A stretch of DNA of 64,000 nucleotides from Methanotorris igneus Kol 5 (GTDB taxonomy: Archaea > AGJL01 > Methanococci > Methanococcales > Methanococcaceae): assembly GCF_000214415.1 (NCBI RefSeq), contig NC_015562.1, forward strand, positions 1,054,001-1,118,000, given 5' to 3'. Shown piece after piece: positions 1-64,000 of this stretch (positions are counted from its first letter, which is position 1; the number at the start of each line of letters is the position of its first letter). The notes below the pieces were generated by a model. That model did no database searches. It was not told where the DNA came from and saw nothing but the letters and a program-made list of their open reading frames with translations. The position numbers were made by a program, and so were the translations under genes.

Positions 1-1
1 T

Positions 2-604
2 TGGTATTATGTTTCTATATCAGTTACAATAGACACACCACAAAGAAATACTACAAGTGTCATTGGAGTAGATTTGGGTATATATAATCTTGTAGTTGTT
101 GCTGATGATAAAGGCAATGAGTTACTTAGAATACACGGAGATGGAATCATAGGATATAAGACAAAGTTAGAAAAGAGGGATATTAGGAGATATGTTAACG
201 TTTACAAAAATTGTTATGCAAAAATTGGCGATAAATTTAAAAGATATTCTGCATATATAAATCATGTTATATCTAAGAAAATAGTTGAAATTGCTAAAAA
301 CAGGAATGCAACTATTATAATAGAGAATCTAAAAGGACTAAAAGGAAAGTCTCGAAGCCTAAGGAACTTGTTTATGAAATGGACTTATCATGATTTGATA
401 AGTAAAATTGAATATAAAGCAAAAGAGAATGGTATTCCTGTAGTCAAAGTTAACCCAAAATATACATCTAAGAAGTGTAGCAAATGTGGTTTTATCAATA
501 AAAATCTGAAAAATGAAAGGATGTTTGTTTGTCCAAAGTGTGGTTTAGAAATTGATAGGGACTTGAATGCGGCAATAAATTTAGCTAAATCTTCTCCGCC
601 CTAA
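2..604 (+). CDS. tnpB: TnpB (IS200/IS605 OrfB) nuclease, 5' end outside the window
   Basis: RNA-guided RuvC-type nuclease of IS200/IS605 elements. The reading frame is open from base 2, so the start lies upstream. The first catalytic Asp is in IGVDLGIYN (62-88), the Glu in IIIENLKG, then a zinc finger CSKC...CPKC followed by DRDLNAAIN with the third catalytic Asp, so the RuvC site is intact in the part seen. No tnpA is visible. The frame ends in SSPP inside a hairpin-forming right end. leuA starts only about 40 bp downstream, so the element sits in the leuA promoter region. Confidence 0.9.
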   Translation, partial: WYYVSISVTIDTPQRNTTSVIGVDLGIYNLVVVADDKGNELLRIHGDGIIGYKTKLEKRDIRRYVNVYKNCYAKIGDKFKRYSAYINHVISKKIVEIAKNRNATIIIENLKGLKGKSRSLRNLFMKWTYHDLISKIEYKAKENGIPVVKVNPKYTSKKCSKCGFINKNLKNERMFVCPKCGLEIDRDLNAAINLAKSSPP

Positions 605-624
605 AGAGCAGAGCTTCTTAGGAG
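591..624. mobile_element. Probable right end of the tnpB element
   Basis: An imperfect hairpin (CTTCTCCGCCC...AGAGCTTCTTAGGAG) overlaps the tnpB stop codon, as IS200/IS605 right ends and the 3' ends of omega-RNAs usually do. CTCCGC/GCGGAG hairpins of the same look occur at 62195-62235 and 62388-62410. The exact border cannot be set without an empty site. Confidence 0.5.
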
Positions 625-642
625 TAAATAAAGGTGAAACAA

Positions 643-2199
643 ATGGAACCTTACTGCAAAATAAACGACATAATCAAGGAGGCAATAAAAGATATAACCC
701 CACCAGAAAGCATTAAGATATTTGATACAACTCTAAGGGATGGAGAACAAACACCAGGAGTTTCTTTAACACCTGATGAGAAAGTTGAAATTGCTATAGC
801 GTTAAACAATATTGGTGTTGATGTTATAGAGGCGGGATTTCCCGTATCTTCCCTTGGAGAACAGGAGGCAGTGAAGAAAATAACTTCCCTTGACTTAGAT
901 GCAGAAATTTGTGGACTTGCAAGAGCAGTAAAGAAAGATATTGACGTAGCTATTGATTGTGGAGTTGATAGGATACACACATTTATAGCAACATCTCCAT
1001 TGCATAGGAAGTATAAGTTAAAGATGGATAAAGAAGAGGTTATAAACAAGGCTGTTGAGGCAATAGAATACATAAAAAGCCATGGCATTAAAGTTGAGTT
1101 TTCAGCAGAGGATGCGACAAGAACTGAAATTGATTATTTGATAGAGGTTTATAAAAATGCGGTTGATGCTGGGGCGGATGTTATAAACGTCCCAGATACA
1201 GTTGGAGTTATGATACCTAAGGCAATGGAGTATTTAATAAGGGAGATTAAAAAAGAGATAGATGTTCCAATTTCAGTGCACTGCCACAACGATTTTGGGC
1301 TTGCAGTTGCTAACTCCATAGCAGCAGTTGAGGCAGGGGCAGAGCAGATACATTGCACAGTGAATGGTATTGGAGAGAGAGCAGGGAACGCATCATTAGA
1401 AGAGGTTGTTATGATTTTAAAGAGCATATATGGACTAAATACAAAGATAAAAACTGAAAAATTAACCGATTTATCAAGATTGGTATCAAGATTAACAGGC
1501 ATAAAAACTCAGCCAAACAAGGCAGTCGTTGGAGAAAATGCCTTTGCTCATGAGAGTGGAATACATGCACACGGTGTTTTAGAGCATGCTTTAACCTATG
1601 AACCAATTCCACCTGAACTCGTAGGGCAAAAAAGAAAAATTATCCTTGGAAAACACACTGGAGCACATGCAATAAAAGCAAAACTTAAAGAACTCGGTAT
1701 TGAGGTTGGGAAAAACGTTACAGAAGAGCAATTTAAAGAGATCATAAATAGAATAAAATCACTTGGAGATAAAGGTAAGAGAGTCACTGATGCCGATGTT
1801 GAGGCAATAGTAGAGGATGTTACAAAAAGAACATTAAAATCAGAGAGAGTTGTAGATTTAGAGCAAATTGCAGTTATGACAGGGAATAGGGTAATCCCAA
1901 CAGCATCAGTTGCTTTAAGGATAAATGAGGAAGTTAAGAAGGCATCTGCTATTGGTGTAGGTCCAGTTGATGCAGCAGTTAAGGCAATCCAGTCAGTTAT
2001 TGGGGAGAAGATAAAGTTGAAAGAATACCACATAAATGCCATCACTGGAGGAACTGATGCGTTAGCAGAGGTCATTGTTACGTTAGAAGGTTATGGTAAA
2101 GAGGTAACAACAAAGGCAGCGAGGGAAGATATCGTTAGGGCATCAGTTGAGGCAGTAATTGAGGGGATTAATAAGATATTGAGGTCTCAAGTAAAGTAA
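643..2199 (+). CDS. leuA: 2-isopropylmalate synthase
   Basis: Condenses acetyl-CoA with 2-oxoisovalerate in leucine synthesis. The TIM-barrel part begins [14 protein letters not shown] (catalytic Arg and metal-binding Asp) and carries the metal-binding [24 protein letters not shown] lies near the end of the catalytic part. The C-terminal regulatory LeuA dimer domain (about residues 390-515) is complete. I chose ATG 643 (518 aa) over GTG 634 because GGTGA at 633-637 is its ribosome-binding site. Citramalate and homocitrate synthases are close relatives; the length and the full regulatory domain favour LeuA. No promoter is visible between the tnpB end and the start. Confidence 0.85.
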
Positions 2200-2201
2200 C
2201 A

Positions 2202-2382
2202 TATAGTCGTGTGCGGAATTAATATACGGCAAAACCTATAGGTTTTGCCATTAATTTTTAAACTTATTTATACATTAGTGAATTTCAAATAATCATTATT
2301 CTTCATTAAAATTTGAAATAACTCATAAAACCTTAAAAATTTACTAATAACATATTTCCAATTTCTAACGCACACGACTATA
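2202..2382. repeat. MITE, TATAGTCGTGTGCG family, 181 bp
   Basis: Perfect 14-bp terminal inverted repeats TATAGTCGTGTGCG / CGCACACGACTATA enclose AT-rich DNA without coding capacity. A smaller palindrome (GGCAAAACC TATA GGTTTTGCC) lies near the left end. The element starts 2 bp after the leuA stop codon. Related copies are at 17315, 26205, 48108, 50767 and 56492. Confidence 0.85.
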
Positions 2383-2813
2383 ATTTAATTTTCAATGTAG
2401 CATATTAGGTAAGTAAAGATTTATATGACAATGAATATCTACAACCTAACCTCCCTCGCTGAAAATTTTTATTTTTTAATTTAATTGATTTTTAGGAGTT
2501 ATTTTTTAATTTTATGGATTTTTATCAAATTTCGAAGGGTGCTTTATTTTGAAAGATTTGCATATTTAAATTTAATGATTTATTGAGATTTTTGGATTTA
2601 AAAACCTAATAGATTATATTTCAAATTTTCCCCGATTAATAGGGTTTATTTAACAATTTAAAACGATTTTAAAAAATTACTTCGAATTTAAACGATTTTT
2701 AGGGAAGTGCAGAGGTATATAAATGAACAGTGTTAATACCCCTTCGAAAATTAACGTCCCAAAAAGAAGCAAATAGAAACCTTTATATAGGAAAAAGAGC
2801 AAAATATTGTCCT
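2383..2813 (+). promoter_or_regulatory. CRISPR leader
   Basis: About 430 bp of low-complexity AT-rich DNA without a gene lies on the side of the array with uniform repeats. A TATA box (TATATAAA, 2716-2723) sits about 90 bp before the first repeat. Position and composition fit a leader that drives rightward transcription; no leader motif was compared. Confidence 0.6.
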
Positions 2814-3331
2814 GTTAAAATCAGACCCATAGGGGGATGGAAATTGTTATCACCTCCTTTTTGTTTTTTGAGTGGTTTGATAACAGTTAAAATCAGACCC
2901 ATAGGGGGATGGAAATTTTACATTTTAAGTTGCACTGTTTAAAATATATCACAGTTAAAATCAGACCCATAGGGGGATGGAAATAACAACTTGCTGAGGA
3001 GTGTGGTGTTTCAACTGTTGCGTTAAAATCAGACCCATAGGGGGATGGAAATTTTTGAAATCATCTATTATAGATGCATTAAGATCTTCAAAATAGTTAA
3101 AATCAGACCCATAGGGGGATGGAAATAATAAGGCAAGTCTTGAATTAAACTCTCAATTAGAAAGTTAAAATCAGACCCTTAGGGGGATGGAAATAGATTC
3201 TGATTTTAAAAAAGGGAAAAAAGCATTCAAAGTTAAAATCAGACCCTTAGGGGGATGGAAATTATTTCTTCTGTATATCTCTTCTTAAATCCTCAATCTC
3301 GTTAAAATCAGACCCTTAGGGGGATGGAAAT

Positions 3332-3410
3332 TTTATATTTATCTAAAAGAGGCATTGCTGAGCGAAGCGAAGCAATGCATCCCATTTTGATGAAACTTTT
3401 TTTAAAAGTT
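3332..3410. repeat. Hairpin element inside the CRISPR array, copy 1
   Basis: Where a spacer would be expected there is a hairpin (GCATTGCtgagcgaagcgaaGCAATGC) followed by a second one (GAAACTTT...AAAGTTTC). The next repeat has lost its 5' half, but the following spacer (3439-3475) has the normal 37 nt. This suggests an insertion that replaced half a repeat. Confidence 0.7.
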
Positions 3411-3567
3411 TCAATTAGAGCCATAGGGGGATGGAAACACCACTTGATAAATCATAAAATGGGCATTTCTTATAAGTTAAAATCAGACCCTTAGGGATGA
3501 AAATAGAAAAAAGAAGTTTTTTATCAAAATTAAGTGATTTGTTAAAATCAGCCCTTGGGATGGAAAT

Positions 3568-3654
3568 TTTATTTTTACCTAAAAGAGGCACTGCCGAGCG
3601 TAGCGAGGCAGTGCATCCCTTTGATGAAACTTTTTAAAAGTTTCTTTTAAAGGT
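3568..3654. repeat. Hairpin element inside the CRISPR array, copy 2
   Basis: Second copy of the element at 3332, with compensating changes that keep the hairpin (GCACTGCCgagcgtagcgaGGCAGTGC). It too is preceded by ATGGAAATTTTAT and followed by a chimeric repeat, so either the element inserted twice or the unit was duplicated inside the array. Confidence 0.7.
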
Positions 3655-3655
3655 T

Positions 3656-4417
3656 TCAATTAGAGCCATAGGGGGATGGAAACACTTTTCTCAAATGGAT
3701 ACAATCCCCAACATCAACAATTTCCAATTTTTCATCCGTTTGCAATACAATACCCTCATAGGTAATATCAACAACATGACCAAAAATCTCTCTGTTTGGA
3801 GTTATTATTTTCACGTATTCATTTAACGTCAAAGAATTTTCCTTATATTCCTTCAAAATATTCTCTGGACTTAAATTGTTTAAATAACTCTCAAAAATCT
3901 CCAAAAATGTTTTTAAAATTTCCATCTTATCGAATTCCTTCCCTTCAACTTCTTTTAATGATGTTGCAATATCTCTAATCTCCTCCCTAATTTTATTATT
4001 CACATTAATTCCAATCCCAAGAACCATAAAACCATATTCCACATTAATCTCACTCAAAATTCCACAGATTTTTTTATTATTGACTATTATATCATTAGGC
4101 CATTTTATACCATAGTTTTTATTTGAGTAGTTTTTTAAGGTTTTAACCATGCAGATTGGTGCCAAAAAATTCAATACTGGGAATTTATCCACATCAGATT
4201 CCAAAACAATTGAAAAATACAATCCTCCAAAATCAGAAAACCACACCCTATTTAGCCTACCCCTTCCAGAGGTTTGCTCATCTGCAACCACTACAATATC
4301 CCTCTTCCCCTCCTTTGCAAGTTTATACGCGTAGGTGTTTGTAGAATCTATCCTATTCAAATGGATAATTTCAAATCTCCCCAATATCTCCCTCCACTTT
4401 AAAATTCTCAATTGCAT
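3656..4417 (-). CDS. birA: Biotin--protein ligase (BirA-type, no DNA-binding domain)
   Basis: Activates biotin to biotinyl-AMP and transfers it to the biotin carrier lysine, in methanogens the pyruvate carboxylase subunit. Seen: STNTYA (25-30), the biotinyl-AMP loop GRGRLNR (51-57), KWPNDI and GIGINVN; there is no N-terminal winged helix. The last eight residues (FPSPYGSN) and the stop codon are encoded by the terminal chimeric CRISPR repeat (3656-3682), so the native C-terminus was replaced. The start at 4417 overlaps the upstream OB-fold gene by 47 bp; a later TTG start near residue 12 is possible. Confidence 0.85.
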   Translation of the reverse strand: MQLRILKWREILGRFEIIHLNRIDSTNTYAYKLAKEGKRDIVVVADEQTSGRGRLNRVWFSDFGGLYFSIVLESDVDKFPVLNFLAPICMVKTLKNYSNKNYGIKWPNDIIVNNKKICGILSEINVEYGFMVLGIGINVNNKIREEIRDIATSLKEVEGKEFDKMEILKTFLEIFESYLNNLSPENILKEYKENSLTLNEYVKIITPNREIFGHVVDITYEGIVLQTDEKLEIVDVGDCIHLRKVFPSPYGSN

Positions 4418-4784
4418 TTAAAAATAGATGGTTTATTGAGACCCTCCTAACAATTTCTGGGGAGATATAAAGTTCATCTCTAATACCCTTCTTCAATTTC
4501 CCAACTACCAAAACAATATCCCCAATATCAAATTTCTCAAGGTATTTTGCCATTCCTCTAAATCCAACAACCCTAACATCCCCAGTAAAGTCATCAACAG
4601 TTATTGAACAAACCTCTTTTGCTTTGTTTTCATACTTTGATATTACAACCCCATAGATAGCAACCCTTGAAACTTTACCATAAACTGGATGCTCCAAATA
4701 ATTACTCTCCCATTTACCCTCAGTTACCACATAATTCCCCTCATCTAATGCCTTTAATGGAATTCTTTTGGCAGTTAGCCTCAT
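4371..4784 (-). CDS. OB-fold protein, possible third subunit of an RPA-like complex
   Basis: A 137-residue protein with one OB-fold (VAIYGVVISKYEN...CSITVDDFTGDVRVVGF). VDDFTGDVRV matches the VDDGSGNIKV strand of the zinc-finger RPA-like protein two genes upstream. It is the third gene of a minus-strand cluster (5162, 4830, 4371). The Thermococcales order is RPA41-RPA14-RPA32; this one lies in the RPA32 position but is much shorter, with no C-terminal winged helix. It overlaps birA at its end. Function inferred from fold and position. Confidence 0.55.
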   Translation of the reverse strand: MRLTAKRIPLKALDEGNYVVTEGKWESNYLEHPVYGKVSRVAIYGVVISKYENKAKEVCSITVDDFTGDVRVVGFRGMAKYLEKFDIGDIVLVVGKLKKGIRDELYISPEIVRRVSINHLFLNAIENFKVEGDIGEI

Positions 4785-4829
4785 AAACTCACCTTAGTTT
4801 AGTTTATTTTTATTAGTATTTTTATTAGT

Positions 4830-5147
4830 TTAGTTTATCTTGTTTTTTTTATTCAGCTTTTGAATTATGTCCTCAAACTCCATCAACAACTCCTCATCCG
4901 CATCATCCACCACAACAACATTTCCCAAAATTATTATGCCTTTTGGTGTGAGTTTTGTAGTTCCAAAAACCAAAACTTTGCTATTTATATTCAATTGAAC
5001 ATCGTTGGAATTTTTTCTTAAAGATACCAAAATTTCCCCACTATCATCTTCAACCTTTATCTTTTCACCAATATCTTTAACTCTCCCTATTACAGCAACT
5101 TTTTCATCAATATCCTTTATCTCACTTATTTTTTTTAATTTATACAT
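4830..5147 (-). CDS. Small OB-fold protein, RPA14-like
   Basis: A 105-residue single OB-fold (KVAVIGRVKDIGEKIKVEDD; GEILVSLRK; KVLVFGTTKL). It lies 14 bp after the end of the RPA41-like gene and 45 bp before the third OB-fold gene, so the three are probably one operon. Small single OB-fold subunits serve as the middle partner of heterotrimeric RPA in Thermococcales and eukaryotes. The assignment rests on fold and context. Confidence 0.55.
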   Translation of the reverse strand: MYKLKKISEIKDIDEKVAVIGRVKDIGEKIKVEDDSGEILVSLRKNSNDVQLNINSKVLVFGTTKLTPKGIIILGNVVVVDDADEELLMEFEDIIQKLNKKNKIN

Positions 5148-5161
5148 AAACTATCCACCAA

Positions 5162-6253
5162 TTATTCTTTGTTATGTTGTTCTTTTTTCCTTTTAAATTC
5201 CTCAATTGGATTTGTCTCTTCCCAATATCTCGCTTTAAATACTGGGGATTGCAAATAGTCATCAAACACCACAATTCCCTTAACAACAACATCCATACCC
5301 AAAAGTTTCTCATTTAAATACTTCTCTAAATCCTCCCCTTCAATAACCAATCTCTTTAACTCATTAAAATCAATCGCATCGGTATTGTCATTCAAAACAA
5401 CCTTTATATTGCCAGAACCATCATCAACCGTCACATTGCACAAAAATATCCATTTTAAATCCTCACTTTCCTCGTCAACTTTATTTCCACAACCACATAT
5501 AGCATAACCCTTCTTTAAAACCATCTTTTTATTACATTTTTCACATACTGGGAAATAAGGCTCAGAACTATGGATTGCAACAATAATTCCCCTAATCTCT
5601 GCTCCTTCCCCTTCTTTTAACTCATCTATTTTTTTCCTTTCAAATGAAAGTTTCTTCTCATTAACCATTCTTATAAGTTCTTCAATTGGAGGTAAATCTG
5701 CCTTAACCTTAACAATATCTCCCTCTCTAATGGATAAGTGAACCCTATCTTTGTATATTTTTGGAGCGTAAGCATTCTTTATTAAAACACAATCTCCTTC
5801 CTTCAAATTTTTAGTTTTAATTAATTCAATGTCCTCATTCCACAGTGACAACAAAGCTCTTCTTGTCCCATCATTTAAGAGAATATTAACTACTTTATTC
5901 CCATTAACTTCCTTCACATCAAAAATTCTCTCAATCCTTGCAACAGCATTAATTTCGATCATCCTCTCCAAAACATCCTCTAATGGAATGATATCTACAT
6001 CAATCTCATCCAATTCAACTTCTTCTTCCATTTCCTCTTTTTCTTTACCTTTCTTTTCTTCTTCTTTTTCTTCATCTCCTCCATCTTCATCCTTTAATTC
6101 TTTCAATTCTTTAAATATTAACAAAGTTGCCGCTTCTTTATTTAACAACCCACCATATTCCTTAACTTTTTTGTCAATTAATTCATCAAGTTCTTTTTCT
6201 GAAATTTTTAACTTATCCATTATCTTTTTTCTCACTTCTTCTAAATCCACCAT
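5162..6253 (-). CDS. Replication protein A large-subunit-like ssDNA-binding protein
   Basis: Single-stranded DNA-binding protein of 363 residues, close to the length I remember for Pyrococcus RPA41. The N-terminal helical segment (1-50) is followed by an acidic Lys/Glu linker (52-85), a first OB-fold (about 100-185), and a second OB-fold region with a zinc finger C237-x2-C240...C253-x-C255. VDDGSGNIKVVL is a typical OB strand after the finger. First gene of the three-gene cluster. M. jannaschii has, as far as I recall, a single large RPA polypeptide; whether this organism also has that one cannot be seen here. Confidence 0.75.
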   Translation of the reverse strand: MVDLEEVRKKIMDKLKISEKELDELIDKKVKEYGGLLNKEAATLLIFKELKELKDEDGGDEEKEEEKKGKEKEEMEEEVELDEIDVDIIPLEDVLERMIEINAVARIERIFDVKEVNGNKVVNILLNDGTRRALLSLWNEDIELIKTKNLKEGDCVLIKNAYAPKIYKDRVHLSIREGDIVKVKADLPPIEELIRMVNEKKLSFERKKIDELKEGEGAEIRGIIVAIHSSEPYFPVCEKCNKKMVLKKGYAICGCGNKVDEESEDLKWIFLCNVTVDDGSGNIKVVLNDNTDAIDFNELKRLVIEGEDLEKYLNEKLLGMDVVVKGIVVFDDYLQSPVFKARYWEETNPIEEFKRKKEQHNKE

Positions 6254-6540
6254 AATTCCACCGTATTTTTAAGGAAAGCTGGGTATATATTGTTATTATA
6301 GTCGTTCTGCAATAGTTTAAATTAATTCCTTGCTAAACATGATTAAATTGAAAATTTAGGCAACTATCTATGAAACTTGCAGGGCATATAAACTCTCAAA
6401 TTTACAAAGCCAATAAATGAGGTTATTACCATTTCTAAAACTGCACACATTATAACAGTTCATCCAAATCATTTATTCTTGAAAATACATTTATAGTCCA
6501 TTATTTATATATGTTTATATACCCCAAAGGATGTGATACG
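6254..6540. other. Divergent intergenic region between the RPA cluster and purT
   Basis: No gene seen. It contains a lone MITE-like end (TATAGTCGTTCTGC, from about 6298) whose partner I could not find, and the purT promoter, with TTATTTATATATG at about 6502-6514. Confidence 0.5.
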
Positions 6541-7707
6541 ATGATAGGAACCCCTCTTTTAGACGGCGCAACAAAGATACTACTCTTAGGTAGTGGAGAA
6601 TTAGGAAAAGAAGTTGTTATTGAAGCCCAAAGGTTAGGAGTTGAGTGCATTGCGGTGGATAGATACCAAAATGCCCCAGCAATGCAAGTTGCTCATAGAA
6701 GTTATGTTATTGACATGAAGGATAGGGATGCATTGAGAGCAATAATTGAGAGAGAGAATCCTGACTACATTGTCCCTGAAATTGAAGCAATAAACACAGA
6801 CACATTAATAGAAATGGAAAAAGAAGGATACACAGTTATTCCTACTGCAAAAGCCACAAAAATCACTATGGATAGGGAAGGAATAAGAAGATTGGCAGCA
6901 GAGGAATTAAAATTAAAAACTGCAAAATATGAATTCGCAACATCATTAGATGAGTTAAAAGAGGCAGTAGAAAAAATAGGCATTCCATGTGTTGTAAAGC
7001 CAATCATGTCATCTTCTGGAAAAGGGCAAAGTGTTATTAAATCCAAAGAAGATATTGAAAAGGCATGGGAGATTGCTCAAAAAGGTGCAAGAGGATTGGC
7101 AAATAAAGTTATCGTTGAGGAGTTTATTAACTTTGATTATGAGATAACTCTTTTAACAGCAAGAACTGTTGAAGGGACAAAGTTCTGCGAGCCAATTGGG
7201 CACATTCAAATAGATGGTGACTACCACGAAAGTTGGCAACCACATCCAATGAGTGAAGAACTTAAAAAGGACGCCCAAGATATTGCCAAAAAAATCACCG
7301 ATGCGTTAGGAGGTTATGGAATATTTGGTGTTGAGTTGTTTGTTAGGGGAGATGAAGTAATATTCAGTGAGGTTTCCCCAAGACCACACGACACTGGAAT
7401 GGTTACCATGGTTACGCAAGAAATGAGTGAATTTGAAATCCATGTTAGGGCAATCTTAGGGTTACCTGTCTCAACAAAACTCATCTCATGTGGAGCGAGC
7501 CACGTAATAAAATCAGACATACATAAGTGGAATCCAAAATATGACATAAGCGAAGCATTGAAAGTTCCAAACACAAAGATAAGGTTATTCGGAAAGCCAG
7601 TTGCTACTGTTGGTAGAAGGATGGGAGTTGCTCTTGCAACTGCTGATAGTATTGAAGAAGCAAGAAAAAATGCTGAGAAGTGTGCTCATGCTGTAAAGAT
7701 TAAATAA
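6541..7707 (+). CDS. purT: Formate-dependent phosphoribosylglycinamide formyltransferase
   Basis: ATP-grasp enzyme that makes formyl-GAR from formate, ATP and GAR, the third step of purine synthesis in methanogens. Seen: GSGELGKEV at residues 16-24, IVPEIEAI, the ATP-grasp core [12 protein letters not shown] and VEEFINFD, and [13 protein letters not shown] near the metal site. I chose ATG 6541 (388 aa) over ATG 6511 because the latter lies in the TATA region. Full-length and unremarkable. Confidence 0.93.
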
Positions 7708-7791
7708 AAGATTAAAAAAATAAATAAAAGTTAATGTAAGGTTTGATTAATGGTTTATTAATAATTCATTTTTGTCCTAATTATTATTCTT

Positions 7792-7919
7792 CGCTCATGT
7801 TCATTCAAGATTACCTAATATAAATAGTGTACTATTATCGTGGCTTTGCGGGCTGCATATAAAAAATTATCATGGTAAAACTTGTTTGCCGTATAAGTAA
7901 TGATATTTGAAGATGAGCG
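7792..7919. repeat. MITE, CGCTCAT family, copy 1
   Basis: 128 bp bounded by CGCTCATGTTCA and its imperfect inverse TTGAAGATGAGCG. An inverted copy lies at 63273-63403. Inside are TGGCTTTGCGGGCTGC and AACTTGTTTGCCGTATAAG. It has no coding capacity and lies at the left border of the accessory island. Confidence 0.8.
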
Positions 7920-7950
7920 TTAACTGAATATATATGGTAAGGTGATATTA

Positions 7951-8289
7951 TTGTTAGAAAACATATTTAATGTTCCTTTATTATTTGGGACTATTTTTTT
8001 AATATTTACAATTTATAAATATGTATTATTAGAAACCAGTATGAAAAAAAAGATGTTAGTAGCTGTCATTTGTATTACATATGGATTACTAACAAAGTTA
8101 ATGGGAAATTTTGATATAAGTATTATTATTATTTCAACAGATTTTTTAGCTTATGGTATATATTGTTATATTAGGCAGCAATTGTTTAGAAAATTGTACT
8201 CTAAACTTCACAATATAGTAAATTTACTCACTATAGTATTTTCTTTTTTAGTTTCATTACTTATTTTACTAATAGCATTGATTAAGTAA
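7951..8289 (+). CDS. Small membrane protein of unknown function
   Basis: Not a family I recognise. About 112 residues with roughly four hydrophobic segments (LLFGTIFLIFTIYKYVLL, MLVAVICITYGLL, ISIIIISTDFLAYGIY, and the C-terminal LLTIVFSFLVSLLILLIALI) separated by Lys/Arg-rich turns. TTG 7951 is the likely start behind the GGTGAT ribosome-binding site (7941-7946). It precedes a SpoIIM gene by 17 bp, and a similar pair of small membrane protein and SpoIIM recurs at 9962-10803. By position an immunity or partner role is conceivable. Confidence 0.6.
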   Translation: MLENIFNVPLLFGTIFLIFTIYKYVLLETSMKKKMLVAVICITYGLLTKLMGNFDISIIIISTDFLAYGIYCYIRQQLFRKLYSKLHNIVNLLTIVFSFLVSLLILLIALIK

Positions 8290-8306
8290 GAAATTTTAGT
8301 GAAACC

Positions 8307-8846
8307 ATGGAAAAACTACTATCAATATTAACCATCCTTATCTTCTCAGTAGGTTTCACCTCAGGATTTATATTCATAAACGACTTCTCAAAAAACTACA
8401 ATAGAGAAGAAATAAATCAAAATTTAAGTATAAATTTCAATTTCCCTACAATCCTACTAACTAATCTAAAAGTTATCCTTCTAATGTTGGCAGGAGCTAT
8501 AACTTTCGGATTATCCACTTTTATAAATTTAATATTTAATGGTTTTAATGTTGGTATCTTAATCGGTTCTACATTTCTAACTAATGAACCGTTAAAATTA
8601 ATAACTGCTTTAATTCTTCCACACGGAATATTTGAAATTCCAGCAATGCTTATATCAGCAACAGCAGGCTTTAAAATTCCTTATGAAGTTATTCTTTATC
8701 TCTTAGATAAAAAAGAAAAACCTATAACAGAGGAAGATATAAAAGAGTTTTTAAAATTAGCTTTAATTTCAATAATCCTAATCATAATAGCAGCTTTTGT
8801 AGAGGTTTATCTTACTCCAAAGATAGCGAATTATTTATTAACATAA
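8307..8846 (+). CDS. SpoIIM/DUF95 family membrane protein, copy 1
   Basis: Integral membrane protein of 179 residues: TM1 at 8-25, TM2 at about 52-75 (VILLMLAGAITFGLSTFINL), an amphipathic NGFNVGILIGS segment, the family-typical LPHGIFEIPAMLISATAGF (105-123), and a last TM at 152-168. Bacterial DUF95 proteins are core parts of circular-bacteriocin clusters (AS-48, circularin A, carnocyclin), where they act in maturation, export or self-protection; the family also occurs elsewhere. The second copy at 10267 is almost identical in its last two thirds, at DNA level too, which implies recent duplication or gene conversion. Confidence 0.85.
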   Translation: MEKLLSILTILIFSVGFTSGFIFINDFSKNYNREEINQNLSINFNFPTILLTNLKVILLMLAGAITFGLSTFINLIFNGFNVGILIGSTFLTNEPLKLITALILPHGIFEIPAMLISATAGFKIPYEVILYLLDKKEKPITEEDIKEFLKLALISIILIIIAAFVEVYLTPKIANYLLT

Positions 8847-8905
8847 GATTTAAATAGATAATTGAGGAATAGGAATAATGAAACTAAAAATTAGGTGATT
8901 TAAAA

Positions 8906-9118
8906 ATGAAAACTGTCAAATTTAGAGTTTATTATGATGGGGAATATTGGATTGCAGAGGGTATTGATGTAAGCATATTCACACAGGGGAAAACTTTAGA
9001 TGAATTGATGAAAAATCTTAAGGAGGCTGTTGAATTGCACTTTGAAGATGAGTTAAAAGCTGGGGAGGTTATAAAAATCCTTTCTGTTTCTGAGATGGAG
9101 GTGTCAAGTGTTGCCTAA
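8906..9118 (+). CDS. hicB: HicB-family antitoxin
   Basis: 70 residues with the HicB partial RNase H-like fold (VKFRVYYDGEYWIAEGIDV, then TQGKTLDELMKNLKEAVELHFED). HicB neutralises the HicA mRNA interferase. There is no obvious C-terminal DNA-binding domain, as in short HicB forms. Its stop codon overlaps the start of hicA by 11 bp, a typical coupled pair. The pair separates the first SpoIIM unit from the peptide gene. Confidence 0.88.
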   Translation: MKTVKFRVYYDGEYWIAEGIDVSIFTQGKTLDELMKNLKEAVELHFEDELKAGEVIKILSVSEMEVSSVA

Positions 9119-9353
9119 ACTTCCAGTTGTCGGTGGCAAGGATTTAATAAAATTTCTTAAAAAATTGGGTTATGAAGTCGTTAGGCAGAGAGGGAGCCAT
9201 GTGAGATTAAGAAAAGAGACGGAACTTGGAATTCACAATATAACAATCCCTTATCATGAAGAGATAGCAAGAGGAACTTTAAACAATATTTTGACCGATA
9301 TTTCTAAATGGAACAACATTCCAAAGGAAGAGTTAATAAAAAGATTAAAATAA
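9108..9353 (+). CDS. hicA: HicA-family mRNA interferase toxin
   Basis: 81 residues with a dsRBD-like fold: LPVVGGKDLIKFLKKLGYEVVRQ, the catalytic His in GSHVRLR, HNITIPYHEEIARGTLNNIL, and a C-terminal tail longer than in minimal HicA (PKEELIKRLK). GTG 9108, or TTG 9111, follows the GGAGGTG ribosome-binding site inside hicB. An intact catalytic His suggests an active toxin. Confidence 0.88.
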   Translation: MLPKLPVVGGKDLIKFLKKLGYEVVRQRGSHVRLRKETELGIHNITIPYHEEIARGTLNNILTDISKWNNIPKEELIKRLK

Positions 9354-9436
9354 TTTACTTTTATAAATCCTTTACTATTTTATTAATTATTAAAAATCCT
9401 AATCACTTAAAAACTTAATTTAAATACATTACTATT

Positions 9437-9463
9437 CGATTTAAATCGTTATATATATATATA
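9437..9463 (+). promoter_or_regulatory. Promoter of the peptide gene with an abutting palindrome
   Basis: A perfect 12-bp palindrome CGATTTAAATCG (9437-9448) touches a long TATA run (9450-9463). Transcription should start near 9485-9490, giving a 5' leader of about 105 nt. The palindrome position suits a repressor or activator site. Confidence 0.5.
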
Positions 9464-9536
9464 GTGGTTTTGCATTTATTTTGTTTATGAAAAATGTGGA
9501 AAATAAGGACTTTAAAAAAGTAAAGAATAATTGGTG

Positions 9537-9592
9537 ATGATGCCTCGGTATAGAGGCGGAGCCAACTCAGCCGCAACCACCGAGGTGACAGA
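9537..9592 (+). promoter_or_regulatory. GC-rich structured 5' leader that pairs with the ribosome-binding site
   Basis: In otherwise very AT-rich DNA this 56-nt stretch forms an outer stem CCTCGGT (9543-9549) / ACCGAGG (9579-9585) and an inner stem GCGG (9556-9559) / CCGC (9571-9574). The ribosome-binding site GAGGTGA (9582-9588) lies partly in the outer stem, so folding would block translation of the peptide gene starting at 9593. I match it to no riboswitch class that I know. An H/ACA-like reading was considered and rejected. Confidence 0.5.
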
Positions 9593-9910
9593 ATGAAATT
9601 TTTAAAGAAAGAAGTATATAAGATTTTTGGAACTTTAGTTTTAGTAAGCATGATAGGGGCTTTAGTAGCTGAGCCAGTGGCTTTAGGAGATGCTGGATTA
9701 GTATATTATTACTATTATAAAAACAAAGATACAGGTAATGATATGATAAATCATGGAGCTGCAACTGCAGGTGTTGGTAGTATTCTCTTTGGGGTTGGTA
9801 CTTATGCCTTAGAAAATGCAGCAGCTGGTAGTATATTATATTATGCTGGTGCTGGATTAGCAGCTACTGGTGTGGGGTTAGTAATTGTTGGAGTTGGATT
9901 ACTAGCATAA
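9593..9910 (+). CDS. Small hydrophobic Gly/Ala-rich peptide, candidate bacteriocin-like precursor
   Basis: 105 residues, not a family I recognise. A basic N-terminus (MKFLKKEVYK) is followed by a hydrophobic signal-like segment (IFGTLVLVSMIGALVAEPVA), the odd run LVYYYYYKNK, then two glycine-zipper helices (AATAGVGSILFGVGTYAL and GAGLAATGVGLVIVGVGLLA) ending the protein. A short leader plus a compact, hydrophobic, membrane-active core is what circular or class II bacteriocin precursors look like. The neighbours (SpoIIM/DUF95 proteins, small membrane proteins, ABC exporter) support this, but no maturation site can be proven from the sequence. Confidence 0.6.
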   Translation: MKFLKKEVYKIFGTLVLVSMIGALVAEPVALGDAGLVYYYYYKNKDTGNDMINHGAATAGVGSILFGVGTYALENAAAGSILYYAGAGLAATGVGLVIVGVGLLA

Positions 9911-9961
9911 TTTTTAGTATTTCTATTATTTTTATTTTTTTTAAAAATTGGGGTGTAAATT

Positions 9962-10222
9962 ATGAAGGATAAAACAAAACTTGCAATATTTTTATTTCTT
10001 TTACCTTTATTATATTTTATAATATATTTTATTAGTAAAGGTTATTTTTACTCAATATTGATAGGTATTTCAACATTAGCACTTGGAATTTCGATATACA
10101 CTGAGTCATATAAACAATGTTATAAAATATTTGGAAAGACATTTGTAAATATAATTATAATATTAATATATTTAACTTTATTAATTGCTGGCATTCATTT
10201 TATTTTAGTTCACACATTATAA
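9962..10222 (+). CDS. Small three-helix membrane protein
   Basis: 86 residues with three hydrophobic segments (LAIFLFLLPLLYFIIYFI, YFYSILIGISTLALGISIY, and NIIIILIYLTLLIAGIHFILV) and a basic cytoplasmic start. It sits between the peptide gene (51 bp) and the second SpoIIM gene (44 bp). Small basic membrane proteins in this position act as immunity proteins in circular-bacteriocin loci; here that is an inference from context only. Confidence 0.55.
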   Translation: MKDKTKLAIFLFLLPLLYFIIYFISKGYFYSILIGISTLALGISIYTESYKQCYKIFGKTFVNIIIILIYLTLLIAGIHFILVHTL

Positions 10223-10266
10223 ATAAAATATACATTCATTAAACAATTATTATAATCAGTGAAACC

Positions 10267-10803
10267 ATGAAACTACCATCAATACTAACAATCCTAATCT
10301 TCTCAATAGGTTTCATCTCAGGAATCACATCTATAAACGATTTTTCAAAAAACTACAATGGAGAAGAATTAAACCAAAAACTAAATATAAAATTCAACTT
10401 CCTTACAATCCTACTAACTAATCTAAAAGTTATCCTTCTAATGTTGGCAGGAGCTATAACTTTTGGTTTATCTACTTTTATAAACTTAATATTTAATGGT
10501 TTTAATGTTGGTATATTGGTTGGTTCTACTTTCCTAACTGACGAACCGTTAAAATTAATAACTGCTTTAATTCTTCCACACGGAATATTCGAAATTCCAG
10601 CAATGCTTATATCAGCAACAGCAGGTTTCAAAATTCCTTATGAAGTTATTCTTTATCTCTTAGATAAGAAAGAAAAACCAATAACAGAAGAAGATATAAA
10701 AGAATTCTTAAAATTAGCAGGAATATCAATAATCCTAATCATAATAGCAGCATTCGTAGAGGTTTATATTACTCCAAAGATAGCGAATTATTTATTATCA
10801 TAA
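10267..10803 (+). CDS. SpoIIM/DUF95 family membrane protein, copy 2
   Basis: 178 residues, the same layout as the copy at 8307. From LTNLKVILLMLAGAITFGLSTF onward the two proteins differ at only a handful of residues, and long DNA stretches (for example around 8450-8500 and 10405-10455) are identical; the N-terminal 50 residues and the loop differ more. Preceded, like copy 1, by a small membrane protein. Likely partner of the peptide gene upstream. Confidence 0.85.
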   Translation: MKLPSILTILIFSIGFISGITSINDFSKNYNGEELNQKLNIKFNFLTILLTNLKVILLMLAGAITFGLSTFINLIFNGFNVGILVGSTFLTDEPLKLITALILPHGIFEIPAMLISATAGFKIPYEVILYLLDKKEKPITEEDIKEFLKLAGISIILIIIAAFVEVYITPKIANYLLS

Positions 10804-10862
10804 ACACTTAAATATAATAATTAAATAAAAATAAATTAATATCAAAATAACGAGGGGAGAAA

Positions 10863-11516
10863 ATGAACATAAAAGAACTAATTCTAAATCCAAACAACTT
10901 CTTTAAAAATTTAGCAGATAAAGATGTCTCTCTTAAAACCCCATTCTTAATAGTACTTATGTTTTCTGTGTTGATGTGTATCTATTCCTACTATACAACA
11001 TCGATAATGTTTAAAATATTCCCACCAGATATGCAAAATATGATGTCGATTATGAGAATAATTTCCGCAGTCTCTACTTTAGTGGGGGGATTTATAGCAT
11101 GGTTATTAATAGCAGGGGTAATGCACTTAATATCAATGGCATTTAAGGGGGAAGGTTCTTTTAAAAGAACATTTGAATTTACTGGCTATGGATTCTTACC
11201 AAACTTAATAGCATTATGTATAACAATACCAATAGGTTATTATTTCCTTTCAAATGCTCATGTTCCAACTTTAACAATGGCACAACTCCAAAATCCTGCA
11301 GTTGTAAAACAAGTCATGTCTTCAATAATCCCAAAACCCATGGTATATACAAATCTTTTAATTGGTATTGCGGTTAGTTTGTGGAATTTAGGTTTATGGA
11401 CTTATGGTATAAAGTATGCAAGGAATTTAGAATTAAAAAAGGCATTTATAGTTGCATTAATCCCAACAGTATTATTTGGGGCTTATCAGTTATATAGCGT
11501 GGCTAAATTCCTATAA
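10863..11516 (+). CDS. Yip1-domain membrane protein
   Basis: 217 residues with five predicted TM segments. The N-terminal signature KELILNPNNFFKNL and the FEFTGYGFLPNLIAL region fit the archaeal/bacterial Yip1 family, whose members often accompany ABC transporters and peptide loci but have no settled role. The shorter protein at 14292 shares the N-terminal motif. The next gene starts 10 bp downstream, so they are probably cotranscribed. Confidence 0.7.
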   Translation: MNIKELILNPNNFFKNLADKDVSLKTPFLIVLMFSVLMCIYSYYTTSIMFKIFPPDMQNMMSIMRIISAVSTLVGGFIAWLLIAGVMHLISMAFKGEGSFKRTFEFTGYGFLPNLIALCITIPIGYYFLSNAHVPTLTMAQLQNPAVVKQVMSSIIPKPMVYTNLLIGIAVSLWNLGLWTYGIKYARNLELKKAFIVALIPTVLFGAYQLYSVAKFL

Positions 11517-11526
11517 GGTGGGATAT

Positions 11527-13020
11527 ATGAAAAAATCCTCTTTTATTTTTTTAACATTTTTATCATTATTACTAATTTTAAATACAATAAACGCAATAGA
11601 ATTTACAAGTTTTGATTACAAAAATGAATACTTAGAGCCAGGAAAAACCTACGACTTATGGGTTGTAATCACACCGGAAAAAGAGATAAACAATACCATA
11701 ATTGGCATATATCCTTATGGTATCAGTAAAGAATATATCCAAATTATTAAAGGAAAGGATTATGTGGGACATTTGTTTCAATCTGAACAGGGAGTAGGAC
11801 ACTTTATAATAAAAATTAAAGACAACGCTCCATCAAAGGATTATAAAATCGTAGCATACTGTAATTACACAGAAAATGGGGAACAGTATTCAGAAAACAG
11901 AATCTTTGAAATTCCAGTTAGGGGAGAAGCAATAATAGAAATCCAAAATCCACCAATATTAAAGGAGGGGACGAACAAGATATTCTTAAGAATTACAAAT
12001 AAAGGAACAGGAATAGCAGAGAACATAAAAATAACCTTTGAAAATGGAAAAAATATCTATGCGTTAAGCAATAGTTATGTTATTAACTACCTAAAACCAG
12101 GAGAAACAAAGTTAATAAGGTTGATTTTATATGCAAATGGGGAAATAGGGGAGTTGCCTTATACAATAACTTACCAAAACCAGTATAACTTGTTGGAATT
12201 AACTGATAAGACAGAAACGGATACGTCAACAACATCAACCTATAAAAATCAAAAAACTATTGAAGAAAAGGGAACTTTAACTTTCAAAATAGTCCCAAAT
12301 GACTTAATTTCAATAAATTTAAAAAACATTACCTGTCCAGTTGGAAAAATCAACAATTTAACAATTTTAATAAGAAACAACTACAAAGATGCCAACTTTA
12401 TCATAACCATTGGAAAATACTACTTAGGAAACAACCAAAAAACAATCTTCATTAAAAAAGGGGAAACAAAAAATGTATCTTTTAAAATAAAAATAAATGA
12501 AATGGGAATAAAAGAGATTCCAATAAAAATTTACTTCGATGAAAATGAAATAAACAAAAACCTAACCATAAATGTCATTGGAAAGGCAGAGTTGGTTTTA
12601 ACAGGTGTTAATGTTGAAGGATTTGGAGAAAAAATAATAACTGGAGATTTATCAAACATTGGAACTGCTCCAGCAAAGAGCGTTTTAATAAGCATCAAAA
12701 AAACAAAAAACATCATACCAAAAAGGCCCTATGAAAACTACTTTATAGGTACATTAAACCCAGATGATTATGGAAGTTTTGAGTTGCACTGCCAAATTAA
12801 TGGAACTGTAAATGAGATTCCAATTGTAATAACTTATAGGGATGAAAATAACAATTTAGTAACGATTTATAAGACAATAAAAATTAATGGGGATGTTATT
12901 TCTTTAAAAAACAATAATAAAGAAGAAGTTAATTATTTAGTTATTGGAATAGCTATAGTATTCTGCTTTGGGGTAGTTTATTTGATTTATAGGGGGTTTG
13001 TAAGAAAAGATGAGAAATAA
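11527..13020 (+). CDS. Secreted, membrane-anchored surface protein with CARDB/NEW3-like repeats
   Basis: 497 residues. Signal peptide (SSFIFLTFLSLLLILNTINA), a long beta-rich ectodomain with repeated motifs such as LFLRITNKGTGIAENIKITF and TGDLSNIGTAPAKSVLISI (CARDB/COG1361-like immunoglobulin-type units), many N-glycosylation sequons, and a C-terminal TM anchor with a short basic tail (about 467-490). I start at ATG 11527 after GGTGGG. COG1361-type proteins are commonly encoded beside LolD/MacB-like exporters, where they may act as extracytoplasmic partners; the exporter genes follow at 14625-17301. Confidence 0.65.
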   Translation: MKKSSFIFLTFLSLLLILNTINAIEFTSFDYKNEYLEPGKTYDLWVVITPEKEINNTIIGIYPYGISKEYIQIIKGKDYVGHLFQSEQGVGHFIIKIKDNAPSKDYKIVAYCNYTENGEQYSENRIFEIPVRGEAIIEIQNPPILKEGTNKIFLRITNKGTGIAENIKITFENGKNIYALSNSYVINYLKPGETKLIRLILYANGEIGELPYTITYQNQYNLLELTDKTETDTSTTSTYKNQKTIEEKGTLTFKIVPNDLISINLKNITCPVGKINNLTILIRNNYKDANFIITIGKYYLGNNQKTIFIKKGETKNVSFKIKINEMGIKEIPIKIYFDENEINKNLTINVIGKAELVLTGVNVEGFGEKIITGDLSNIGTAPAKSVLISIKKTKNIIPKRPYENYFIGTLNPDDYGSFELHCQINGTVNEIPIVITYRDENNNLVTIYKTIKINGDVISLKNNNKEEVNYLVIGIAIVFCFGVVYLIYRGFVRKDEK

Positions 13021-13158
13021 CCAAAATTAGATACATTCCATAAAAATCATTTAGAAATTTTTGATAAGAGAGGAAAGTTTAAAGGGGAATTATATCCTGA
13101 TGGAACATTTAGAAGTGCAGAAGAGCTGGGAAAAACCAAACGAAGATTGAAGATTTAA
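13021..13158 (+). pseudogene. Short coding relic after the surface protein
   Basis: In the frame that follows the stop of the surface protein there are 45 sense codons with sensible composition, including HLEIFDKRGKFKGELYPDG and SAEELGKTKRRLKI, ending at TAA 13158, and no start or ribosome-binding site. The HLEIFDKRGK..GE pattern reminds me of the tails of bacterial polymorphic toxins, but that is memory only. Either a relic or a readthrough extension. Confidence 0.35.
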
Positions 13159-13179
13159 TGAAGGAAAGTAGGTGATTAG

Positions 13180-14190
13180 ATGGACAAAAAATTTACATTG
13201 GAAACTTTAAACTTATTAAAAAATAAAGTTTTAGAAAATGACCATATATTTGGAAAAGAACTTACAGAGATTCTTATAGATGTTATAGATGGGATAATAT
13301 ACGTTTTTAATGAAATTTTTGAAGAAATATCAAAAACTAACTTAGATAATATAAATTTACGTAATTTATGGTTCATATATAGTGAAATATCGCCTTTATA
13401 TGAGGATATTAATAAAATATCGAGTGAAATAGATGACATTTTAAACTTAAGCAGTAAAGACATTAACAACTGGAAACTTTGGAAGAATCTTGGGGATAAG
13501 GCATATCTATGCAAAGCTTATTATGAGGCATTATTTTGTTATAATAAAGCATTAGAAATTAATTCAGAAGATTTAGAGGTTTTATGTAAAAAGGGTTACA
13601 CCTTATTGAGGATAAGTTTAAATGAAATAAATTTATCAATAAAATACTTTGAAAAGGTATTAGAAAAAGATGAAAATAATTATAAAGCACTCTTTGGATT
13701 AGGAGAAGCATATTATAACTTGAATAACGAAGAAAATGCAATAAAATACTTCGAAAAAATTTTAAAATTAAATCCAAACGATGTAGAGGCACTGGAGTAT
13801 TTAGGAGATATATACTATGAAAAAGATTATGAAAAAGCAATAAACTATTACAAAAAAGCTTTAGAATTAAAACCAAAAGATGTCAACTTAATTTTAAAAA
13901 TAGCTCATTCTTATGTAGAATTGAAAAAATACGAAGATGCATTAAAATATTTTGAAAAAGCACTATCTCTAAACCCAGATGTGTTTGAATTAGAACAGAT
14001 TTACGAATTTATGGGAAGAATATATATTTATTTAGGAGAAGATGAAAAAGCTATGGAATATTTTGAAAAGTTAAAGGAGATAAATCCATACCATGATGAA
14101 ATATATGAAGTTATTGCTTTAACTTATGGAGAAGTTGGAAATGTTGAAAAAGCGGAAAAATATCTTAGAAAATTAGAATTAACTAAATAG
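13180..14190 (+). CDS. Tetratricopeptide-repeat protein
   Basis: 336 residues. An N-terminal helical part without repeats (1-105) is followed by about six TPR units, for example KALFGLGEAYYNLNNEENAI and VEALEYLGDIYYEKDYEKAI, ending in YDEIYEVIALTYGEVG-like helices. Cytoplasmic scaffold, partner unknown. ATG 13180 follows GGTGAT. It lies inside the island between the surface protein and the ABC exporter. Confidence 0.8.
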   Translation: MDKKFTLETLNLLKNKVLENDHIFGKELTEILIDVIDGIIYVFNEIFEEISKTNLDNINLRNLWFIYSEISPLYEDINKISSEIDDILNLSSKDINNWKLWKNLGDKAYLCKAYYEALFCYNKALEINSEDLEVLCKKGYTLLRISLNEINLSIKYFEKVLEKDENNYKALFGLGEAYYNLNNEENAIKYFEKILKLNPNDVEALEYLGDIYYEKDYEKAINYYKKALELKPKDVNLILKIAHSYVELKKYEDALKYFEKALSLNPDVFELEQIYEFMGRIYIYLGEDEKAMEYFEKLKEINPYHDEIYEVIALTYGEVGNVEKAEKYLRKLELTK

Positions 14191-14291
14191 AATATGTATT
14201 GAATTTAAAAAATGTGGGGGTATATAGCTTAATCTTTTCAATTATTCATTTATCATTCTTTAAATCTCAATAATTAATAATTGGTGAACTA

Positions 14292-14606
14292 ATGAAAGAC
14301 CTAATATTAAACCCAGATAAATTTTTCAAAGATATTTTAACAAAAGTTTCTTTTGTATATTTAATTGAAATGACAGTTGCTTTAATTATTCAGCTTATTT
14401 CCATTTTAACGAATACATTATATGCTGATGGAGGTTACATAATTAAGTTAATGGATATAATGGTGTCATTATGGGCAATGCTATTGTTTGCAAAAGGAAT
14501 CCAATACAACTATAAATTAGCATTCAAAAAAAGCTTGGTAATACCATTTTTAATATTTTTGTTGAATCTTCTAAGTAGTATAGCCGATTATATCAACATA
14601 TATTAA
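14292..14606 (+). CDS. Short Yip1-like membrane protein
   Basis: 104 residues. The N-terminus MKDLILNPDKFFKDIL repeats the Yip1 signature of the gene at 10863, and YNYKLAFKKSLVIPFLI matches the C-terminal ARNLELKKAFIVALIP region there, but the middle is missing. It looks like an internally deleted Yip1 paralogue with three TM segments. It ends 18 bp before the ABC ATPase. Confidence 0.55.
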   Translation: MKDLILNPDKFFKDILTKVSFVYLIEMTVALIIQLISILTNTLYADGGYIIKLMDIMVSLWAMLLFAKGIQYNYKLAFKKSLVIPFLIFLLNLLSSIADYINIY

Positions 14607-14624
14607 GATAATTTTAGGGATACG

Positions 14625-15302
14625 ATGATTGAATTAAAAAATGTAACAAAAACCTACAAAATGGGTGGGGAAATAATTTATGCTTTAAAAAATGTAAATT
14701 TAAAAATAAAAGAGGGGGAATTTGTAGTAATTATGGGACCTAGTGGAAGCGGAAAATCAACATTGTTGAATATTATCGGATGTTTGGATAAACCAGACAG
14801 TGGGGAAGTTTATATCGACAAAATAAAAATAAATGATTTGAATGATGAAGAACTGACAAAAATTAGGAGAAATAAGATTGGATTTGTATTTCAGCAATTT
14901 AACCTAATCCCTCTTTTAACTGCATTGGAAAATGTTGAACTCCCATTAATTTTTAAATATAGGAACACACTATCCGAAGAAGAAAGAAAGAAAATAGCAC
15001 TAAAATGTTTAAAAATGGCTGAATTAGATGAAAAATTTGCAAACCATAAACCAAACCAATTAAGTGGAGGACAACAGCAGAGAGTGGCTATAGCAAGAGC
15101 ACTGGCAAACAATCCTCCAATTTTACTGTGTGATGAACCTACTGGAAGTTTGGATTCAAAAACTGGTGGTAAAATTATGGAGCTCTTAAAAAAATTAAAC
15201 GATAGTGGAAAAACTGTTGTTGTAGTTACCCACGATTTAGCTGTGGCAAAATATGCAGATAGAGTAATTTACCTTAGAGATGGAAATATAGTTGAGGAAT
15301 AA
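14625..15302 (+). CDS. ABC exporter ATPase, LolD/MacB type
   Basis: 225 residues with Walker A GPSGSGKST (38-46), Q-loop FVFQQFNLIPLLT, signature LSGGQQQRVAIARAL, Walker B ILLCDEPTG and the His switch VTHD. It powers the MacB-like permease at 16198. LolD/MacB exporters move lipoproteins, peptides or antibiotics; in bacteriocin loci the same class gives export and self-protection. All motifs are intact. Confidence 0.92.
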   Translation: MIELKNVTKTYKMGGEIIYALKNVNLKIKEGEFVVIMGPSGSGKSTLLNIIGCLDKPDSGEVYIDKIKINDLNDEELTKIRRNKIGFVFQQFNLIPLLTALENVELPLIFKYRNTLSEEERKKIALKCLKMAELDEKFANHKPNQLSGGQQQRVAIARALANNPPILLCDEPTGSLDSKTGGKIMELLKKLNDSGKTVVVVTHDLAVAKYADRVIYLRDGNIVEE

Positions 15303-15318
15303 TACTTTGGGGGGAAAA

Positions 15319-16164
15319 ATGATAGATAATATCAAAGATAGGGAATTATTCGATATTAAAAAAGTTGGTATTATATCCATAATGGTTTGGTTTTTGCTTA
15401 ATGTGTTGGCAATACCATTATCCTTTTCAATGATAATTTCATTATTTGGTAAAACCTGGCTTTCTGGGAACAATTACTTTATAGAAAATGAAGTAGGGTA
15501 TTTTACATTCCTTATCTCTTCAATATTGGCGGTATTATCGGTGTCCTATTATTATTCAAAGGGTAAAGTAAAGGCACTATCAGGATATTTGTTAAAAATT
15601 ACTTCGATGTTGCTAATTTCAAAAATTGCCCTATATGTTATATCAGTTTATTACCCTGCATATATCTCATTATTGGGAATATCCAATGGATTTATTTGCT
15701 ATGTTGTATTCATGGCAATGTTTATAAAGATAAGCGAATTATATGGAAAAAAATTGTCATTTTTAGATAGAATAAAGATAATTGCACTATCTCTATTGAT
15801 ATACCTTGCAATAACATATCCCCTGTATTGGGGTATTTATACATTTATTACAGAGGATTATTTTACCTATCCCAGTGATTATTGGCATTTTGAAAAATTT
15901 ATTTTTTTCATATATGTATTGGGTGCTTTAATATCGGTTCCATCATCCACCTATATCTATTCAAAATTAACTAATTTAGGTGATTTAAAAAAATACAGTT
16001 TAGAAATGTTGAAATATTCTATTGTATTTAGTGTAATAACACTAATTTCTTTTTGGGCATTTACACTGTATTATCACCACGTATTTTCAATAGGAAGTTT
16101 TATAGTATGGTTGATAATTTACAGTTTAATAATGATTTTTAAGATGCTAGATATTGAAAGATAA
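15319..16164 (+). CDS. Polytopic membrane protein between ABC subunits
   Basis: 281 residues with about eight TM segments; not a family I recognise. ATG 15319 follows GGGGGG. It starts 16 bp after the ATPase gene and ends 33 bp before the permease, so it is probably an accessory subunit or the second membrane component of the exporter. Confidence 0.6.
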   Translation: MIDNIKDRELFDIKKVGIISIMVWFLLNVLAIPLSFSMIISLFGKTWLSGNNYFIENEVGYFTFLISSILAVLSVSYYYSKGKVKALSGYLLKITSMLLISKIALYVISVYYPAYISLLGISNGFICYVVFMAMFIKISELYGKKLSFLDRIKIIALSLLIYLAITYPLYWGIYTFITEDYFTYPSDYWHFEKFIFFIYVLGALISVPSSTYIYSKLTNLGDLKKYSLEMLKYSIVFSVITLISFWAFTLYYHHVFSIGSFIVWLIIYSLIMIFKMLDIER

Positions 16165-16197
16165 ATAAAAACATATTTTATTCTTTTGAGGGAAATC

Positions 16198-17301
16198 ATG
16201 TATTTGAAGATGGCAAAGAGGAATCTAAATAGGCATATTTTAAGAAGTACTTTAGCGTTGTTGGGGATTATTATAGGTGTTATGGCTATTTCCTCCTTAG
16301 GAATTTTAGGTGGAGGATTAAAACAAGGAATCATTAAAAATTTTGAAGGGGTAGCAAATTTTGTTGTTGTATTGCCAAATACTGAAGAAGGGTATTTACA
16401 TTTTACAAAAAAAGATGTGGATAAACTAAAAAAACTAAACTGCATTGTAATTCCAATTTCATCAAAAACTGATATTGTATATATTAAAGGAAAAAATAAA
16501 AAGGCGTATGTAACAATATATGGTATAAAAAAAGAGGATATAAAGTATTTAAATTTAGGCATCAAAAATAAATTAACCGATACAACAACATATGCAGATA
16601 GTTTTTTTGTCAATATTCATGATGTTAATACTGGAGATATGGTTGTTTTGAAAAATATATCCCTTAGAATAAATGGAATATACAACAGTTCTTTTTTTGT
16701 AATTTCTCAAAATTCAATAATCTTATCAGAAAAAACATACAAAAGATTTTATGGGAATAATTACTCAATGATAGTTCTTTATGTAAAAAATAAAGATGAT
16801 ATTAGTAAAATAAAAAATGAAACAGAAAAAATTATGAATAGGAAAGAAAAAACAGCTATTGTATTGTCCATGGATAGAATTCTCCAATCAATAAATGATG
16901 TTATGGATAAAGTATCGTTGTTTTTAATGGGTATCGGTGGAATATCTTTATTAGTTGCAGGAATTGGAATTGGAAATGTAATGTTAATGAGCACAATTGA
17001 AAGAACAAAGGAAATTGGTGTTATGAAAAGTATTGGCGCGTCTAAGAGAGATATAATAACCTTGTTCCTTTATGAAGCTTTAATTTTAGGAGTTGTTGGA
17101 AGTATTATTGGAGCAATGTTGAGTTTAGGGGTAGGTTATTTAGTTGTCCATTATTTACTGAGATCATCTATAACAATGGAAAGTTTAATTTATGTATTTT
17201 TGGGAATTTTATTTGGTGTTGGAACATCCATAGTTGCATCACTATATCCTGCATACAAAGCTGCAAATTTAGATCCAATAAAGGCGTTAAAGAGCGATTA
17301 A
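16198..17301 (+). CDS. MacB/FtsX-type ABC permease
   Basis: 367 residues: N-terminal TM (about 18-40, LALLGIIIGVMAISSLGILGG), a periplasm-type domain of some 200 residues, and three C-terminal TM helices with the conserved IGIGNVMLMST and ERTKEIGVMKSIGASKRDI coupling motif. Full length. ATG 16198 is chosen after GAGGGA. Last gene of the island; a MITE follows 14 bp later. Confidence 0.9.
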   Translation: MYLKMAKRNLNRHILRSTLALLGIIIGVMAISSLGILGGGLKQGIIKNFEGVANFVVVLPNTEEGYLHFTKKDVDKLKKLNCIVIPISSKTDIVYIKGKNKKAYVTIYGIKKEDIKYLNLGIKNKLTDTTTYADSFFVNIHDVNTGDMVVLKNISLRINGIYNSSFFVISQNSIILSEKTYKRFYGNNYSMIVLYVKNKDDISKIKNETEKIMNRKEKTAIVLSMDRILQSINDVMDKVSLFLMGIGGISLLVAGIGIGNVMLMSTIERTKEIGVMKSIGASKRDIITLFLYEALILGVVGSIIGAMLSLGVGYLVVHYLLRSSITMESLIYVFLGILFGVGTSIVASLYPAYKAANLDPIKALKSD

Positions 17302-17314
17302 GTGAGTTTCATAT

Positions 17315-17474
17315 TATACTCGTGTGCGTTAGAGATATTTGGCAAAATCCAAGGGATTTTGCCGTATAATTTGGAATATGACATTAGTAAATTTTTAAGG
17401 TTAATGCGTTATTTCAAATTTTAATATGGCAAAACCGAAGGTTTTGCCGTATATCATTTCCGCACACGACTATA
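17315..17474. repeat. MITE, TATAGTCGTGTGCG family, 160 bp
   Basis: Ends TATACTCGTGTGCG / CGCACACGACTATA. It carries two nested palindromes (17341-17363 and 17428-17449) of the GGCAAAA...TTTTGCC type. It closes the right border of the accessory island. Confidence 0.8.
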
Positions 17475-17557
17475 TTTTAACTATCTTTTTTAGGTGATAT
17501 ATTAAGTTATGTATATCCTAAATTTTATGATTCAATAAAGGAGAGCAAGGGATAATT

Positions 17558-18634
17558 ATGAGATTTAAATTTGTAGATTTATTCTGTGGATGTGGAGGAT
17601 TTTCAAGAGGATTCGTTGAGGAGGGCTTTGAGCCCGTTGTTGCAATAGAAATTGAGGAGAGAGCAGCGAGTGCTTATGCTTTAAATTTCAATGGCAGGTT
17701 ATATGAGAAGCGTTTAAATGAATTGGTTGAAAAAGGAATCTCGTGCTATGTTGGGGATATTCTATTCAACATACCTTTAACTGATAAAGATGTGGAGATT
17801 TTGAAGAAATTGGGAACATATAGAGGAGATATTAATCCAGTGGTTATAAATGATGATATAAGGGAAATCCATTCCTATGATATCCTAAAAATCTGCAAAA
17901 AGGTTGATGTTGTTATTGGAGGGCCCCCATGTGAAGCATATACTGGGGCTAATCCAAACAGGGAAAAGAATCCATTTGATAGATTATATAAGGATGAAAT
18001 GGGGAGGTTGGTTTTAGAGTATATAAGGATTGTTGGGGACTTGCAGCCAGAGATTTTCGTCATGGAAAATGTTCCGGGTATTTTGGAGCCAGAGATTAAG
18101 GAGAGCATAGAGAAGGAATTTAAAAAAGTAGGTTATGATGTTTATTTCAATGTTTTGAGGGCGGAAGAATATGGAAATCCATCATCGAGGAGGAGGGTTT
18201 TTGTCTCAAACATTGAAATAAATCCAGAGAAATCAGAACCAGTAGTGGTTATTAAAGCGATTGAAGATTTGATGTTTAAGGGAAGGGATGTTCCAAACCA
18301 TGAGTATGTCACATTACCAAGGAGAGTTTTAAAAAGATTGCCAAAGGCAAAGTGGGGAGAAGGCGTGGTTAAATTTAAAGGTTCATGTGGAGTGTTAGAT
18401 AACTATATTAAGTTGCATCCATATAAAATAGCACCAACGGTCATGGGAAAGAGGAGGTTTATCCACCCATTTGAAAATAGGTCATTGACACCAAGAGAGC
18501 AGGCGAGATTAATGGGTTATCCAGATTACCACTTATTTGTTGGTGGAAAAGATAGCCAGTTTAACCAAATTGGGGAGAGTGTTCCCCCTACTTTATCAAG
18601 GGCAATAGCTAAAGTAGTCAAAGAGAATCTATAG
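17558..18634 (+). CDS. DNA (cytosine-5)-methyltransferase
   Basis: 358 residues with the ordered C5-MTase motifs: I DLFCGCGGFS (7-16), IV GGPPCEAYT with catalytic C125, VI MENVPG (169-174), VIII RRRVFVS, and IX-X QFNQIGESVPPTLSRAIAK at the end. The usual PCQ is PCE here. No restriction endonuclease is recognisable beside it, so it may be a solitary methyltransferase; the downstream ATPase (20 bp) may or may not be functionally linked. Confidence 0.92.
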   Translation: MRFKFVDLFCGCGGFSRGFVEEGFEPVVAIEIEERAASAYALNFNGRLYEKRLNELVEKGISCYVGDILFNIPLTDKDVEILKKLGTYRGDINPVVINDDIREIHSYDILKICKKVDVVIGGPPCEAYTGANPNREKNPFDRLYKDEMGRLVLEYIRIVGDLQPEIFVMENVPGILEPEIKESIEKEFKKVGYDVYFNVLRAEEYGNPSSRRRVFVSNIEINPEKSEPVVVIKAIEDLMFKGRDVPNHEYVTLPRRVLKRLPKAKWGEGVVKFKGSCGVLDNYIKLHPYKIAPTVMGKRRFIHPFENRSLTPREQARLMGYPDYHLFVGGKDSQFNQIGESVPPTLSRAIAKVVKENL

Positions 18635-18654
18635 GTTGGATATTAAGTGATTTT

Positions 18655-19668
18655 ATGATTAAATTCTATGATAGGGAGAAAGAACTAAATTATCTAAAAA
18701 CTTACTGTCAATTAATCCCAAATTCAATTTTATTTATTTATGGCCCTAAATCTTCAGGAAAATCAACGGTTATGAAGAGGGTTATTAAAGATTTAGAAGA
18801 TAGGGAAGATTTGGTCTTCTTCTATTACAATCTAAGAAAATATGCTACAACAACAAAAGAGGAATTCTTAAATGTGTTTTTTGAAAAGGGGGATAAAAAA
18901 TATTTGAGAAATACCTTAGAATTAAACTTTAAGATATTTAAATTTGGAGTTGATGAAGATTATGATTTTAAAAACGTCTCTTTAAACGACGTTTTTAGAA
19001 AGATAAATGAAGACATTAATGCTGTTGTTGAAGAAGGAAAGAAACCAATCTTAATCATTGATGAATTGCAAAAATTAAAAAGTATTTATTTTAACGGAAA
19101 TAAGTCACTATTAAATGAATTATTCAATTTATTTGTATCTTTAACAAAAATGGAACATCTTTGTCACGTTATTTGCTTAACATCAGATAGCTTATTTATT
19201 AATGAAGTTTATAGCAACTCTTCATTGGCAGAAACTTCAAAATTTTATTTAGTTGACTGGTTAAACAAAGAGGATATTAAAAAAATTCTAAAAGAAGAGA
19301 ATTTTAATAAGAGGGAAATAAATTATGCCATAAGTTATATATCCTTGCCTTATGAAATATTTGATTTGGTTGAAAATAAAAAATTGGGGGTCTCAGTTGA
19401 AGAAACTATAAGGAATTGGATTAATGTTGAGGAAGAGAGGATTAGATACTTTATAAGAACAAATTTGAACAAAAAAGAGGAGATATTAGAGACATTAAGT
19501 TTATTTGAAGATGACCTTTATATAAAGAGTAAATATATTGATGATGAATTATTTAGCACTTTTAAAATGTTAATAGAAAGTGAAATTTTGTTTTATGATG
19601 TAGTTAATGGTATTATAAAACCAACATCATTAAAAAAATGGTATGCAATTAAAAATATTATTGAATAA
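18655..19668 (+). CDS. Archaeal STAND-type ATPase
   Basis: 337 residues. Begins with FYDREKELNYL, then Walker A YGPKSSGKST and Walker B PILIIDELQKL; the C-terminal part looks like a winged helix. This is the archaeal ATPase family (PF01637 type) that is expanded in Methanocaldococcus, with regulatory or defence-like roles that remain unclear. It starts 20 bp after the methyltransferase. Confidence 0.8.
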   Translation: MIKFYDREKELNYLKTYCQLIPNSILFIYGPKSSGKSTVMKRVIKDLEDREDLVFFYYNLRKYATTTKEEFLNVFFEKGDKKYLRNTLELNFKIFKFGVDEDYDFKNVSLNDVFRKINEDINAVVEEGKKPILIIDELQKLKSIYFNGNKSLLNELFNLFVSLTKMEHLCHVICLTSDSLFINEVYSNSSLAETSKFYLVDWLNKEDIKKILKEENFNKREINYAISYISLPYEIFDLVENKKLGVSVEETIRNWINVEEERIRYFIRTNLNKKEEILETLSLFEDDLYIKSKYIDDELFSTFKMLIESEILFYDVVNGIIKPTSLKKWYAIKNIIE

Positions 19669-19689
19669 AAAAACAAAAAGGTGAGAGAA

Positions 19690-20127
19690 ATGTTCATCGC
19701 ATTGCACAACACATACAGTGCTAAGCAGGTTGAAGAATTTGCAAGAATAGTATTTGGTTTTGGTGTTGATACAATAGTTATAACAAAGGCAACGGGTTCA
19801 GCTGCTCAAAGTGGAGTGCCAGTTGCTCATAAATTGGCATGTAGATTAGGGAAGAATGTGTTATTCTTTGAAGATTTAGATGATGCAATAGAGGTTTTAA
19901 GGCCAGAAAAAGTTATACTAATTGGAAACAAAGAAACATGCGATAAAGAAGTTGACTTTAACAGCATTGGAAAGAATGATTTGGTTGTCTTCTGTGGAGC
20001 TTCAACTGGCTTCACAAAATTGGAGTTGGAGAAAGGGGAGGGTGTATATTTAACTGAAAATGAAGTTGGAGCCATTGGAGGAGTTGCAATATTCTTATAT
20101 AAGATGAAAGAATTGCAATTGTTATAA
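19690..20127 (+). CDS. SpoU/SPOUT-like RNA methyltransferase family protein (COG4080 type)
   Basis: 145 residues. The sequence (FIALHNTYSAKQVEEFARIVFGFG, ATGSAAQSGVPVAHKLA, VFCGASTGFTKLELEKGEG, ENEVGAIGGVAIFLY) matches my memory of the archaeal COG4080 family, once labelled RecB-like nuclease and later SPOUT methylase-like. The C-terminal part would make the trefoil knot that binds SAM. ATG 19690 after GGTGAG is preferred over GTG 19681. Substrate unknown. Confidence 0.6.
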   Translation: MFIALHNTYSAKQVEEFARIVFGFGVDTIVITKATGSAAQSGVPVAHKLACRLGKNVLFFEDLDDAIEVLRPEKVILIGNKETCDKEVDFNSIGKNDLVVFCGASTGFTKLELEKGEGVYLTENEVGAIGGVAIFLYKMKELQLL

Positions 20128-20202
20128 ACGTAATCTTTTTCTTTTTTGTTTTATTATTTTTGTTATTTTGTTTGTAATTATGTTTTTACAAGGTGTTGCC
20201 TT

Positions 20203-21252
20203 ATGTTTTGGGAACATTTGGATAAATTTAAAGATGTTGATTTTGTTGAGGCGGTTAAAGAAAATAGAAGGGGGATTGAGTATCTATTAAAATATATTTT
20301 TGAGGATAACGACACTTACCACAAGTTTTTTGAGAACCATAAAGAAGGTGATGCCCTAATCAAGTACTTAACATTAATTCTAATTGCTTATACAAGGTTT
20401 CACAATGCGTATATTAAGAAATTTTCTGAAAAATATTGGAAGGACATTTTAAATAACTTACCAAATGAAATAAATGTGTGGGAATACATAAAAATTGCAT
20501 CCTTATCTAAAAATAACGATTTACATTTGGAAAGATTGGATTTAAAGAATGGGAAAGTGAATATCTATGAAATTAAAAAAATTTATGCAAAAGAATTTAT
20601 TAGAGTCAAATTAAAAGAACTTATAGATAAAATTAAAAAAGTAAAACTTCCAGAAGATGAAACAATAAAAAATATCTTAAATGATATAGACAATTACTTA
20701 AAAGACAAAGTTAAATTTGAGGGTATTGAAGGAATAAAAGCATTGGATTACAAAGGAGAAATTCCATTAGATTGGCATCCACCATGTATTAGAGGTATTT
20801 TAAATGATATATTGAGCGGTGGTTCCCCATCCCATTACGCAAGGAGAAGTTTTGTTGTTTATTGGTTTTGTGCTAAATTCAATCCCAACTTAAGACCTTT
20901 GAATGATAAAGGGGAGTTGGTGAATATCTCTGCCTTAGATATAGCATCAGAGGAAGAAATAGAAAAGTTTATTGATGACTTAATAAATATGCTCTTTAAG
21001 AATGTTGAGGACTTTGATGAGAAAAAGACAAGGTATTATATAAGCCACAATATTGGCTATAAGGTTGCAGACCACATAACACACTGCGAATACTGTAAAA
21101 ATTGGAAGGACGATGGTGGAAAGGGGTTAAGTTATTATTGCAATCCAGATGATATATGTAAAAAGAGAGGCATTATTCATCCGTTGGACTATCTCTGCTA
21201 CAACATAAATATGCATTTGAAATTAAAATCAAAAGACAAAAAACAAAAATAG
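20203..21252 (+). CDS. priL: DNA primase large subunit
   Basis: 349 residues. Regulatory iron-sulfur subunit of the archaeal-eukaryotic primase. The C-terminal domain has HPPCIRGIL (C195), SGGSPSHYARRSFVVYWF, CEYC (C295, C298) and YYCNPDDIC (C313, C319), which supply the [4Fe-4S] ligands. ATG 20203 follows AAGGTG; the in-frame extension upstream is hydrophobic and unlike the family. It is followed 25 bp later by the PolD small subunit, a replication gene pair I recall from M. jannaschii. Confidence 0.9.
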   Translation: MFWEHLDKFKDVDFVEAVKENRRGIEYLLKYIFEDNDTYHKFFENHKEGDALIKYLTLILIAYTRFHNAYIKKFSEKYWKDILNNLPNEINVWEYIKIASLSKNNDLHLERLDLKNGKVNIYEIKKIYAKEFIRVKLKELIDKIKKVKLPEDETIKNILNDIDNYLKDKVKFEGIEGIKALDYKGEIPLDWHPPCIRGILNDILSGGSPSHYARRSFVVYWFCAKFNPNLRPLNDKGELVNISALDIASEEEIEKFIDDLINMLFKNVEDFDEKKTRYYISHNIGYKVADHITHCEYCKNWKDDGGKGLSYYCNPDDICKKRGIIHPLDYLCYNINMHLKLKSKDKKQK

Positions 21253-21277
21253 ATAAATAAATCTTAAAAGGGAAAAT

Positions 21278-23011
21278 ATGATTGAAAATTTTTTAGAGAT
21301 TGAGGTTCTTTTATCCCCAAATGTCTATAAGCGTATCAAAAATTTGGATGGGAAGGAAGTTGAGGAACTAATTAATAAAATCAAAGAATTTAAAACTATA
21401 AATGATAAGTTTATTTTGTTGGATGAACACTTTTTGGATATCTTTTTGAATCATGATTTGGATTGGATTGTGAAAGAGTATGGAAATTTTGATTTTATCG
21501 CATATTATACAGGAGAGAAATTTGAAATAAAAAAAGAGGATAAAAAAGAAGTTAAAGAAGAAAAGAAAAAAATAGTTGATGATGCTGAAAGAGAGGAGAT
21601 AATCAAAAAAATATTGTCAAGAGAAGAGGAAGATAAAGAAAAAATAGAAGAGGAAAAAAGAAAAGCAGAAAGAGAAAAAAGAATGAGTGAAATTAGGAGA
21701 CTCAAGAGTATAAACACAAGTATCAAATGGTATGCAAAGGATATTGATGCAATAATAAAAGTTTATGATGACACAGATGTTTCTGGAAAATCGACATGTG
21801 AGGGGACAATTGATGATTTCATAAAATATTTCAATGATAGGTATGAGAGGGTTAAAAAGCTTATTGAGAGAAAAGTTCAAAGAAGAGCATATCCTTTAAG
21901 TGAGATAAAGAAAAAGAGAAGAGAAGATAACATATTCGTTGTTGGTATTGTCTCAGATGTAAATACAACAAAAAATGGGCATAAGTTGGTTGAAATAGAG
22001 GATAAGAACGCTTCATTTACAGTGTTGTTAACAAAAGAAAAAATAGCTAATGGAGAATTGCCTGATGATATCCTTTTAGATGAGGTTATTGGATTTATTG
22101 GAACGATAAATGATAAAGGAAATTTAATGTTTGCTGATAGGGCTATTAGGCCCGATATTACACCAAAAGAACCAAATAGAACAGATGAGCAAATCTATGT
22201 TGCATTTTTATCAGATATTCACGTTGGGAGTTATGAATTTATGAAAGATACCTTTAACAAATTTATAGAATTTTTAAATGGAAATGTGAGTAATGGGGTT
22301 GAAGAGAAAGTTGTCAGTAGGATAAAATATATCTCAATTGCTGGGGATTTGGTGGATGGAGTTGGAATCTACCCTGGGCAGGAGGAGGATTTGTATGAGA
22401 TAGATATTATGTCGCAATATGAGGAGATTGCATTGTATTTAGAGCAAATTCCAGAGCATATTCATGTTATTATTTCTCCAGGAAACCACGATGCTGTTAG
22501 ACCAGCAGAACCACAACCAAAACTTCCAGAGAAGATTACTAAGTTGTTCAACATGGATAACGTAACATTTGTGGGTAATCCTGCAATGGTGAATGTCCAT
22601 GGTTTGGATTTCCTCCTATATCACGGTAGAAGTTTTGACGATATTGTTGGATTAGTGCCATCTGCAAAATACACAGAACCATCAACTATCATGAAGGAAT
22701 TGTTAAAGAGAAGATTGCTATGTCCAACCTATGGAGGAAGATGTCCAATTGCCCCAGAACATAAGGATTATTTGGTTATTGAAAGGGAACCAGATATTTT
22801 CCACACTGGGCACATTCACATAAATGGTTATGGTATTTATAAAGGAGTAGCAATGGTTAACAGCGGGACATTCCAAGAACAAACAGCATTCCAGAAAAAA
22901 ATGGGTATTAAGCCAACACCAGGAATTGTACCGATACTCGACTTGTCTAAAATAGGAATGAGTGGGCACTATTTAGAATGGGACAATGGAAAATTGATTG
23001 TAAAGGGATGA
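21278..23011 (+). CDS. polB: DNA polymerase D small subunit DP1 (3'-5' exonuclease)
   Basis: 577 residues. N-terminal protein-interaction region, a highly charged Lys/Glu coil (83-140), an OB-fold (about 215-290), then a calcineurin-like phosphoesterase domain with SDIHVG (312-317), GDLVDG (356-361), GNHD (402-405) and GHIH (about 515), all metal ligands of the proofreading exonuclease. Works with the large subunit DP2, which is not in the window. Confidence 0.93.
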   Translation: MIENFLEIEVLLSPNVYKRIKNLDGKEVEELINKIKEFKTINDKFILLDEHFLDIFLNHDLDWIVKEYGNFDFIAYYTGEKFEIKKEDKKEVKEEKKKIVDDAEREEIIKKILSREEEDKEKIEEEKRKAEREKRMSEIRRLKSINTSIKWYAKDIDAIIKVYDDTDVSGKSTCEGTIDDFIKYFNDRYERVKKLIERKVQRRAYPLSEIKKKRREDNIFVVGIVSDVNTTKNGHKLVEIEDKNASFTVLLTKEKIANGELPDDILLDEVIGFIGTINDKGNLMFADRAIRPDITPKEPNRTDEQIYVAFLSDIHVGSYEFMKDTFNKFIEFLNGNVSNGVEEKVVSRIKYISIAGDLVDGVGIYPGQEEDLYEIDIMSQYEEIALYLEQIPEHIHVIISPGNHDAVRPAEPQPKLPEKITKLFNMDNVTFVGNPAMVNVHGLDFLLYHGRSFDDIVGLVPSAKYTEPSTIMKELLKRRLLCPTYGGRCPIAPEHKDYLVIEREPDIFHTGHIHINGYGIYKGVAMVNSGTFQEQTAFQKKMGIKPTPGIVPILDLSKIGMSGHYLEWDNGKLIVKG

Positions 23012-23380
23012 TATTAGCTTATTGTTTTATGATTTTAACATATTGGGGAAATCATGGAGCTTCGATTTATTGTGTGCTATATTCCAAAACATTTGCTCAT
23101 GAAAAAATAAGCAGTTTCGAAAGGCAATATGGTTTTTGTTGTTGATTATAATATGTCTTTACTAATACTAATAATCTTTAGATTTTATCATCTTTAGTGG
23201 AATTCAAAAATTATTTTTTTCAATATTTTGAAATAAAATAGAAGAAAAAATGATTAAAAAAATGGTTAATGATTAATTGGCTTTCTAATAAAAATAATTT
23301 CAATTTTAAAAGTTATGGAACAATTTCGAGTTTTCGAGCGTTATGTGGATTGCTCGAAAGTTGTGCGAGTAAAACACATT
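23012..23380. other. Intergenic region between two convergent genes
   Basis: 369 bp without a gene that I can support. AT-rich; its right part has an imperfect inverted repeat (TTTCGAGCG ... TTGCTCGAAA, about 23330-23360) that could act as a bidirectional terminator. No MITE ends were seen. Confidence 0.4.
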
Positions 23381-24148
23381 TTATTTTTTCTGGTTTTTAA
23401 GTTTTTCCCTTCCTGCTTTCTTAATTGCATCATACATCTCTTCAACAGCATTAGGATCCTTCTCCAATAAGTTCCCTGTAACAACTGCATCTGCTCCACT
23501 TAAAACTTTCTCATAAGCAATCTCTGGTTTTCTAATTCCTCCTCCAACAATAATATTTATTCCACTTAATTTTTTTGAGATTGCAATCATCTCGTTGCTT
23601 ACTGGATATTCTGCCCCACTTCCAGCCTCTAAATATGCCCACCTCATACCGAAGTATTTAGCAGAGAGGCAATACATCGCCGCTATCTCTGGCTTTCTTT
23701 GTGGAATTTCATTTATTTCTCCAACAAAACCAACTGCTGTTCTTTTTGCTGGCTCAACGCAGAGATATGCCATTGGTATTGGCTCCAAACCAAATTTTTT
23801 TATTGTTAAACTCCCCAATGTTGGGGCATTTACAATCCAGTATGGGTTTGTTGAGTTCATTAAGGACATAAAAAATACTGCATCTGCATACTGTGTTAGC
23901 CCATCAACATTTCCAGGGAATAAAATTGTTGGGAGTTTTGTTATTTCCTTTATTTTTTTAGTAACTTCATCTAAATTAATAACTCCAATACTTCCACCAA
24001 TCATTATTGCATCTGCGTAATCTTTAACTTTCTCTGCTATTTCTTCAATATTTTTCTCATCTGGATCAATTAAAACCAAATAAATGGCTCCCTCTTCTTC
24101 AATTATTTTGTTTAATTTTTTTTCAACCTTCCCAATTTTTATTTCCAT
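23381..24148 (-). CDS. Geranylgeranylglyceryl phosphate synthase family protein
   Basis: 255 residues. Makes the first ether bond of archaeal lipids from glycerol-1-phosphate and GGPP. TIM-barrel with LVLIDPDEK (Mg site), MIGGSIGV, LFPGNVDGLTQYADAVFFMS, YLEAGSGAEYPV and IIVGGGIRKPE (phosphate binding). ATG 24148 follows AGGAGTGA; the upstream 16 codons look non-coding. egsA, which makes its substrate, is at 55268. Confidence 0.9.
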   Translation of the reverse strand: MEIKIGKVEKKLNKIIEEEGAIYLVLIDPDEKNIEEIAEKVKDYADAIMIGGSIGVINLDEVTKKIKEITKLPTILFPGNVDGLTQYADAVFFMSLMNSTNPYWIVNAPTLGSLTIKKFGLEPIPMAYLCVEPAKRTAVGFVGEINEIPQRKPEIAAMYCLSAKYFGMRWAYLEAGSGAEYPVSNEMIAISKKLSGINIIVGGGIRKPEIAYEKVLSGADAVVTGNLLEKDPNAVEEMYDAIKKAGREKLKNQKK

Positions 24149-24397
24149 AATTTCACTCCTGCATTGTGATGTTTTTTCCAATGTAATAACACACAAAAAC
24201 TTTAAAACGTTCTTTAAGAATATAAATCATTTAGCGTTTAAGGTTTATATATAGTCGTTTGGGTCATAAATGATTCAAGTACATATCAAAAAATAAGTAA
24301 GAATTGACTATGATATTTTATAAAGACATAAAAAAATGCACAATATTTTTAAATTTTAGAAAATATATCATAGTTTAAAAATCTTTGGTGGGAGATT

Positions 24398-24877
24398 ATG
24401 ATTACTTTGGATTTGGAATTAAAAGATATTCCTGGGGAATTAATAAAGGCACTAACACCTATTTCAAAATTAGGAGCAAATATTATAAGTGTTATCCATT
24501 TAAGAGAGCAGAAAAGTAACGGTAGAGTGCCAGTAAAAGTAGTTATTGATAATGTAGATAATGAAAAATTAAAGAAAATCGTAGATGAACTTGAGAAACA
24601 TGATGTAATTGTTGCTAAGATAGGTGACGATGAGAGAAAAATCAATTTGGATGTTGTTGTTATTGGACACGTTGTAGATACAGATGTCAGGGATACAATT
24701 GATAGGATTAATGAGATTGGTTTGGTTGTTGATTTGGATTTAATTATGCCAGATCCATATAAGGAATCGTCTGCAAGGATGAGAATTGTTATTGATAAAG
24801 AAAAGTTGGAGGAGTTATATAACTTACTCGATAAAATTTCAAAAGAAAAAGATCTTTTATTTATCAAATCTTGTTAA
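24398..24877 (+). CDS. ACT-domain regulatory protein
   Basis: 159 residues with an N-terminal ACT domain ([31 protein letters not shown]) and a second ACT-like half ([23 protein letters not shown]). ACT domains bind amino acids. It lies 12 bp upstream of homoserine dehydrogenase, so it probably senses threonine or methionine for that enzyme, which itself lacks an ACT domain here. Confidence 0.8.
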
Positions 24878-24889
24878 AAGAGGGAGAAA

Positions 24890-25900
24890 ATGAAGATAAT
24901 ATTGGTTGGATTTGGTGTTATAGGTAGAGGTGTTGCTAAGGTTATTGATGAGAAGAAAAAATTACTAAAGGAGAAATATGGATTTGAACCAAAGATTGTT
25001 GCTATCTGTGATAGTAGTGGAGCAGCGATAGATGAGAGTGGGCTTGATTTAAAAAAGGCAATTGAAGTTAAAGAAAAAACTGGGAAAATTGCTAATTACA
25101 ATGGAAAAAAAATATCTTCCGTTGAGGTTATAGAAAGCATTGATGCGGATGTTGTTGTTGAGGCAACTCCAACAAACATAAAGACAGGAGAGCCAGCAAG
25201 AACACACATATTAAAGGCATTTGAAAATGGAAAGCATGTTGTTACTGCAAATAAAGGGCCATTAGCACTTTATTTTAAAGAATTAGTTGAATCTGCTGAA
25301 AAACATGGCGTTATGTTTAGATATGAGGCATCTGTTGGAGGGGCTATGCCAATAATAAACCTTGCAAAGGAAACACTTGCAGGAAATGAAATAAAATCCA
25401 TCAAAGGAATCTTAAATGGAACAACCAACTACATACTAACAAAAATGGAAAAAGAAAAACTTGATTTTAACACAGTCTTAAAAGAGGCTCAAGAATTAGG
25501 AATTGCTGAAACTGATCCATCTCAGGATATTTATGGTTACGACACAGCGGCAAAGATTGTTATCCTTGCGAATTCAATTATGGGCATGAATAAGACAATA
25601 GATGATGTTAAAATTGAGGGAATAACAAGAATAACTCCTGAGGCAATAGAGTTGGCAAATAAGAGTGGTTATACAATAAAATTAATTGGAGAGGTTAAAA
25701 AGAATAAGTTGGTTGTAGAGCCGAGATTGGTTCAATTAGATAGTCCATTAAACGTTAAGGGAACTTTAAACGTTGCAATGTTTAATACTGATTTGGCAAA
25801 AGAAGTGGTTATTGTTGGAAGAGGAGCAGGAGCTACAGAAACTGCCTCAGCAATTTTGAGCGATTTGATAAACATCCATTTGAAGGTGAAAGAAAAATAA
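24890..25900 (+). CDS. hom: Homoserine dehydrogenase
   Basis: 336 residues. Reduces aspartate semialdehyde to homoserine for threonine and methionine. N-terminal Rossmann motif [12 protein letters not shown] (5-16), [31 protein letters not shown], the substrate region [25 protein letters not shown] and the catalytic [12 protein letters not shown]. It ends without a C-terminal ACT domain, so regulation probably comes from the separate ACT protein upstream. Confidence 0.95.
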
Positions 25901-25921
25901 TTAAATGAAATTTAGTTTTAT

Positions 25922-26040
25922 TATAGCCATTCTTAAATGACATTTACCGTAAATCAAATTTAAATTAGAATTTTTTGAATTTTACTTAAAAATTGAAATT
26001 TAAGATTATAAACAGTGCCATATTTCGTAGAACGACTATA
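25922..26040. repeat. MITE-like element, TATAGYCRTTCT ends
   Basis: 119 bp from TATAGCCATTCT to AGAACGACTATA, 20 bp after hom. The ends are a variant of the common MITE ends with TTCT in place of GTGCG. A lone end of the same variant is at about 6298. Confidence 0.55.
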
Positions 26041-26204
26041 GTTTTACTTTATTATTTTTATTAAAATTAAAAATTAAAGTATATATTCGGATTTGAATTT
26101 TCGGATATTCGGGTGCTGTATAGAAATTATATTAATATATTCAAAAATAAAAATTTAATATATAATAATAAAATAACCAATAAAAAAGATAAACTAAGTC
26201 AAAT

Positions 26205-26385
26205 TATAGTCGTGTGCGAAATATATACGGCAAAACCCCTTGGGTTTTGCCATTAATTTTTAAAGTTATTTATACGTTAATGAATTTCCAAATAATTGTT
26301 ATCATCCATTAAAATTTGAAATAACGCATTAATCCTTAAAAATTTACTAATGGCATATTTCCAAATCTTAGCGCACACAACTATA
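26205..26385. repeat. MITE, TATAGTCGTGTGCG family, 181 bp
   Basis: Same length and inner sequence as the copy after leuA (TTATTTATACRTTARTGAATTTC and TTAAAAATTTACTAA are shared), with one changed end (CGCACACAACTATA) and a nested palindrome near 26227-26253. It lies about 55 bp upstream of the cdhD TATA box. Confidence 0.85.
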
Positions 26386-26440
26386 AAGCTATTTTTAATA
26401 ATATTCAAGGAAAAATTGAATTTCAGGCAAAATTCAAAAC

Positions 26441-26450
26441 CTTTATATAT
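26441..26450 (+). promoter_or_regulatory. cdhD promoter
   Basis: TATA box CTTTATATAT preceded by AAAAC; transcription is expected near 26470, leaving a leader of about 30 nt before ATG 26503. A GGTGATGA ribosome-binding site lies at about 26495. Confidence 0.6.
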
Positions 26451-26502
26451 AGATAATGATAGATAAATTTGTAATGATTTATAATGATAAATTGGTGATG
26501 AC

Positions 26503-27681
26503 ATGGATCTGAATGCCATTATAAAAATAATAGAGAAAGTAGGACGCATAGAGATAGAGAACATAGAAATTACTGCAGACGAACTAATAATAAACATACC
26601 TTCAGCTCCTCCAGTAGTTATTCCACAAACGCCAACAATAAAAGAAAAACTTGCAGAAGAAGGAATTATTGAGGTTCCAGAAGTTGACTGGGAAAAGCCA
26701 GTTGAAACATACAAAGGATATATCAGAGAAGTTCAATTTGGAAAATCAAAATCAGAAGGGGGAAGAGGAAAAGTCATTAAAATTGGTGGGCAAAGAACAT
26801 TGTACAGATTTGAGGAACCACAGCCAAATCCACCAGTTGTTACATTTGATATCTTTGATATGCCTATGCATGGCTTACCAGCACCAGTTAAGAAATACTT
26901 TGCAGATGTTATGGAAGATCCTTGTGAATGGGCAAGAAAATGTGTTAAGGAATTTGGTGCAGATATGGTAACAATCCACCACATTTCAACAGACCCAAAA
27001 ATTAAAGATACTCCACCAAGAGAAGCAGCTAAGTTGATGGAGGAATTATTACAAGCTGTAGATGTTCCATTTGTTATTGGGGGTAGTGGAGATCCAAAAA
27101 AAGATCCATTAGTATTGGAAGCGTGTGCTGAAGCTGCAGAAGGGGAGAGGTGCTTGTTGGCATCTGCCAACCTTGAACTTGACTACAAAAAGGTTGCAGA
27201 AGCGGCTATGAAGTATGACCATAACGTCTTATCATGGACAATTATGGATCCAAACATGGCAAAAGATTTGAACAGAAGGTTAATTTCTGTAGGTTTAGAC
27301 CCAAACAGGATTGTCATGGACCCAACAACTTGTGCATTAGGTTATGGAATTGAGTTTTCAATAAATGCAATGACAAGATTGAGATTGGCAGGATTGAAAG
27401 GGGATGAATTAGTAAACATGCCAATGTCATCTGGAACAACAAACGCTATTGGGGCAAGAGAAGCATGGATGAAAAACCCAGAATGGGGAGATAGAGAATA
27501 TAGATTGCCATTATGGGAAATAACAACAGGATTAACAATGCTAATGAGTGGAGTAGATATATTCATGATGCTTCACCCATTATCAATAAAGGTCTTAAAA
27601 GAAATTGGAAAATCACTTATAACAAAACCAGGAGAAGTTAAAATAAACACAAACAACTATGAATGGATTACTGCACAATAA
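26503..27681 (+). CDS. cdhD: Acetyl-CoA decarbonylase/synthase, delta subunit
   Basis: 392 residues. With CdhE it forms the corrinoid iron-sulfur protein that passes the methyl group of methyl-H4SPT to the A-cluster in autotrophic acetyl-CoA synthesis. The barrel core shows VTFDIFDMP, DMVTIHHISTDP, VPFVIGGSGDPKKDP, LDPNRIVMDPTTCALGYGIEF and MPMSSGTTNAIGAREAW. Full length. Its partner cdhE follows 144 bp downstream; the other ACDS subunits are not in the window. Confidence 0.95.
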   Translation: MDLNAIIKIIEKVGRIEIENIEITADELIINIPSAPPVVIPQTPTIKEKLAEEGIIEVPEVDWEKPVETYKGYIREVQFGKSKSEGGRGKVIKIGGQRTLYRFEEPQPNPPVVTFDIFDMPMHGLPAPVKKYFADVMEDPCEWARKCVKEFGADMVTIHHISTDPKIKDTPPREAAKLMEELLQAVDVPFVIGGSGDPKKDPLVLEACAEAAEGERCLLASANLELDYKKVAEAAMKYDHNVLSWTIMDPNMAKDLNRRLISVGLDPNRIVMDPTTCALGYGIEFSINAMTRLRLAGLKGDELVNMPMSSGTTNAIGAREAWMKNPEWGDREYRLPLWEITTGLTMLMSGVDIFMMLHPLSIKVLKEIGKSLITKPGEVKINTNNYEWITAQ

Positions 27682-27751
27682 AAACTTTTAAAATCCAAAT
27701 TTTGAATTTCCCTATGGAGGAAAATGCGAAAGAATTGCAATAGACATCTAC

Positions 27752-27786
27752 AAGAAACTTTAAAAAGGTTTCATCAAATGACTGCC
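27752..27786 (-). repeat. Relic of the CRISPR-associated hairpin element
   Basis: Read on the minus strand this segment gives CAGTCATTTGATGAAACC, TTTTTAAAGTTTC, matching part of the elements inside the CRISPR array (3378-3410, 3613-3640). It lies in the spacer between cdhD and cdhE, so the element is not confined to the array. Confidence 0.45.
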
Positions 27787-27825
27787 TTTAATATCTCGTA
27801 GGCCCATAACATTGAGGTGAAACAA

Positions 27826-29307
27826 ATGGCAAAAGTAAGTGCAATGGACATTTATAAATTACTCCCAAAAACGAACTGTAAAAAATGTGGAGAACCATCA
27901 TGCATGGCATTTGCCACAAAGCTACAAAACAAAGAGATAGATATTGATAAATGTCCTATACTAAACACTCCAAAATTCGAAGAAAATAGGAAAAAACTTA
28001 TAGAGATGATATCTCCACCAGTTAAAGAAGTTTGGTTTGGAAATGATAAGAAAAAATGCGTAATGGGTGGAGACGAAGTAATGTACAGATTTGAGTTGGC
28101 ATTTTTCAACCCAACACCAATAGGTATTGATATTGCTGATACGTTACCTGATGAGGAGATAAAAAACAGGGCAAAATACATTGAGGACTTCACATTTGAA
28201 AGAACTGGAGAGAAGTTAAAACTTGACTTTATTGCTATAAGAAATGCATCAAATGATGCAGAAAAGCTTAAAAATGCAATAAAAATCGTGCAAGAAAACA
28301 CCGAAATGCCAATTGCAATCTGCTCATTAAATCCAAACAACATAAAAGAGGCATTGGATGTTGTAAAATCAAAACCATTAATTTACGCTGCAACTGAGGA
28401 TAACCTTGATGAGATGATTAAAGTATTAAAAGAAGCAAAGAAAAACGGTAAGAACTTTGCTTTGGTGCTATCTTCAAATAACGTAAAAACATTGAAACAA
28501 ATGGCCGCAAAATGCCTTGCAAATGGCATTGAGGATTTGGTGTTTGACCCTCACACATACCCAGAGAACATTGCAGACACAATAGACAACTTTGTAATGA
28601 TTAGAAGAAGTGCCATTGAAAGAGGAGATAAATATCTTGGATTCCCAATATTGGGCTTGCCTATAAACGCCTACTATTACGTTAAGAATAAAGAAAATCT
28701 AATAGAAAGCTTTATTCCAGATAAAGAAAAAGCAGCGGGCATATATGAAGCAACCATTGCAAATGTTCTCATGAATAGATATGCAGATGCATTAATCATG
28801 CATGGAACTGAAATATGGGAGTTAATGCCAGTATTAACGCTTAGACAAGCAATCTACACTGATCCAAGAAAACCACAGGCAGTTGAGCCAGGATTGTATC
28901 CAATAGGTAATCCAGATGAGAATAGCCCAGTAATAATGACAACAAACTTCTCATTAACATACTATACAGTTGTTGGTGACTTTGAGAAGGATAACGTAAC
29001 ATGCTGGTTGCTTGTCTTAGATACTGGTGGAAGAGCAGTTGACGTTTCAGTTGCAGGTGGACAGTATTGTGGAGAAAATGCTAAGAAATTGATTGAAGAA
29101 ACAAAAATAGAAGAAAAAGTAAATCATAGGATCCTCATCCTCCCAGCATTAGCTGCATCAACAAGAGGAGATATTGAAGATAAAACTGGTTGGACTTGTG
29201 TTGTTGGAACAAGAGATTCTTCACAAGTTGGAGAGTTCTTAAGGAAAAATTGGGAGAGAATATTGAATGAATGGAAAGAGAAAAACAATTTAAACAATAA
29301 ACAATAA
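27826..29307 (+). CDS. cdhE: Acetyl-CoA decarbonylase/synthase, gamma subunit
   Basis: 493 residues. Large subunit of the corrinoid iron-sulfur protein. The N-terminal 4Fe-4S module has C18-x2-C21-x4-C26-x16-C43, the low-potential cluster that reactivates cobalamin. A TIM-barrel follows, then the C-terminal corrinoid-binding part (VSVAGGQYCGENAKKL, LPALAASTRGDIED). ATG 27826 is used after GAGGTGA rather than GTG 27817. Probably cotranscribed with cdhD. Confidence 0.95.
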   Translation: MAKVSAMDIYKLLPKTNCKKCGEPSCMAFATKLQNKEIDIDKCPILNTPKFEENRKKLIEMISPPVKEVWFGNDKKKCVMGGDEVMYRFELAFFNPTPIGIDIADTLPDEEIKNRAKYIEDFTFERTGEKLKLDFIAIRNASNDAEKLKNAIKIVQENTEMPIAICSLNPNNIKEALDVVKSKPLIYAATEDNLDEMIKVLKEAKKNGKNFALVLSSNNVKTLKQMAAKCLANGIEDLVFDPHTYPENIADTIDNFVMIRRSAIERGDKYLGFPILGLPINAYYYVKNKENLIESFIPDKEKAAGIYEATIANVLMNRYADALIMHGTEIWELMPVLTLRQAIYTDPRKPQAVEPGLYPIGNPDENSPVIMTTNFSLTYYTVVGDFEKDNVTCWLLVLDTGGRAVDVSVAGGQYCGENAKKLIEETKIEEKVNHRILILPALAASTRGDIEDKTGWTCVVGTRDSSQVGEFLRKNWERILNEWKEKNNLNNKQ

Positions 29308-29317
29308 AAGGTATTTG

Positions 29318-29519
29318 CAATATGGAAATATACTATTGGTAAATTCTTAAAGATTTATGCCTTATTTCAATTTTTTGGCAAAACCTTTTAGGTTTTGCCG
29401 TATATTTTAAGGAAGAATTATTGCCATTCAAATAAATGGCAAAATCCTATGGATTTTGCCGTATGGATTAATGGCAAAACCGAAGGTTTTGCCGTATATC
29501 ATTTCCGCACACGACTATA
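29318..29519. repeat. MITE copy with lost left end and three nested palindromes
   Basis: Inner sequence (TATGGAAATATAC, AATTCTTAAAGATTTATG) and the right end CGCACACGACTATA match the MITE family read in reverse, but the left TATAGTCGTGTGCG is missing. Palindromes of the GGCAAAA...TTTTGCCGTA type lie at 29378-29400, 29440-29463 and 29472-29494. It begins about 10 bp after cdhE. The rest of the 29308-29656 gap is AT-rich without features. Confidence 0.65.
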
Positions 29520-29656
29520 AATGCAGGAGGAAACGGACACGACGTATCTATGAATAACTAAAAAAATAACTAAAAAATTAAAAATTAATAAAAATTTTAA
29601 AAAAACAATAGTTACAGTTAACATTATTCAATCGTTTATTTGCTATATTTAATTTT

Positions 29657-30742
29657 TTATTTTTCTATAATCGTCTCTTTAATTGCCATCCCAAAGTGTC
29701 TTGCATTTTCATCAGGTTTTATTAGAACTTTATCTCCCTCTTTTAAATCTACGATTGATACTGGTGTTCCATCCTCTCTAACCAACCTAATGGTTTCTGC
29801 ATTTTGTAGAATTGTCCTTATTATGTCTCCTTTATATTCTGCTTCAATGAGCATTAATGGCCTCTTCTCAATTTTCACGCGTCCAACGATAGCTTCTCTT
29901 GCCCTTCCATCTTTATTCACAATCAATACTTTATCTCCTGCCTTCAATTCACTTAAGTATTTTGTCTTATTTCCCGGACATAAAATGTATGCATGAACTG
30001 GTCCTGCATTGACTCTAAAAGGCCTTGTTGAAACGTATGGGTTCTCTACGGTTTCAGAATGCACTAAAAACAACCCTCTTGAGTATGAACCAATTAACAT
30101 ACCTTCTCCAATTTCCATTAATGAGCAAGTGTCTATGCAAACCCTATCTCCACTACCAACAGGTTCAACTCTTTTGATTGTAGCTACGTCTAACTCAACT
30201 CTCTGGGCGTTTATGTTTTCGAGGAGTTCTACTAATTCTTTTATATCATTTAAATCATTTGGGAACAATAAAACTCCATCAACACCTTTTTCTAAAATTT
30301 CATATGCAGTTTTTGCCTCTTTTATTGAGTTTACTGCCGCTATTATCTTCACATCCTCATTAAACAAATCTGCGATGAGGTTTTCTAATGGAATGATTGT
30401 CCAATCTCTTCCCTCTAATATGATGTTATCAACAAAATCTAACCTACTAACTTCTGATGCGAATATCTCATCATCTTTGCTCTCAATTGGTATGTAAATG
30501 GCAGTTTCTTTGCCCATTTTTTTTGCTTCCCTCAATGCTTCCAAATCATCATTCTTGTTTATAACAACAATATCAGCATTTAAATCGTTTGATGCTACTT
30601 TTATATTTCCTAATTCCTTTATTTTTTCTATATCTTCGCTCTTTGCCATAATAGTAGGGATACTTGATTCTAATGCACATTTTACAATTTCTTTTCTATC
30701 CTCCCAATCATCTCCAATAACATTAACCCATGCGAATTTCAT
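29657..30742 (-). CDS. aroB': 3-dehydroquinate synthase II
   Basis: 361 residues. Archaeal enzyme that oxidatively deaminates and cyclises the aldol product of 6-deoxy-5-ketofructose phosphate and aspartate semialdehyde to dehydroquinate. Seen: FAWVNVIGDDWEDRKEIV, IPLENLIADL, GVDGVLLFPND, VEPVGSGDRVCIDTCSLM, GSYSRGLFLVHSETVENPYV, RPFRVNAGPVHAYIL. Full length. It is not related to bacterial AroB. The hexuloisomerase gene lies upstream on the same strand, 86 bp away. Confidence 0.93.
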   Translation of the reverse strand: MKFAWVNVIGDDWEDRKEIVKCALESSIPTIMAKSEDIEKIKELGNIKVASNDLNADIVVINKNDDLEALREAKKMGKETAIYIPIESKDDEIFASEVSRLDFVDNIILEGRDWTIIPLENLIADLFNEDVKIIAAVNSIKEAKTAYEILEKGVDGVLLFPNDLNDIKELVELLENINAQRVELDVATIKRVEPVGSGDRVCIDTCSLMEIGEGMLIGSYSRGLFLVHSETVENPYVSTRPFRVNAGPVHAYILCPGNKTKYLSELKAGDKVLIVNKDGRAREAIVGRVKIEKRPLMLIEAEYKGDIIRTILQNAETIRLVREDGTPVSIVDLKEGDKVLIKPDENARHFGMAIKETIIEK

Positions 30743-30828
30743 AAACTCACCCTTTTACAACAGTTCATTCTGAACACTTTGGTTTTAAGAGTATTTAAAA
30801 TTTTTAATTTATTAATTTGAATTAATTA

Positions 30829-31368
30829 TTATTGTAGGTTACAGTGTCTTTCTTTCATTTCTTTCTCTGAAATTCCCAATCTCTCCATCAATAACGCCAC
30901 AACAATATCTAAAAAAATAAATGCTATATGCTCAAATGCTGTGCCTAATGGAAGGTATTCATTTTTTGATATACATATAGGAATCCAGATATTGGAGATT
31001 TTTGCGAGCGTGTTTGGAACATTGCAAGTTATTGCAACGACATTATCTGCTTTTTTTGCTATTTCTATGGTTAATGTGGTTTCCCCACTACCTGAAATAG
31101 CTATTAATAAATCCCCCTTCTTGAAAGATGGGCATATTGTTTCTCCAACTACATAAACGTTAAATCCCAAATGCATTAAACGCATTGCAAATGCCTTTCC
31201 TACTAGCCCACTCCTACCCACACCAAAAACAAAAATATTCTTTGCGTTTATAATGGCATCTAAAAAAGAATTTAATTTATTTTTTAGGTTTTCATCACGT
31301 TCAAATTCAATTAACAATTCTATATTTTTTATTATGCGGGGGAGAATTTCACCAATCAAAATAAACAC
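30829..31368 (-). CDS. hxlB: 6-phospho-3-hexuloisomerase
   Basis: 179 residues, SIS fold: IFVFGVGRSGLVGKAFAMRL, YVVGETICPSFKKGDLLIAISGSGET, LGTAFEHIAFIFLDIVVALLM, ending with RHCNLQ. It interconverts hexulose-6-phosphate and fructose-6-phosphate; with the HPS partner it yields ribulose-5-phosphate in archaea lacking the oxidative pentose pathway. The HPS gene is not in the window. Neighbouring hxlB and aroB' also occur in M. jannaschii, as far as I recall. Confidence 0.92.
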   Translation of the reverse strand: MFILIGEILPRIIKNIELLIEFERDENLKNKLNSFLDAIINAKNIFVFGVGRSGLVGKAFAMRLMHLGFNVYVVGETICPSFKKGDLLIAISGSGETTLTIEIAKKADNVVAITCNVPNTLAKISNIWIPICISKNEYLPLGTAFEHIAFIFLDIVVALLMERLGISEKEMKERHCNLQ

Positions 31369-31475
31369 CTGAAATCTTTAATATTTAATAATGATAAATT
31401 CCGACAAAAAATATAAATTTAAATGAATGAATTATTTTTGAATAAAAAAATAAAGTTAAACCCAAGTTAGATGAA

Positions 31476-31594
31476 TGGTGGGGGTGCTGGGATTTGAACC
31501 CAGGTCCAGGGATTTCTCCTGCCATCGGGTTTTGGTCCAGTGCCCCATGGGCATCTGGAGTCCCCGATGATAGGCCTGGCTACACCACACCCCC
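31476..31594 (-). tRNA. tRNA-Trp (anticodon CCA) with a 41-nt intron
   Basis: Acceptor stem GGGGGTG (31594-31588) pairs with CACCCCC (31486-31480); discriminator A and an encoded CCA (31478-31476) follow. T arm CTGGG-TTCAAAT-CCCAG. The intron runs 31554-31514 after G37. The junction is a canonical bulge-helix-bulge: CTCC/GGAG central helix of 4 bp, 3-nt bulges AGA and AAA, inner helix TGCC/GGCA. Spliced, the anticodon stem is GGGGA/TCCCT with loop CTCCAGA. The intron lacks C and D boxes. Confidence 0.93.
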
Positions 31595-31631
31595 ACGATA
31601 ACAACCACATTAAATACATACCACTTTAATA

Positions 31632-31643
31632 TTTAAACTTTAC
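31632..31643 (-). promoter_or_regulatory. tRNA-Trp promoter
   Basis: On the minus strand TTTAAATATTAA lies about 40 nt before the mature 5' end, a usual distance for the archaeal TATA box of a tRNA gene. A lone MITE end (TATAGTTGTTTG) follows at about 31664. Confidence 0.5.
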
Positions 31644-31780
31644 GGATTGGAGAGTTCTGATGTATAGTTGTTTGTATTATAAATGCTGCAATCTTCGATC
31701 GATTATAAAGCATATAAACACAATGAATTATAAAAGATATAATAACAAAAAATAAAAAAGGTTTGTAAGGAGGTGCAATC

Positions 31781-32713
31781 ATAATTAAAAAATTAATTGA
31801 ATATTTAAAGCAAACTCATCCAGATGATTTGAAGGTTTTAAAGGTAATAGAGTTACTTATGAGATATCATGAGTGGGTTCCAGTTGATGAAATAGTTAAG
31901 AAAACTAAAATGGATGAGAAAGATGTTTTGTATAGGTTAAAGAGGTTGAACAGATTTGACTTCGTGCATCGTTCAAGGTATGGTTATAGGTTATCTTTTG
32001 GGGGATATGATGCCCTTGCTATGAACGCATTTATTAAAAAAGGAATTATAAAGGCAGTTGGTAGTGAGTTAGGTGTTGGTAAAGAGGGGGATGTTTATAA
32101 CATTCTTCTTGAAGATGGGAGGGAGGCGGTTTTAAAATTCCACAAGCATGGAAGGACGTGCTTTACAAGGGGAAAGAGGTATAGGGAATATCTCGCAGAT
32201 AAACATCATATAAGTTGGCTCTATACTTCAAGGTTAACAGCGGAGAGGGAATTTGAAATATTAAATGAACTATTTCCTATTGTAAAAGTTCCAGAACCTA
32301 TAGAGCAAAATAGGCATGCAATAATTATGGGTAAAATATATGGGGATGAGTTGAAAAGAGTCGATTTGGAGGAGTTGGGAGTAGATGCAAATAAATTGTT
32401 TTGGGATATTATTGAAGAAATAAAAAAGGCCTATGAATTGGGGTATATTCATGGAGATTTGAGTGAATTCAATATTTTAATTGATGAAAATGGAGATTTT
32501 GTTATAATAGATTGGCCTCAGGCAGTAAGTATTTACCACCCAGATGCAGAGTTTTATTTGAAAAGAGATATAGGCAATGTGGTTAGACACTTTAAGAGGT
32601 ATAAGATAAAAGAGGATGTTGATAAGTTGTATGAGTATGTGACAAATAAAAATAAAAATGAAGAAGATGAAAATGATAAGAATGATGAAAATAAAGGTGA
32701 AGATAAAGATTAA
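31781..32713 (+). CDS. rio2: RIO2-type atypical serine kinase, probable non-AUG start
   Basis: Ribosome-assembly kinase/ATPase for the small subunit. N-terminal winged helix (VLKVIELLMRYHEWVPVDEIVKK), then the RIO core: GVGKEGDVYN (ATP loop), VLKFHKHGRTCF with catalytic Lys, YIHGDLSEFNIL (catalytic loop) and VIIDWPQAV (metal Asp). The acidic tail is rich in Asp/Glu/Lys. A strong ribosome-binding site AAGGAGGTG (31767-31775) is followed in frame only by ATA (31781) and ATT (31784); the first usual codon is TTG 31829, 53 bp away. Starting at ATA/ATT completes the winged helix, so I use 31781. Confidence 0.85.
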   Translation: MIKKLIEYLKQTHPDDLKVLKVIELLMRYHEWVPVDEIVKKTKMDEKDVLYRLKRLNRFDFVHRSRYGYRLSFGGYDALAMNAFIKKGIIKAVGSELGVGKEGDVYNILLEDGREAVLKFHKHGRTCFTRGKRYREYLADKHHISWLYTSRLTAEREFEILNELFPIVKVPEPIEQNRHAIIMGKIYGDELKRVDLEELGVDANKLFWDIIEEIKKAYELGYIHGDLSEFNILIDENGDFVIIDWPQAVSIYHPDAEFYLKRDIGNVVRHFKRYKIKEDVDKLYEYVTNKNKNEEDENDKNDENKGEDKD

Positions 32714-32806
32714 TGAACTGAATTATTAATATGAATTAGGTGTATAAACCACACTTTTTTAACAAATTTTTAATTTATTTTGTTAATCAACTTTTCTGGT
32801 GATAGG

Positions 32807-33901
32807 ATGAAGGTTGAATTTATGCAGGGAAATATGGCATGTGTTGAAGGAGCAATAAAAGCAGGATGCAGGTTTTTTGCGGGTTATCCGATAACACCTT
32901 CAACAGAGATAGCAGAGGGGATGGCAAAGAAGTTGCCAAAGGTTGGAGGATACTACGTGCAAATGGAAGATGAAATTGCAAGTATTGCTGCAGTGATAGG
33001 TGCAAGCTGGGGAGGATTAAAGTCAATGACTGCAACAAGTGGGCCAGGATTTAGTTTAATGCAAGAGAATATTGGCTATGCGTTTATGACAGAAACACCA
33101 TGTGTAATAGTTAACATTCAAAGAGGAGGTCCTTCAACAGGACAACCTACAATGGCATCTCAAGGAGACATGATGCAGGCAAGATGGGGAAGCCATGGAG
33201 ATTATGAGCCAATAGTTATTTCCCCAAGTTCAGTTCAGGAGATGTATGATTTCACAATAATGGCATTTAATTATGCAGAGAAATATAGGGTTCCTGTGCT
33301 TTTAATGGCAGATGAGATTGTTGGGCACATGAGGGAGAAGGTTGTTTTACATGATAACTTTGAGATAATTGATAGAAAAAAGCCAGAAGAAAAACCATGC
33401 AAAAATCCATATCCATTTGATGTTGAAGTTCCACCTATGCCAGTATTTGGAGAGGGTTATAATGTCCACATTACTGGTTTGACACACAACGAAAAAGGAT
33501 ATCCAGATGTTTCTGCTGAAACACATGATAAGTTGGTAAGGAGAATTGTTAATAAAATAAGAAAAAATAAAAATGACATTGTGAAGTATGAGGGCAAATA
33601 TTTGGATGCTGATGTAATATTTGTTTGCTATGGAACTCCTTCAAGGACAGTTAAATATACCGTTGAGGAATTGAGGAAGAAGGGTGTTGATGTAGGGTAT
33701 GTAAGGTTAATCACTGTGTTCCCATTCCCAGATGAATTGATAAAAGGTTTAGATGCATCAAAGGTTATAGTACCTGAGATGAACTTGGGGCAAATATACT
33801 ACGAAGTTGAGAGATGTGCAAAAGGAGATGTTGTTTTAGTGGATAAGATTGGTGGAGAATTGCACAGGCCAGAAGAGTTGGAGAAGGCGGTTTTTGAGTA
33901 A
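32807..33901 (+). CDS. korA: 2-oxoglutarate:ferredoxin oxidoreductase, alpha subunit
   Basis: 364 residues. Substrate-binding subunit of the enzyme that makes 2-oxoglutarate by reductive carboxylation of succinyl-CoA in methanogens. QGNMACVEGAIKAGCRFF, GYPITPSTEIAEGM, ATSGPGFSLMQENIGYA, TETPCVIVNIQRGGPSTGQP and a C-terminal domain II with VIFVCYGTPSRTVKY. ATG 32807 follows GGTGAT. The beta, gamma and delta subunits are not adjacent, as I recall for M. jannaschii korA. Related VOR/POR subunits are the alternative. Confidence 0.85.
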   Translation: MKVEFMQGNMACVEGAIKAGCRFFAGYPITPSTEIAEGMAKKLPKVGGYYVQMEDEIASIAAVIGASWGGLKSMTATSGPGFSLMQENIGYAFMTETPCVIVNIQRGGPSTGQPTMASQGDMMQARWGSHGDYEPIVISPSSVQEMYDFTIMAFNYAEKYRVPVLLMADEIVGHMREKVVLHDNFEIIDRKKPEEKPCKNPYPFDVEVPPMPVFGEGYNVHITGLTHNEKGYPDVSAETHDKLVRRIVNKIRKNKNDIVKYEGKYLDADVIFVCYGTPSRTVKYTVEELRKKGVDVGYVRLITVFPFPDELIKGLDASKVIVPEMNLGQIYYEVERCAKGDVVLVDKIGGELHRPEELEKAVFE

Positions 33902-33963
33902 TTTTTATTTCTTAATTTTTTATGGTATTAAACTAACAAATTTTTGTTGATACGGTGGTTTAA

Positions 33964-34593
33964 ATGAAAAAGATGTTATGTTTTTTTAGTTTGTTAATTG
34001 TTGTTTCTTTTTGTGGATGTTTTGAGGAAAATAAGGTTGCGGATGGAATAAACAAAACAATAGTGAATAATTCAAAAGTTATTGGGGTGGGTAATTTTAC
34101 TTTAAATGATACTTTGAACAAAACGAATCAGAGTGAAAAGAAATATGAAAAAGAAAAAAATAATACAACGATAAATAAAACACAAAATTTTGATTTTTCA
34201 AAAATTGATACTCAGAATGTCCCTATTGATGACATATTCTTAAATCTGAATTATGTAAATGAAATAGATGCTTCAAATGATAATGGGAAAAGAAAAATTA
34301 AAATCTACAAAATAAATGATATAACGGTTGTTTTTGACGTGAGTGAGTATAGAATAAATTTCTATGATGCAATGGAATATAATAAAGTTAAAAAATACGG
34401 TCTTAGAGATAAATTTGGGAGCTATATATGCTATGAATTTACCCCATATAATCAAAATGGAACTAAAAGTTATTGCTATGTGAGAAAAATAGGAAAATAT
34501 TGGATAATAATGAGTTTTAATAAAAAAGATAAAAAAGTTAATGAACTTTGGAAAGAGTGGAATGAATATATTATTTCTCGTTTTAAAAAGTGA
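33964..34593 (+). CDS. Putative lipoprotein of unknown function
   Basis: 209 residues. Signal peptide MKKMLCFFSLLIVVSFCG with a lipobox-like FCGC, then a Asn/Lys/Thr-rich linker with many N-glycosylation sequons and a small C-terminal globular domain (DDIFLNLNYVNEIDASND to the end). No family recognised. It converges on the next gene with a 1-bp gap. Probably anchored outside the membrane. Confidence 0.6.
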   Translation: MKKMLCFFSLLIVVSFCGCFEENKVADGINKTIVNNSKVIGVGNFTLNDTLNKTNQSEKKYEKEKNNTTINKTQNFDFSKIDTQNVPIDDIFLNLNYVNEIDASNDNGKRKIKIYKINDITVVFDVSEYRINFYDAMEYNKVKKYGLRDKFGSYICYEFTPYNQNGTKSYCYVRKIGKYWIIMSFNKKDKKVNELWKEWNEYIISRFKK

Positions 34594-34594
34594 G

Positions 34595-35692
34595 TTATTT
34601 TTTCATGACTTTTTTTATTGAATTTATAATGGCATTTACTATCTCTTCATCGGACAACCTTTCTGCATCTTTTGAGCATAAATCTATCCTTATGCTTTTA
34701 CTTGCTCCCGGCATACCGACAGAGGTAATGGTTACAATTCCGTAGTCTTCCAATAGTGCCATTGCTACTTTTATTAAATCTTTTTCATTTTCGTGTGCAT
34801 CTTTATTTTTGTCTAATTTTTTTATAACAAATCCTGTTGGGGTTTTTTCATACTGAATGTTCAATTCATCTAATTTTGATAAGTCAATATTTTTTGCTCT
34901 GTCAAACGCTCTTTTAAGTTTCTGTAAATTAAAGGACTCTAACCCCCTAACCATTCCAGCCATCAATGGAGGTTGTGCCTCCAACCCAAAACTCAAACCT
35001 ACAGTGTATATTTTATTAACCAATTCTTTTAAGCCTCCAAGTAATCCTCCTCTTGGACCGTCCATTAATTTATCTGTGCTTGTTACTACTAAATCAGCCC
35101 CTAATTCCAATGCTGATGGTTGATTAAAGAGGAGTCTCAACCTTGCTCCTGAGGCATCATCCACAAATACAATTGAGTTTTTCTTTTTTGCGTAGTTTAT
35201 GATTTCTTTCATTGCATCTAAGTTAATAACTTTGTGGTCCATTGTAGCTCCAGTTATAATAGTTAAGGTATATTCATCAATTTTCTTTAGTGTTTCTTCA
35301 ACATTGTCATATTCAAAATATTCCGCCCCCACAATTTTGCAACTTTTTGGTATTGATGGATGTGAGGGAAGTTCTGGAACATAGTGAACAACTTTTTTTG
35401 GTTTTATTGTGAGGATTGTGGCTAATATTGCAGAAGAAGTTCTATTAAATCCAACAACCTTGTGGTTTTTACTGTTACCTCTTAAATGTATTAATCCGAG
35501 TTTATTCAACTCCTCTGAATATACTGCTGGACCTACGTAAGTTTCAAGTAATGCTTTATCTTCTTCTGTAATTTTAAATCCCCCAGCTAAACCAGTTAAA
35601 TCATATATTCCATTTCTACCTTTCTTTTTAATGATTTCTCTGATTAGCTTTCTACTCTTTTCTAATCTTAGTAGTTCGTTGTCATCGTCCAT
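34595..35692 (-). CDS. SelA-like PLP-dependent protein, MJ0158 family
   Basis: 365 residues. Fold-type I aminotransferase-like protein with [34 protein letters not shown] (Schiff-base Lys in STDK) and [12 protein letters not shown]. It matches the archaeal MJ0158 family that resembles selenocysteine synthase SelA but is shorter and, from published work on the M. jannaschii protein, lacks that activity; the true function is open. ATG 35692 follows GGTGA. Confidence 0.8.
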
Positions 35693-35781
35693 AATGGTTT
35701 CACCCAAGAGGTATAAAATAATTTAATGATCGATGTAAAAATTAAAGAAAATTAATAGAATTGACATATAAATGTTTTTGT

Positions 35782-36060
35782 TTATGTACCACAAGCGTCT
35801 ATATCGTTTGAAACTTCTATTTTTCCTTCTTCTATTAATTTCTTTATTAATTCATCTTTGTCTAATTCTTCTTTTTTCTCCTCTTTTTTCTCCTCTAATA
35901 CTTCTAATAAGTTAGGTCTATACATTAAGTCATTGTCTAAAACTACCCATGTATCATTTCCATCGATCTTTATGTCCACAACATGTCCTTTTGTGCCTGT
36001 GTTAATGTATCTTACATAAGAGCCTATGGTAATTTCGTTTCCATTGATGTCTTGGATCAT
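35782..36060 (-). CDS. DUF2098 family protein
   Basis: 92 residues. The N-terminal small beta-barrel (NGNEITIGSYVRYINTGTKGHVVDIK and DTWVVLDNDLMYRPNLLEV) is typical of the methanogen DUF2098 family, whose members often occur near methanogenesis genes. It is followed by a charged Lys/Glu stretch and a tail ending in DACGT. Its promoter shares the region with the rRNA operon, in divergent orientation. Confidence 0.7.
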   Translation of the reverse strand: MIQDINGNEITIGSYVRYINTGTKGHVVDIKIDGNDTWVVLDNDLMYRPNLLEVLEEKKEEKKEELDKDELIKKLIEEGKIEVSNDIDACGT

Positions 36061-36148
36061 ACAAATCCCTCACATGTGTTATAGACACAAAATTATAACA
36101 AAATTATATTTGACCATTAATATCAATCAGATTTATTTATGCATTTAC

Positions 36149-36160
36149 AAATATATATAT
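36149..36160 (+). promoter_or_regulatory. rRNA operon promoter
   Basis: A long TATA run (AAATATATATAT) about 190 bp before the 16S gene. Transcription would start near 36180, ahead of the leader hairpin CAACCTGA...TCAGGTTG (about 36227-36260) and the 16S processing stem. Confidence 0.6.
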
Positions 36161-36263
36161 TATTGTTTTATTCCTAAAAACAATACATCCACCAGAGTGC
36201 CATCATAGTATGCAGTTGAAATGAACTGACGTGACAACCTGACCGAAAGGGCTCAGGTTGGAT

Positions 36264-36301
36264 GCAAGCCCGCGACCAAGGTGAAACCCAGTAACGGCCA
36301 C
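36264..36301 (+). promoter_or_regulatory. 5' strand of the 16S processing stem with bulge-helix-bulge
   Basis: GCAAGCCCGCGACCA (36264-36278) pairs with 37843-37857, and CCCAGTAACGGCCAC (36287-36301) with 37821-37835. Between them GGTG pairs with CACC (37836-37839), with AAA bulges on both strands. This is the splicing-endonuclease motif that frees and circularises pre-16S rRNA in archaea. Confidence 0.85.
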
Positions 36302-36340
36302 AAGAGGAAACTATCCTCTCTTGCGACCGTCTCCCACTTA

Positions 36341-37810
<1,470 letters not shown>

Positions 37811-37966
37811 GAGAAAAAAAGTGGCCGTTACTGGGCACCAAATGGTCGCGGGCTTGCGTCTAATTTTTACGTGCAGTCCATAATCCGTAGGGATTATGGA
37901 CGAAGGACCTGATCAGTGAGGGTCACGCATAAGCCCCCGTGCCTGGTGATATCCAGGTACTCCGCC
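37811..37966 (+). other. 16S-23S spacer without tRNA-Ala
   Basis: The 156-bp spacer holds the 3' strand of the 16S processing stem (37821-37857), a hairpin GTCCATAATCC/GGATTATGGAC (about 37875-37901), and the 5' strand of the 23S stem: 37921-37943 pairs with 40986-41008, and 37952-37966 with 40963-40977, with GGTG/CACC between them as a second bulge-helix-bulge. No tRNA can be folded here. Confidence 0.85.
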
Positions 37967-40962
<2,996 letters not shown>

Positions 40963-41028
40963 GGCGGGGTACCTGGACACCCAAAGGTACGGGGGCTTAT
41001 GCGTGGCCCACTTTTTATTGATTGGTAG

Positions 41029-41149
41029 TGGGTACGGCGGTCATAGCGGGGGGGATACATCCGATCCCATCCCGAACTCGGAAATTAAGCCCCCCAGCGA
41101 TGCCCCGAGTACTGCCTTCTGGTGGGAAAGGGGCGATGCTGCCGGCCCA
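41029..41149 (+). rRNA. rrf: 5S ribosomal RNA
   Basis: 121 nt closed by TGGGTACGGCGG and CTGCCGGCCCA, with the conserved CCATCCCGAACTCGG loop. T-rich stops (CTTTTTATT) lie before and after it, at 41011 and 41150. Last rRNA of the operon. Confidence 0.95.
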
Positions 41150-41223
41150 CTTTTTATTATTTTACACCCCTAAATTTATAGATTTAAATTATTTATTTTA
41201 GTTAGTTTTGTTGGTATTGTTTT

Positions 41224-41487
41224 GTGGGTAAGGGGGCTGGCGACTTTCCCCACTTTGTGGGGAGGAAGCTCCGCCCACCCGTTATGTGCAGGTGTTCCCC
41301 GAGAGGGGACGGGCATGCTATAGAAACGACACGGCCTTGGAACAGATGACAATGATGCCTGTAAAGGTTGAGGAGTTCCAAGGAGCCGGTGAAACGAGCA
41401 TGCCCCTGCACGGGTGCAAGGGGGTTTCCCCCGCTTAGCCGAATGTCGCCGAAATTACAGAAGGCGGGCTATAGCCCCCATACCCAC
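41224..41487 (+). ncRNA. rnpB: RNase P RNA
   Basis: P1 is formed by GTGGGTAAGGGGGCT at the 5' end and AGCCCCCATACCCAC at the 3' end. The conserved GGAGGAAGCTCC (P4 5' side, about 41260-41271) and ACAGAAGGCGGGCTAT (P4 3' side and P2, about 41457-41472) are unmistakable. At about 264 nt it is on the short side, as in Methanocaldococcales. It lies 75 bp after the 5S gene. Confidence 0.95.
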
Positions 41488-41496
41488 ACTTTTGTT

Positions 41497-41647
41497 TATT
41501 GTTGTTTGCGAAATTTTTTTTTGGAGTTTATTTATATACTTCAAATTTTTAGATGGTTACAATTATGCTGTAAATTCTAAAAATAAGCCAAATAACTTTA
41601 TGAATTTGTTGAGATTATTTTATTTCTAACGTACGTAAACAACTATA
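41497..41647. repeat. MITE, TATWGTTGTTTGCG subfamily
   Basis: Ends TATTGTTGTTTGCG and GTAAACAACTATA. Inner sequence (ATATACTTCAAATTT, CAATTATGCTGTAAATT) matches the outer element at 48404-48701. It begins 10 bp after RNase P RNA and abuts the frameshifted gene at 41649, whose 3' end it seems to have removed. Confidence 0.7.
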
Positions 41648-41648
41648 A

Positions 41649-41949
41649 TTTGAATAAAAAAGAGTTTTTTGTGATTCTTTGTATTTAATTTTAAAGGTCG
41701 AAAATTATGTAATAATTCATTAGCATATTTTTCTAAGAGTTTATTTTGTTTTTCAAGTTCTTTAATATAATTAGAACTATTTCTTTTGCATATCTTAAAA
41801 ATTCATTTTTTGGTAAGGATAAAATTTCTTTAATTTCTTTGCTATGATTTCCAAATCCACACAATAAGTTCAAAAACTTCCCCTTTTGAGTCAGGTTTGA
41901 GTTCCATAAATTTTATAATATCTTTTATGCGTATGATGTTGTGTTCCAT
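41649..41949 (-). pseudogene. Frameshifted gene downstream of the integrase
   Basis: From ATG 41949 the frame reads MEHNIIRIKDIIKFMELK then PDSKGEVFEL; a -/+ shift is needed to continue as LCGFGNHSKEIKEILSLPKN, and another to reach NYIKELEKQNKLLEKYANEL. No stop codon is found before the MITE at 41647. Helical, probably a DNA-binding or coiled-coil accessory protein of the integrated element. Family not recognised. Confidence 0.6.
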
Positions 41950-41965
41950 AAAAATCAACTCTTTT

Positions 41966-42622
41966 TTAGTCATCTTCTTCGTTTAATAGTTCTTTTCGTG
42001 CAAGTTGAGTTTGAGTATAATCAACAATCATATCTAAATTTTTATGTCCCGTAATTTTGGCAATAATCTGTGCGGGGCGCTGTTTTTCTGCTTTGTATGT
42101 TATGTATGCATATCTTAGAGAGTGGGTATTAATTCCTAAATTCCTTTTTGCCCACATGGAGATTTTACTAATGATTTTTTTATGAGCTTTTTCCTTGTTT
42201 TCTTCTTTTTCATATTCATCCTTTAAATTTAAAATAAAATTTTTGATAATTTCTAAATCGTGCTTTTTAATGTATTTTGGTAGTATTATTTCCCTAAAAT
42301 GGTTGTCTTTTCTTTTTTCTACCTTAACAGCTATAATTGGATATTCCCAATTTATTCTATCAATATTTGAGCAAAATCCAACGATTGCAGTTATTGCTTC
42401 TCCAATTCTACAACCGTTCCTTAATTGAGTCAATAAAATTATTAGGTATGCTAATCTTTTAATGTCATTTTTATATAAAATTTCTTTATTTTTTAGATTT
42501 TCAATTTCTTTGATTAGTTTATCTTTTGTTTCATGATATTTTAGTCCCAAATCCCATTTATATTGTGTATTTTTTGTATTTTCGTTTTCGTTGGTTGTTG
42601 TTAGTTGGTATTCCCAGGTCAT
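41966..42622 (-). CDS. Tyrosine recombinase/integrase
   Basis: 218 residues, mostly the catalytic domain: first Arg in NGCRIGEA, HSLRYAYIT with H-x2-R, GHKNLD, and the nucleophile Tyr in VDYTQTQ. The N-terminal core-binding domain is short or missing. Archaeal integrase of an integrated element; the neighbours are a broken gene and an HTH regulator. The nearby RNase P RNA and glyS borders give no clear att repeat that I could find. Confidence 0.8.
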   Translation of the reverse strand: MTWEYQLTTTNENENTKNTQYKWDLGLKYHETKDKLIKEIENLKNKEILYKNDIKRLAYLIILLTQLRNGCRIGEAITAIVGFCSNIDRINWEYPIIAVKVEKRKDNHFREIILPKYIKKHDLEIIKNFILNLKDEYEKEENKEKAHKKIISKISMWAKRNLGINTHSLRYAYITYKAEKQRPAQIIAKITGHKNLDMIVDYTQTQLARKELLNEEDD

Positions 42623-42677
42623 TTTGTCCCCGCTGATTTTTTGTTGTTATAAGTTTTGGTTAGATAACTATTTAAAT

Positions 42678-42701
42678 GTTAACTTTTAAACAAAAGTTAA
42701 C
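42678..42701. promoter_or_regulatory. Perfect inverted repeat, probable operator
   Basis: GTTAACTTTT / AAAAGTTAAC with a 4-nt centre. It follows a TATA-like TATTTAAAT (42669-42677) and lies 41 bp before the start of the HTH gene, between it and the divergent integrase. A natural binding site for the HTH protein, controlling both genes. Confidence 0.6.
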
Positions 42702-42742
42702 AGTTGGTAAAAATTTCCGACAAATTTGTAAGTGTGGGGAAG

Positions 42743-43288
42743 ATGATTGAAATAAAATTTAGTAGATTTCCTCGATGGGATGAGATTAAAGAATTAGAAA
42801 AAAAGGCAAAAAATAATATTATTATCGTCAAATTTCCAAAAAGCATCTACAATAGCCCAAAAATGAAATATAAACTTGAATATATGAAAAGAAGACTAAT
42901 TTTTGTTGAAGTTGATGAACAAAAAAGAGGAAGGCCTAAGAAAATTGATGAATCTATAAAAAATCATGTGGTTCAGCTTTTAATAAATGGTAAAAATCTA
43001 TCGGAAATAGCAAGAGAATTAAACTTCCCAAGGACTACAATTTTTGATAATATAAAGGATGCTCTCCCAAAAATAAAAAGAGAGAAGTTTATGAAGTTGT
43101 TGTATGAGTATAAGGAATTTTTGATTGAGAATGGACTATACACTCCACACGTGCAAATACTATTTTCTGAATTGGAAATGCATATCAAAAAAGAAGATTT
43201 TGAGAATGCCAAAAAAATACTGGATGAAATCATTAAAATCTCAAAATCAGCAAGAAAAATAAGAGAAAAAAGAAGTAGGAAAAATTAG
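42743..43288 (+). CDS. HTH protein with resolvase-type helix-turn-helix
   Basis: 181 residues. GRPKKIDESIKNHVVQLL then GKNLSEIARELNFPRTTIFDNI is a clear HTH like that of serine recombinases and archaeal element regulators. The N-terminal part (MIEIKFSRFPRWDEIKELEKKA) has no recombinase catalytic Ser, and the C-terminus is a helical bundle. ATG 42743 follows GTGGGGA. Probably a repressor of the integrated element. Confidence 0.7.
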   Translation: MIEIKFSRFPRWDEIKELEKKAKNNIIIVKFPKSIYNSPKMKYKLEYMKRRLIFVEVDEQKRGRPKKIDESIKNHVVQLLINGKNLSEIARELNFPRTTIFDNIKDALPKIKREKFMKLLYEYKEFLIENGLYTPHVQILFSELEMHIKKEDFENAKKILDEIIKISKSARKIREKRSRKN

Positions 43289-43301
43289 AGAAAAAATTAG
43301 G

Positions 43302-45029
43302 TTATTCTTTTAATCTACTTTTTATGTAATCAACGAGTTCGTCAATTTTAACTCTAACTTGCTCCCTTGTGTTTCTTTCCCTAACTGTTACGGTATTATC
43401 TTTTAACGTGTCTCCATCAACGGTTACACAGAACGGAGTTCCAATTTCATCCATTCTCATGTATCTCCTTCCAATAGCTCCACTGTCATCATATTCAGCA
43501 ATTATACCATTTTCTCTCAACATATCTCTGATTTTCTTTGCAATTTCTGGCATTCCATCCCTATTAACTAATGGGAATACACCAACTTTAATTGGGGCAA
43601 TGGATGGTTTTAAGTCCAAGTAAACTCTATCTTCCTCTTCTTTATAAGCATGCTCTAATAAGCAATATGTTATCCTATCAATACCATAAGATGGCTCTAT
43701 GACATGTGGAAGGACTTTTTCTCCCATGATTTTTTTCTTAACTTTGTTTATTTTTACATAATCACTTAAGATTTCAAATTCCTTTCCATTTACTTTTAAG
43801 ATGTATTTTCCTTCTTTATTTAATGCATTTACTAATTTCTCTAAGTCCTCGTTGTCCATATTCTTTAATGTCTCTTCAATTAATTTTGTGTCCTTCTTGA
43901 ATATTCTTCCAACAACTTTGTAGTTTAGTTCAACCTCATAGGTTTCAACTTCTTTTGGTTCATCAAATTCAACAAAGACCTCTAAGTTTACCCCACTGTG
44001 GTTCATGTGGGCTTTTAAATCATAATCTGTTCTATCGGCAATACCAACACACTCAATCCACCCAAATCTCTCTGTATATATCTCCGCATCCCAACAATCA
44101 ATAGCGTAGTGTGCCATTTCATTAGGCAAGTGTTGTCTAAACCTTAACTTGCTCTCATCAATACCAATATCCAACAAAAATTTCTTTGTTAATGCAATGA
44201 AGTAGGCAATTGTTTCATGTCTTATAATACCTTTCTCAACGGCCTCTTTTAATGTAATTTTAATAACTTTTTCCCCATCTTTTAAGTTCTCATCCATTTG
44301 CCTATCTGCTGGTAATAGTGGGACTATCTCATCCTCAACTTCTTTAAACCTTTCATGTTTCTTTATCTTTGGATGAACAAAGAACTCTGCTTCTGCCTGA
44401 GTAAATTCTCTCAATCTAATAACTCCCTGCCTTGGGGATATCTCATTTCTGTATGATTTACCTATCTGCACAACTCCAAACGGTAATTTATTCCTGAAAA
44501 ATTGAGCCAATCTCCTAAATTGAATAAATATTCCTTGTGCTGTTTCAGGTCTCATATAACCTGTTCTTTTCCCTCCAGGTCCTATGGATGTGACGAACAT
44601 TAAGTTAAATTTCTTAACCTCTCCGAATTCTCCACCACATTTTGGACATCTGATGTCATGTTCCTTTATCAACTGACTCAACTCTTCCAATGTCTTCCCT
44701 TCGGTATTTACATCAATTGCCTCTTCAATAATGTGGTCTGCTCTAAATGATTCTAAACAATTCTTACATTCAACAATTGGGTCTGTGAAGTTGTCAACGT
44801 GCCCAGATGCCTTTAAAACCTCATAAGGTGTTACTGTTGGGCTATCAATCTCATAAAACCCTTCTTTAACAAGGTAGTATTCTCTCCACTTGTTTATTAT
44901 ATTGTTTTTCAATAATGCCCCTAATGGTCCATAATCAACAAAACCTGCAATTCCACCATATATTTCAAATGAACTCCATAAATAACCTCTTCTTTTTGCT
45001 AAATCCATAACTTTTTCGTATTTGTCCAT
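43302..45029 (-). CDS. glyS: Glycyl-tRNA synthetase
   Basis: 575 residues, archaeal/eukaryotic alpha2-type class II enzyme. RRGYLWSSFEIYGGIAGFVDYGPLG at the start, motif 2 region QIGKSYRNEISPRQGVIRLREFTQAEAEFF, motif 3 EPSYGIDRITYCLLEHAY, and a C-terminal anticodon-binding domain (PIKVGVFPLVNRDGM). A CxxC...CxxC zinc site (CKNC, CPKC) lies in the insertion near residues 85-145. Full length. Confidence 0.95.
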   Translation of the reverse strand: MDKYEKVMDLAKRRGYLWSSFEIYGGIAGFVDYGPLGALLKNNIINKWREYYLVKEGFYEIDSPTVTPYEVLKASGHVDNFTDPIVECKNCLESFRADHIIEEAIDVNTEGKTLEELSQLIKEHDIRCPKCGGEFGEVKKFNLMFVTSIGPGGKRTGYMRPETAQGIFIQFRRLAQFFRNKLPFGVVQIGKSYRNEISPRQGVIRLREFTQAEAEFFVHPKIKKHERFKEVEDEIVPLLPADRQMDENLKDGEKVIKITLKEAVEKGIIRHETIAYFIALTKKFLLDIGIDESKLRFRQHLPNEMAHYAIDCWDAEIYTERFGWIECVGIADRTDYDLKAHMNHSGVNLEVFVEFDEPKEVETYEVELNYKVVGRIFKKDTKLIEETLKNMDNEDLEKLVNALNKEGKYILKVNGKEFEILSDYVKINKVKKKIMGEKVLPHVIEPSYGIDRITYCLLEHAYKEEEDRVYLDLKPSIAPIKVGVFPLVNRDGMPEIAKKIRDMLRENGIIAEYDDSGAIGRRYMRMDEIGTPFCVTVDGDTLKDNTVTVRERNTREQVRVKIDELVDYIKSRLKE

Positions 45030-45120
45030 ATACTCACCTTATTTTTTGTTTTTAATGTTTGTTTTTATATTTTTATTTTGTTTTTTATTTTTTGATATTT
45101 TTTGGTTTGTTATTTATTTG

Positions 45121-46005
45121 TTACCAAAGAATTGTTTCTCCTTTATCGATTTTATCCAACAAAAATATCATCAACGATGAAGCAATCAAGTCAGCGGTAG
45201 TTCCTGGGTTTAATTTATTTCCTTCCTTTGATAGATATTTGTCAAATTCAACAACCTTTTCCATACTGAAATTGTCTAAGACATCTTTAGCCATTTTAGA
45301 TACCATTTTAGCAACTTCAATACCTTTTTTCCTTGCTATTAATGTGTCTGGGTATTTTGATAGGAGTGTTAAGAAGGTCTTTGTTATTGAGAGATGGATA
45401 TCATTTGTTTCATTGTAGTATTTATTAATTAACTCATATCCCTCAAATGAAATTTTGAAGTTATTTGTCCATTCCTTTGATATGTTATCCCACTCTGATG
45501 AAATTTTGAAAACATCATATAGGGTTAGATTTTTCTCAATTAATTCTTTTTTAGCACCTTCTGATGCTACGTCGGGCCCATCTTTTGGTTTATTCAATCC
45601 CCCAGCCATTGCTATGTTTATGGCATCATATACGTTTATAGCATCTTCAACTGTTGTATTTAAAACGATGTCTTTTAAATTCTTCTTTAATGCGTCTTTA
45701 TTAAATTCTTCTAATTTCCCAGAAGCCATTGCAATTGGCATGTGGAGCATTATTATTCCTAAGTTTGCATTTGTTGGAGACCATTTTTTTGATTCAATAA
45801 CACCTCTTTTTATATAATAACCAATGTTTCCCTCTGATTGGGATGCCTCATAAACCACTTGCCCAAATGCAATTCCAGAGCTTATAAAGTGGTGATATTT
45901 TATATCGCTATAATCTCTATTTCTATGAACATTCCCTGGCTTAAAGGCACTAACCTCTAAGCAACATGCTATCTGTGATGCCCTCATGATGTCAAATGGG
46001 TTCAT
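45121..46005 (-). CDS. Triphosphoribosyl-dephospho-CoA synthase (CitG/MdcB) family protein
   Basis: 294 residues from ATG 46005 (GGTGG site upstream). [64 protein letters not shown] and [19 protein letters not shown] are family motifs. CitG adds triphosphoribose to dephospho-CoA for citrate lyase; methanogens lack citrate lyase, so the substrate here is unknown. It sits between glyS and, further on, rdgB, an order I recall from M. jannaschii. Confidence 0.8.
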
Positions 46006-46073
46006 AACTTCCACCAAATTTTTATATGTTTAGGAATATAAGTAAGATATAAATATTTCAATAAGGGGTAAAT

Positions 46074-46574
46074 ATGAATGGGATTGGATTGGCTATTTAT
46101 CTTTATGCTGGCTTTTTATCCTTTATTCTTGGATTACTTCCGTTGTATGTATTTATAAAATACCCTAAGTTAGAAAGGAAGAATAAAGAACTTGTTTATT
46201 CTTACCCAGATAATTTAAAGAATGTCATTCCAAAAGCAATGTATGATATGCTAATAGTTTTTGCAGTTATACCTGCTGCTTTTATAACCTTTTTCTGTTA
46301 CCTTTTAGGTAAGATTGATATTTTTGCGATATTAATTGCTATATTCTGTTATTTGTTTCTTTGTTATGTTCTTTGCTTTAAAAGGTATATTGTTGAAATA
46401 TATAAAAATGGCTTTTATTTTAACCAATTTTATACATGGAATGCATTTGATGGTTATGAAAAAATTGGAAATAAAATAAAATTAATTGGGAAGAAATGGA
46501 TTTCACCAAATGTTTATTTGAGAGATAAAGATGGAAAACTTGAAGAAATACTTAAAAAATATTTTAAATATTAA
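46074..46574 (+). CDS. Membrane protein with C-terminal PH-like domain, paralogue 1
   Basis: 166 residues: TM1 at 4-27, TM2-TM3 at about 60-105, then a soluble beta-rich tail (VEIYKNGFYFNQFYTWNAFDGYEKI...VYLRDKDGKLEEILKKYF). The tail matches the downstream paralogue in pattern (IYKxG, YLKD.GK.EEIIKNY). No function known. Not a family I can name. Confidence 0.6.
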   Translation: MNGIGLAIYLYAGFLSFILGLLPLYVFIKYPKLERKNKELVYSYPDNLKNVIPKAMYDMLIVFAVIPAAFITFFCYLLGKIDIFAILIAIFCYLFLCYVLCFKRYIVEIYKNGFYFNQFYTWNAFDGYEKIGNKIKLIGKKWISPNVYLRDKDGKLEEILKKYFKY

Positions 46575-46592
46575 ATATTAAATGGGGGGATT

Positions 46593-47168
46593 ATGGACAT
46601 TGGATTGATTTTATTTATAATAATTTTGTTTTTATTTCCTTATTTGATTGTTTTAATGATTGTTTTTAATCCTTATGGCATTTTAGATTATTTGTTATAT
46701 AAAAAATACAAAAAAGCAAAGGGAGAATGGCATTACATTACCTCAACGAAGATTGGAATGAATAGGAGTAGATGGATTTTTATATTAATGGTAAATATAA
46801 TTACTTTATTTTTTGGACTTTATATTTTAATAAATATAAATCATCCAGATGACGAAATATTAACATTTTCGCTTATATTTTTGTCTATTGCCATTATTTA
46901 TGACAAACTCAATCCAACCTCTGGGACTGTTGAGATTTATAAAGAAGGAATCGCTATATATATTAAAAGATTCAACATTTTAAAACCATTTTTAAATTAC
47001 TATCTTGTTTTACCTTGGAAATTTTTTAAAGGATACAAAGTAAAATCTAAAAATAAGACAAAATATGTTATTTTAATTCCAAAATCAAAATTGTTTTTTA
47101 ATATTTATTTAAAAGATGATGGAAAAGTTGAAGAAATCATTAAAAATTATTTAAATCCTGTCCAATAA
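46593..47168 (+). CDS. Membrane protein with C-terminal PH-like domain, paralogue 2
   Basis: 191 residues with three TM segments and the same tail plan ([20 protein letters not shown]...[11 protein letters not shown]...[18 protein letters not shown]). It follows paralogue 1 by 18 bp, so the two are an operon and arose by duplication. It overlaps the convergent rdgB gene by 18 bp. Confidence 0.6.
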
Positions 47169-47711
47169 AAACTTCTTAAACTCCTCAAATGCTCTCTTTC
47201 TATGTGAAATTTGGCTTTTTTCTTCTGTTGTCATCTCTGCAAAAGTCCTATCTTCACCTTCTGGAATAAAAATTGAGTCATAAGCAAAACCATAACCCTT
47301 ACTCCTTATTTCTTCTGCAACTTTTCCTTTAACAACTCCAATAAATAATTTAACACCATTCTCATCACAATATCCAATAACTGTCTTAAAATAGGCGTTT
47401 CTATTTTCTTTATTCTCTAAAAGTTTTAAAATACCTTCGTTTCCTATTGTCTCTTGGACATATTTTGAATAAGTTCCAGGGAAGCCGTTCAATGCTTCAA
47501 CAAAAAATCCACTATCTTCAACAATAACGGGCTTTTTTATTTTTTCATAGACATATTTTGCCCCAAATTCTGCAACTTCTTCCAAAGTTCCTTGAAGTTC
47601 TGGATAAGGCATTTTTATCTGCTCAATTTTTATATCTTCTAAATCCTTCAAAATGACATTTGCCTCTTTAACTTTGTTTGGGTTTCCCGTTGCAAAGTAT
47701 ATGATTTTCAT
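47151..47711 (-). CDS. rdgB: XTP/dITP pyrophosphatase (Ham1/RdgB)
   Basis: 186 residues. Removes non-canonical purine nucleotides. [13 protein letters not shown] (substrate loop), [36 protein letters not shown] and [10 protein letters not shown] are all present. Close relative of the M. jannaschii founding member MJ0226. Full length. Confidence 0.95.
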
Positions 47712-47839
47712 TGCATCACCAAATTTTTTGATGGGTTTTATATTTTTATTTTGAATTTTATTTTTATTCTTTTAATTTATAGATTTAGATAAACTAATAA
47801 ATGATGCAAAAATAAACATTAATATTATTGACATTGAAC

Positions 47840-48080
47840 TGTCCCCCTGATTTAACACCCCTTTTCATCCGTGGGCTTTGCCCTGTCGAGGGGCTAACCC
47901 ATCAGGGGGTTTAAAATGTGCAAACCCTTGCTGTATCGTGGTCATCTTCATTGGGAGGTTTCCCTCTCCCACGACGCGCCCGAAGGGTTTGCTTAAAAAT
48001 AGTTGTGCCCTCAATATCGAACCCGCTATCATCGCAACCCAATAGGGATGTGCTCCATGTGGGTCGGTTTTATTGAGGGC
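47840..48080 (-). ncRNA. Three-hairpin H/ACA pseudouridylation guide RNA
   Basis: Read 5'-3' from 48080: hairpin 1 at 48080-48007 (stem GCCCTCAATA/TATTGAGGGC, ACA 48006-48004), hairpin 2 at 47992-47920 (GCAAACCCTT/AAGGGTTTGC, ACA 47919-47917), hairpin 3 at 47909-47843 (CCCCCTGAT/ATCAGGGGG, ACA 47842-47840). Each upper part has the GATGA/GA elements of a kink-turn for L7Ae. Pocket sequences 14 nt from ACA match 23S rRNA: TCGA and AACCGA target U40562; CAGC and GGGCG target U40612; GTTA and GGGTTA target U39982. By alignment in memory these are E. coli U2504, U2554 and U1915. No gene overlaps it credibly. Confidence 0.88.
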
Positions 48081-48095
48081 AATATAATATATAGA

Positions 48096-48112
48096 CATTG
48101 AGATATATATAG
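48096..48112 (-). promoter_or_regulatory. Probable promoter of the H/ACA RNA
   Basis: Minus strand CTATATATATCTC is centred about 25 nt before the first hairpin. Part of this TATA sequence is the end of the MITE that begins at 48108, so that insertion built or rebuilt the promoter. Confidence 0.45.
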
Positions 48113-48404
48113 TTGTGTGCGAATTTTTTAATGGTTGTTTAAACCATAACTATAGTTGTTTGCCTTACTAATGAACGAAATCTCCATTAAATTATAAGGG
48201 ATAATTAACCTTTATTTGGAATTTTATGGTTGATTTATTGTTCTTTTAAAAAATAAATGGCAAAACAAAGTTTTGCCGTATAATTTGGTTGCATCTAAAT
48301 CCGTGCAAAAAATTGGCAAACAACTATAATTTAAACATAAGAGTTTGCCACAAAACTAAAATTTTATTTAAGGTAATAACCACTTTTAAACGCACACAAC
48401 TATA
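48108..48404. repeat. MITE with a second MITE nested inside
   Basis: Outer ends TATAGTTGTGTGCG (48108) and CGCACACAACTATA (48404). A second element with ends TATAGTTGTTTGCC / GGCAAACAACTATA occupies 48151-48328 and carries a GGCAAAAC/GTTTTGCC palindrome (about 48258-48280). The nested element is related to those at 50850-50970 and 58150-58298. Confidence 0.75.
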
Positions 48405-48701
48405 ATAGTTGTTTGCGAATTTTATTGGAATTATAGTTGTGTGTGGAATTTTTCATGCTTATTTATAAACTTGTAAAAATTTTAAGTTGTTATTATTCTC
48501 CTTTTAAATTTTGAAATTAATGGTTTAATGCTTATAAAATTTATTGCATATATGTTCAACTTCTAACGCACACAACTATATATATGTGCTTCAAATTTTA
48601 GGATTGCAATCATGCTATAAATTTAAAAAAATAAGTTAAAAATAAGTTATAACCCTATAATTTATTAGATTATTTTTCCAATTTCTAACGCAAACAACTA
48701 A
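48404..48701. repeat. Second nested MITE pair before ppaC
   Basis: The outer copy begins at ATAGTTGTTTGCG (about 48405) and ends CGCAAACAACTA (48701); it is related to 41497-41647. An inner copy with ends TATAGTTGTGTGTGG and CGCACACAACTATA lies at 48432-48580. Together with the preceding pair they fill the gap from the guide RNA to the ppaC promoter. Confidence 0.65.
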
Positions 48702-48811
48702 AATGTTAAGAACGCTAAATTATTAAAATCAAAAAATAATAATTTAAATTTAGAAAATACATTTTAACAATTAGAGTTATACAAAGGAAAAAAATAAAAA
48801 AAGGTGATAGG

Positions 48812-49735
48812 ATGCTCTATGTTGTAGGACACAAAAACCCAGATACTGATAGCATTTGCTCAGCAATTGTCTTGGCACATTTCTTAGATGCATATCCAGC
48901 AAGACAAGGGGACCTCAACCCAGAAACAGAATTTGTATTGAGGAAATTTGGAGTGATGGAACCAGAACTCATTACATCTGCAGAGGGTAAGGAGATTATA
49001 TTGGTTGATCATTCAGAAAAATCCCAAAGTTTAGATGATTTAGAGAAGGGGAAATTAGTGGGAATTGTTGACCACCACAAAATAGGGATTACAACATCAG
49101 AGCCAATTTTATACTACGCGAAACCAGTTGGAAGCACAGCAACAGTTATAGCAGAACTCTACTTCAAAAATGCCATGGATTTAATTGGAGGAAAGAATAA
49201 AGAATTAACCCCAGATTTGGCAGGACTTTTACTTTCTGCGATAATATCAGATACTGTCTTGTTCAAATCACCAACAACAACTGACTTAGACAAAGAAATG
49301 GCAAAAAAATTGGCAGAGATTGCAAATATAGAGGATATTAATGCATTTGGAATGGAAATTTTAAAGGCAAAGTCAGTAGTAGGAAAAATGAAACCAGAAG
49401 AGATAATAACAATGGACTACAAGGACTTTGAGTTCAATGGCAAAAAAGTTGGAATTGGGCAAGTTGAGGTTATTGACGTAAGTGAGGTTGAGGATAAGAA
49501 AGAGGAAATATACAAGTTGTTGGAGGAGAAGTTGAAGAATGAGGGCTATGATTTAATTGTATTCTTGATAACAGACATCATGAAAGAGGGTAGTGAGGCA
49601 TTGGTTGTAGGTAATAAGGAGGTATTTGAGAAGGCATTTAATGTCAAAGTTGAAGGAAATAGCGTATTCTTAGAGGGAGTAATGTCAAGGAAGAAACAAG
49701 TTGTTCCACCATTGGAGAAGGCGTATAATGAATAA
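48812..49735 (+). CDS. ppaC: Manganese-dependent inorganic pyrophosphatase
   Basis: 307 residues, family II PPase with the DHH plan: GHKNPDTDSICSA (metal ligands His, Asp, Asp), ILVDHSEKSQ, the signature VDHHKIG, SAIISDTVLFKSPTTT, and the DHHA2 substrate domain ending with SRKKQVVPPLEKAY. ATG 48812 follows AAAGGTGATAGG. Full length. Confidence 0.95.
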   Translation: MLYVVGHKNPDTDSICSAIVLAHFLDAYPARQGDLNPETEFVLRKFGVMEPELITSAEGKEIILVDHSEKSQSLDDLEKGKLVGIVDHHKIGITTSEPILYYAKPVGSTATVIAELYFKNAMDLIGGKNKELTPDLAGLLLSAIISDTVLFKSPTTTDLDKEMAKKLAEIANIEDINAFGMEILKAKSVVGKMKPEEIITMDYKDFEFNGKKVGIGQVEVIDVSEVEDKKEEIYKLLEEKLKNEGYDLIVFLITDIMKEGSEALVVGNKEVFEKAFNVKVEGNSVFLEGVMSRKKQVVPPLEKAYNE

Positions 49736-49933
49736 TTTTGTTTTATTTTTGGCAATTATTCTAAATTTTTTGTCTAACTTCAAACTTTTTTAAATTTATA
49801 AATTTTAAATTTATAAATTAATTATTGAATTATTGATTAGATAAAAACACATAAATATGTGCATTCACATGATGCAATTTTAATATTATTGAGTTCCCAA
49901 AGGCATTAACACTGACTAAAGGTATATATATCC

Positions 49934-50124
49934 TTCAAAAGAAGGTATTCTTTGAGTATAAAACTTTCAAATGAACGTCTTAAAATTGAGAAATCAATAC
50001 CTACAATTGACGTTCTTGTCTCATCAATTGCAATAAATAAAAATGAAACCTTATAACAAAGGATAAGCATCTTTTGAATAATAAAGAGGTTTTTGGAGAG
50101 TTTGATGTTGTTGAGGATGATATT
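49934..50124 (+). pseudogene. Relic of a VapC-type PIN-domain toxin
   Basis: FKRRYSLSIKLSNERLKIEK then SIPTIDVLVSSIAINKNETL resembles the C-terminal half of a PIN nuclease, which has a conserved Asp before IAA/ASIA and ends ATLITxDKHF. A frameshift at about 50050 continues in another frame as LITKDKHLLNNKEVFGEFDVVEDD, the expected tail. No start or N-terminal half remains. Confidence 0.55.
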
Positions 50125-50364
50125 ATGCACTATTCTATAATAAAACCAAAGTATAAAAAAGAAGAAATAACCATAGACAAAGGTTCATTAAAAACAAAAA
50201 GAAAGTTTGCATTTTTGTTGGAGGTTGGGGATAAACTTTTAAATAGTAGAGAGTTTTATGCAAATGATGATGTTGAGGTTGTAGTTGATTATTCTTTTAG
50301 TGATTCAAAAAGACCAAAGGAGAAAATAATCTTATACATTATTGAGGACTTAACAAAGGAATAG
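50125..50364 (+). CDS. Small conserved-looking protein of unknown function
   Basis: 79 residues (MHYSIIKPKYKKEEITIDKG...). Mostly beta, with the charged end VVVDYSFSDSKRPKEKII. I use ATG 50125 because the preceding in-frame codons belong to the PIN-domain relic. It ends 5 bp before the next gene, so the two are probably cotranscribed. Family not recognised. Confidence 0.6.
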   Translation: MHYSIIKPKYKKEEITIDKGSLKTKRKFAFLLEVGDKLLNSREFYANDDVEVVVDYSFSDSKRPKEKIILYIIEDLTKE

Positions 50365-50369
50365 GTGTT

Positions 50370-50651
50370 ATGATGATTGATTTGGAAGGAAAAGTTGGTA
50401 TAATCCATGCCATAGGTGGGGCAATTGCAGGGTATTTGACCAATTATGTATATACTGTAGGGTTGGGCTCACTCAGTGGAATAGCGGCATTTGTTTTCAT
50501 GATTGTTGCACTATTGATAACTGGACATATAACTGCTATGATATTTGGTAGAGAGAGTATGAACCAAAAACAATGGTTTGGAAGTGGGGTAGTTCCGTTT
50601 TTCTTTGTTTGGGTTGTATTTTGGGTGTTGAAGTTCAATGGGGTAATTTAA
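50370..50651 (+). CDS. Small three-TM membrane protein, DUF5379-like
   Basis: 93 residues: IIHAIGGAIAGYLTNYVY, SLSGIAAFVFMIVALLITGHI and FFFVWVVFWVLKF are TM segments, and GRESMNQKQWFGSG is a conserved-looking loop. I associate this pattern with the archaeal DUF5379 group, compared by some with EMC6; low certainty. A MITE follows after about 115 bp. Confidence 0.5.
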   Translation: MMIDLEGKVGIIHAIGGAIAGYLTNYVYTVGLGSLSGIAAFVFMIVALLITGHITAMIFGRESMNQKQWFGSGVVPFFFVWVVFWVLKFNGVI

Positions 50652-50766
50652 ATAATAAAATTGAGTTTCGGAATTTAGAGTTGAATAAAGTATATGAAAT
50701 TCGAAAAATCAAAATATACGGCAAAACCTTGTTTTACCATTAATATTTGGACAATTGGTAGTTGGT

Positions 50767-51083
50767 TATAGTTGTGTGCGTTAGAGTTTGGGAATATGTT
50801 GTTGGTGAATTTTTAATGGTTGTAAGCCATTCCAAATTTTAAGGAAGAATATAGTTGTTTGCCTTACTAATGAACGAAATCTCCATTAAATTATAGGGGA
50901 TGACTAACCTTTATTTGGAATGTTAATGGCAAAACAAAGTTTTGCCGTATAAAATTGGCAAACAACTATAATTACCATTTGAAATTCATTAATGTATAAA
51001 TAAGTTTAAAGATCCACTGCAACCTTCGGTTGCAGGGAAGTTGAATAATCATAGATTATTCAACTATTCCACACACAACTATA
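50767..51083. repeat. MITE with nested MITE in the hemL 5' region
   Basis: Outer ends TATAGTTGTGTGCG (50767) and CACACAACTATA (51083). Nested element TATAGTTGTTTGCC...GGCAAACAACTATA at 50850-50970. Two further perfect hairpins lie before the right end: CTGCAACC/GGTTGCAG (about 51016-51034) and GTTGAATAATC/GATTATTCAAC (about 51039-51064). The right end is 17 bp before the hemL ATG. Confidence 0.75.
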
Positions 51084-51100
51084 AATTGGAGGGATACATT

Positions 51101-52375
51101 ATGAAACTCGAAAAATCAAAGGCATTATTTGAAGAGGCACAAAAATATCTTGTTAAAGGGGTTAACAGCCCAGTGAGATACTTTAAGCCATATCCATTCT
51201 TTGTTCAAAAAGCGAAAGACTGCTATTTGTTTGATGTTGATGGGAATAAGTATATTGATTATTGCCTTGCTTATGGGCCAATGGTTTTGGGGCATGCAAA
51301 TGAGGCAATAATAAATGCTGTAAAAGAACAACTTGAGTTGGGAACTGCCTACGGATGCCCAACAGAGAAAGAGATAATCTTAGCAAAGGAAGTTATAAAT
51401 AGAGTTCCATGCGCTGAAATGGTTAGGTTTGTTAACTCTGGAACAGAGGCAACAATGTCAGCGATAAGATTGGCGAGAGGAGTTACTGGAAGGAAGAAGA
51501 TTATTAAATTTGATGGGGCTTATCATGGAGCACATGACTATGTTTTGGTTAAAAGTGGAAGTGGGGCATTAACTCATGGAACACCAAACTCCCCGGGGAT
51601 TCCAGAAGAGACAACAAAAAACACTATCTTAGTGCCTTTCAATGATGAAGAGGCAATAGAAAAGGTAATAAAAGATAATAAAGACGAGATTGCATGTTTA
51701 ATAGTTGAGCCAGTTATGGGTAATGTTGGATGTATATTGCCAAAAGAAGGTTATTTGAAATTTTTGAGGGAAATAACTGAGGAAAATGGCATAATTTTAA
51801 TATTCGATGAGGTAATAACCGGATTTAGATTGGCAAAAGGTGGAGCTCAGGAATACTATGGAGTTATTCCTGACTTGGCAACACTTGGTAAGATATTGGG
51901 AGGAGGGTTCCCAATTGGTGCAATTGTTGGTAAAAAGGAGATTATGGAGCAAATGTCCCCAAGCGGCCCGATATACCAGGCAGGAACATTTAATGGAAAT
52001 CCAGTATCAATAACCGCTGGAATTGAAACGCTAAAACAGTTAGATGACAAGTTTTATAAAGAAACAACAAAAACAGCAGAAAAACTTGCAAATTGTTTGA
52101 GGGAAGTTAGTGAGAGATATAATATCCCAGCAAAAGTTTATAACATTGCTTCAATGTTCCAAATTTACTTCAATGATAAAGAAGTTTTAAATTATGAGAT
52201 AGCAAAGCAAAGCGATACTGAAAGGTTTATGAAATACTTCTGGAACTTGTTGGAGAATGGTGTTTTTGTCCCACCTTCTCAATTTGAATGCTGCTTTACC
52301 TCAATAAAGCACAATGATGAAGTTGTAGAGAAAACTATGAATGCAATTGAAGAGGCATTTAAGAATTTGGAATAA
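51101..52375 (+). CDS. hemL: Glutamate-1-semialdehyde 2,1-aminomutase
   Basis: 424 residues. PLP enzyme that forms 5-aminolevulinate for tetrapyrroles (F430, corrinoids). [74 protein letters not shown] with the Schiff-base Lys, and [14 protein letters not shown] 51101 follows GGAGGGA. Its whole promoter region is made of MITE sequence. Confidence 0.95.
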
Positions 52376-52789
52376 TTTAGAACATATTTTTAGAAATTTT
52401 AGAATAATTATTTAATTTTTTGGGGATTTTGATGGATGAATCAGAAAGGAGAAAAATAATTGAAGAATTTATAAATATTTTAGAAATGCTTAGGCCTTAT
52501 GCAGCGGAGGGAAGTGATGAAAAAACCAACATAATCTTAACTTTAAAATTTTTAGAGAGCGGGAAGGTTTTAGATGAGGATTTATTACCAATTGCAAACA
52601 AAATTTTAGAGATTGCGAAGAGGATTGGTAGTTATGAAATGAAGAGAGAGATTGAGTTATTTTTAGTTGGAGAGAAGCTAAAAAGATTAACTAAATCTTA
52701 AAAGAGGAAAATAAAAGAATTAATAGAGACATTGGAATTTTTAAAGCAATATATTGAAAAAAAGCCGTTTGAAACTGTTTAATTATACA

Positions 52790-54150
52790 TGGACATTTAT
52801 GAACATTTGTGAGTAAATATTGAAGAAATTTTTAAATATTTGATAATACCATAATCTTACTAAAAAAACAAACAACGATTACTATGCCCAATAAGACAAA
52901 ACCAAAAGAGACTCAGGAATTATCCTATCAAGTCGTTCTATCTTACAAAGTTAGCCATAACTATCCACTTAAAACGTTCTTAATCGAATGTAAAGATAAG
53001 TTAAACGAATGCATAGACATGATTTGGAATAACATAGAATACACTAAAAAAGATAAACCAAAATTGCCAAAATCAAACGAATTCAAAAGAAACCTAAGAA
53101 ACAAACTCTTAGAAAATTGGAGTTATGCCTCTCACTACATCGATGGGATTATAAAAACCTCCTATTCCATCTTACAAAGTTGGGCTTCGAACTACAAAAG
53201 AGGTTATAGAACTAAAACAAAACCGGTAGTAGAGAGGTTATTCGTTAGAGTTAAAACAACTCTAATAAAATACGACAAAGAAAGAGCGGAGATAAGAATA
53301 ACGATAAAACCAAGAAAAGAGTATTTAACCTTAAACATCAAAAATGAATGGTTCTTCGATAAGGTTAAGAACTTAACAATTGGAGAAATTATTTTAAAGG
53401 AAAATGAAGCGTTTTTAACCTTCAAAGATAATCTAAACTATTCAGACAAAGATATAATCGTTGGAGTAGATAGCAATCTAAAATCCCTCGATTTATTTCA
53501 TCCGATAGAGGGTTGGATAAGGATAGATTTAACCGAATTACACCGACTTAAAGAAGTTTATGATAGGAAAATCGATTTCCTTAAAAAACTGCTCAAAAAA
53601 TGTCCTTTAAGAGTTTTGAGAAAGATAAATAGGTTATTCGAAAGAAGGAGAAATAGGGTTAAGGACTTTTTACACAAACTTACAACACAATTATCTCGAC
53701 TATTTCCGGATGCAATTTTTGTCTTCGAGGATTTGAATAAGAGAAAGATGTATAAAAATAAACACTTCAATAGAAGAATAGATAGAGCGAATTGGAATGG
53801 AATAATCGAAAAAATAAGTTATAAGGCGATTATTATCTTAGTTAATCCTGCCTACACTTCAACGACCTGTCCTATATGCGGGAGTAGAATGGAGTCCCAA
53901 GAAGGGCAGGTCGTTTGCTATAATTGTTCAAACTCTTTTAATCGCCAAGTAGTTGGCTGTTTTAATATTTTTAAACGAGGTTTGAATGTAATCAAAAGGT
54001 TTATGGGTGGCTCTGGGGTTACCACGACAGGGGCAGAGGTCTCTGCTAAGAGACTGATGACGCCCAATCCCAACGTAGTTTATTATGTGGATTTAAATGG
54101 CAAATATCTTAAATGTATATAATTGTCCATATTTGACTACGTTGGGAGAA
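52790..54150 (+). mobile_element. IS200/IS605-type element carrying tnpB only
   Basis: Placed by where the helical-repeat coding frame stops (about 52785) and resumes (about 54155). The right end carries the inverted repeat TCCCAACGTAG (54067-54079) / CTACGTTGGGA (54138-54149), enclosing the tnpB stop codon. There is no tnpA, so it could move only with help from outside. Borders are approximate. Confidence 0.7.
52884..54122 (+). CDS. tnpB: TnpB-family protein with altered RuvC-III motif
   Basis: 412 residues. N-terminal recognition part, then the RuvC motifs: D196 in IVGVDSNLKSL, E282 in IFVFEDLNKRK, and the zinc finger C329-x2-C332...C345-x2-C348. Where the family has DRDxNAAxNI, this protein has NRQVVGCFNI (353-362), so the third catalytic Asp position is Gln. 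The tail after 365 (GGSGVTTTGAEVSAKRLM) overlaps the presumed omega-RNA end. It may be inactive as a nuclease; related archaeal groups carry DRQ here, so a changed site may be a lineage trait. Confidence 0.88.
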   Translation: MPNKTKPKETQELSYQVVLSYKVSHNYPLKTFLIECKDKLNECIDMIWNNIEYTKKDKPKLPKSNEFKRNLRNKLLENWSYASHYIDGIIKTSYSILQSWASNYKRGYRTKTKPVVERLFVRVKTTLIKYDKERAEIRITIKPRKEYLTLNIKNEWFFDKVKNLTIGEIILKENEAFLTFKDNLNYSDKDIIVGVDSNLKSLDLFHPIEGWIRIDLTELHRLKEVYDRKIDFLKKLLKKCPLRVLRKINRLFERRRNRVKDFLHKLTTQLSRLFPDAIFVFEDLNKRKMYKNKHFNRRIDRANWNGIIEKISYKAIIILVNPAYTSTTCPICGSRMESQEGQVVCYNCSNSFNRQVVGCFNIFKRGLNVIKRFMGGSGVTTTGAEVSAKRLMTPNPNVVYYVDLNGKYLKCI

Positions 54151-54705
54151 CCCCATATAAATCAATGGAGGATAGGGATGCTTTAAATCTTATAAACCTA
54201 AAAATTTTGAGGCTGGATGAAGAAATAATGATGGATTTTGATAGCGAAGTTAGGAGCATATCAAAAATTGCATTGAAAGTTTGTGGTTATGAGATAAAGA
54301 ATGAGATTGAATTAAAATTAAAAGGAAGGAGAAGAAGAAAACTCTCAGAAAAACAGATAAATAGAATAAACAAATTAATCAATATGTTAGAGTTAATTAA
54401 GGAATTTATTGAAAGGAAGGAGTTTAAATCATCAATTGACTATGAGGCATTATTTTTGATAAGTTTAAAAGTCCATAGAATTGAAGAGGGGATTTTGACG
54501 AATTTCGAGGAAGAAGTTGATTCAATTTTAAAAATGGCGAGGAAAGTTGGTAATTATGAGTTGAGGAAGAGAATTGAGGAGATTTTAGGTAATTAAGTTA
54601 TGATGTTTGAAATATTCGATATTTAATTTTTGAGTATGTTTATTTTTATTATGGATGTAAAAAATTATTTATAACAAAATTTCAATATTGTTTTTTGGTG
54701 AAATT

Positions 54706-55275
54706 ATGTCTACTACTTATGAACTCATTATTTATGGTAAGGTGCAGCATGTTGGATTCAGGGATAGAATTGAAAACATAGGTAAAGGATTGGGCATAGA
54801 TGGAATTGTTTATAACTTTAAAGATGGAACTGTTAGGATTTTAGCAAATTTTGAAGATGAAGATATTAAAGAATTTTTTAAAAAAAGCATAAAAATGTTA
54901 GAGAAAAAAGATAATCTTATAAAAATAGATAAGATTGAAGAAAAAGAATTAAATGCATTCATTGAGTTTCCAGAGGGTATTAACAGAATTTCTGCAGATG
55001 ATTTGTTAGAGTTAAATAAAAAGTTAGATGAGGGTGTCAAATACATTAAATTAATCTTTGGTTCTTTGGAAGAATTAAATGTCAAAGTTGATAAGCAAAC
55101 AGAAATTTTGGAAAAATTGAACGTCAAAATGGATAAACAGACAGAAATATTGGAAAAATTAAATGCCAAAATGGATAAGCAAACAGAAATTTTAACTGAA
55201 CTCAAAAAAGGACACGATGAAGTGAGAGAAACATTAAATAAAATGGTTGAAATTTTAGAAAAAATTCTTAAATAA
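54706..55275 (+). CDS. Acylphosphatase domain fused to a heptad-repeat coiled coil
   Basis: 189 residues from ATG 54706 (GGTGAAATT upstream). Residues 1-90 are an acylphosphatase fold with the catalytic Arg in VQHVGFRDR and the catalytic Asn in [11 protein letters not shown]. Residues 100-189 are a coiled coil with three near-identical copies of [12 protein letters not shown]-type units. Family enzymes hydrolyse acyl phosphates; the coiled coil should make it oligomeric. The two stop codons of this gene and egsA overlap by 8 bp in convergent orientation. Confidence 0.8.
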
Positions 55276-56269
55276 CTTCTGTCTTTTCTGCAATTTCTTT
55301 TGCTTTCTCTTTGCTAATCCCATGCCTTAAAATTGTATATCTATTCCTTATTTTGTGGGCAATGGTTAATGCTTCTATAATCAAGTCCTCATCAATTTCC
55401 AGTTCCTTTGCAGTTGTTGGGGCATTTACCTTTTTTAATGATAATTTGATTTTTTCAGACAAACCTTTTAATTTCTCATTTTCTAACTCATGCAAATAGG
55501 ACATCATTATAGTCCCAATTCCGCATTGTTCTCCATGCAGAGAATTTATTTTTAAGTCATACTCCTTCTTTAAATGGTCCAATGCATGGGAAAATAAATG
55601 CTCGCTTCCAGAAGCAGGTCTTGATGAATGGGCAATGGAAATGGTTATGCCACTCGCTATGAGGGATTTCACCAATTTTTTTGGATATTCCTCCAAATTA
55701 GAATTTAGAACATAATCAATCAATTCCTTTGCAATTGTCTTTGAAAAGATTGCTGAGCTCTCACTGTACTCTTCCCCAATTTCTCTGTGGGCAAGTTTCC
55801 AATCTAAGACAGCGGTGATATTTGATACAATATCCCCCATTCCCGCACTTAGCAACCTCTTTGGAGATTTTTTTATAATGTTAATGTCTGCAATAATTGC
55901 TATTGGTGCCTCTGTCATAAATGATGGCTGTCTTATAGAAACAATCGGAGATGCAATGCCATCATTTGATGCGGTCGTAGGGATGCTCAAAAAAGGAATT
56001 CCCAATTTGTATGCAATTAGTTTTCCAGTATCTATTGCTCTCCCCCCACCTAAACCAATAATGGAGTCATATTTGTAGTATTTACTAACTTCAAATTCAT
56101 CTATATCAATCTCATCATAATATTGTATGTCAAAATCAAATTTGCAGTATTTTTTTGTGTTTTTTCCAGTTATGACAAGGGGATTTTTTAGATTTAATTT
56201 TTTTAAGATGTCCGTGGTTTGGTATATAGCATTTTCTTTAATTAGTATATACCTTGGAATGACAATCAT
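55268..56269 (-). CDS. egsA: sn-Glycerol-1-phosphate dehydrogenase
   Basis: 333 residues. Reduces dihydroxyacetone phosphate to G1P, the stereospecific backbone of archaeal lipids. [33 protein letters not shown], the metal ligands in [21 protein letters not shown] and [13 protein letters not shown] 56269 follows AAAGGGA; the 24 codons upstream are unlike the family. It supplies the substrate for the synthase at 23381. Confidence 0.93.
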
Positions 56270-56472
56270 TTTTTCCCTTTGTGTGTTTTTTGTTTGAATA
56301 TTGGTAAGAAATATTTTATTTGTTTTTTGGTAGTTGTGCATAATTATGGCGATTTTGAACTTATTTTGACGTAAGAAATTTTTGGAGGATTATAAATTAA
56401 GCGAAATTTTAAATAAGCTTAATTCATCCCTTTAATTTCATTGATGATGTGGTTATCGAACCGAAGGTTCGA

Positions 56473-56796
56473 GTATAGTTGTTTGCGTTAATATAGTCGT
56501 GTGCGAATTTTTTAAACTTATTTATGCATTAATGAATTTTTAAATAACCTTTATTCTTCCTTAAAATATACGGCAAAACCTTTTAGGTTTTGCCAAAAAA
56601 TTGAAATAAGGTATAAATCTTTAAGAATTTGTCAATAGCATATTTCCAAATTATACGGCAAAACCCAAAGGGTTTTGCCAAATATTTCTAACGCACACGA
56701 CTATAATTGGATGTATTCATTTAAATAAATTAAGGATGAATAAACCAAATTAATGGCAAAACAAAGTTTTACCGTATAATTCCGCGAACAACTATA
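56473..56796. repeat. Nested MITEs upstream of hcgA
   Basis: An outer element runs from TATAGTTGTTTGCG (56473) to CGCGAACAACTATA (56796). Inside it a complete copy with TATAGTCGTGTGCG / CGCACACGACTATA spans 56492-56705, itself carrying two GGCAAAAC palindromes (about 56570-56594 and 56655-56680); a third palindrome is at about 56755-56780. More lone ends (AGCAACTATA, TACAACTATA) follow up to 56925. No gene lies in 56342-56991. Confidence 0.75.
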
Positions 56797-56991
56797 ATGA
56801 AAACTGGGTTTTCATTTAATTTATAAAGAAAGCAACTATAATATCTGCGTTGTTGTGTAATTTATGGTATTTAAAAATTTATTATGATTACGTAGGTATT
56901 AAAAATTTTACATACAACTATAATTGTTGCTAAAACCTTAAATATCAATATGCTTAATTCTTTCTTAGTATATTGTGGATTGGTGATGGTA

Positions 56992-58083
56992 ATGAAAATA
57001 AATTCTGAAGAAATTTTGGAAAATGCAATAAAAGCATTTAAATTAACAACGAAGCACCATGGAAATTACACTTCACTTGAGAGAGCATTATTTTTAGGGT
57101 GGTACTGCAACCTAAAAAACCCTTGTAAGTTCTGTTATATGTCAACGCAAAAAAATAAGATAAAAGACCCTTTAAAGGCAAGGAGGAGATTGGAGACAAT
57201 TTTGGCAGAGGCAATTTTAATGAAGAGAATAGGGTGGAAGTTAGAGTTTATCTCTGGAGGATATGGATATACAAGCAAGGAAATTAATGATATTGTTGAA
57301 ATGGTTGCCTATGTGCAAAAATCAAGGCAATACCTGAATGTTGGACTTGTGGATTTTGATAACCTTAATTTGGATGTTATTGAAGGTGTTGTTGGGGCAG
57401 TGGAGACGGTTAATGAGGAACTTCATGATTACCTATGTCCAGATAAACCAATTGAAAAAATAAAGGATATGCTTTTGAAAGCAAAAGACCTTGGATTAAA
57501 AACAGGAATCACAATAATCTTAGGTTTGGGAGAGAAGGAAGAGGATATTGAAAAACTTTTAAATTTAATAGAAGAACTTGAACTTGATAGAATAACATTT
57601 TATTCTTTAAACCCTCAAAAAGGAACCATATTTGAAAATAAAACGTCAATAACGACTCTTGAGTATATGAATTGGGTTTCGTCAGTTAGGTTAAATTTCC
57701 CAAAAATAAAGATAATAACTGGAACATGGGTGGATAAACTAACCAACATAGGGCCTTTAATAATGAGTGGTTCAAACACAATAACAAAATTCCCACTCTT
57801 TAGTATGTTTGGAAAAAAGGAAGGGAAAACAGTAGAAAAAGAAATTTTATCCACTGGAAGAGAGTTACTTGGAACATTTTCAGATGTGGAAGCTTTAATG
57901 GGTAAGAAAAAGTTAAAGAACTCTCCATATAAGGATGAAGATATAGAGATAAGTGAGGAAAACCTTGAGAAGATAAATAATTTACAAGATGAGATAAACA
58001 AAAAAGTTGAATTCTATGTAAGGAAAACACTAAACAAGATAGCAAAAGAGACCCCAGACATTGAATATAGCCATATGCATTAG
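56992..58083 (+). CDS. hcgA: Radical SAM protein, HcgA/HmdB family
   Basis: 363 residues. The cluster motif is C39-x5-C45-x2-C48 (CNLKNPCKFC), the unusual CX5CX2C spacing known from HmdB/HcgA, which works in building the iron-guanylylpyridinol cofactor of [Fe]-hydrogenase. Then FISGGYG, NVGLVDFDNL, TGITIILGLGE and a BATS-like C-terminal part (MSGSNTITKFPLFSMFG). ATG 56992 follows GGTGAT. hmd itself is not in the window; hcgE is 2.6 kb downstream. Confidence 0.82.
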   Translation: MKINSEEILENAIKAFKLTTKHHGNYTSLERALFLGWYCNLKNPCKFCYMSTQKNKIKDPLKARRRLETILAEAILMKRIGWKLEFISGGYGYTSKEINDIVEMVAYVQKSRQYLNVGLVDFDNLNLDVIEGVVGAVETVNEELHDYLCPDKPIEKIKDMLLKAKDLGLKTGITIILGLGEKEEDIEKLLNLIEELELDRITFYSLNPQKGTIFENKTSITTLEYMNWVSSVRLNFPKIKIITGTWVDKLTNIGPLIMSGSNTITKFPLFSMFGKKEGKTVEKEILSTGRELLGTFSDVEALMGKKKLKNSPYKDEDIEISEENLEKINNLQDEINKKVEFYVRKTLNKIAKETPDIEYSHMH

Positions 58084-58149
58084 TTGGACGAGATGAAATT
58101 TAAGGATTTTTGTTCTTTTTGGATGTTATGTAGTAATTAATAATTAAAT

Positions 58150-58298
58150 TATAGTTGTTTGCCAATTTCTTGCGCGGATTTAGATACAACCAAATTTTTA
58201 AAAAGGGCGATAAATCAATTGTAAAATTCCAAATAAAGGTTAAATTATCCCTTATAATTTAATGAAGTCTTTATTCATCTGTAAGGCAAACAACTATA
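58150..58298. repeat. MITE, TATAGTTGTTTGCC subfamily
   Basis: 149 bp with ends TATAGTTGTTTGCC / GGCAAACAACTATA. Inner sequence is the reverse of the nested copies at 48151 and 50850 (CCTTTATTTGGAAT, TTAATGGAGATTTC-like). It lies between hcgA and thi4; the rest of 58084-58425 is AT-rich without a gene. Confidence 0.75.
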
Positions 58299-58386
58299 CA
58301 TGACTATGTGCATAACTATATAATTTTTTATATCAAAATACCCAATTACCTTTAGATCATCAGTAAATAAAAAATAAAATAATTAA

Positions 58387-59217
<831 letters not shown>

Positions 59218-59324
59218 ATAGATTGAAAAATCAAAAAAAAAGAAAAAATAAGAGTAATTAAGAAAAATTAATTAAAAATGAAATAAGGATTTAATGAATT
59301 TCTTTAAATTATTTTATCTTTCTT

Positions 59325-60527
59325 TTATCTTTTTCTTCTGCTACTCTTTTTTACTCCTAAGAATGCCCTCTTTATAATCATAGTTGCATAACTACCTTTG
59401 TTTAATTCAAATTCCAAAGTAATCTTATATTTTCCGTTGTTTAATTCATCTGGTTTAAATCCACTTGTTTTGAAATCTTTTGGAATGCATAAGATTTTTC
59501 TCTCACTGTATACAAATTTGCAGTCCAGACAGTCAATATTCTCTAAATCTTTAAATGTAATTCCCTCATTTTCTAATACTATGTCAATAATTTCCTTAAC
59601 CTCCCCTTTATATTCAACATCTGGTGCAATTGTTGGGAATTTTACGTCTTTTAATGCATTAAAACTATCTTCATCCAATTCTTTATAGAACATGAAATCT
59701 CCACACTCATACTCCAAATAATATCTATCTTTTTCATTAACATAATCCTTTAAAACTTCCTTAATGCATTCATTCCAAAGGTAACTTTGATATGCGGAAA
59801 CAAAGATTTTTCTCAGCCTGTCGTCAACGTATTTAAACACTTCTTTGTAACTTTTACCTTTGTTTAGGGCATTTATGATATTTACAAACATCCGGCTTTT
59901 GATGTCGTTCTTTTCAATATATTTGGCACATTTTTCCCAATCTCCCCAATTTTTTGCTATGTATCTCTTTAAGTCCTTTATTGTCTTTTTCTCACTTTTT
60001 TTGTATTTTGTGAGTAAAATTTTCAATGCTTCCTCGTAGTTTCCAAGCATGATTTCCTTTGCTATGAATTTCCTTTCAAAGACACTCCCAAACCTTTGGC
60101 TGTCAAAGTAATTTGGCACACCATAATCCAACGCATGAATATTATCAGCAATCTTCAAAAAATCTTCTGATTTTATGCTCCTAACTGTAATATTAAATCT
60201 ATTCCCAATCAAGTCCCCAATTTTTAGTGGATTTGAAGGAGCAACATACTCTAATTTTAAATTTTTTTCATCTAACTTTAAAATTCCATATTTTTTTGGG
60301 ATTGTTATATATTGGGTAGTTAAAGCGTGTCTATCTTTTAAACCGCAATATCCAATCTCTTTTAATGGAATTTTGAATTTTTTAGCAATGTAGGAGAGTG
60401 CTTTTAGGTTTTCTATGTTTCTTTTTGTTAGTTTGTATAGGTAGTATTCTCCATTCTCGTTGATTGTTTTGCCCAGGTCGATAATCTCTTCAACAATAAA
60501 ATCCTCTGGTTTTTGCCTAATTTTCAT
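59325..60527 (-). CDS. truD: tRNA pseudouridine synthase TruD
   Basis: 400 residues. Makes pseudouridine 13 in tRNA. Starts KIRQKPEDFIVEEI, catalytic Asp in GYCGLKDRHALTTQY (about 79-93), VPNYFDSQRFGS, and AYQSYLWNECI; the TruD insertion domain lies about 150-310. The tail is basic (KKSSRRKR). Full length. Confidence 0.93.
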   Translation of the reverse strand: MKIRQKPEDFIVEEIIDLGKTINENGEYYLYKLTKRNIENLKALSYIAKKFKIPLKEIGYCGLKDRHALTTQYITIPKKYGILKLDEKNLKLEYVAPSNPLKIGDLIGNRFNITVRSIKSEDFLKIADNIHALDYGVPNYFDSQRFGSVFERKFIAKEIMLGNYEEALKILLTKYKKSEKKTIKDLKRYIAKNWGDWEKCAKYIEKNDIKSRMFVNIINALNKGKSYKEVFKYVDDRLRKIFVSAYQSYLWNECIKEVLKDYVNEKDRYYLEYECGDFMFYKELDEDSFNALKDVKFPTIAPDVEYKGEVKEIIDIVLENEGITFKDLENIDCLDCKFVYSERKILCIPKDFKTSGFKPDELNNGKYKITLEFELNKGSYATMIIKRAFLGVKKSSRRKR

Positions 60528-60645
60528 ATTCTCACCTTAAAAATTTTAAAAAATTTTTAATTATTCAAAAAAGAACGCAGATATTGGTAAAATTAGAAAT
60601 TAGAAAATAGTAATATTATAACAAAAAATTTATTAAAATTGGATT

Positions 60646-61257
60646 TTATTTAATTTTGTTTAATACCTTCAAACACTCAATAACTATCTTTTTTGCTATC
60701 TCATCTAATGTGTAGGGAGTTATTGGTTCTAAATCTCTAATAAACTTTCCAGTACCTACAACAATATGCCCCTCTTTATCTAAATTTAAAAATTGGGCTG
60801 GGCCTTTTGCATACTTTGCATCGCAGACCTTAATGTTCTCTTCAATCCCAAAAACCCCATTAGTTCCAATAGTTTTTATGCCGCGTTTTTTTGCATAGTC
60901 GATTATTGCCCTTGTTGTTGGTATTGTGTCTCCTCCAGCAATGCAAATGATTACAACATCCCCAGTTAGTAAATGTAAGTTATCTTCGTTGATATTCTCA
61001 GTAATCCCCACGACCCTATCCCCAAAAAACCTCTCAACGAACTTAACCTTATATTCTCCAATTTTTCCTCCTAACCTTCTGTGGACAATGTCATTTTCTG
61101 CTATCTTTGCATTATCAAAGAGATATACTTTCTTAGGTCCTCCTCTATGTACTTCTAACAAATCAAATGCTACCCTAACACCCAACCTACCGCATCCAAC
61201 AATTGAGACCTCTCCTTTTCGAGTAAGTTTTTTCTCTAATTCTGCTATGTTGTCCAT
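60646..61257 (-). CDS. hcgE: ThiF/E1-like protein, probable HcgE
   Basis: 203 residues. Nucleotide-binding VSIVGCGRLGVRVAFDLL (18-35), YLFDNAKIAENDIVHRRLGG with the E1-type Asp/Arg residues, VVIICIAGGDTIPTTRAII, and no CxxC zinc site. HcgE adenylylates the carboxyl group of the guanylylpyridinol precursor of the FeGP cofactor. Size and the shortened E1 plan fit HcgE, and hcgA lies nearby. A different ThiF-like adenylyltransferase is the alternative. Confidence 0.7.
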   Translation of the reverse strand: MDNIAELEKKLTRKGEVSIVGCGRLGVRVAFDLLEVHRGGPKKVYLFDNAKIAENDIVHRRLGGKIGEYKVKFVERFFGDRVVGITENINEDNLHLLTGDVVIICIAGGDTIPTTRAIIDYAKKRGIKTIGTNGVFGIEENIKVCDAKYAKGPAQFLNLDKEGHIVVGTGKFIRDLEPITPYTLDEIAKKIVIECLKVLNKIK

Positions 61258-61378
61258 TTTTTCACCAATGAAATTAAAAATGGGATATATTTAATTATTA
61301 AAAACAACTAAAAAATAGAATCGTCAATATTTTAAAGATTAACTTAATATATGGCAAAAGTTATTAGTCTAAAAAATG

Positions 61379-62176
61379 TTATTCTTGAATTTCTTTAATA
61401 ATTTCTATGCTTTTGGTGTCGTTTCTTTCAATAGCTATGTTTTTTATTTTTTCTAATACCTTTAAATTTTTGTTGCACAATTTTTTGTATTCTTTGCAGT
61501 ATTCTATGACATCTTTGTAATAAATCTCCAATAGATTTTTGTCATATCTTGATAATTCATAAGTTATGATACCCTTTAAAACCTCATCTCCTGAAAATAA
61601 ATACATTGGATGAAGCCATAATATTATCCTTTCCTCATCGCTCTCTATGTAATTTTTAATCTTTTCCAAATCCATAAATACATCCACATAGACCAAAACT
61701 TCCTTTTTTATTTTACTGTTTACTAAAATGCCACTCAACAAATCCTCAACCCTTGCATCAAATTCAGAGATTAATTTATCTAAATCCTCATCATCTAATT
61801 CCATCCATTTTAAAATTCTCTCTCTGTGCTCATAAGTTACGTCGCTTGTTGGGTATACGACTTCATAAGCACTGTCAACTTCAAATTCATATTCTTTTGC
61901 CTTTCTTGAGGATAAGTGGATAATCATTAATCCATCATCAACATGCTTTAAATTAACTCTTTTTAGTTTGTACTTTCTGTTCTCTACTTCAACATCTGGT
62001 AAATGTTCATAATCTTCCAAATCTCTAATGAATATTTTTTCTTTGTCGAGTGTTCTCATGTAAAATCCTTTAAATTCGACGTCCACCAAATCTGTTCTAA
62101 TTAAATCTTTGCAATACTCGTCTAAATTTTTGTAAATGTCCTGTAATACTTTGCTCGCCATTTCTTTTGCATGCAT
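61379..62176 (-). CDS. Uncharacterised methanogen protein
   Basis: 265 residues from ATG 62176 (GGTGA upstream). Soluble, alternating alpha/beta, acidic. Seen: FKGFYMRTLDKEKIFIRDLEDY, LKHVDDGLMIIHLSSRKA, YPTSDVTYEHRERIL, DARVEDLLSGILVN, RIILWLHPMYLFSGDEVLKGIITYELSRYDK. Not a family I can name; no catalytic motif stands out. Confidence 0.55.
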   Translation of the reverse strand: MHAKEMASKVLQDIYKNLDEYCKDLIRTDLVDVEFKGFYMRTLDKEKIFIRDLEDYEHLPDVEVENRKYKLKRVNLKHVDDGLMIIHLSSRKAKEYEFEVDSAYEVVYPTSDVTYEHRERILKWMELDDEDLDKLISEFDARVEDLLSGILVNSKIKKEVLVYVDVFMDLEKIKNYIESDEERIILWLHPMYLFSGDEVLKGIITYELSRYDKNLLEIYYKDVIEYCKEYKKLCNKNLKVLEKIKNIAIERNDTKSIEIIKEIQE

Positions 62177-62194
62177 AACATTCACCATTATTTG

Positions 62195-62424
62195 CCCCTA
62201 AGGAAGCTCCGCTTTTTAGAGCGGAGAGGATTTGGTATCGATGGATTTATATACAAGTTATTTCATAAATTATACGGCAAAGTCCAAAGGATTTTGCTAT
62301 TATATTCTTCGAAGGCTGCCTGACCCAGCCTGATGAACATAACCTGCCCAATGACGCCTCGGCGACGAGGATGAGAGGGTGTTCCCCATGGGAACCTCCG
62401 CCCTTTAGGCGGAGAGGAGGTCAG
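62195..62424 (+). mobile_element. Relic ends of IS200/IS605-type elements with a GC-rich folded RNA-like segment
   Basis: A hairpin GCTCCGC/GCGGAG lies at 62202-62222. From 62320 to 62424 a GC-rich segment is closed by CTGACC/GGTCAG and holds three successive perfect hairpins: CCTCG-gcga-CGAGG, GTTCCC/GGGAAC and CTCCGCC/GGCGGAG. The last resembles the right end after the tnpB at 591-624, and AATGACGCC resembles the GATGACGCCC near the end of the second tnpB. I read it as omega-RNA and right-end remains of a lost element; an independent small RNA is possible. Confidence 0.45.
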
Positions 62425-62450
62425 CTAAATAAAATCTTGCATTGATAGTA

Positions 62451-62598
62451 TATAGTGTTTGCGTTATAAATTGTCACAACCATCAATGAAATTAAATGTC
62501 TAATTATATCATTTATTTGAAATTTTACGTAAAAGTTTATTTGTATTTCAAAAATCTATTGTGGTTAAGTAAGTGCAAAAAATTCTGCAAACAACTAT
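62451..62598. repeat. MITE, TATAGTGTTTGCG subfamily
   Basis: 148 bp from TATAGTGTTTGCG to GCAAACAACTATA. AT-rich and non-coding, it lies beside the IS relics in the 62177-62688 gap, which has no gene. A further palindrome (GGCAAAACTTTGTTTTGTC) is at 62669-62687. Confidence 0.65.
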
Positions 62599-62688
62599 AA
62601 ATAGTATATAGTCTATATAGTCTCGGACATTAATAAGTGGATAATTATCATTTGGAAAAATTTTTGTGGCAAAACTTTGTTTTGTCAT

Positions 62689-63180
62689 TTATCCTCCTTC
62701 CCTTAAATACCATCCTTTATCCTTAATATTTTTAATCATTTTTCCATCATACTTTCCAATGCCTAAAAAGTCCCTATATTTGTTAAAAACAGCAACTTTA
62801 CCTTTACCATGAATTTCTAAGATTGATGATTTGAAGATATCCCTACCGTACAAAAACATTGTTTCTCCTTTTTCATTCACAATAGCGTAGTTTTTACAAA
62901 TTCCATCAGCGATTAGGGACATTCCCTCCAAAGATAGTAAAAATCTGTTTTTATTTTTCCTTGAGAACTCTCCAAATATTATGCCAAAACTATAAACCTT
63001 CTCAAAGTTCTTTAAATTTTTGATAACCTCTTTTGTTGCATACACAACATTAACCCAATTACCAACCAACGCGTATAAATTCTCAAATGGGAAGGTTTTT
63101 AGGTATTCCTCATCCACAAATCTTTTAAGTTCATGTTTAATTATCCCTATTTCCTTTTTTGTTAATGCCCTAAACTTCAT
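62689..63180 (-). CDS. PUA-domain RNA-binding protein, NIP7-like
   Basis: 163 residues. Two-domain plan of archaeal NIP7: N-terminal alpha/beta domain (KFRALTKKEIGIIKHELKRF, KVYSFGIIFGEFSRKNKNRF) and C-terminal PUA domain (TMFLYGRDIFKSSILEI, GKVAVFNKYRDFLGIGKY, KGWYLREGG). NIP7 binds pre-rRNA in large-subunit assembly in eukaryotes; the archaeal role is less clear. Confidence 0.75.
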   Translation of the reverse strand: MKFRALTKKEIGIIKHELKRFVDEEYLKTFPFENLYALVGNWVNVVYATKEVIKNLKNFEKVYSFGIIFGEFSRKNKNRFLLSLEGMSLIADGICKNYAIVNEKGETMFLYGRDIFKSSILEIHGKGKVAVFNKYRDFLGIGKYDGKMIKNIKDKGWYLREGG

Positions 63181-63272
63181 CGCCTCACCACATATTACAT
63201 TAGAAAACTCGAAAATCCAAACATACCAATGTCTTATAAATGTGATTTAAAAAATTAAAATTAAAAGAATAA

Positions 63273-63403
63273 CGCTCATCTTCAAATATCATTACTTATA
63301 CGGCAAACAAGTTTTACCATTGACAATTTTTTATATGCACCAGCCCGCAAAGCCACGATAACAGCACACTATTTATATAGGTAATCTTGAATGAACATGA
63401 GCG
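63273..63403. repeat. MITE, CGCTCAT family, copy 2 (inverted)
   Basis: 131 bp from CGCTCATCTTCA to TGAACATGAGCG. It is the reverse of the copy at 7792-7919, sharing ACGGCAAACAAGTTTTACC, GCAGCCCGCAAAGCCACGA-like and TTACCTA segments. It borders a truncated reading frame on its right. Confidence 0.8.
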
Positions 63404-63423
63404 ATCCTTAAAATTTACCGATA

Positions 63424-63519
63424 GTGGGTTTTATACTTTATGTAATGGCATTGTTAGTTTCTGGAATAGTTTATTATAAAGTATGCCGCAAAAAATTTTT
63501 AGAACATAATTGTCGCTAA
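63424..63519 (+). pseudogene. C-terminal membrane-helix fragment
   Basis: Thirty-one codons from GTG 63424: GFILYVMALLVSGIVYYKVC then RKKFLEHNCR and a stop. It has the look of the last TM helix and basic tail of a larger transporter, cut off by the MITE that ends 20 bp upstream. No ribosome-binding site, so it is probably not translated. Confidence 0.35.
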
Positions 63520-63545
63520 GAAGACACCATTTGAATGATTAAAAT

Positions 63546-64000
63546 TTACTCAATTTCATAAGACAAAAGATTTTCTTTAACTTTATTTATTTTCTCAATC
63601 TTCTCATCAACTTCTTTTTCATATTTATTTATTCTTTCCTTAAAGCTCTTTATTGCCCTCTCAACTTCTTTTGGTGCAGGGCCTCCTACAACATCCCTCA
63701 TTTTGACATTCTCATAAGGATCTAATGCCTTCTTTATTTTTTCTTCATCAATTTTTAAGTTGTATTTTTCTAAAACCTCATAAATAACCTTAATCATATC
63801 CTTTTTTTCCTCAATCGCCCTCCTTACAACTTCCCCAACAATACCATGGGCAGTTCTAAATGGAATATTGCATTCTCTAACAAGAGTATCGGCAAGTTCT
63901 GTTGCAGTTGAATAATTAGCATTTGCTAACTCTCTCATCCTATCTGCATTTACTTTTAATGTTTTTAACATACCATGTATCATTTTTATCGTGTCTATTG
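63546..64000 (-). CDS. argH: Argininosuccinate lyase, C-terminal part
   Basis: The frame is open to the window edge (IDTIKMIHGMLKTLKVN), so the start lies outside. The visible 150 codons are the C-terminal domain: ANYSTATELADTLVRE, IPFRTAHGIVGEVVRRA, and the MRDVVGGPAPKEVERAI tail typical of ArgH. The catalytic Ser loop is beyond the edge. Releases fumarate and arginine in arginine synthesis. Confidence 0.9.
   Translation of the reverse strand, partial: IDTIKMIHGMLKTLKVNADRMRELANANYSTATELADTLVRECNIPFRTAHGIVGEVVRRAIEEKKDMIKVIYEVLEKYNLKIDEEKIKKALDPYENVKMRDVVGGPAPKEVERAIKSFKERINKYEKEVDEKIEKINKVKENLLSYEIE

Follow-up and report, generated by a model that had tools for sequence, protein, structure and literature searches.

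A three-hairpin H/ACA RNA of Methanococcales predicted to guide pseudouridine formation at three functional sites of 23S rRNA

Can a single short RNA guide pseudouridine formation at three active sites of the ribosome? The question is raised by a segment of the genome of Methanotorris igneus Kol 5, a heat-loving methanogen, in an archaeal chromosome of 1,854,197 bases. We analysed the segment within the window, the 64,000-nucleotide stretch of DNA that carries it. The array found there belongs to the H/ACA guide sRNAs, a class that was already known. From its sequence, it is very probably a three-hairpin guide with its own promoter and one predicted 23S pseudouridine per pocket.

The locus and its hairpins

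The rRNA operon occupies positions 36341–41147 of the window, and some 7 kb further downstream the minus strand carries the sRNA array. The whole gene body, 47836–48086 on the minus strand, is supported by its folding z-score, its blastn homologues, and a match to the HgcG family. The 251-nt region folds with a z-score of −5.06, and none of 200 shuffled sequences was as stable. Both direct reading and a motif scan found the three tandem minus-strand hairpins of the original prediction, each with a perfect basal stem of 9 bp followed directly by ACA. The HP1 motif, 48004–48080, contains a hairpin at 48080–48007, with basal stem GCCCTCAATA/TATTGAGGGC and an ACA box at 48006–48004. The HP2 motif, 47917–47992, has its hairpin at 47992–47920, basal stem GCAAACCCTT/AAGGGTTTGC, and ACA box at 47919–47917. 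In the HP3 motif, 47840–47909, the hairpin is at 47909–47843, the basal stem is CCCCCTGAT/ATCAGGGGG, and the ACA box is at 47842–47840. Across homologues, the box is ACA or AUA.

A kink-turn had been claimed for every hairpin. By sequence, GAUGA/GA elements are indeed present in all three, but that of HP1 is less clean than those of HP2 and HP3, because several mismatches lie above pocket 1 in the Methanotorris genome; the GA stem is regular in HP2 and mismatched in HP1. A TATA-like promoter element, resembling TTTATATA/TATAAATA, lies at 48104–48111 on the minus strand, 31 nt before HP1, and such an element is found 27–37 nt upstream of HP1 in all 29 loci examined. The array is located between two protein-coding genes. 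An XTP/dITP diphosphatase (RdgB/HAM1) gene is downstream of HP3, on the minus strand at 47151–47711 (NF011396, 304 bits), and a Mn-dependent inorganic pyrophosphatase gene, 48812–49735 on the plus strand, is divergent from HP1 (NF003877, 423 bits).

The window contains several other features. An archaeal RNase P RNA (41228–41483) follows the 16S-23S-5S genes directly and shares their strand. CRISPR repeats of the Rfam family CRISPR-DR39 form eight units on the minus strand at 2814–3331, a TnpB-type RNA-guided nuclease gene lies at 52884–54122 (NF040570, 123 bits), and an HgcC family RNA, belonging to an Rfam archaeal family named without a function, is at 62311–62436 (113 bits). An Rfam tRNA match on the minus strand at 31479–31594 spans 116 bases for a model of 71 positions, which suggests an intron-containing tRNA; ARAGORN reported no tRNA in the window.

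Guide pockets and predicted targets

We defined the pattern of a pocket as the complement of the 3′ guide, the target UN, and the complement of the 5′ guide, in that order. For HP1, the 5′ guide AACCGA (48064–48069) pairs with 23S positions 40564–40569, and the 3′ guide TCGA (48017–48020) pairs with 40558–40561. The resulting pattern, UCGA-UN-UCGGUU, matches the plus-strand segment 40558–40569, in which the target is U40562, the equivalent of E. coli U2504 in the peptidyl transferase centre. The HP2 guides, GGGCG on the 5′ side (47977–47981) and CAGC on the 3′ side (47930–47933), pair with 40614–40618 and 40608–40611, respectively. Their pattern, GCUG-UN-CGCCC, places U40612, which is E. coli U2554 of the A-loop, in the plus-strand target segment 40608–40618. 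In HP3, GGGTTA (5′ guide, 47895–47900) pairs with 39984–39989 and GTTA (3′ guide, 47853–47856) with 39978–39981, so that the pattern UAAC-UN-UAACCC matches 39978–39989 on the plus strand and selects U39982, or E. coli U1915, in helix 69. All six guides are on the minus strand. Exact complementarity to the 23S flanks of U39982, U40612, and U40562 had been claimed, and each bipartite pattern occurs once only on the two strands of the 64 kb window, at that site in the 23S rRNA. E. coli numbers had also been proposed for the three uridines, and alignment to E. coli rrlB bears them out: U2504, U2554, and U1915.

The 3′ guides had been said to begin exactly 14 nt before ACA. This is correct for TCGA, CAGC, and GTTA in the window, but 5 of 28 homologous loci of HP2 have a spacing of 13 nt. 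HP1 retains the 14-nt geometry in 29 of 29 loci. The spacing bears on which of two neighbouring uridines HP2 would select. If the A that precedes CAGC were to pair with U2554, the pocket would present U2555 instead. That A is unpaired and constant in most HP2 homologues, it would stand 14 nt before the box in the loci with 13-nt spacing, and the pairing score of HP2 for U2555 is almost equal to that for U2554. However, HP2 of genomes G025 and G034 has a U at the position of this A, paired across the stem (A-U and G-U), while CAGC stays 14 nt from the box. Moreover, the U2554 equivalent is the homologous site in eukaryotes, Psi2923 of yeast, guided by snR10. Selection of U2555 is therefore an unlikely reading, and we keep U2554 as the predicted target of HP2. 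In three fragmentary genomes, G013, G018, and G011 (loci L047, L048, and L049), the HP2 guides are GGGTG and TAGT, which would make G-U pairs with the common form of the target, taken here as the reference.

The machinery for such a guide can be recognised in the genome, with matches to Cbf5 (530.8 bits) and Nop10 (81.9 bits) and a sub-threshold match to Gar1 (24 bits against a cut-off of 29.3). Given the presence of Cbf5 and Nop10 and the established mechanism of H/ACA sRNPs (reviewed in PMC7991803), one pseudouridine is predicted per pocket. L7Ae would bind each hairpin at its kink-turn, and Cbf5-Nop10-Gar1 would bind at the basal stem and the ACA box. The two guide arms of each pocket would then capture one stretch of 23S rRNA and present one uridine to Cbf5, which would turn it into pseudouridine: U2504 in HP1, U2554 in HP2, and U1915 in HP3. 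We infer transcription of the array, RNP assembly, and modification at all three uridines.

Conservation, co-variation and the split array

Homologues of the region were found by blastn in 25 of 41 genomes, and covariance models of the single hairpins extended the search. With model R1, HP1 was found in 34 of the 36 Methanococcales and in none of 261 other archaea. Model R2 also found HP2 in 34 of 36 Methanococcales, together with one weak match elsewhere. HP3, searched with model R3, is present in 35 of 36 Methanococcales, the match in G033 being weak, and in 26 other archaea, including Thermococcales-like genomes. The HP1 of G025 was missed by the model and was read adjoining the HP2 of that genome. 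G017, an incomplete assembly, lacks HP1, HP2, and HP3, and the single array copy of G003 is without HP2. Thus, among the archaea searched, the HP1 and HP2 pockets, for U2504 and U2554, are essentially restricted to Methanococcales.

The original prediction turned on whether homologues keep the stems and the pairing of pocket and target. The stems are kept by compensatory change, and the pairing is kept as well, including by joint changes of guide and target. The covariation score of HP3 is 0.593, versus 0.251 for shuffled alignments and 0.07–0.13 for slid structures; 95.7% of its cells are paired, and both sides have changed in 12 of its 17 pairs. HP2 shows at least two standard pair types at basal pairs 2–8 and at pairs 2–5 of the GA stem, and basal pairs 4, 5, and 9 of HP1 alternate between C-G and U-A. 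The guide segments are nearly invariant in the alignments in which the stems vary.

At the U2504 site, most Methanococcales have the target UCGGUU with the guide AACCGA. The sole target change seen there is in G025 and G034, in which UCGGCU is accompanied by the guide AGCCGA, so that the 5′ guide of HP1 co-varies with its target at E. coli position 2510. In G031, the UCGGUU target is kept and the guide is GGCCGA, which pairs by way of G-U pairs. At the U1915 site, the target UAACCC is found with the guide GGGUUA in Methanococcales and in P. abyssi. In Archaeoglobaceae-like genomes and G277, the target is UGACCC and the guide is GGGUCA or GGUCA. We regard this co-variation of guide and target in HP1 and HP3 as the strongest support short of experiment.

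It might be asked whether all three pockets are productive. In a second alternative, the H/ACA sRNA is genuine but guides through HP2 and HP3 alone, and HP1 is kept for another role, for example, L7Ae binding, RNA stability, or service as a chaperone at the peptidyl transferase centre. Several mismatches interrupt the upper stem of HP1 in the main group, and the sequence of this stem is nearly invariant rather than co-varying; a cleaner stem is seen only in two divergent genomes, G031 and G034. With this mismatched upper stem, HP1 may lie outside the published productive folds. A scan of the conserved upper HP1 for other rRNA complementarity gave matches of only 7–9 nt. Against an idle pocket stand the constant 14-nt geometry of HP1 and the 5′ guide that follows the target change in G025 and G034. 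We consider it quite improbable that HP1 is unproductive, and a three-pocket guide is the reading that we prefer.

The region could also be read as coding for a protein, with the RNA structure incidental, since an open reading frame of 77 aa (47865–48098, same strand) overlaps the hairpins. But the ORF has no family match, the indels of homologues inside the hairpins are not multiples of three, and the changes in homologues track base pairing rather than codons, which together leave this reading with very little probability. Chance inverted repeats with chance complementarity are a negligible explanation: short matches are to be expected because the 23S rRNA is long, but the exact HP1, HP2, and HP3 patterns occurred in only 0, 14, and 2 of 1000 dinucleotide-shuffled rRNA sets, and order-wide recurrence with covariation excludes chance.

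The claim that one RNA serves three sites holds in Methanotorris and in most Methanococcaceae. It fails in Methanocaldococcus, in which the hairpins belong to two genes, and in G003, with its missing HP2. The breakpoint in Methanocaldococcus is exactly between HP2 and HP3. Of 11 fetched loci, 10 have HP1-HP2 next to the pyrophosphatase gene, and HP3, located elsewhere, adjoins the diphosphatase gene in 11 of 11, G031 being excluded from both counts. In G031, both parts of the array are without either neighbour gene within the fetched flanks. Because Methanotorris has both neighbour genes, it is simpler to suppose that the ancestral array was contiguous and came apart in Methanocaldococcus; fusion is the alternative.

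Additional copies of the hairpins were seen in some genomes. G005 has a second array (L044), made of HP1 and HP3 without HP2 and nearly identical to the sole array of G003. G009 contains a second, degenerate copy of HP1 (L192, G009:C2:873800-874400), in which the guide is broken. Methanocaldococcus has a paralogue of HP3, an additional H/ACA hairpin with guides GGCCCAC and GTAGGA, at L207 (G028:C1:985900-986300), L208 (G027), L205 (G034), and L056/L057 (G022, G026). No matching target for these guides was found in the rRNA sequences scanned.

Comparison with known guides and enzymes

The Rfam covariance model of HgcG (RF00064) aligns with the array from end to end, scoring 44.4 bits at an E value of 5e-11. 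As the gathering score is 77 bits, the array is a distant match below the cut-off, without formal RF00064 membership by score. The gathering score is reached in none of the 36 Methanococcales, all of which the model therefore misses, versus 31 of 31 Thermococcales-like genomes. Weak Rfam matches to SCARNA1, sR12, SNORA11, and group-II-D1D4-3, with E values of 0.5–2.4, were taken as chance. A DNA-pattern search of genome contigs with the Pyrococcus gene gave matches in unrelated bacteria only.

Like the array, HgcG/Pab40/Pf7 of Thermococcales is an H/ACA sRNA with three motifs, and Pab40 guides pseudouridylation in vitro (PMC6138745). Its targets, as given in PMC4652768, are L2588, L1932, and L2016. 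The third motif has the guides GGGUUA and GUUA and the target L2016, as HP3 does; since L2016 of P. abyssi is E. coli 1915, the HP3 pocket is common with Pyrococcus. The other two targets, in contrast, are unlike the 2504 and 2554 of HP1 and HP2. We rejected identity of HP1 with Pab40.1 in target, because L2588 is E. coli 2496, eight nt from 2504.

Afu-4 of Archaeoglobus fulgidus also has three motifs, of which the third is homologous to Pab40.3 and has a predicted target at L1970; the published targets of Afu4.1 and Afu4.2 are 16S U1167 and 23S U2601 (PMC4652768). In Archaeoglobaceae-like genomes, two hairpins are found upstream of HP3. On the question of whether L2601 of Afu4.2 is the HP2 target, no convincing 2554 pairing was found in the two such upstream hairpins that were read and scanned. 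An H/ACA motif of M. jannaschii targeting L2015 has already been noted in PMC4652768, and a motif beside the ITPase gene in the Methanocaldococcus genome G028 has the HP3 guides. The G028 HP1-HP2 gene (537590–537746) adjoins ppaC; a gene of this type at that place has no mention in the accessible part of PMC4652768. The HP1-HP2 gene of M. jannaschii may have been listed earlier without targets.

Archaeal H/ACA RNAs with two and three hairpins are known (PMC7991803). Hvo1/Hvo2 of Haloferax and Haloarcula resembles HP3 in guiding helix 69 pseudouridines, H. marismortui 1956 and 1958, or E. coli 1915 and 1917; unlike the array, it has two motifs, and its other target is 2621, or E. coli 2586 (PMC2584109). 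The 23S pseudouridines listed for H. marismortui are at the 1915, 1917, and 2586 equivalents (PMC2584109). The predicted U2504 and U2554 sites are absent from that list and from the Pab40 targets published in PMC4652768. A published archaeal guide for 2504 was not found in the literature searched.

The class of guide RNA and the U1915 pocket, in Pyrococcus and M. jannaschii, are already known. What appears to be new is the assignment of two further target sites, U2504 and U2554, the conservation of the hairpins throughout the order together with joint changes of guide and target, and the separation of the array into two genes. For the ribosomes of methanogens, the result predicts three pseudouridines to the single base, each in a functional centre. 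The joint change of guide and rRNA at two sites, with an array broken between modules, makes a clear case of H/ACA array evolution.

The three predicted targets of the array are alike in position to the sites of known enzymes and guides. In bacteria, RluC forms the pseudouridine at 2504 and RluD acts in the 1915 region, both as stand-alone protein enzymes. Yeast snR10, a eukaryotic H/ACA snoRNA, specifies the pseudouridine at the 2554 equivalent. We propose, as the account that we favour with some confidence, that in Methanococcales an RNA guide does at U2504 what the protein RluC does in bacteria, and that a single RNA, through its three pockets, would serve helix 69 as well as the peptidyl transferase centre and the A-loop. 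The array would be modular, having been split between hairpins 2 and 3 in Methanocaldococcus into two guide genes that kept their old neighbours, and two of its pockets would have targets unlike those of their relatives in Thermococcales.
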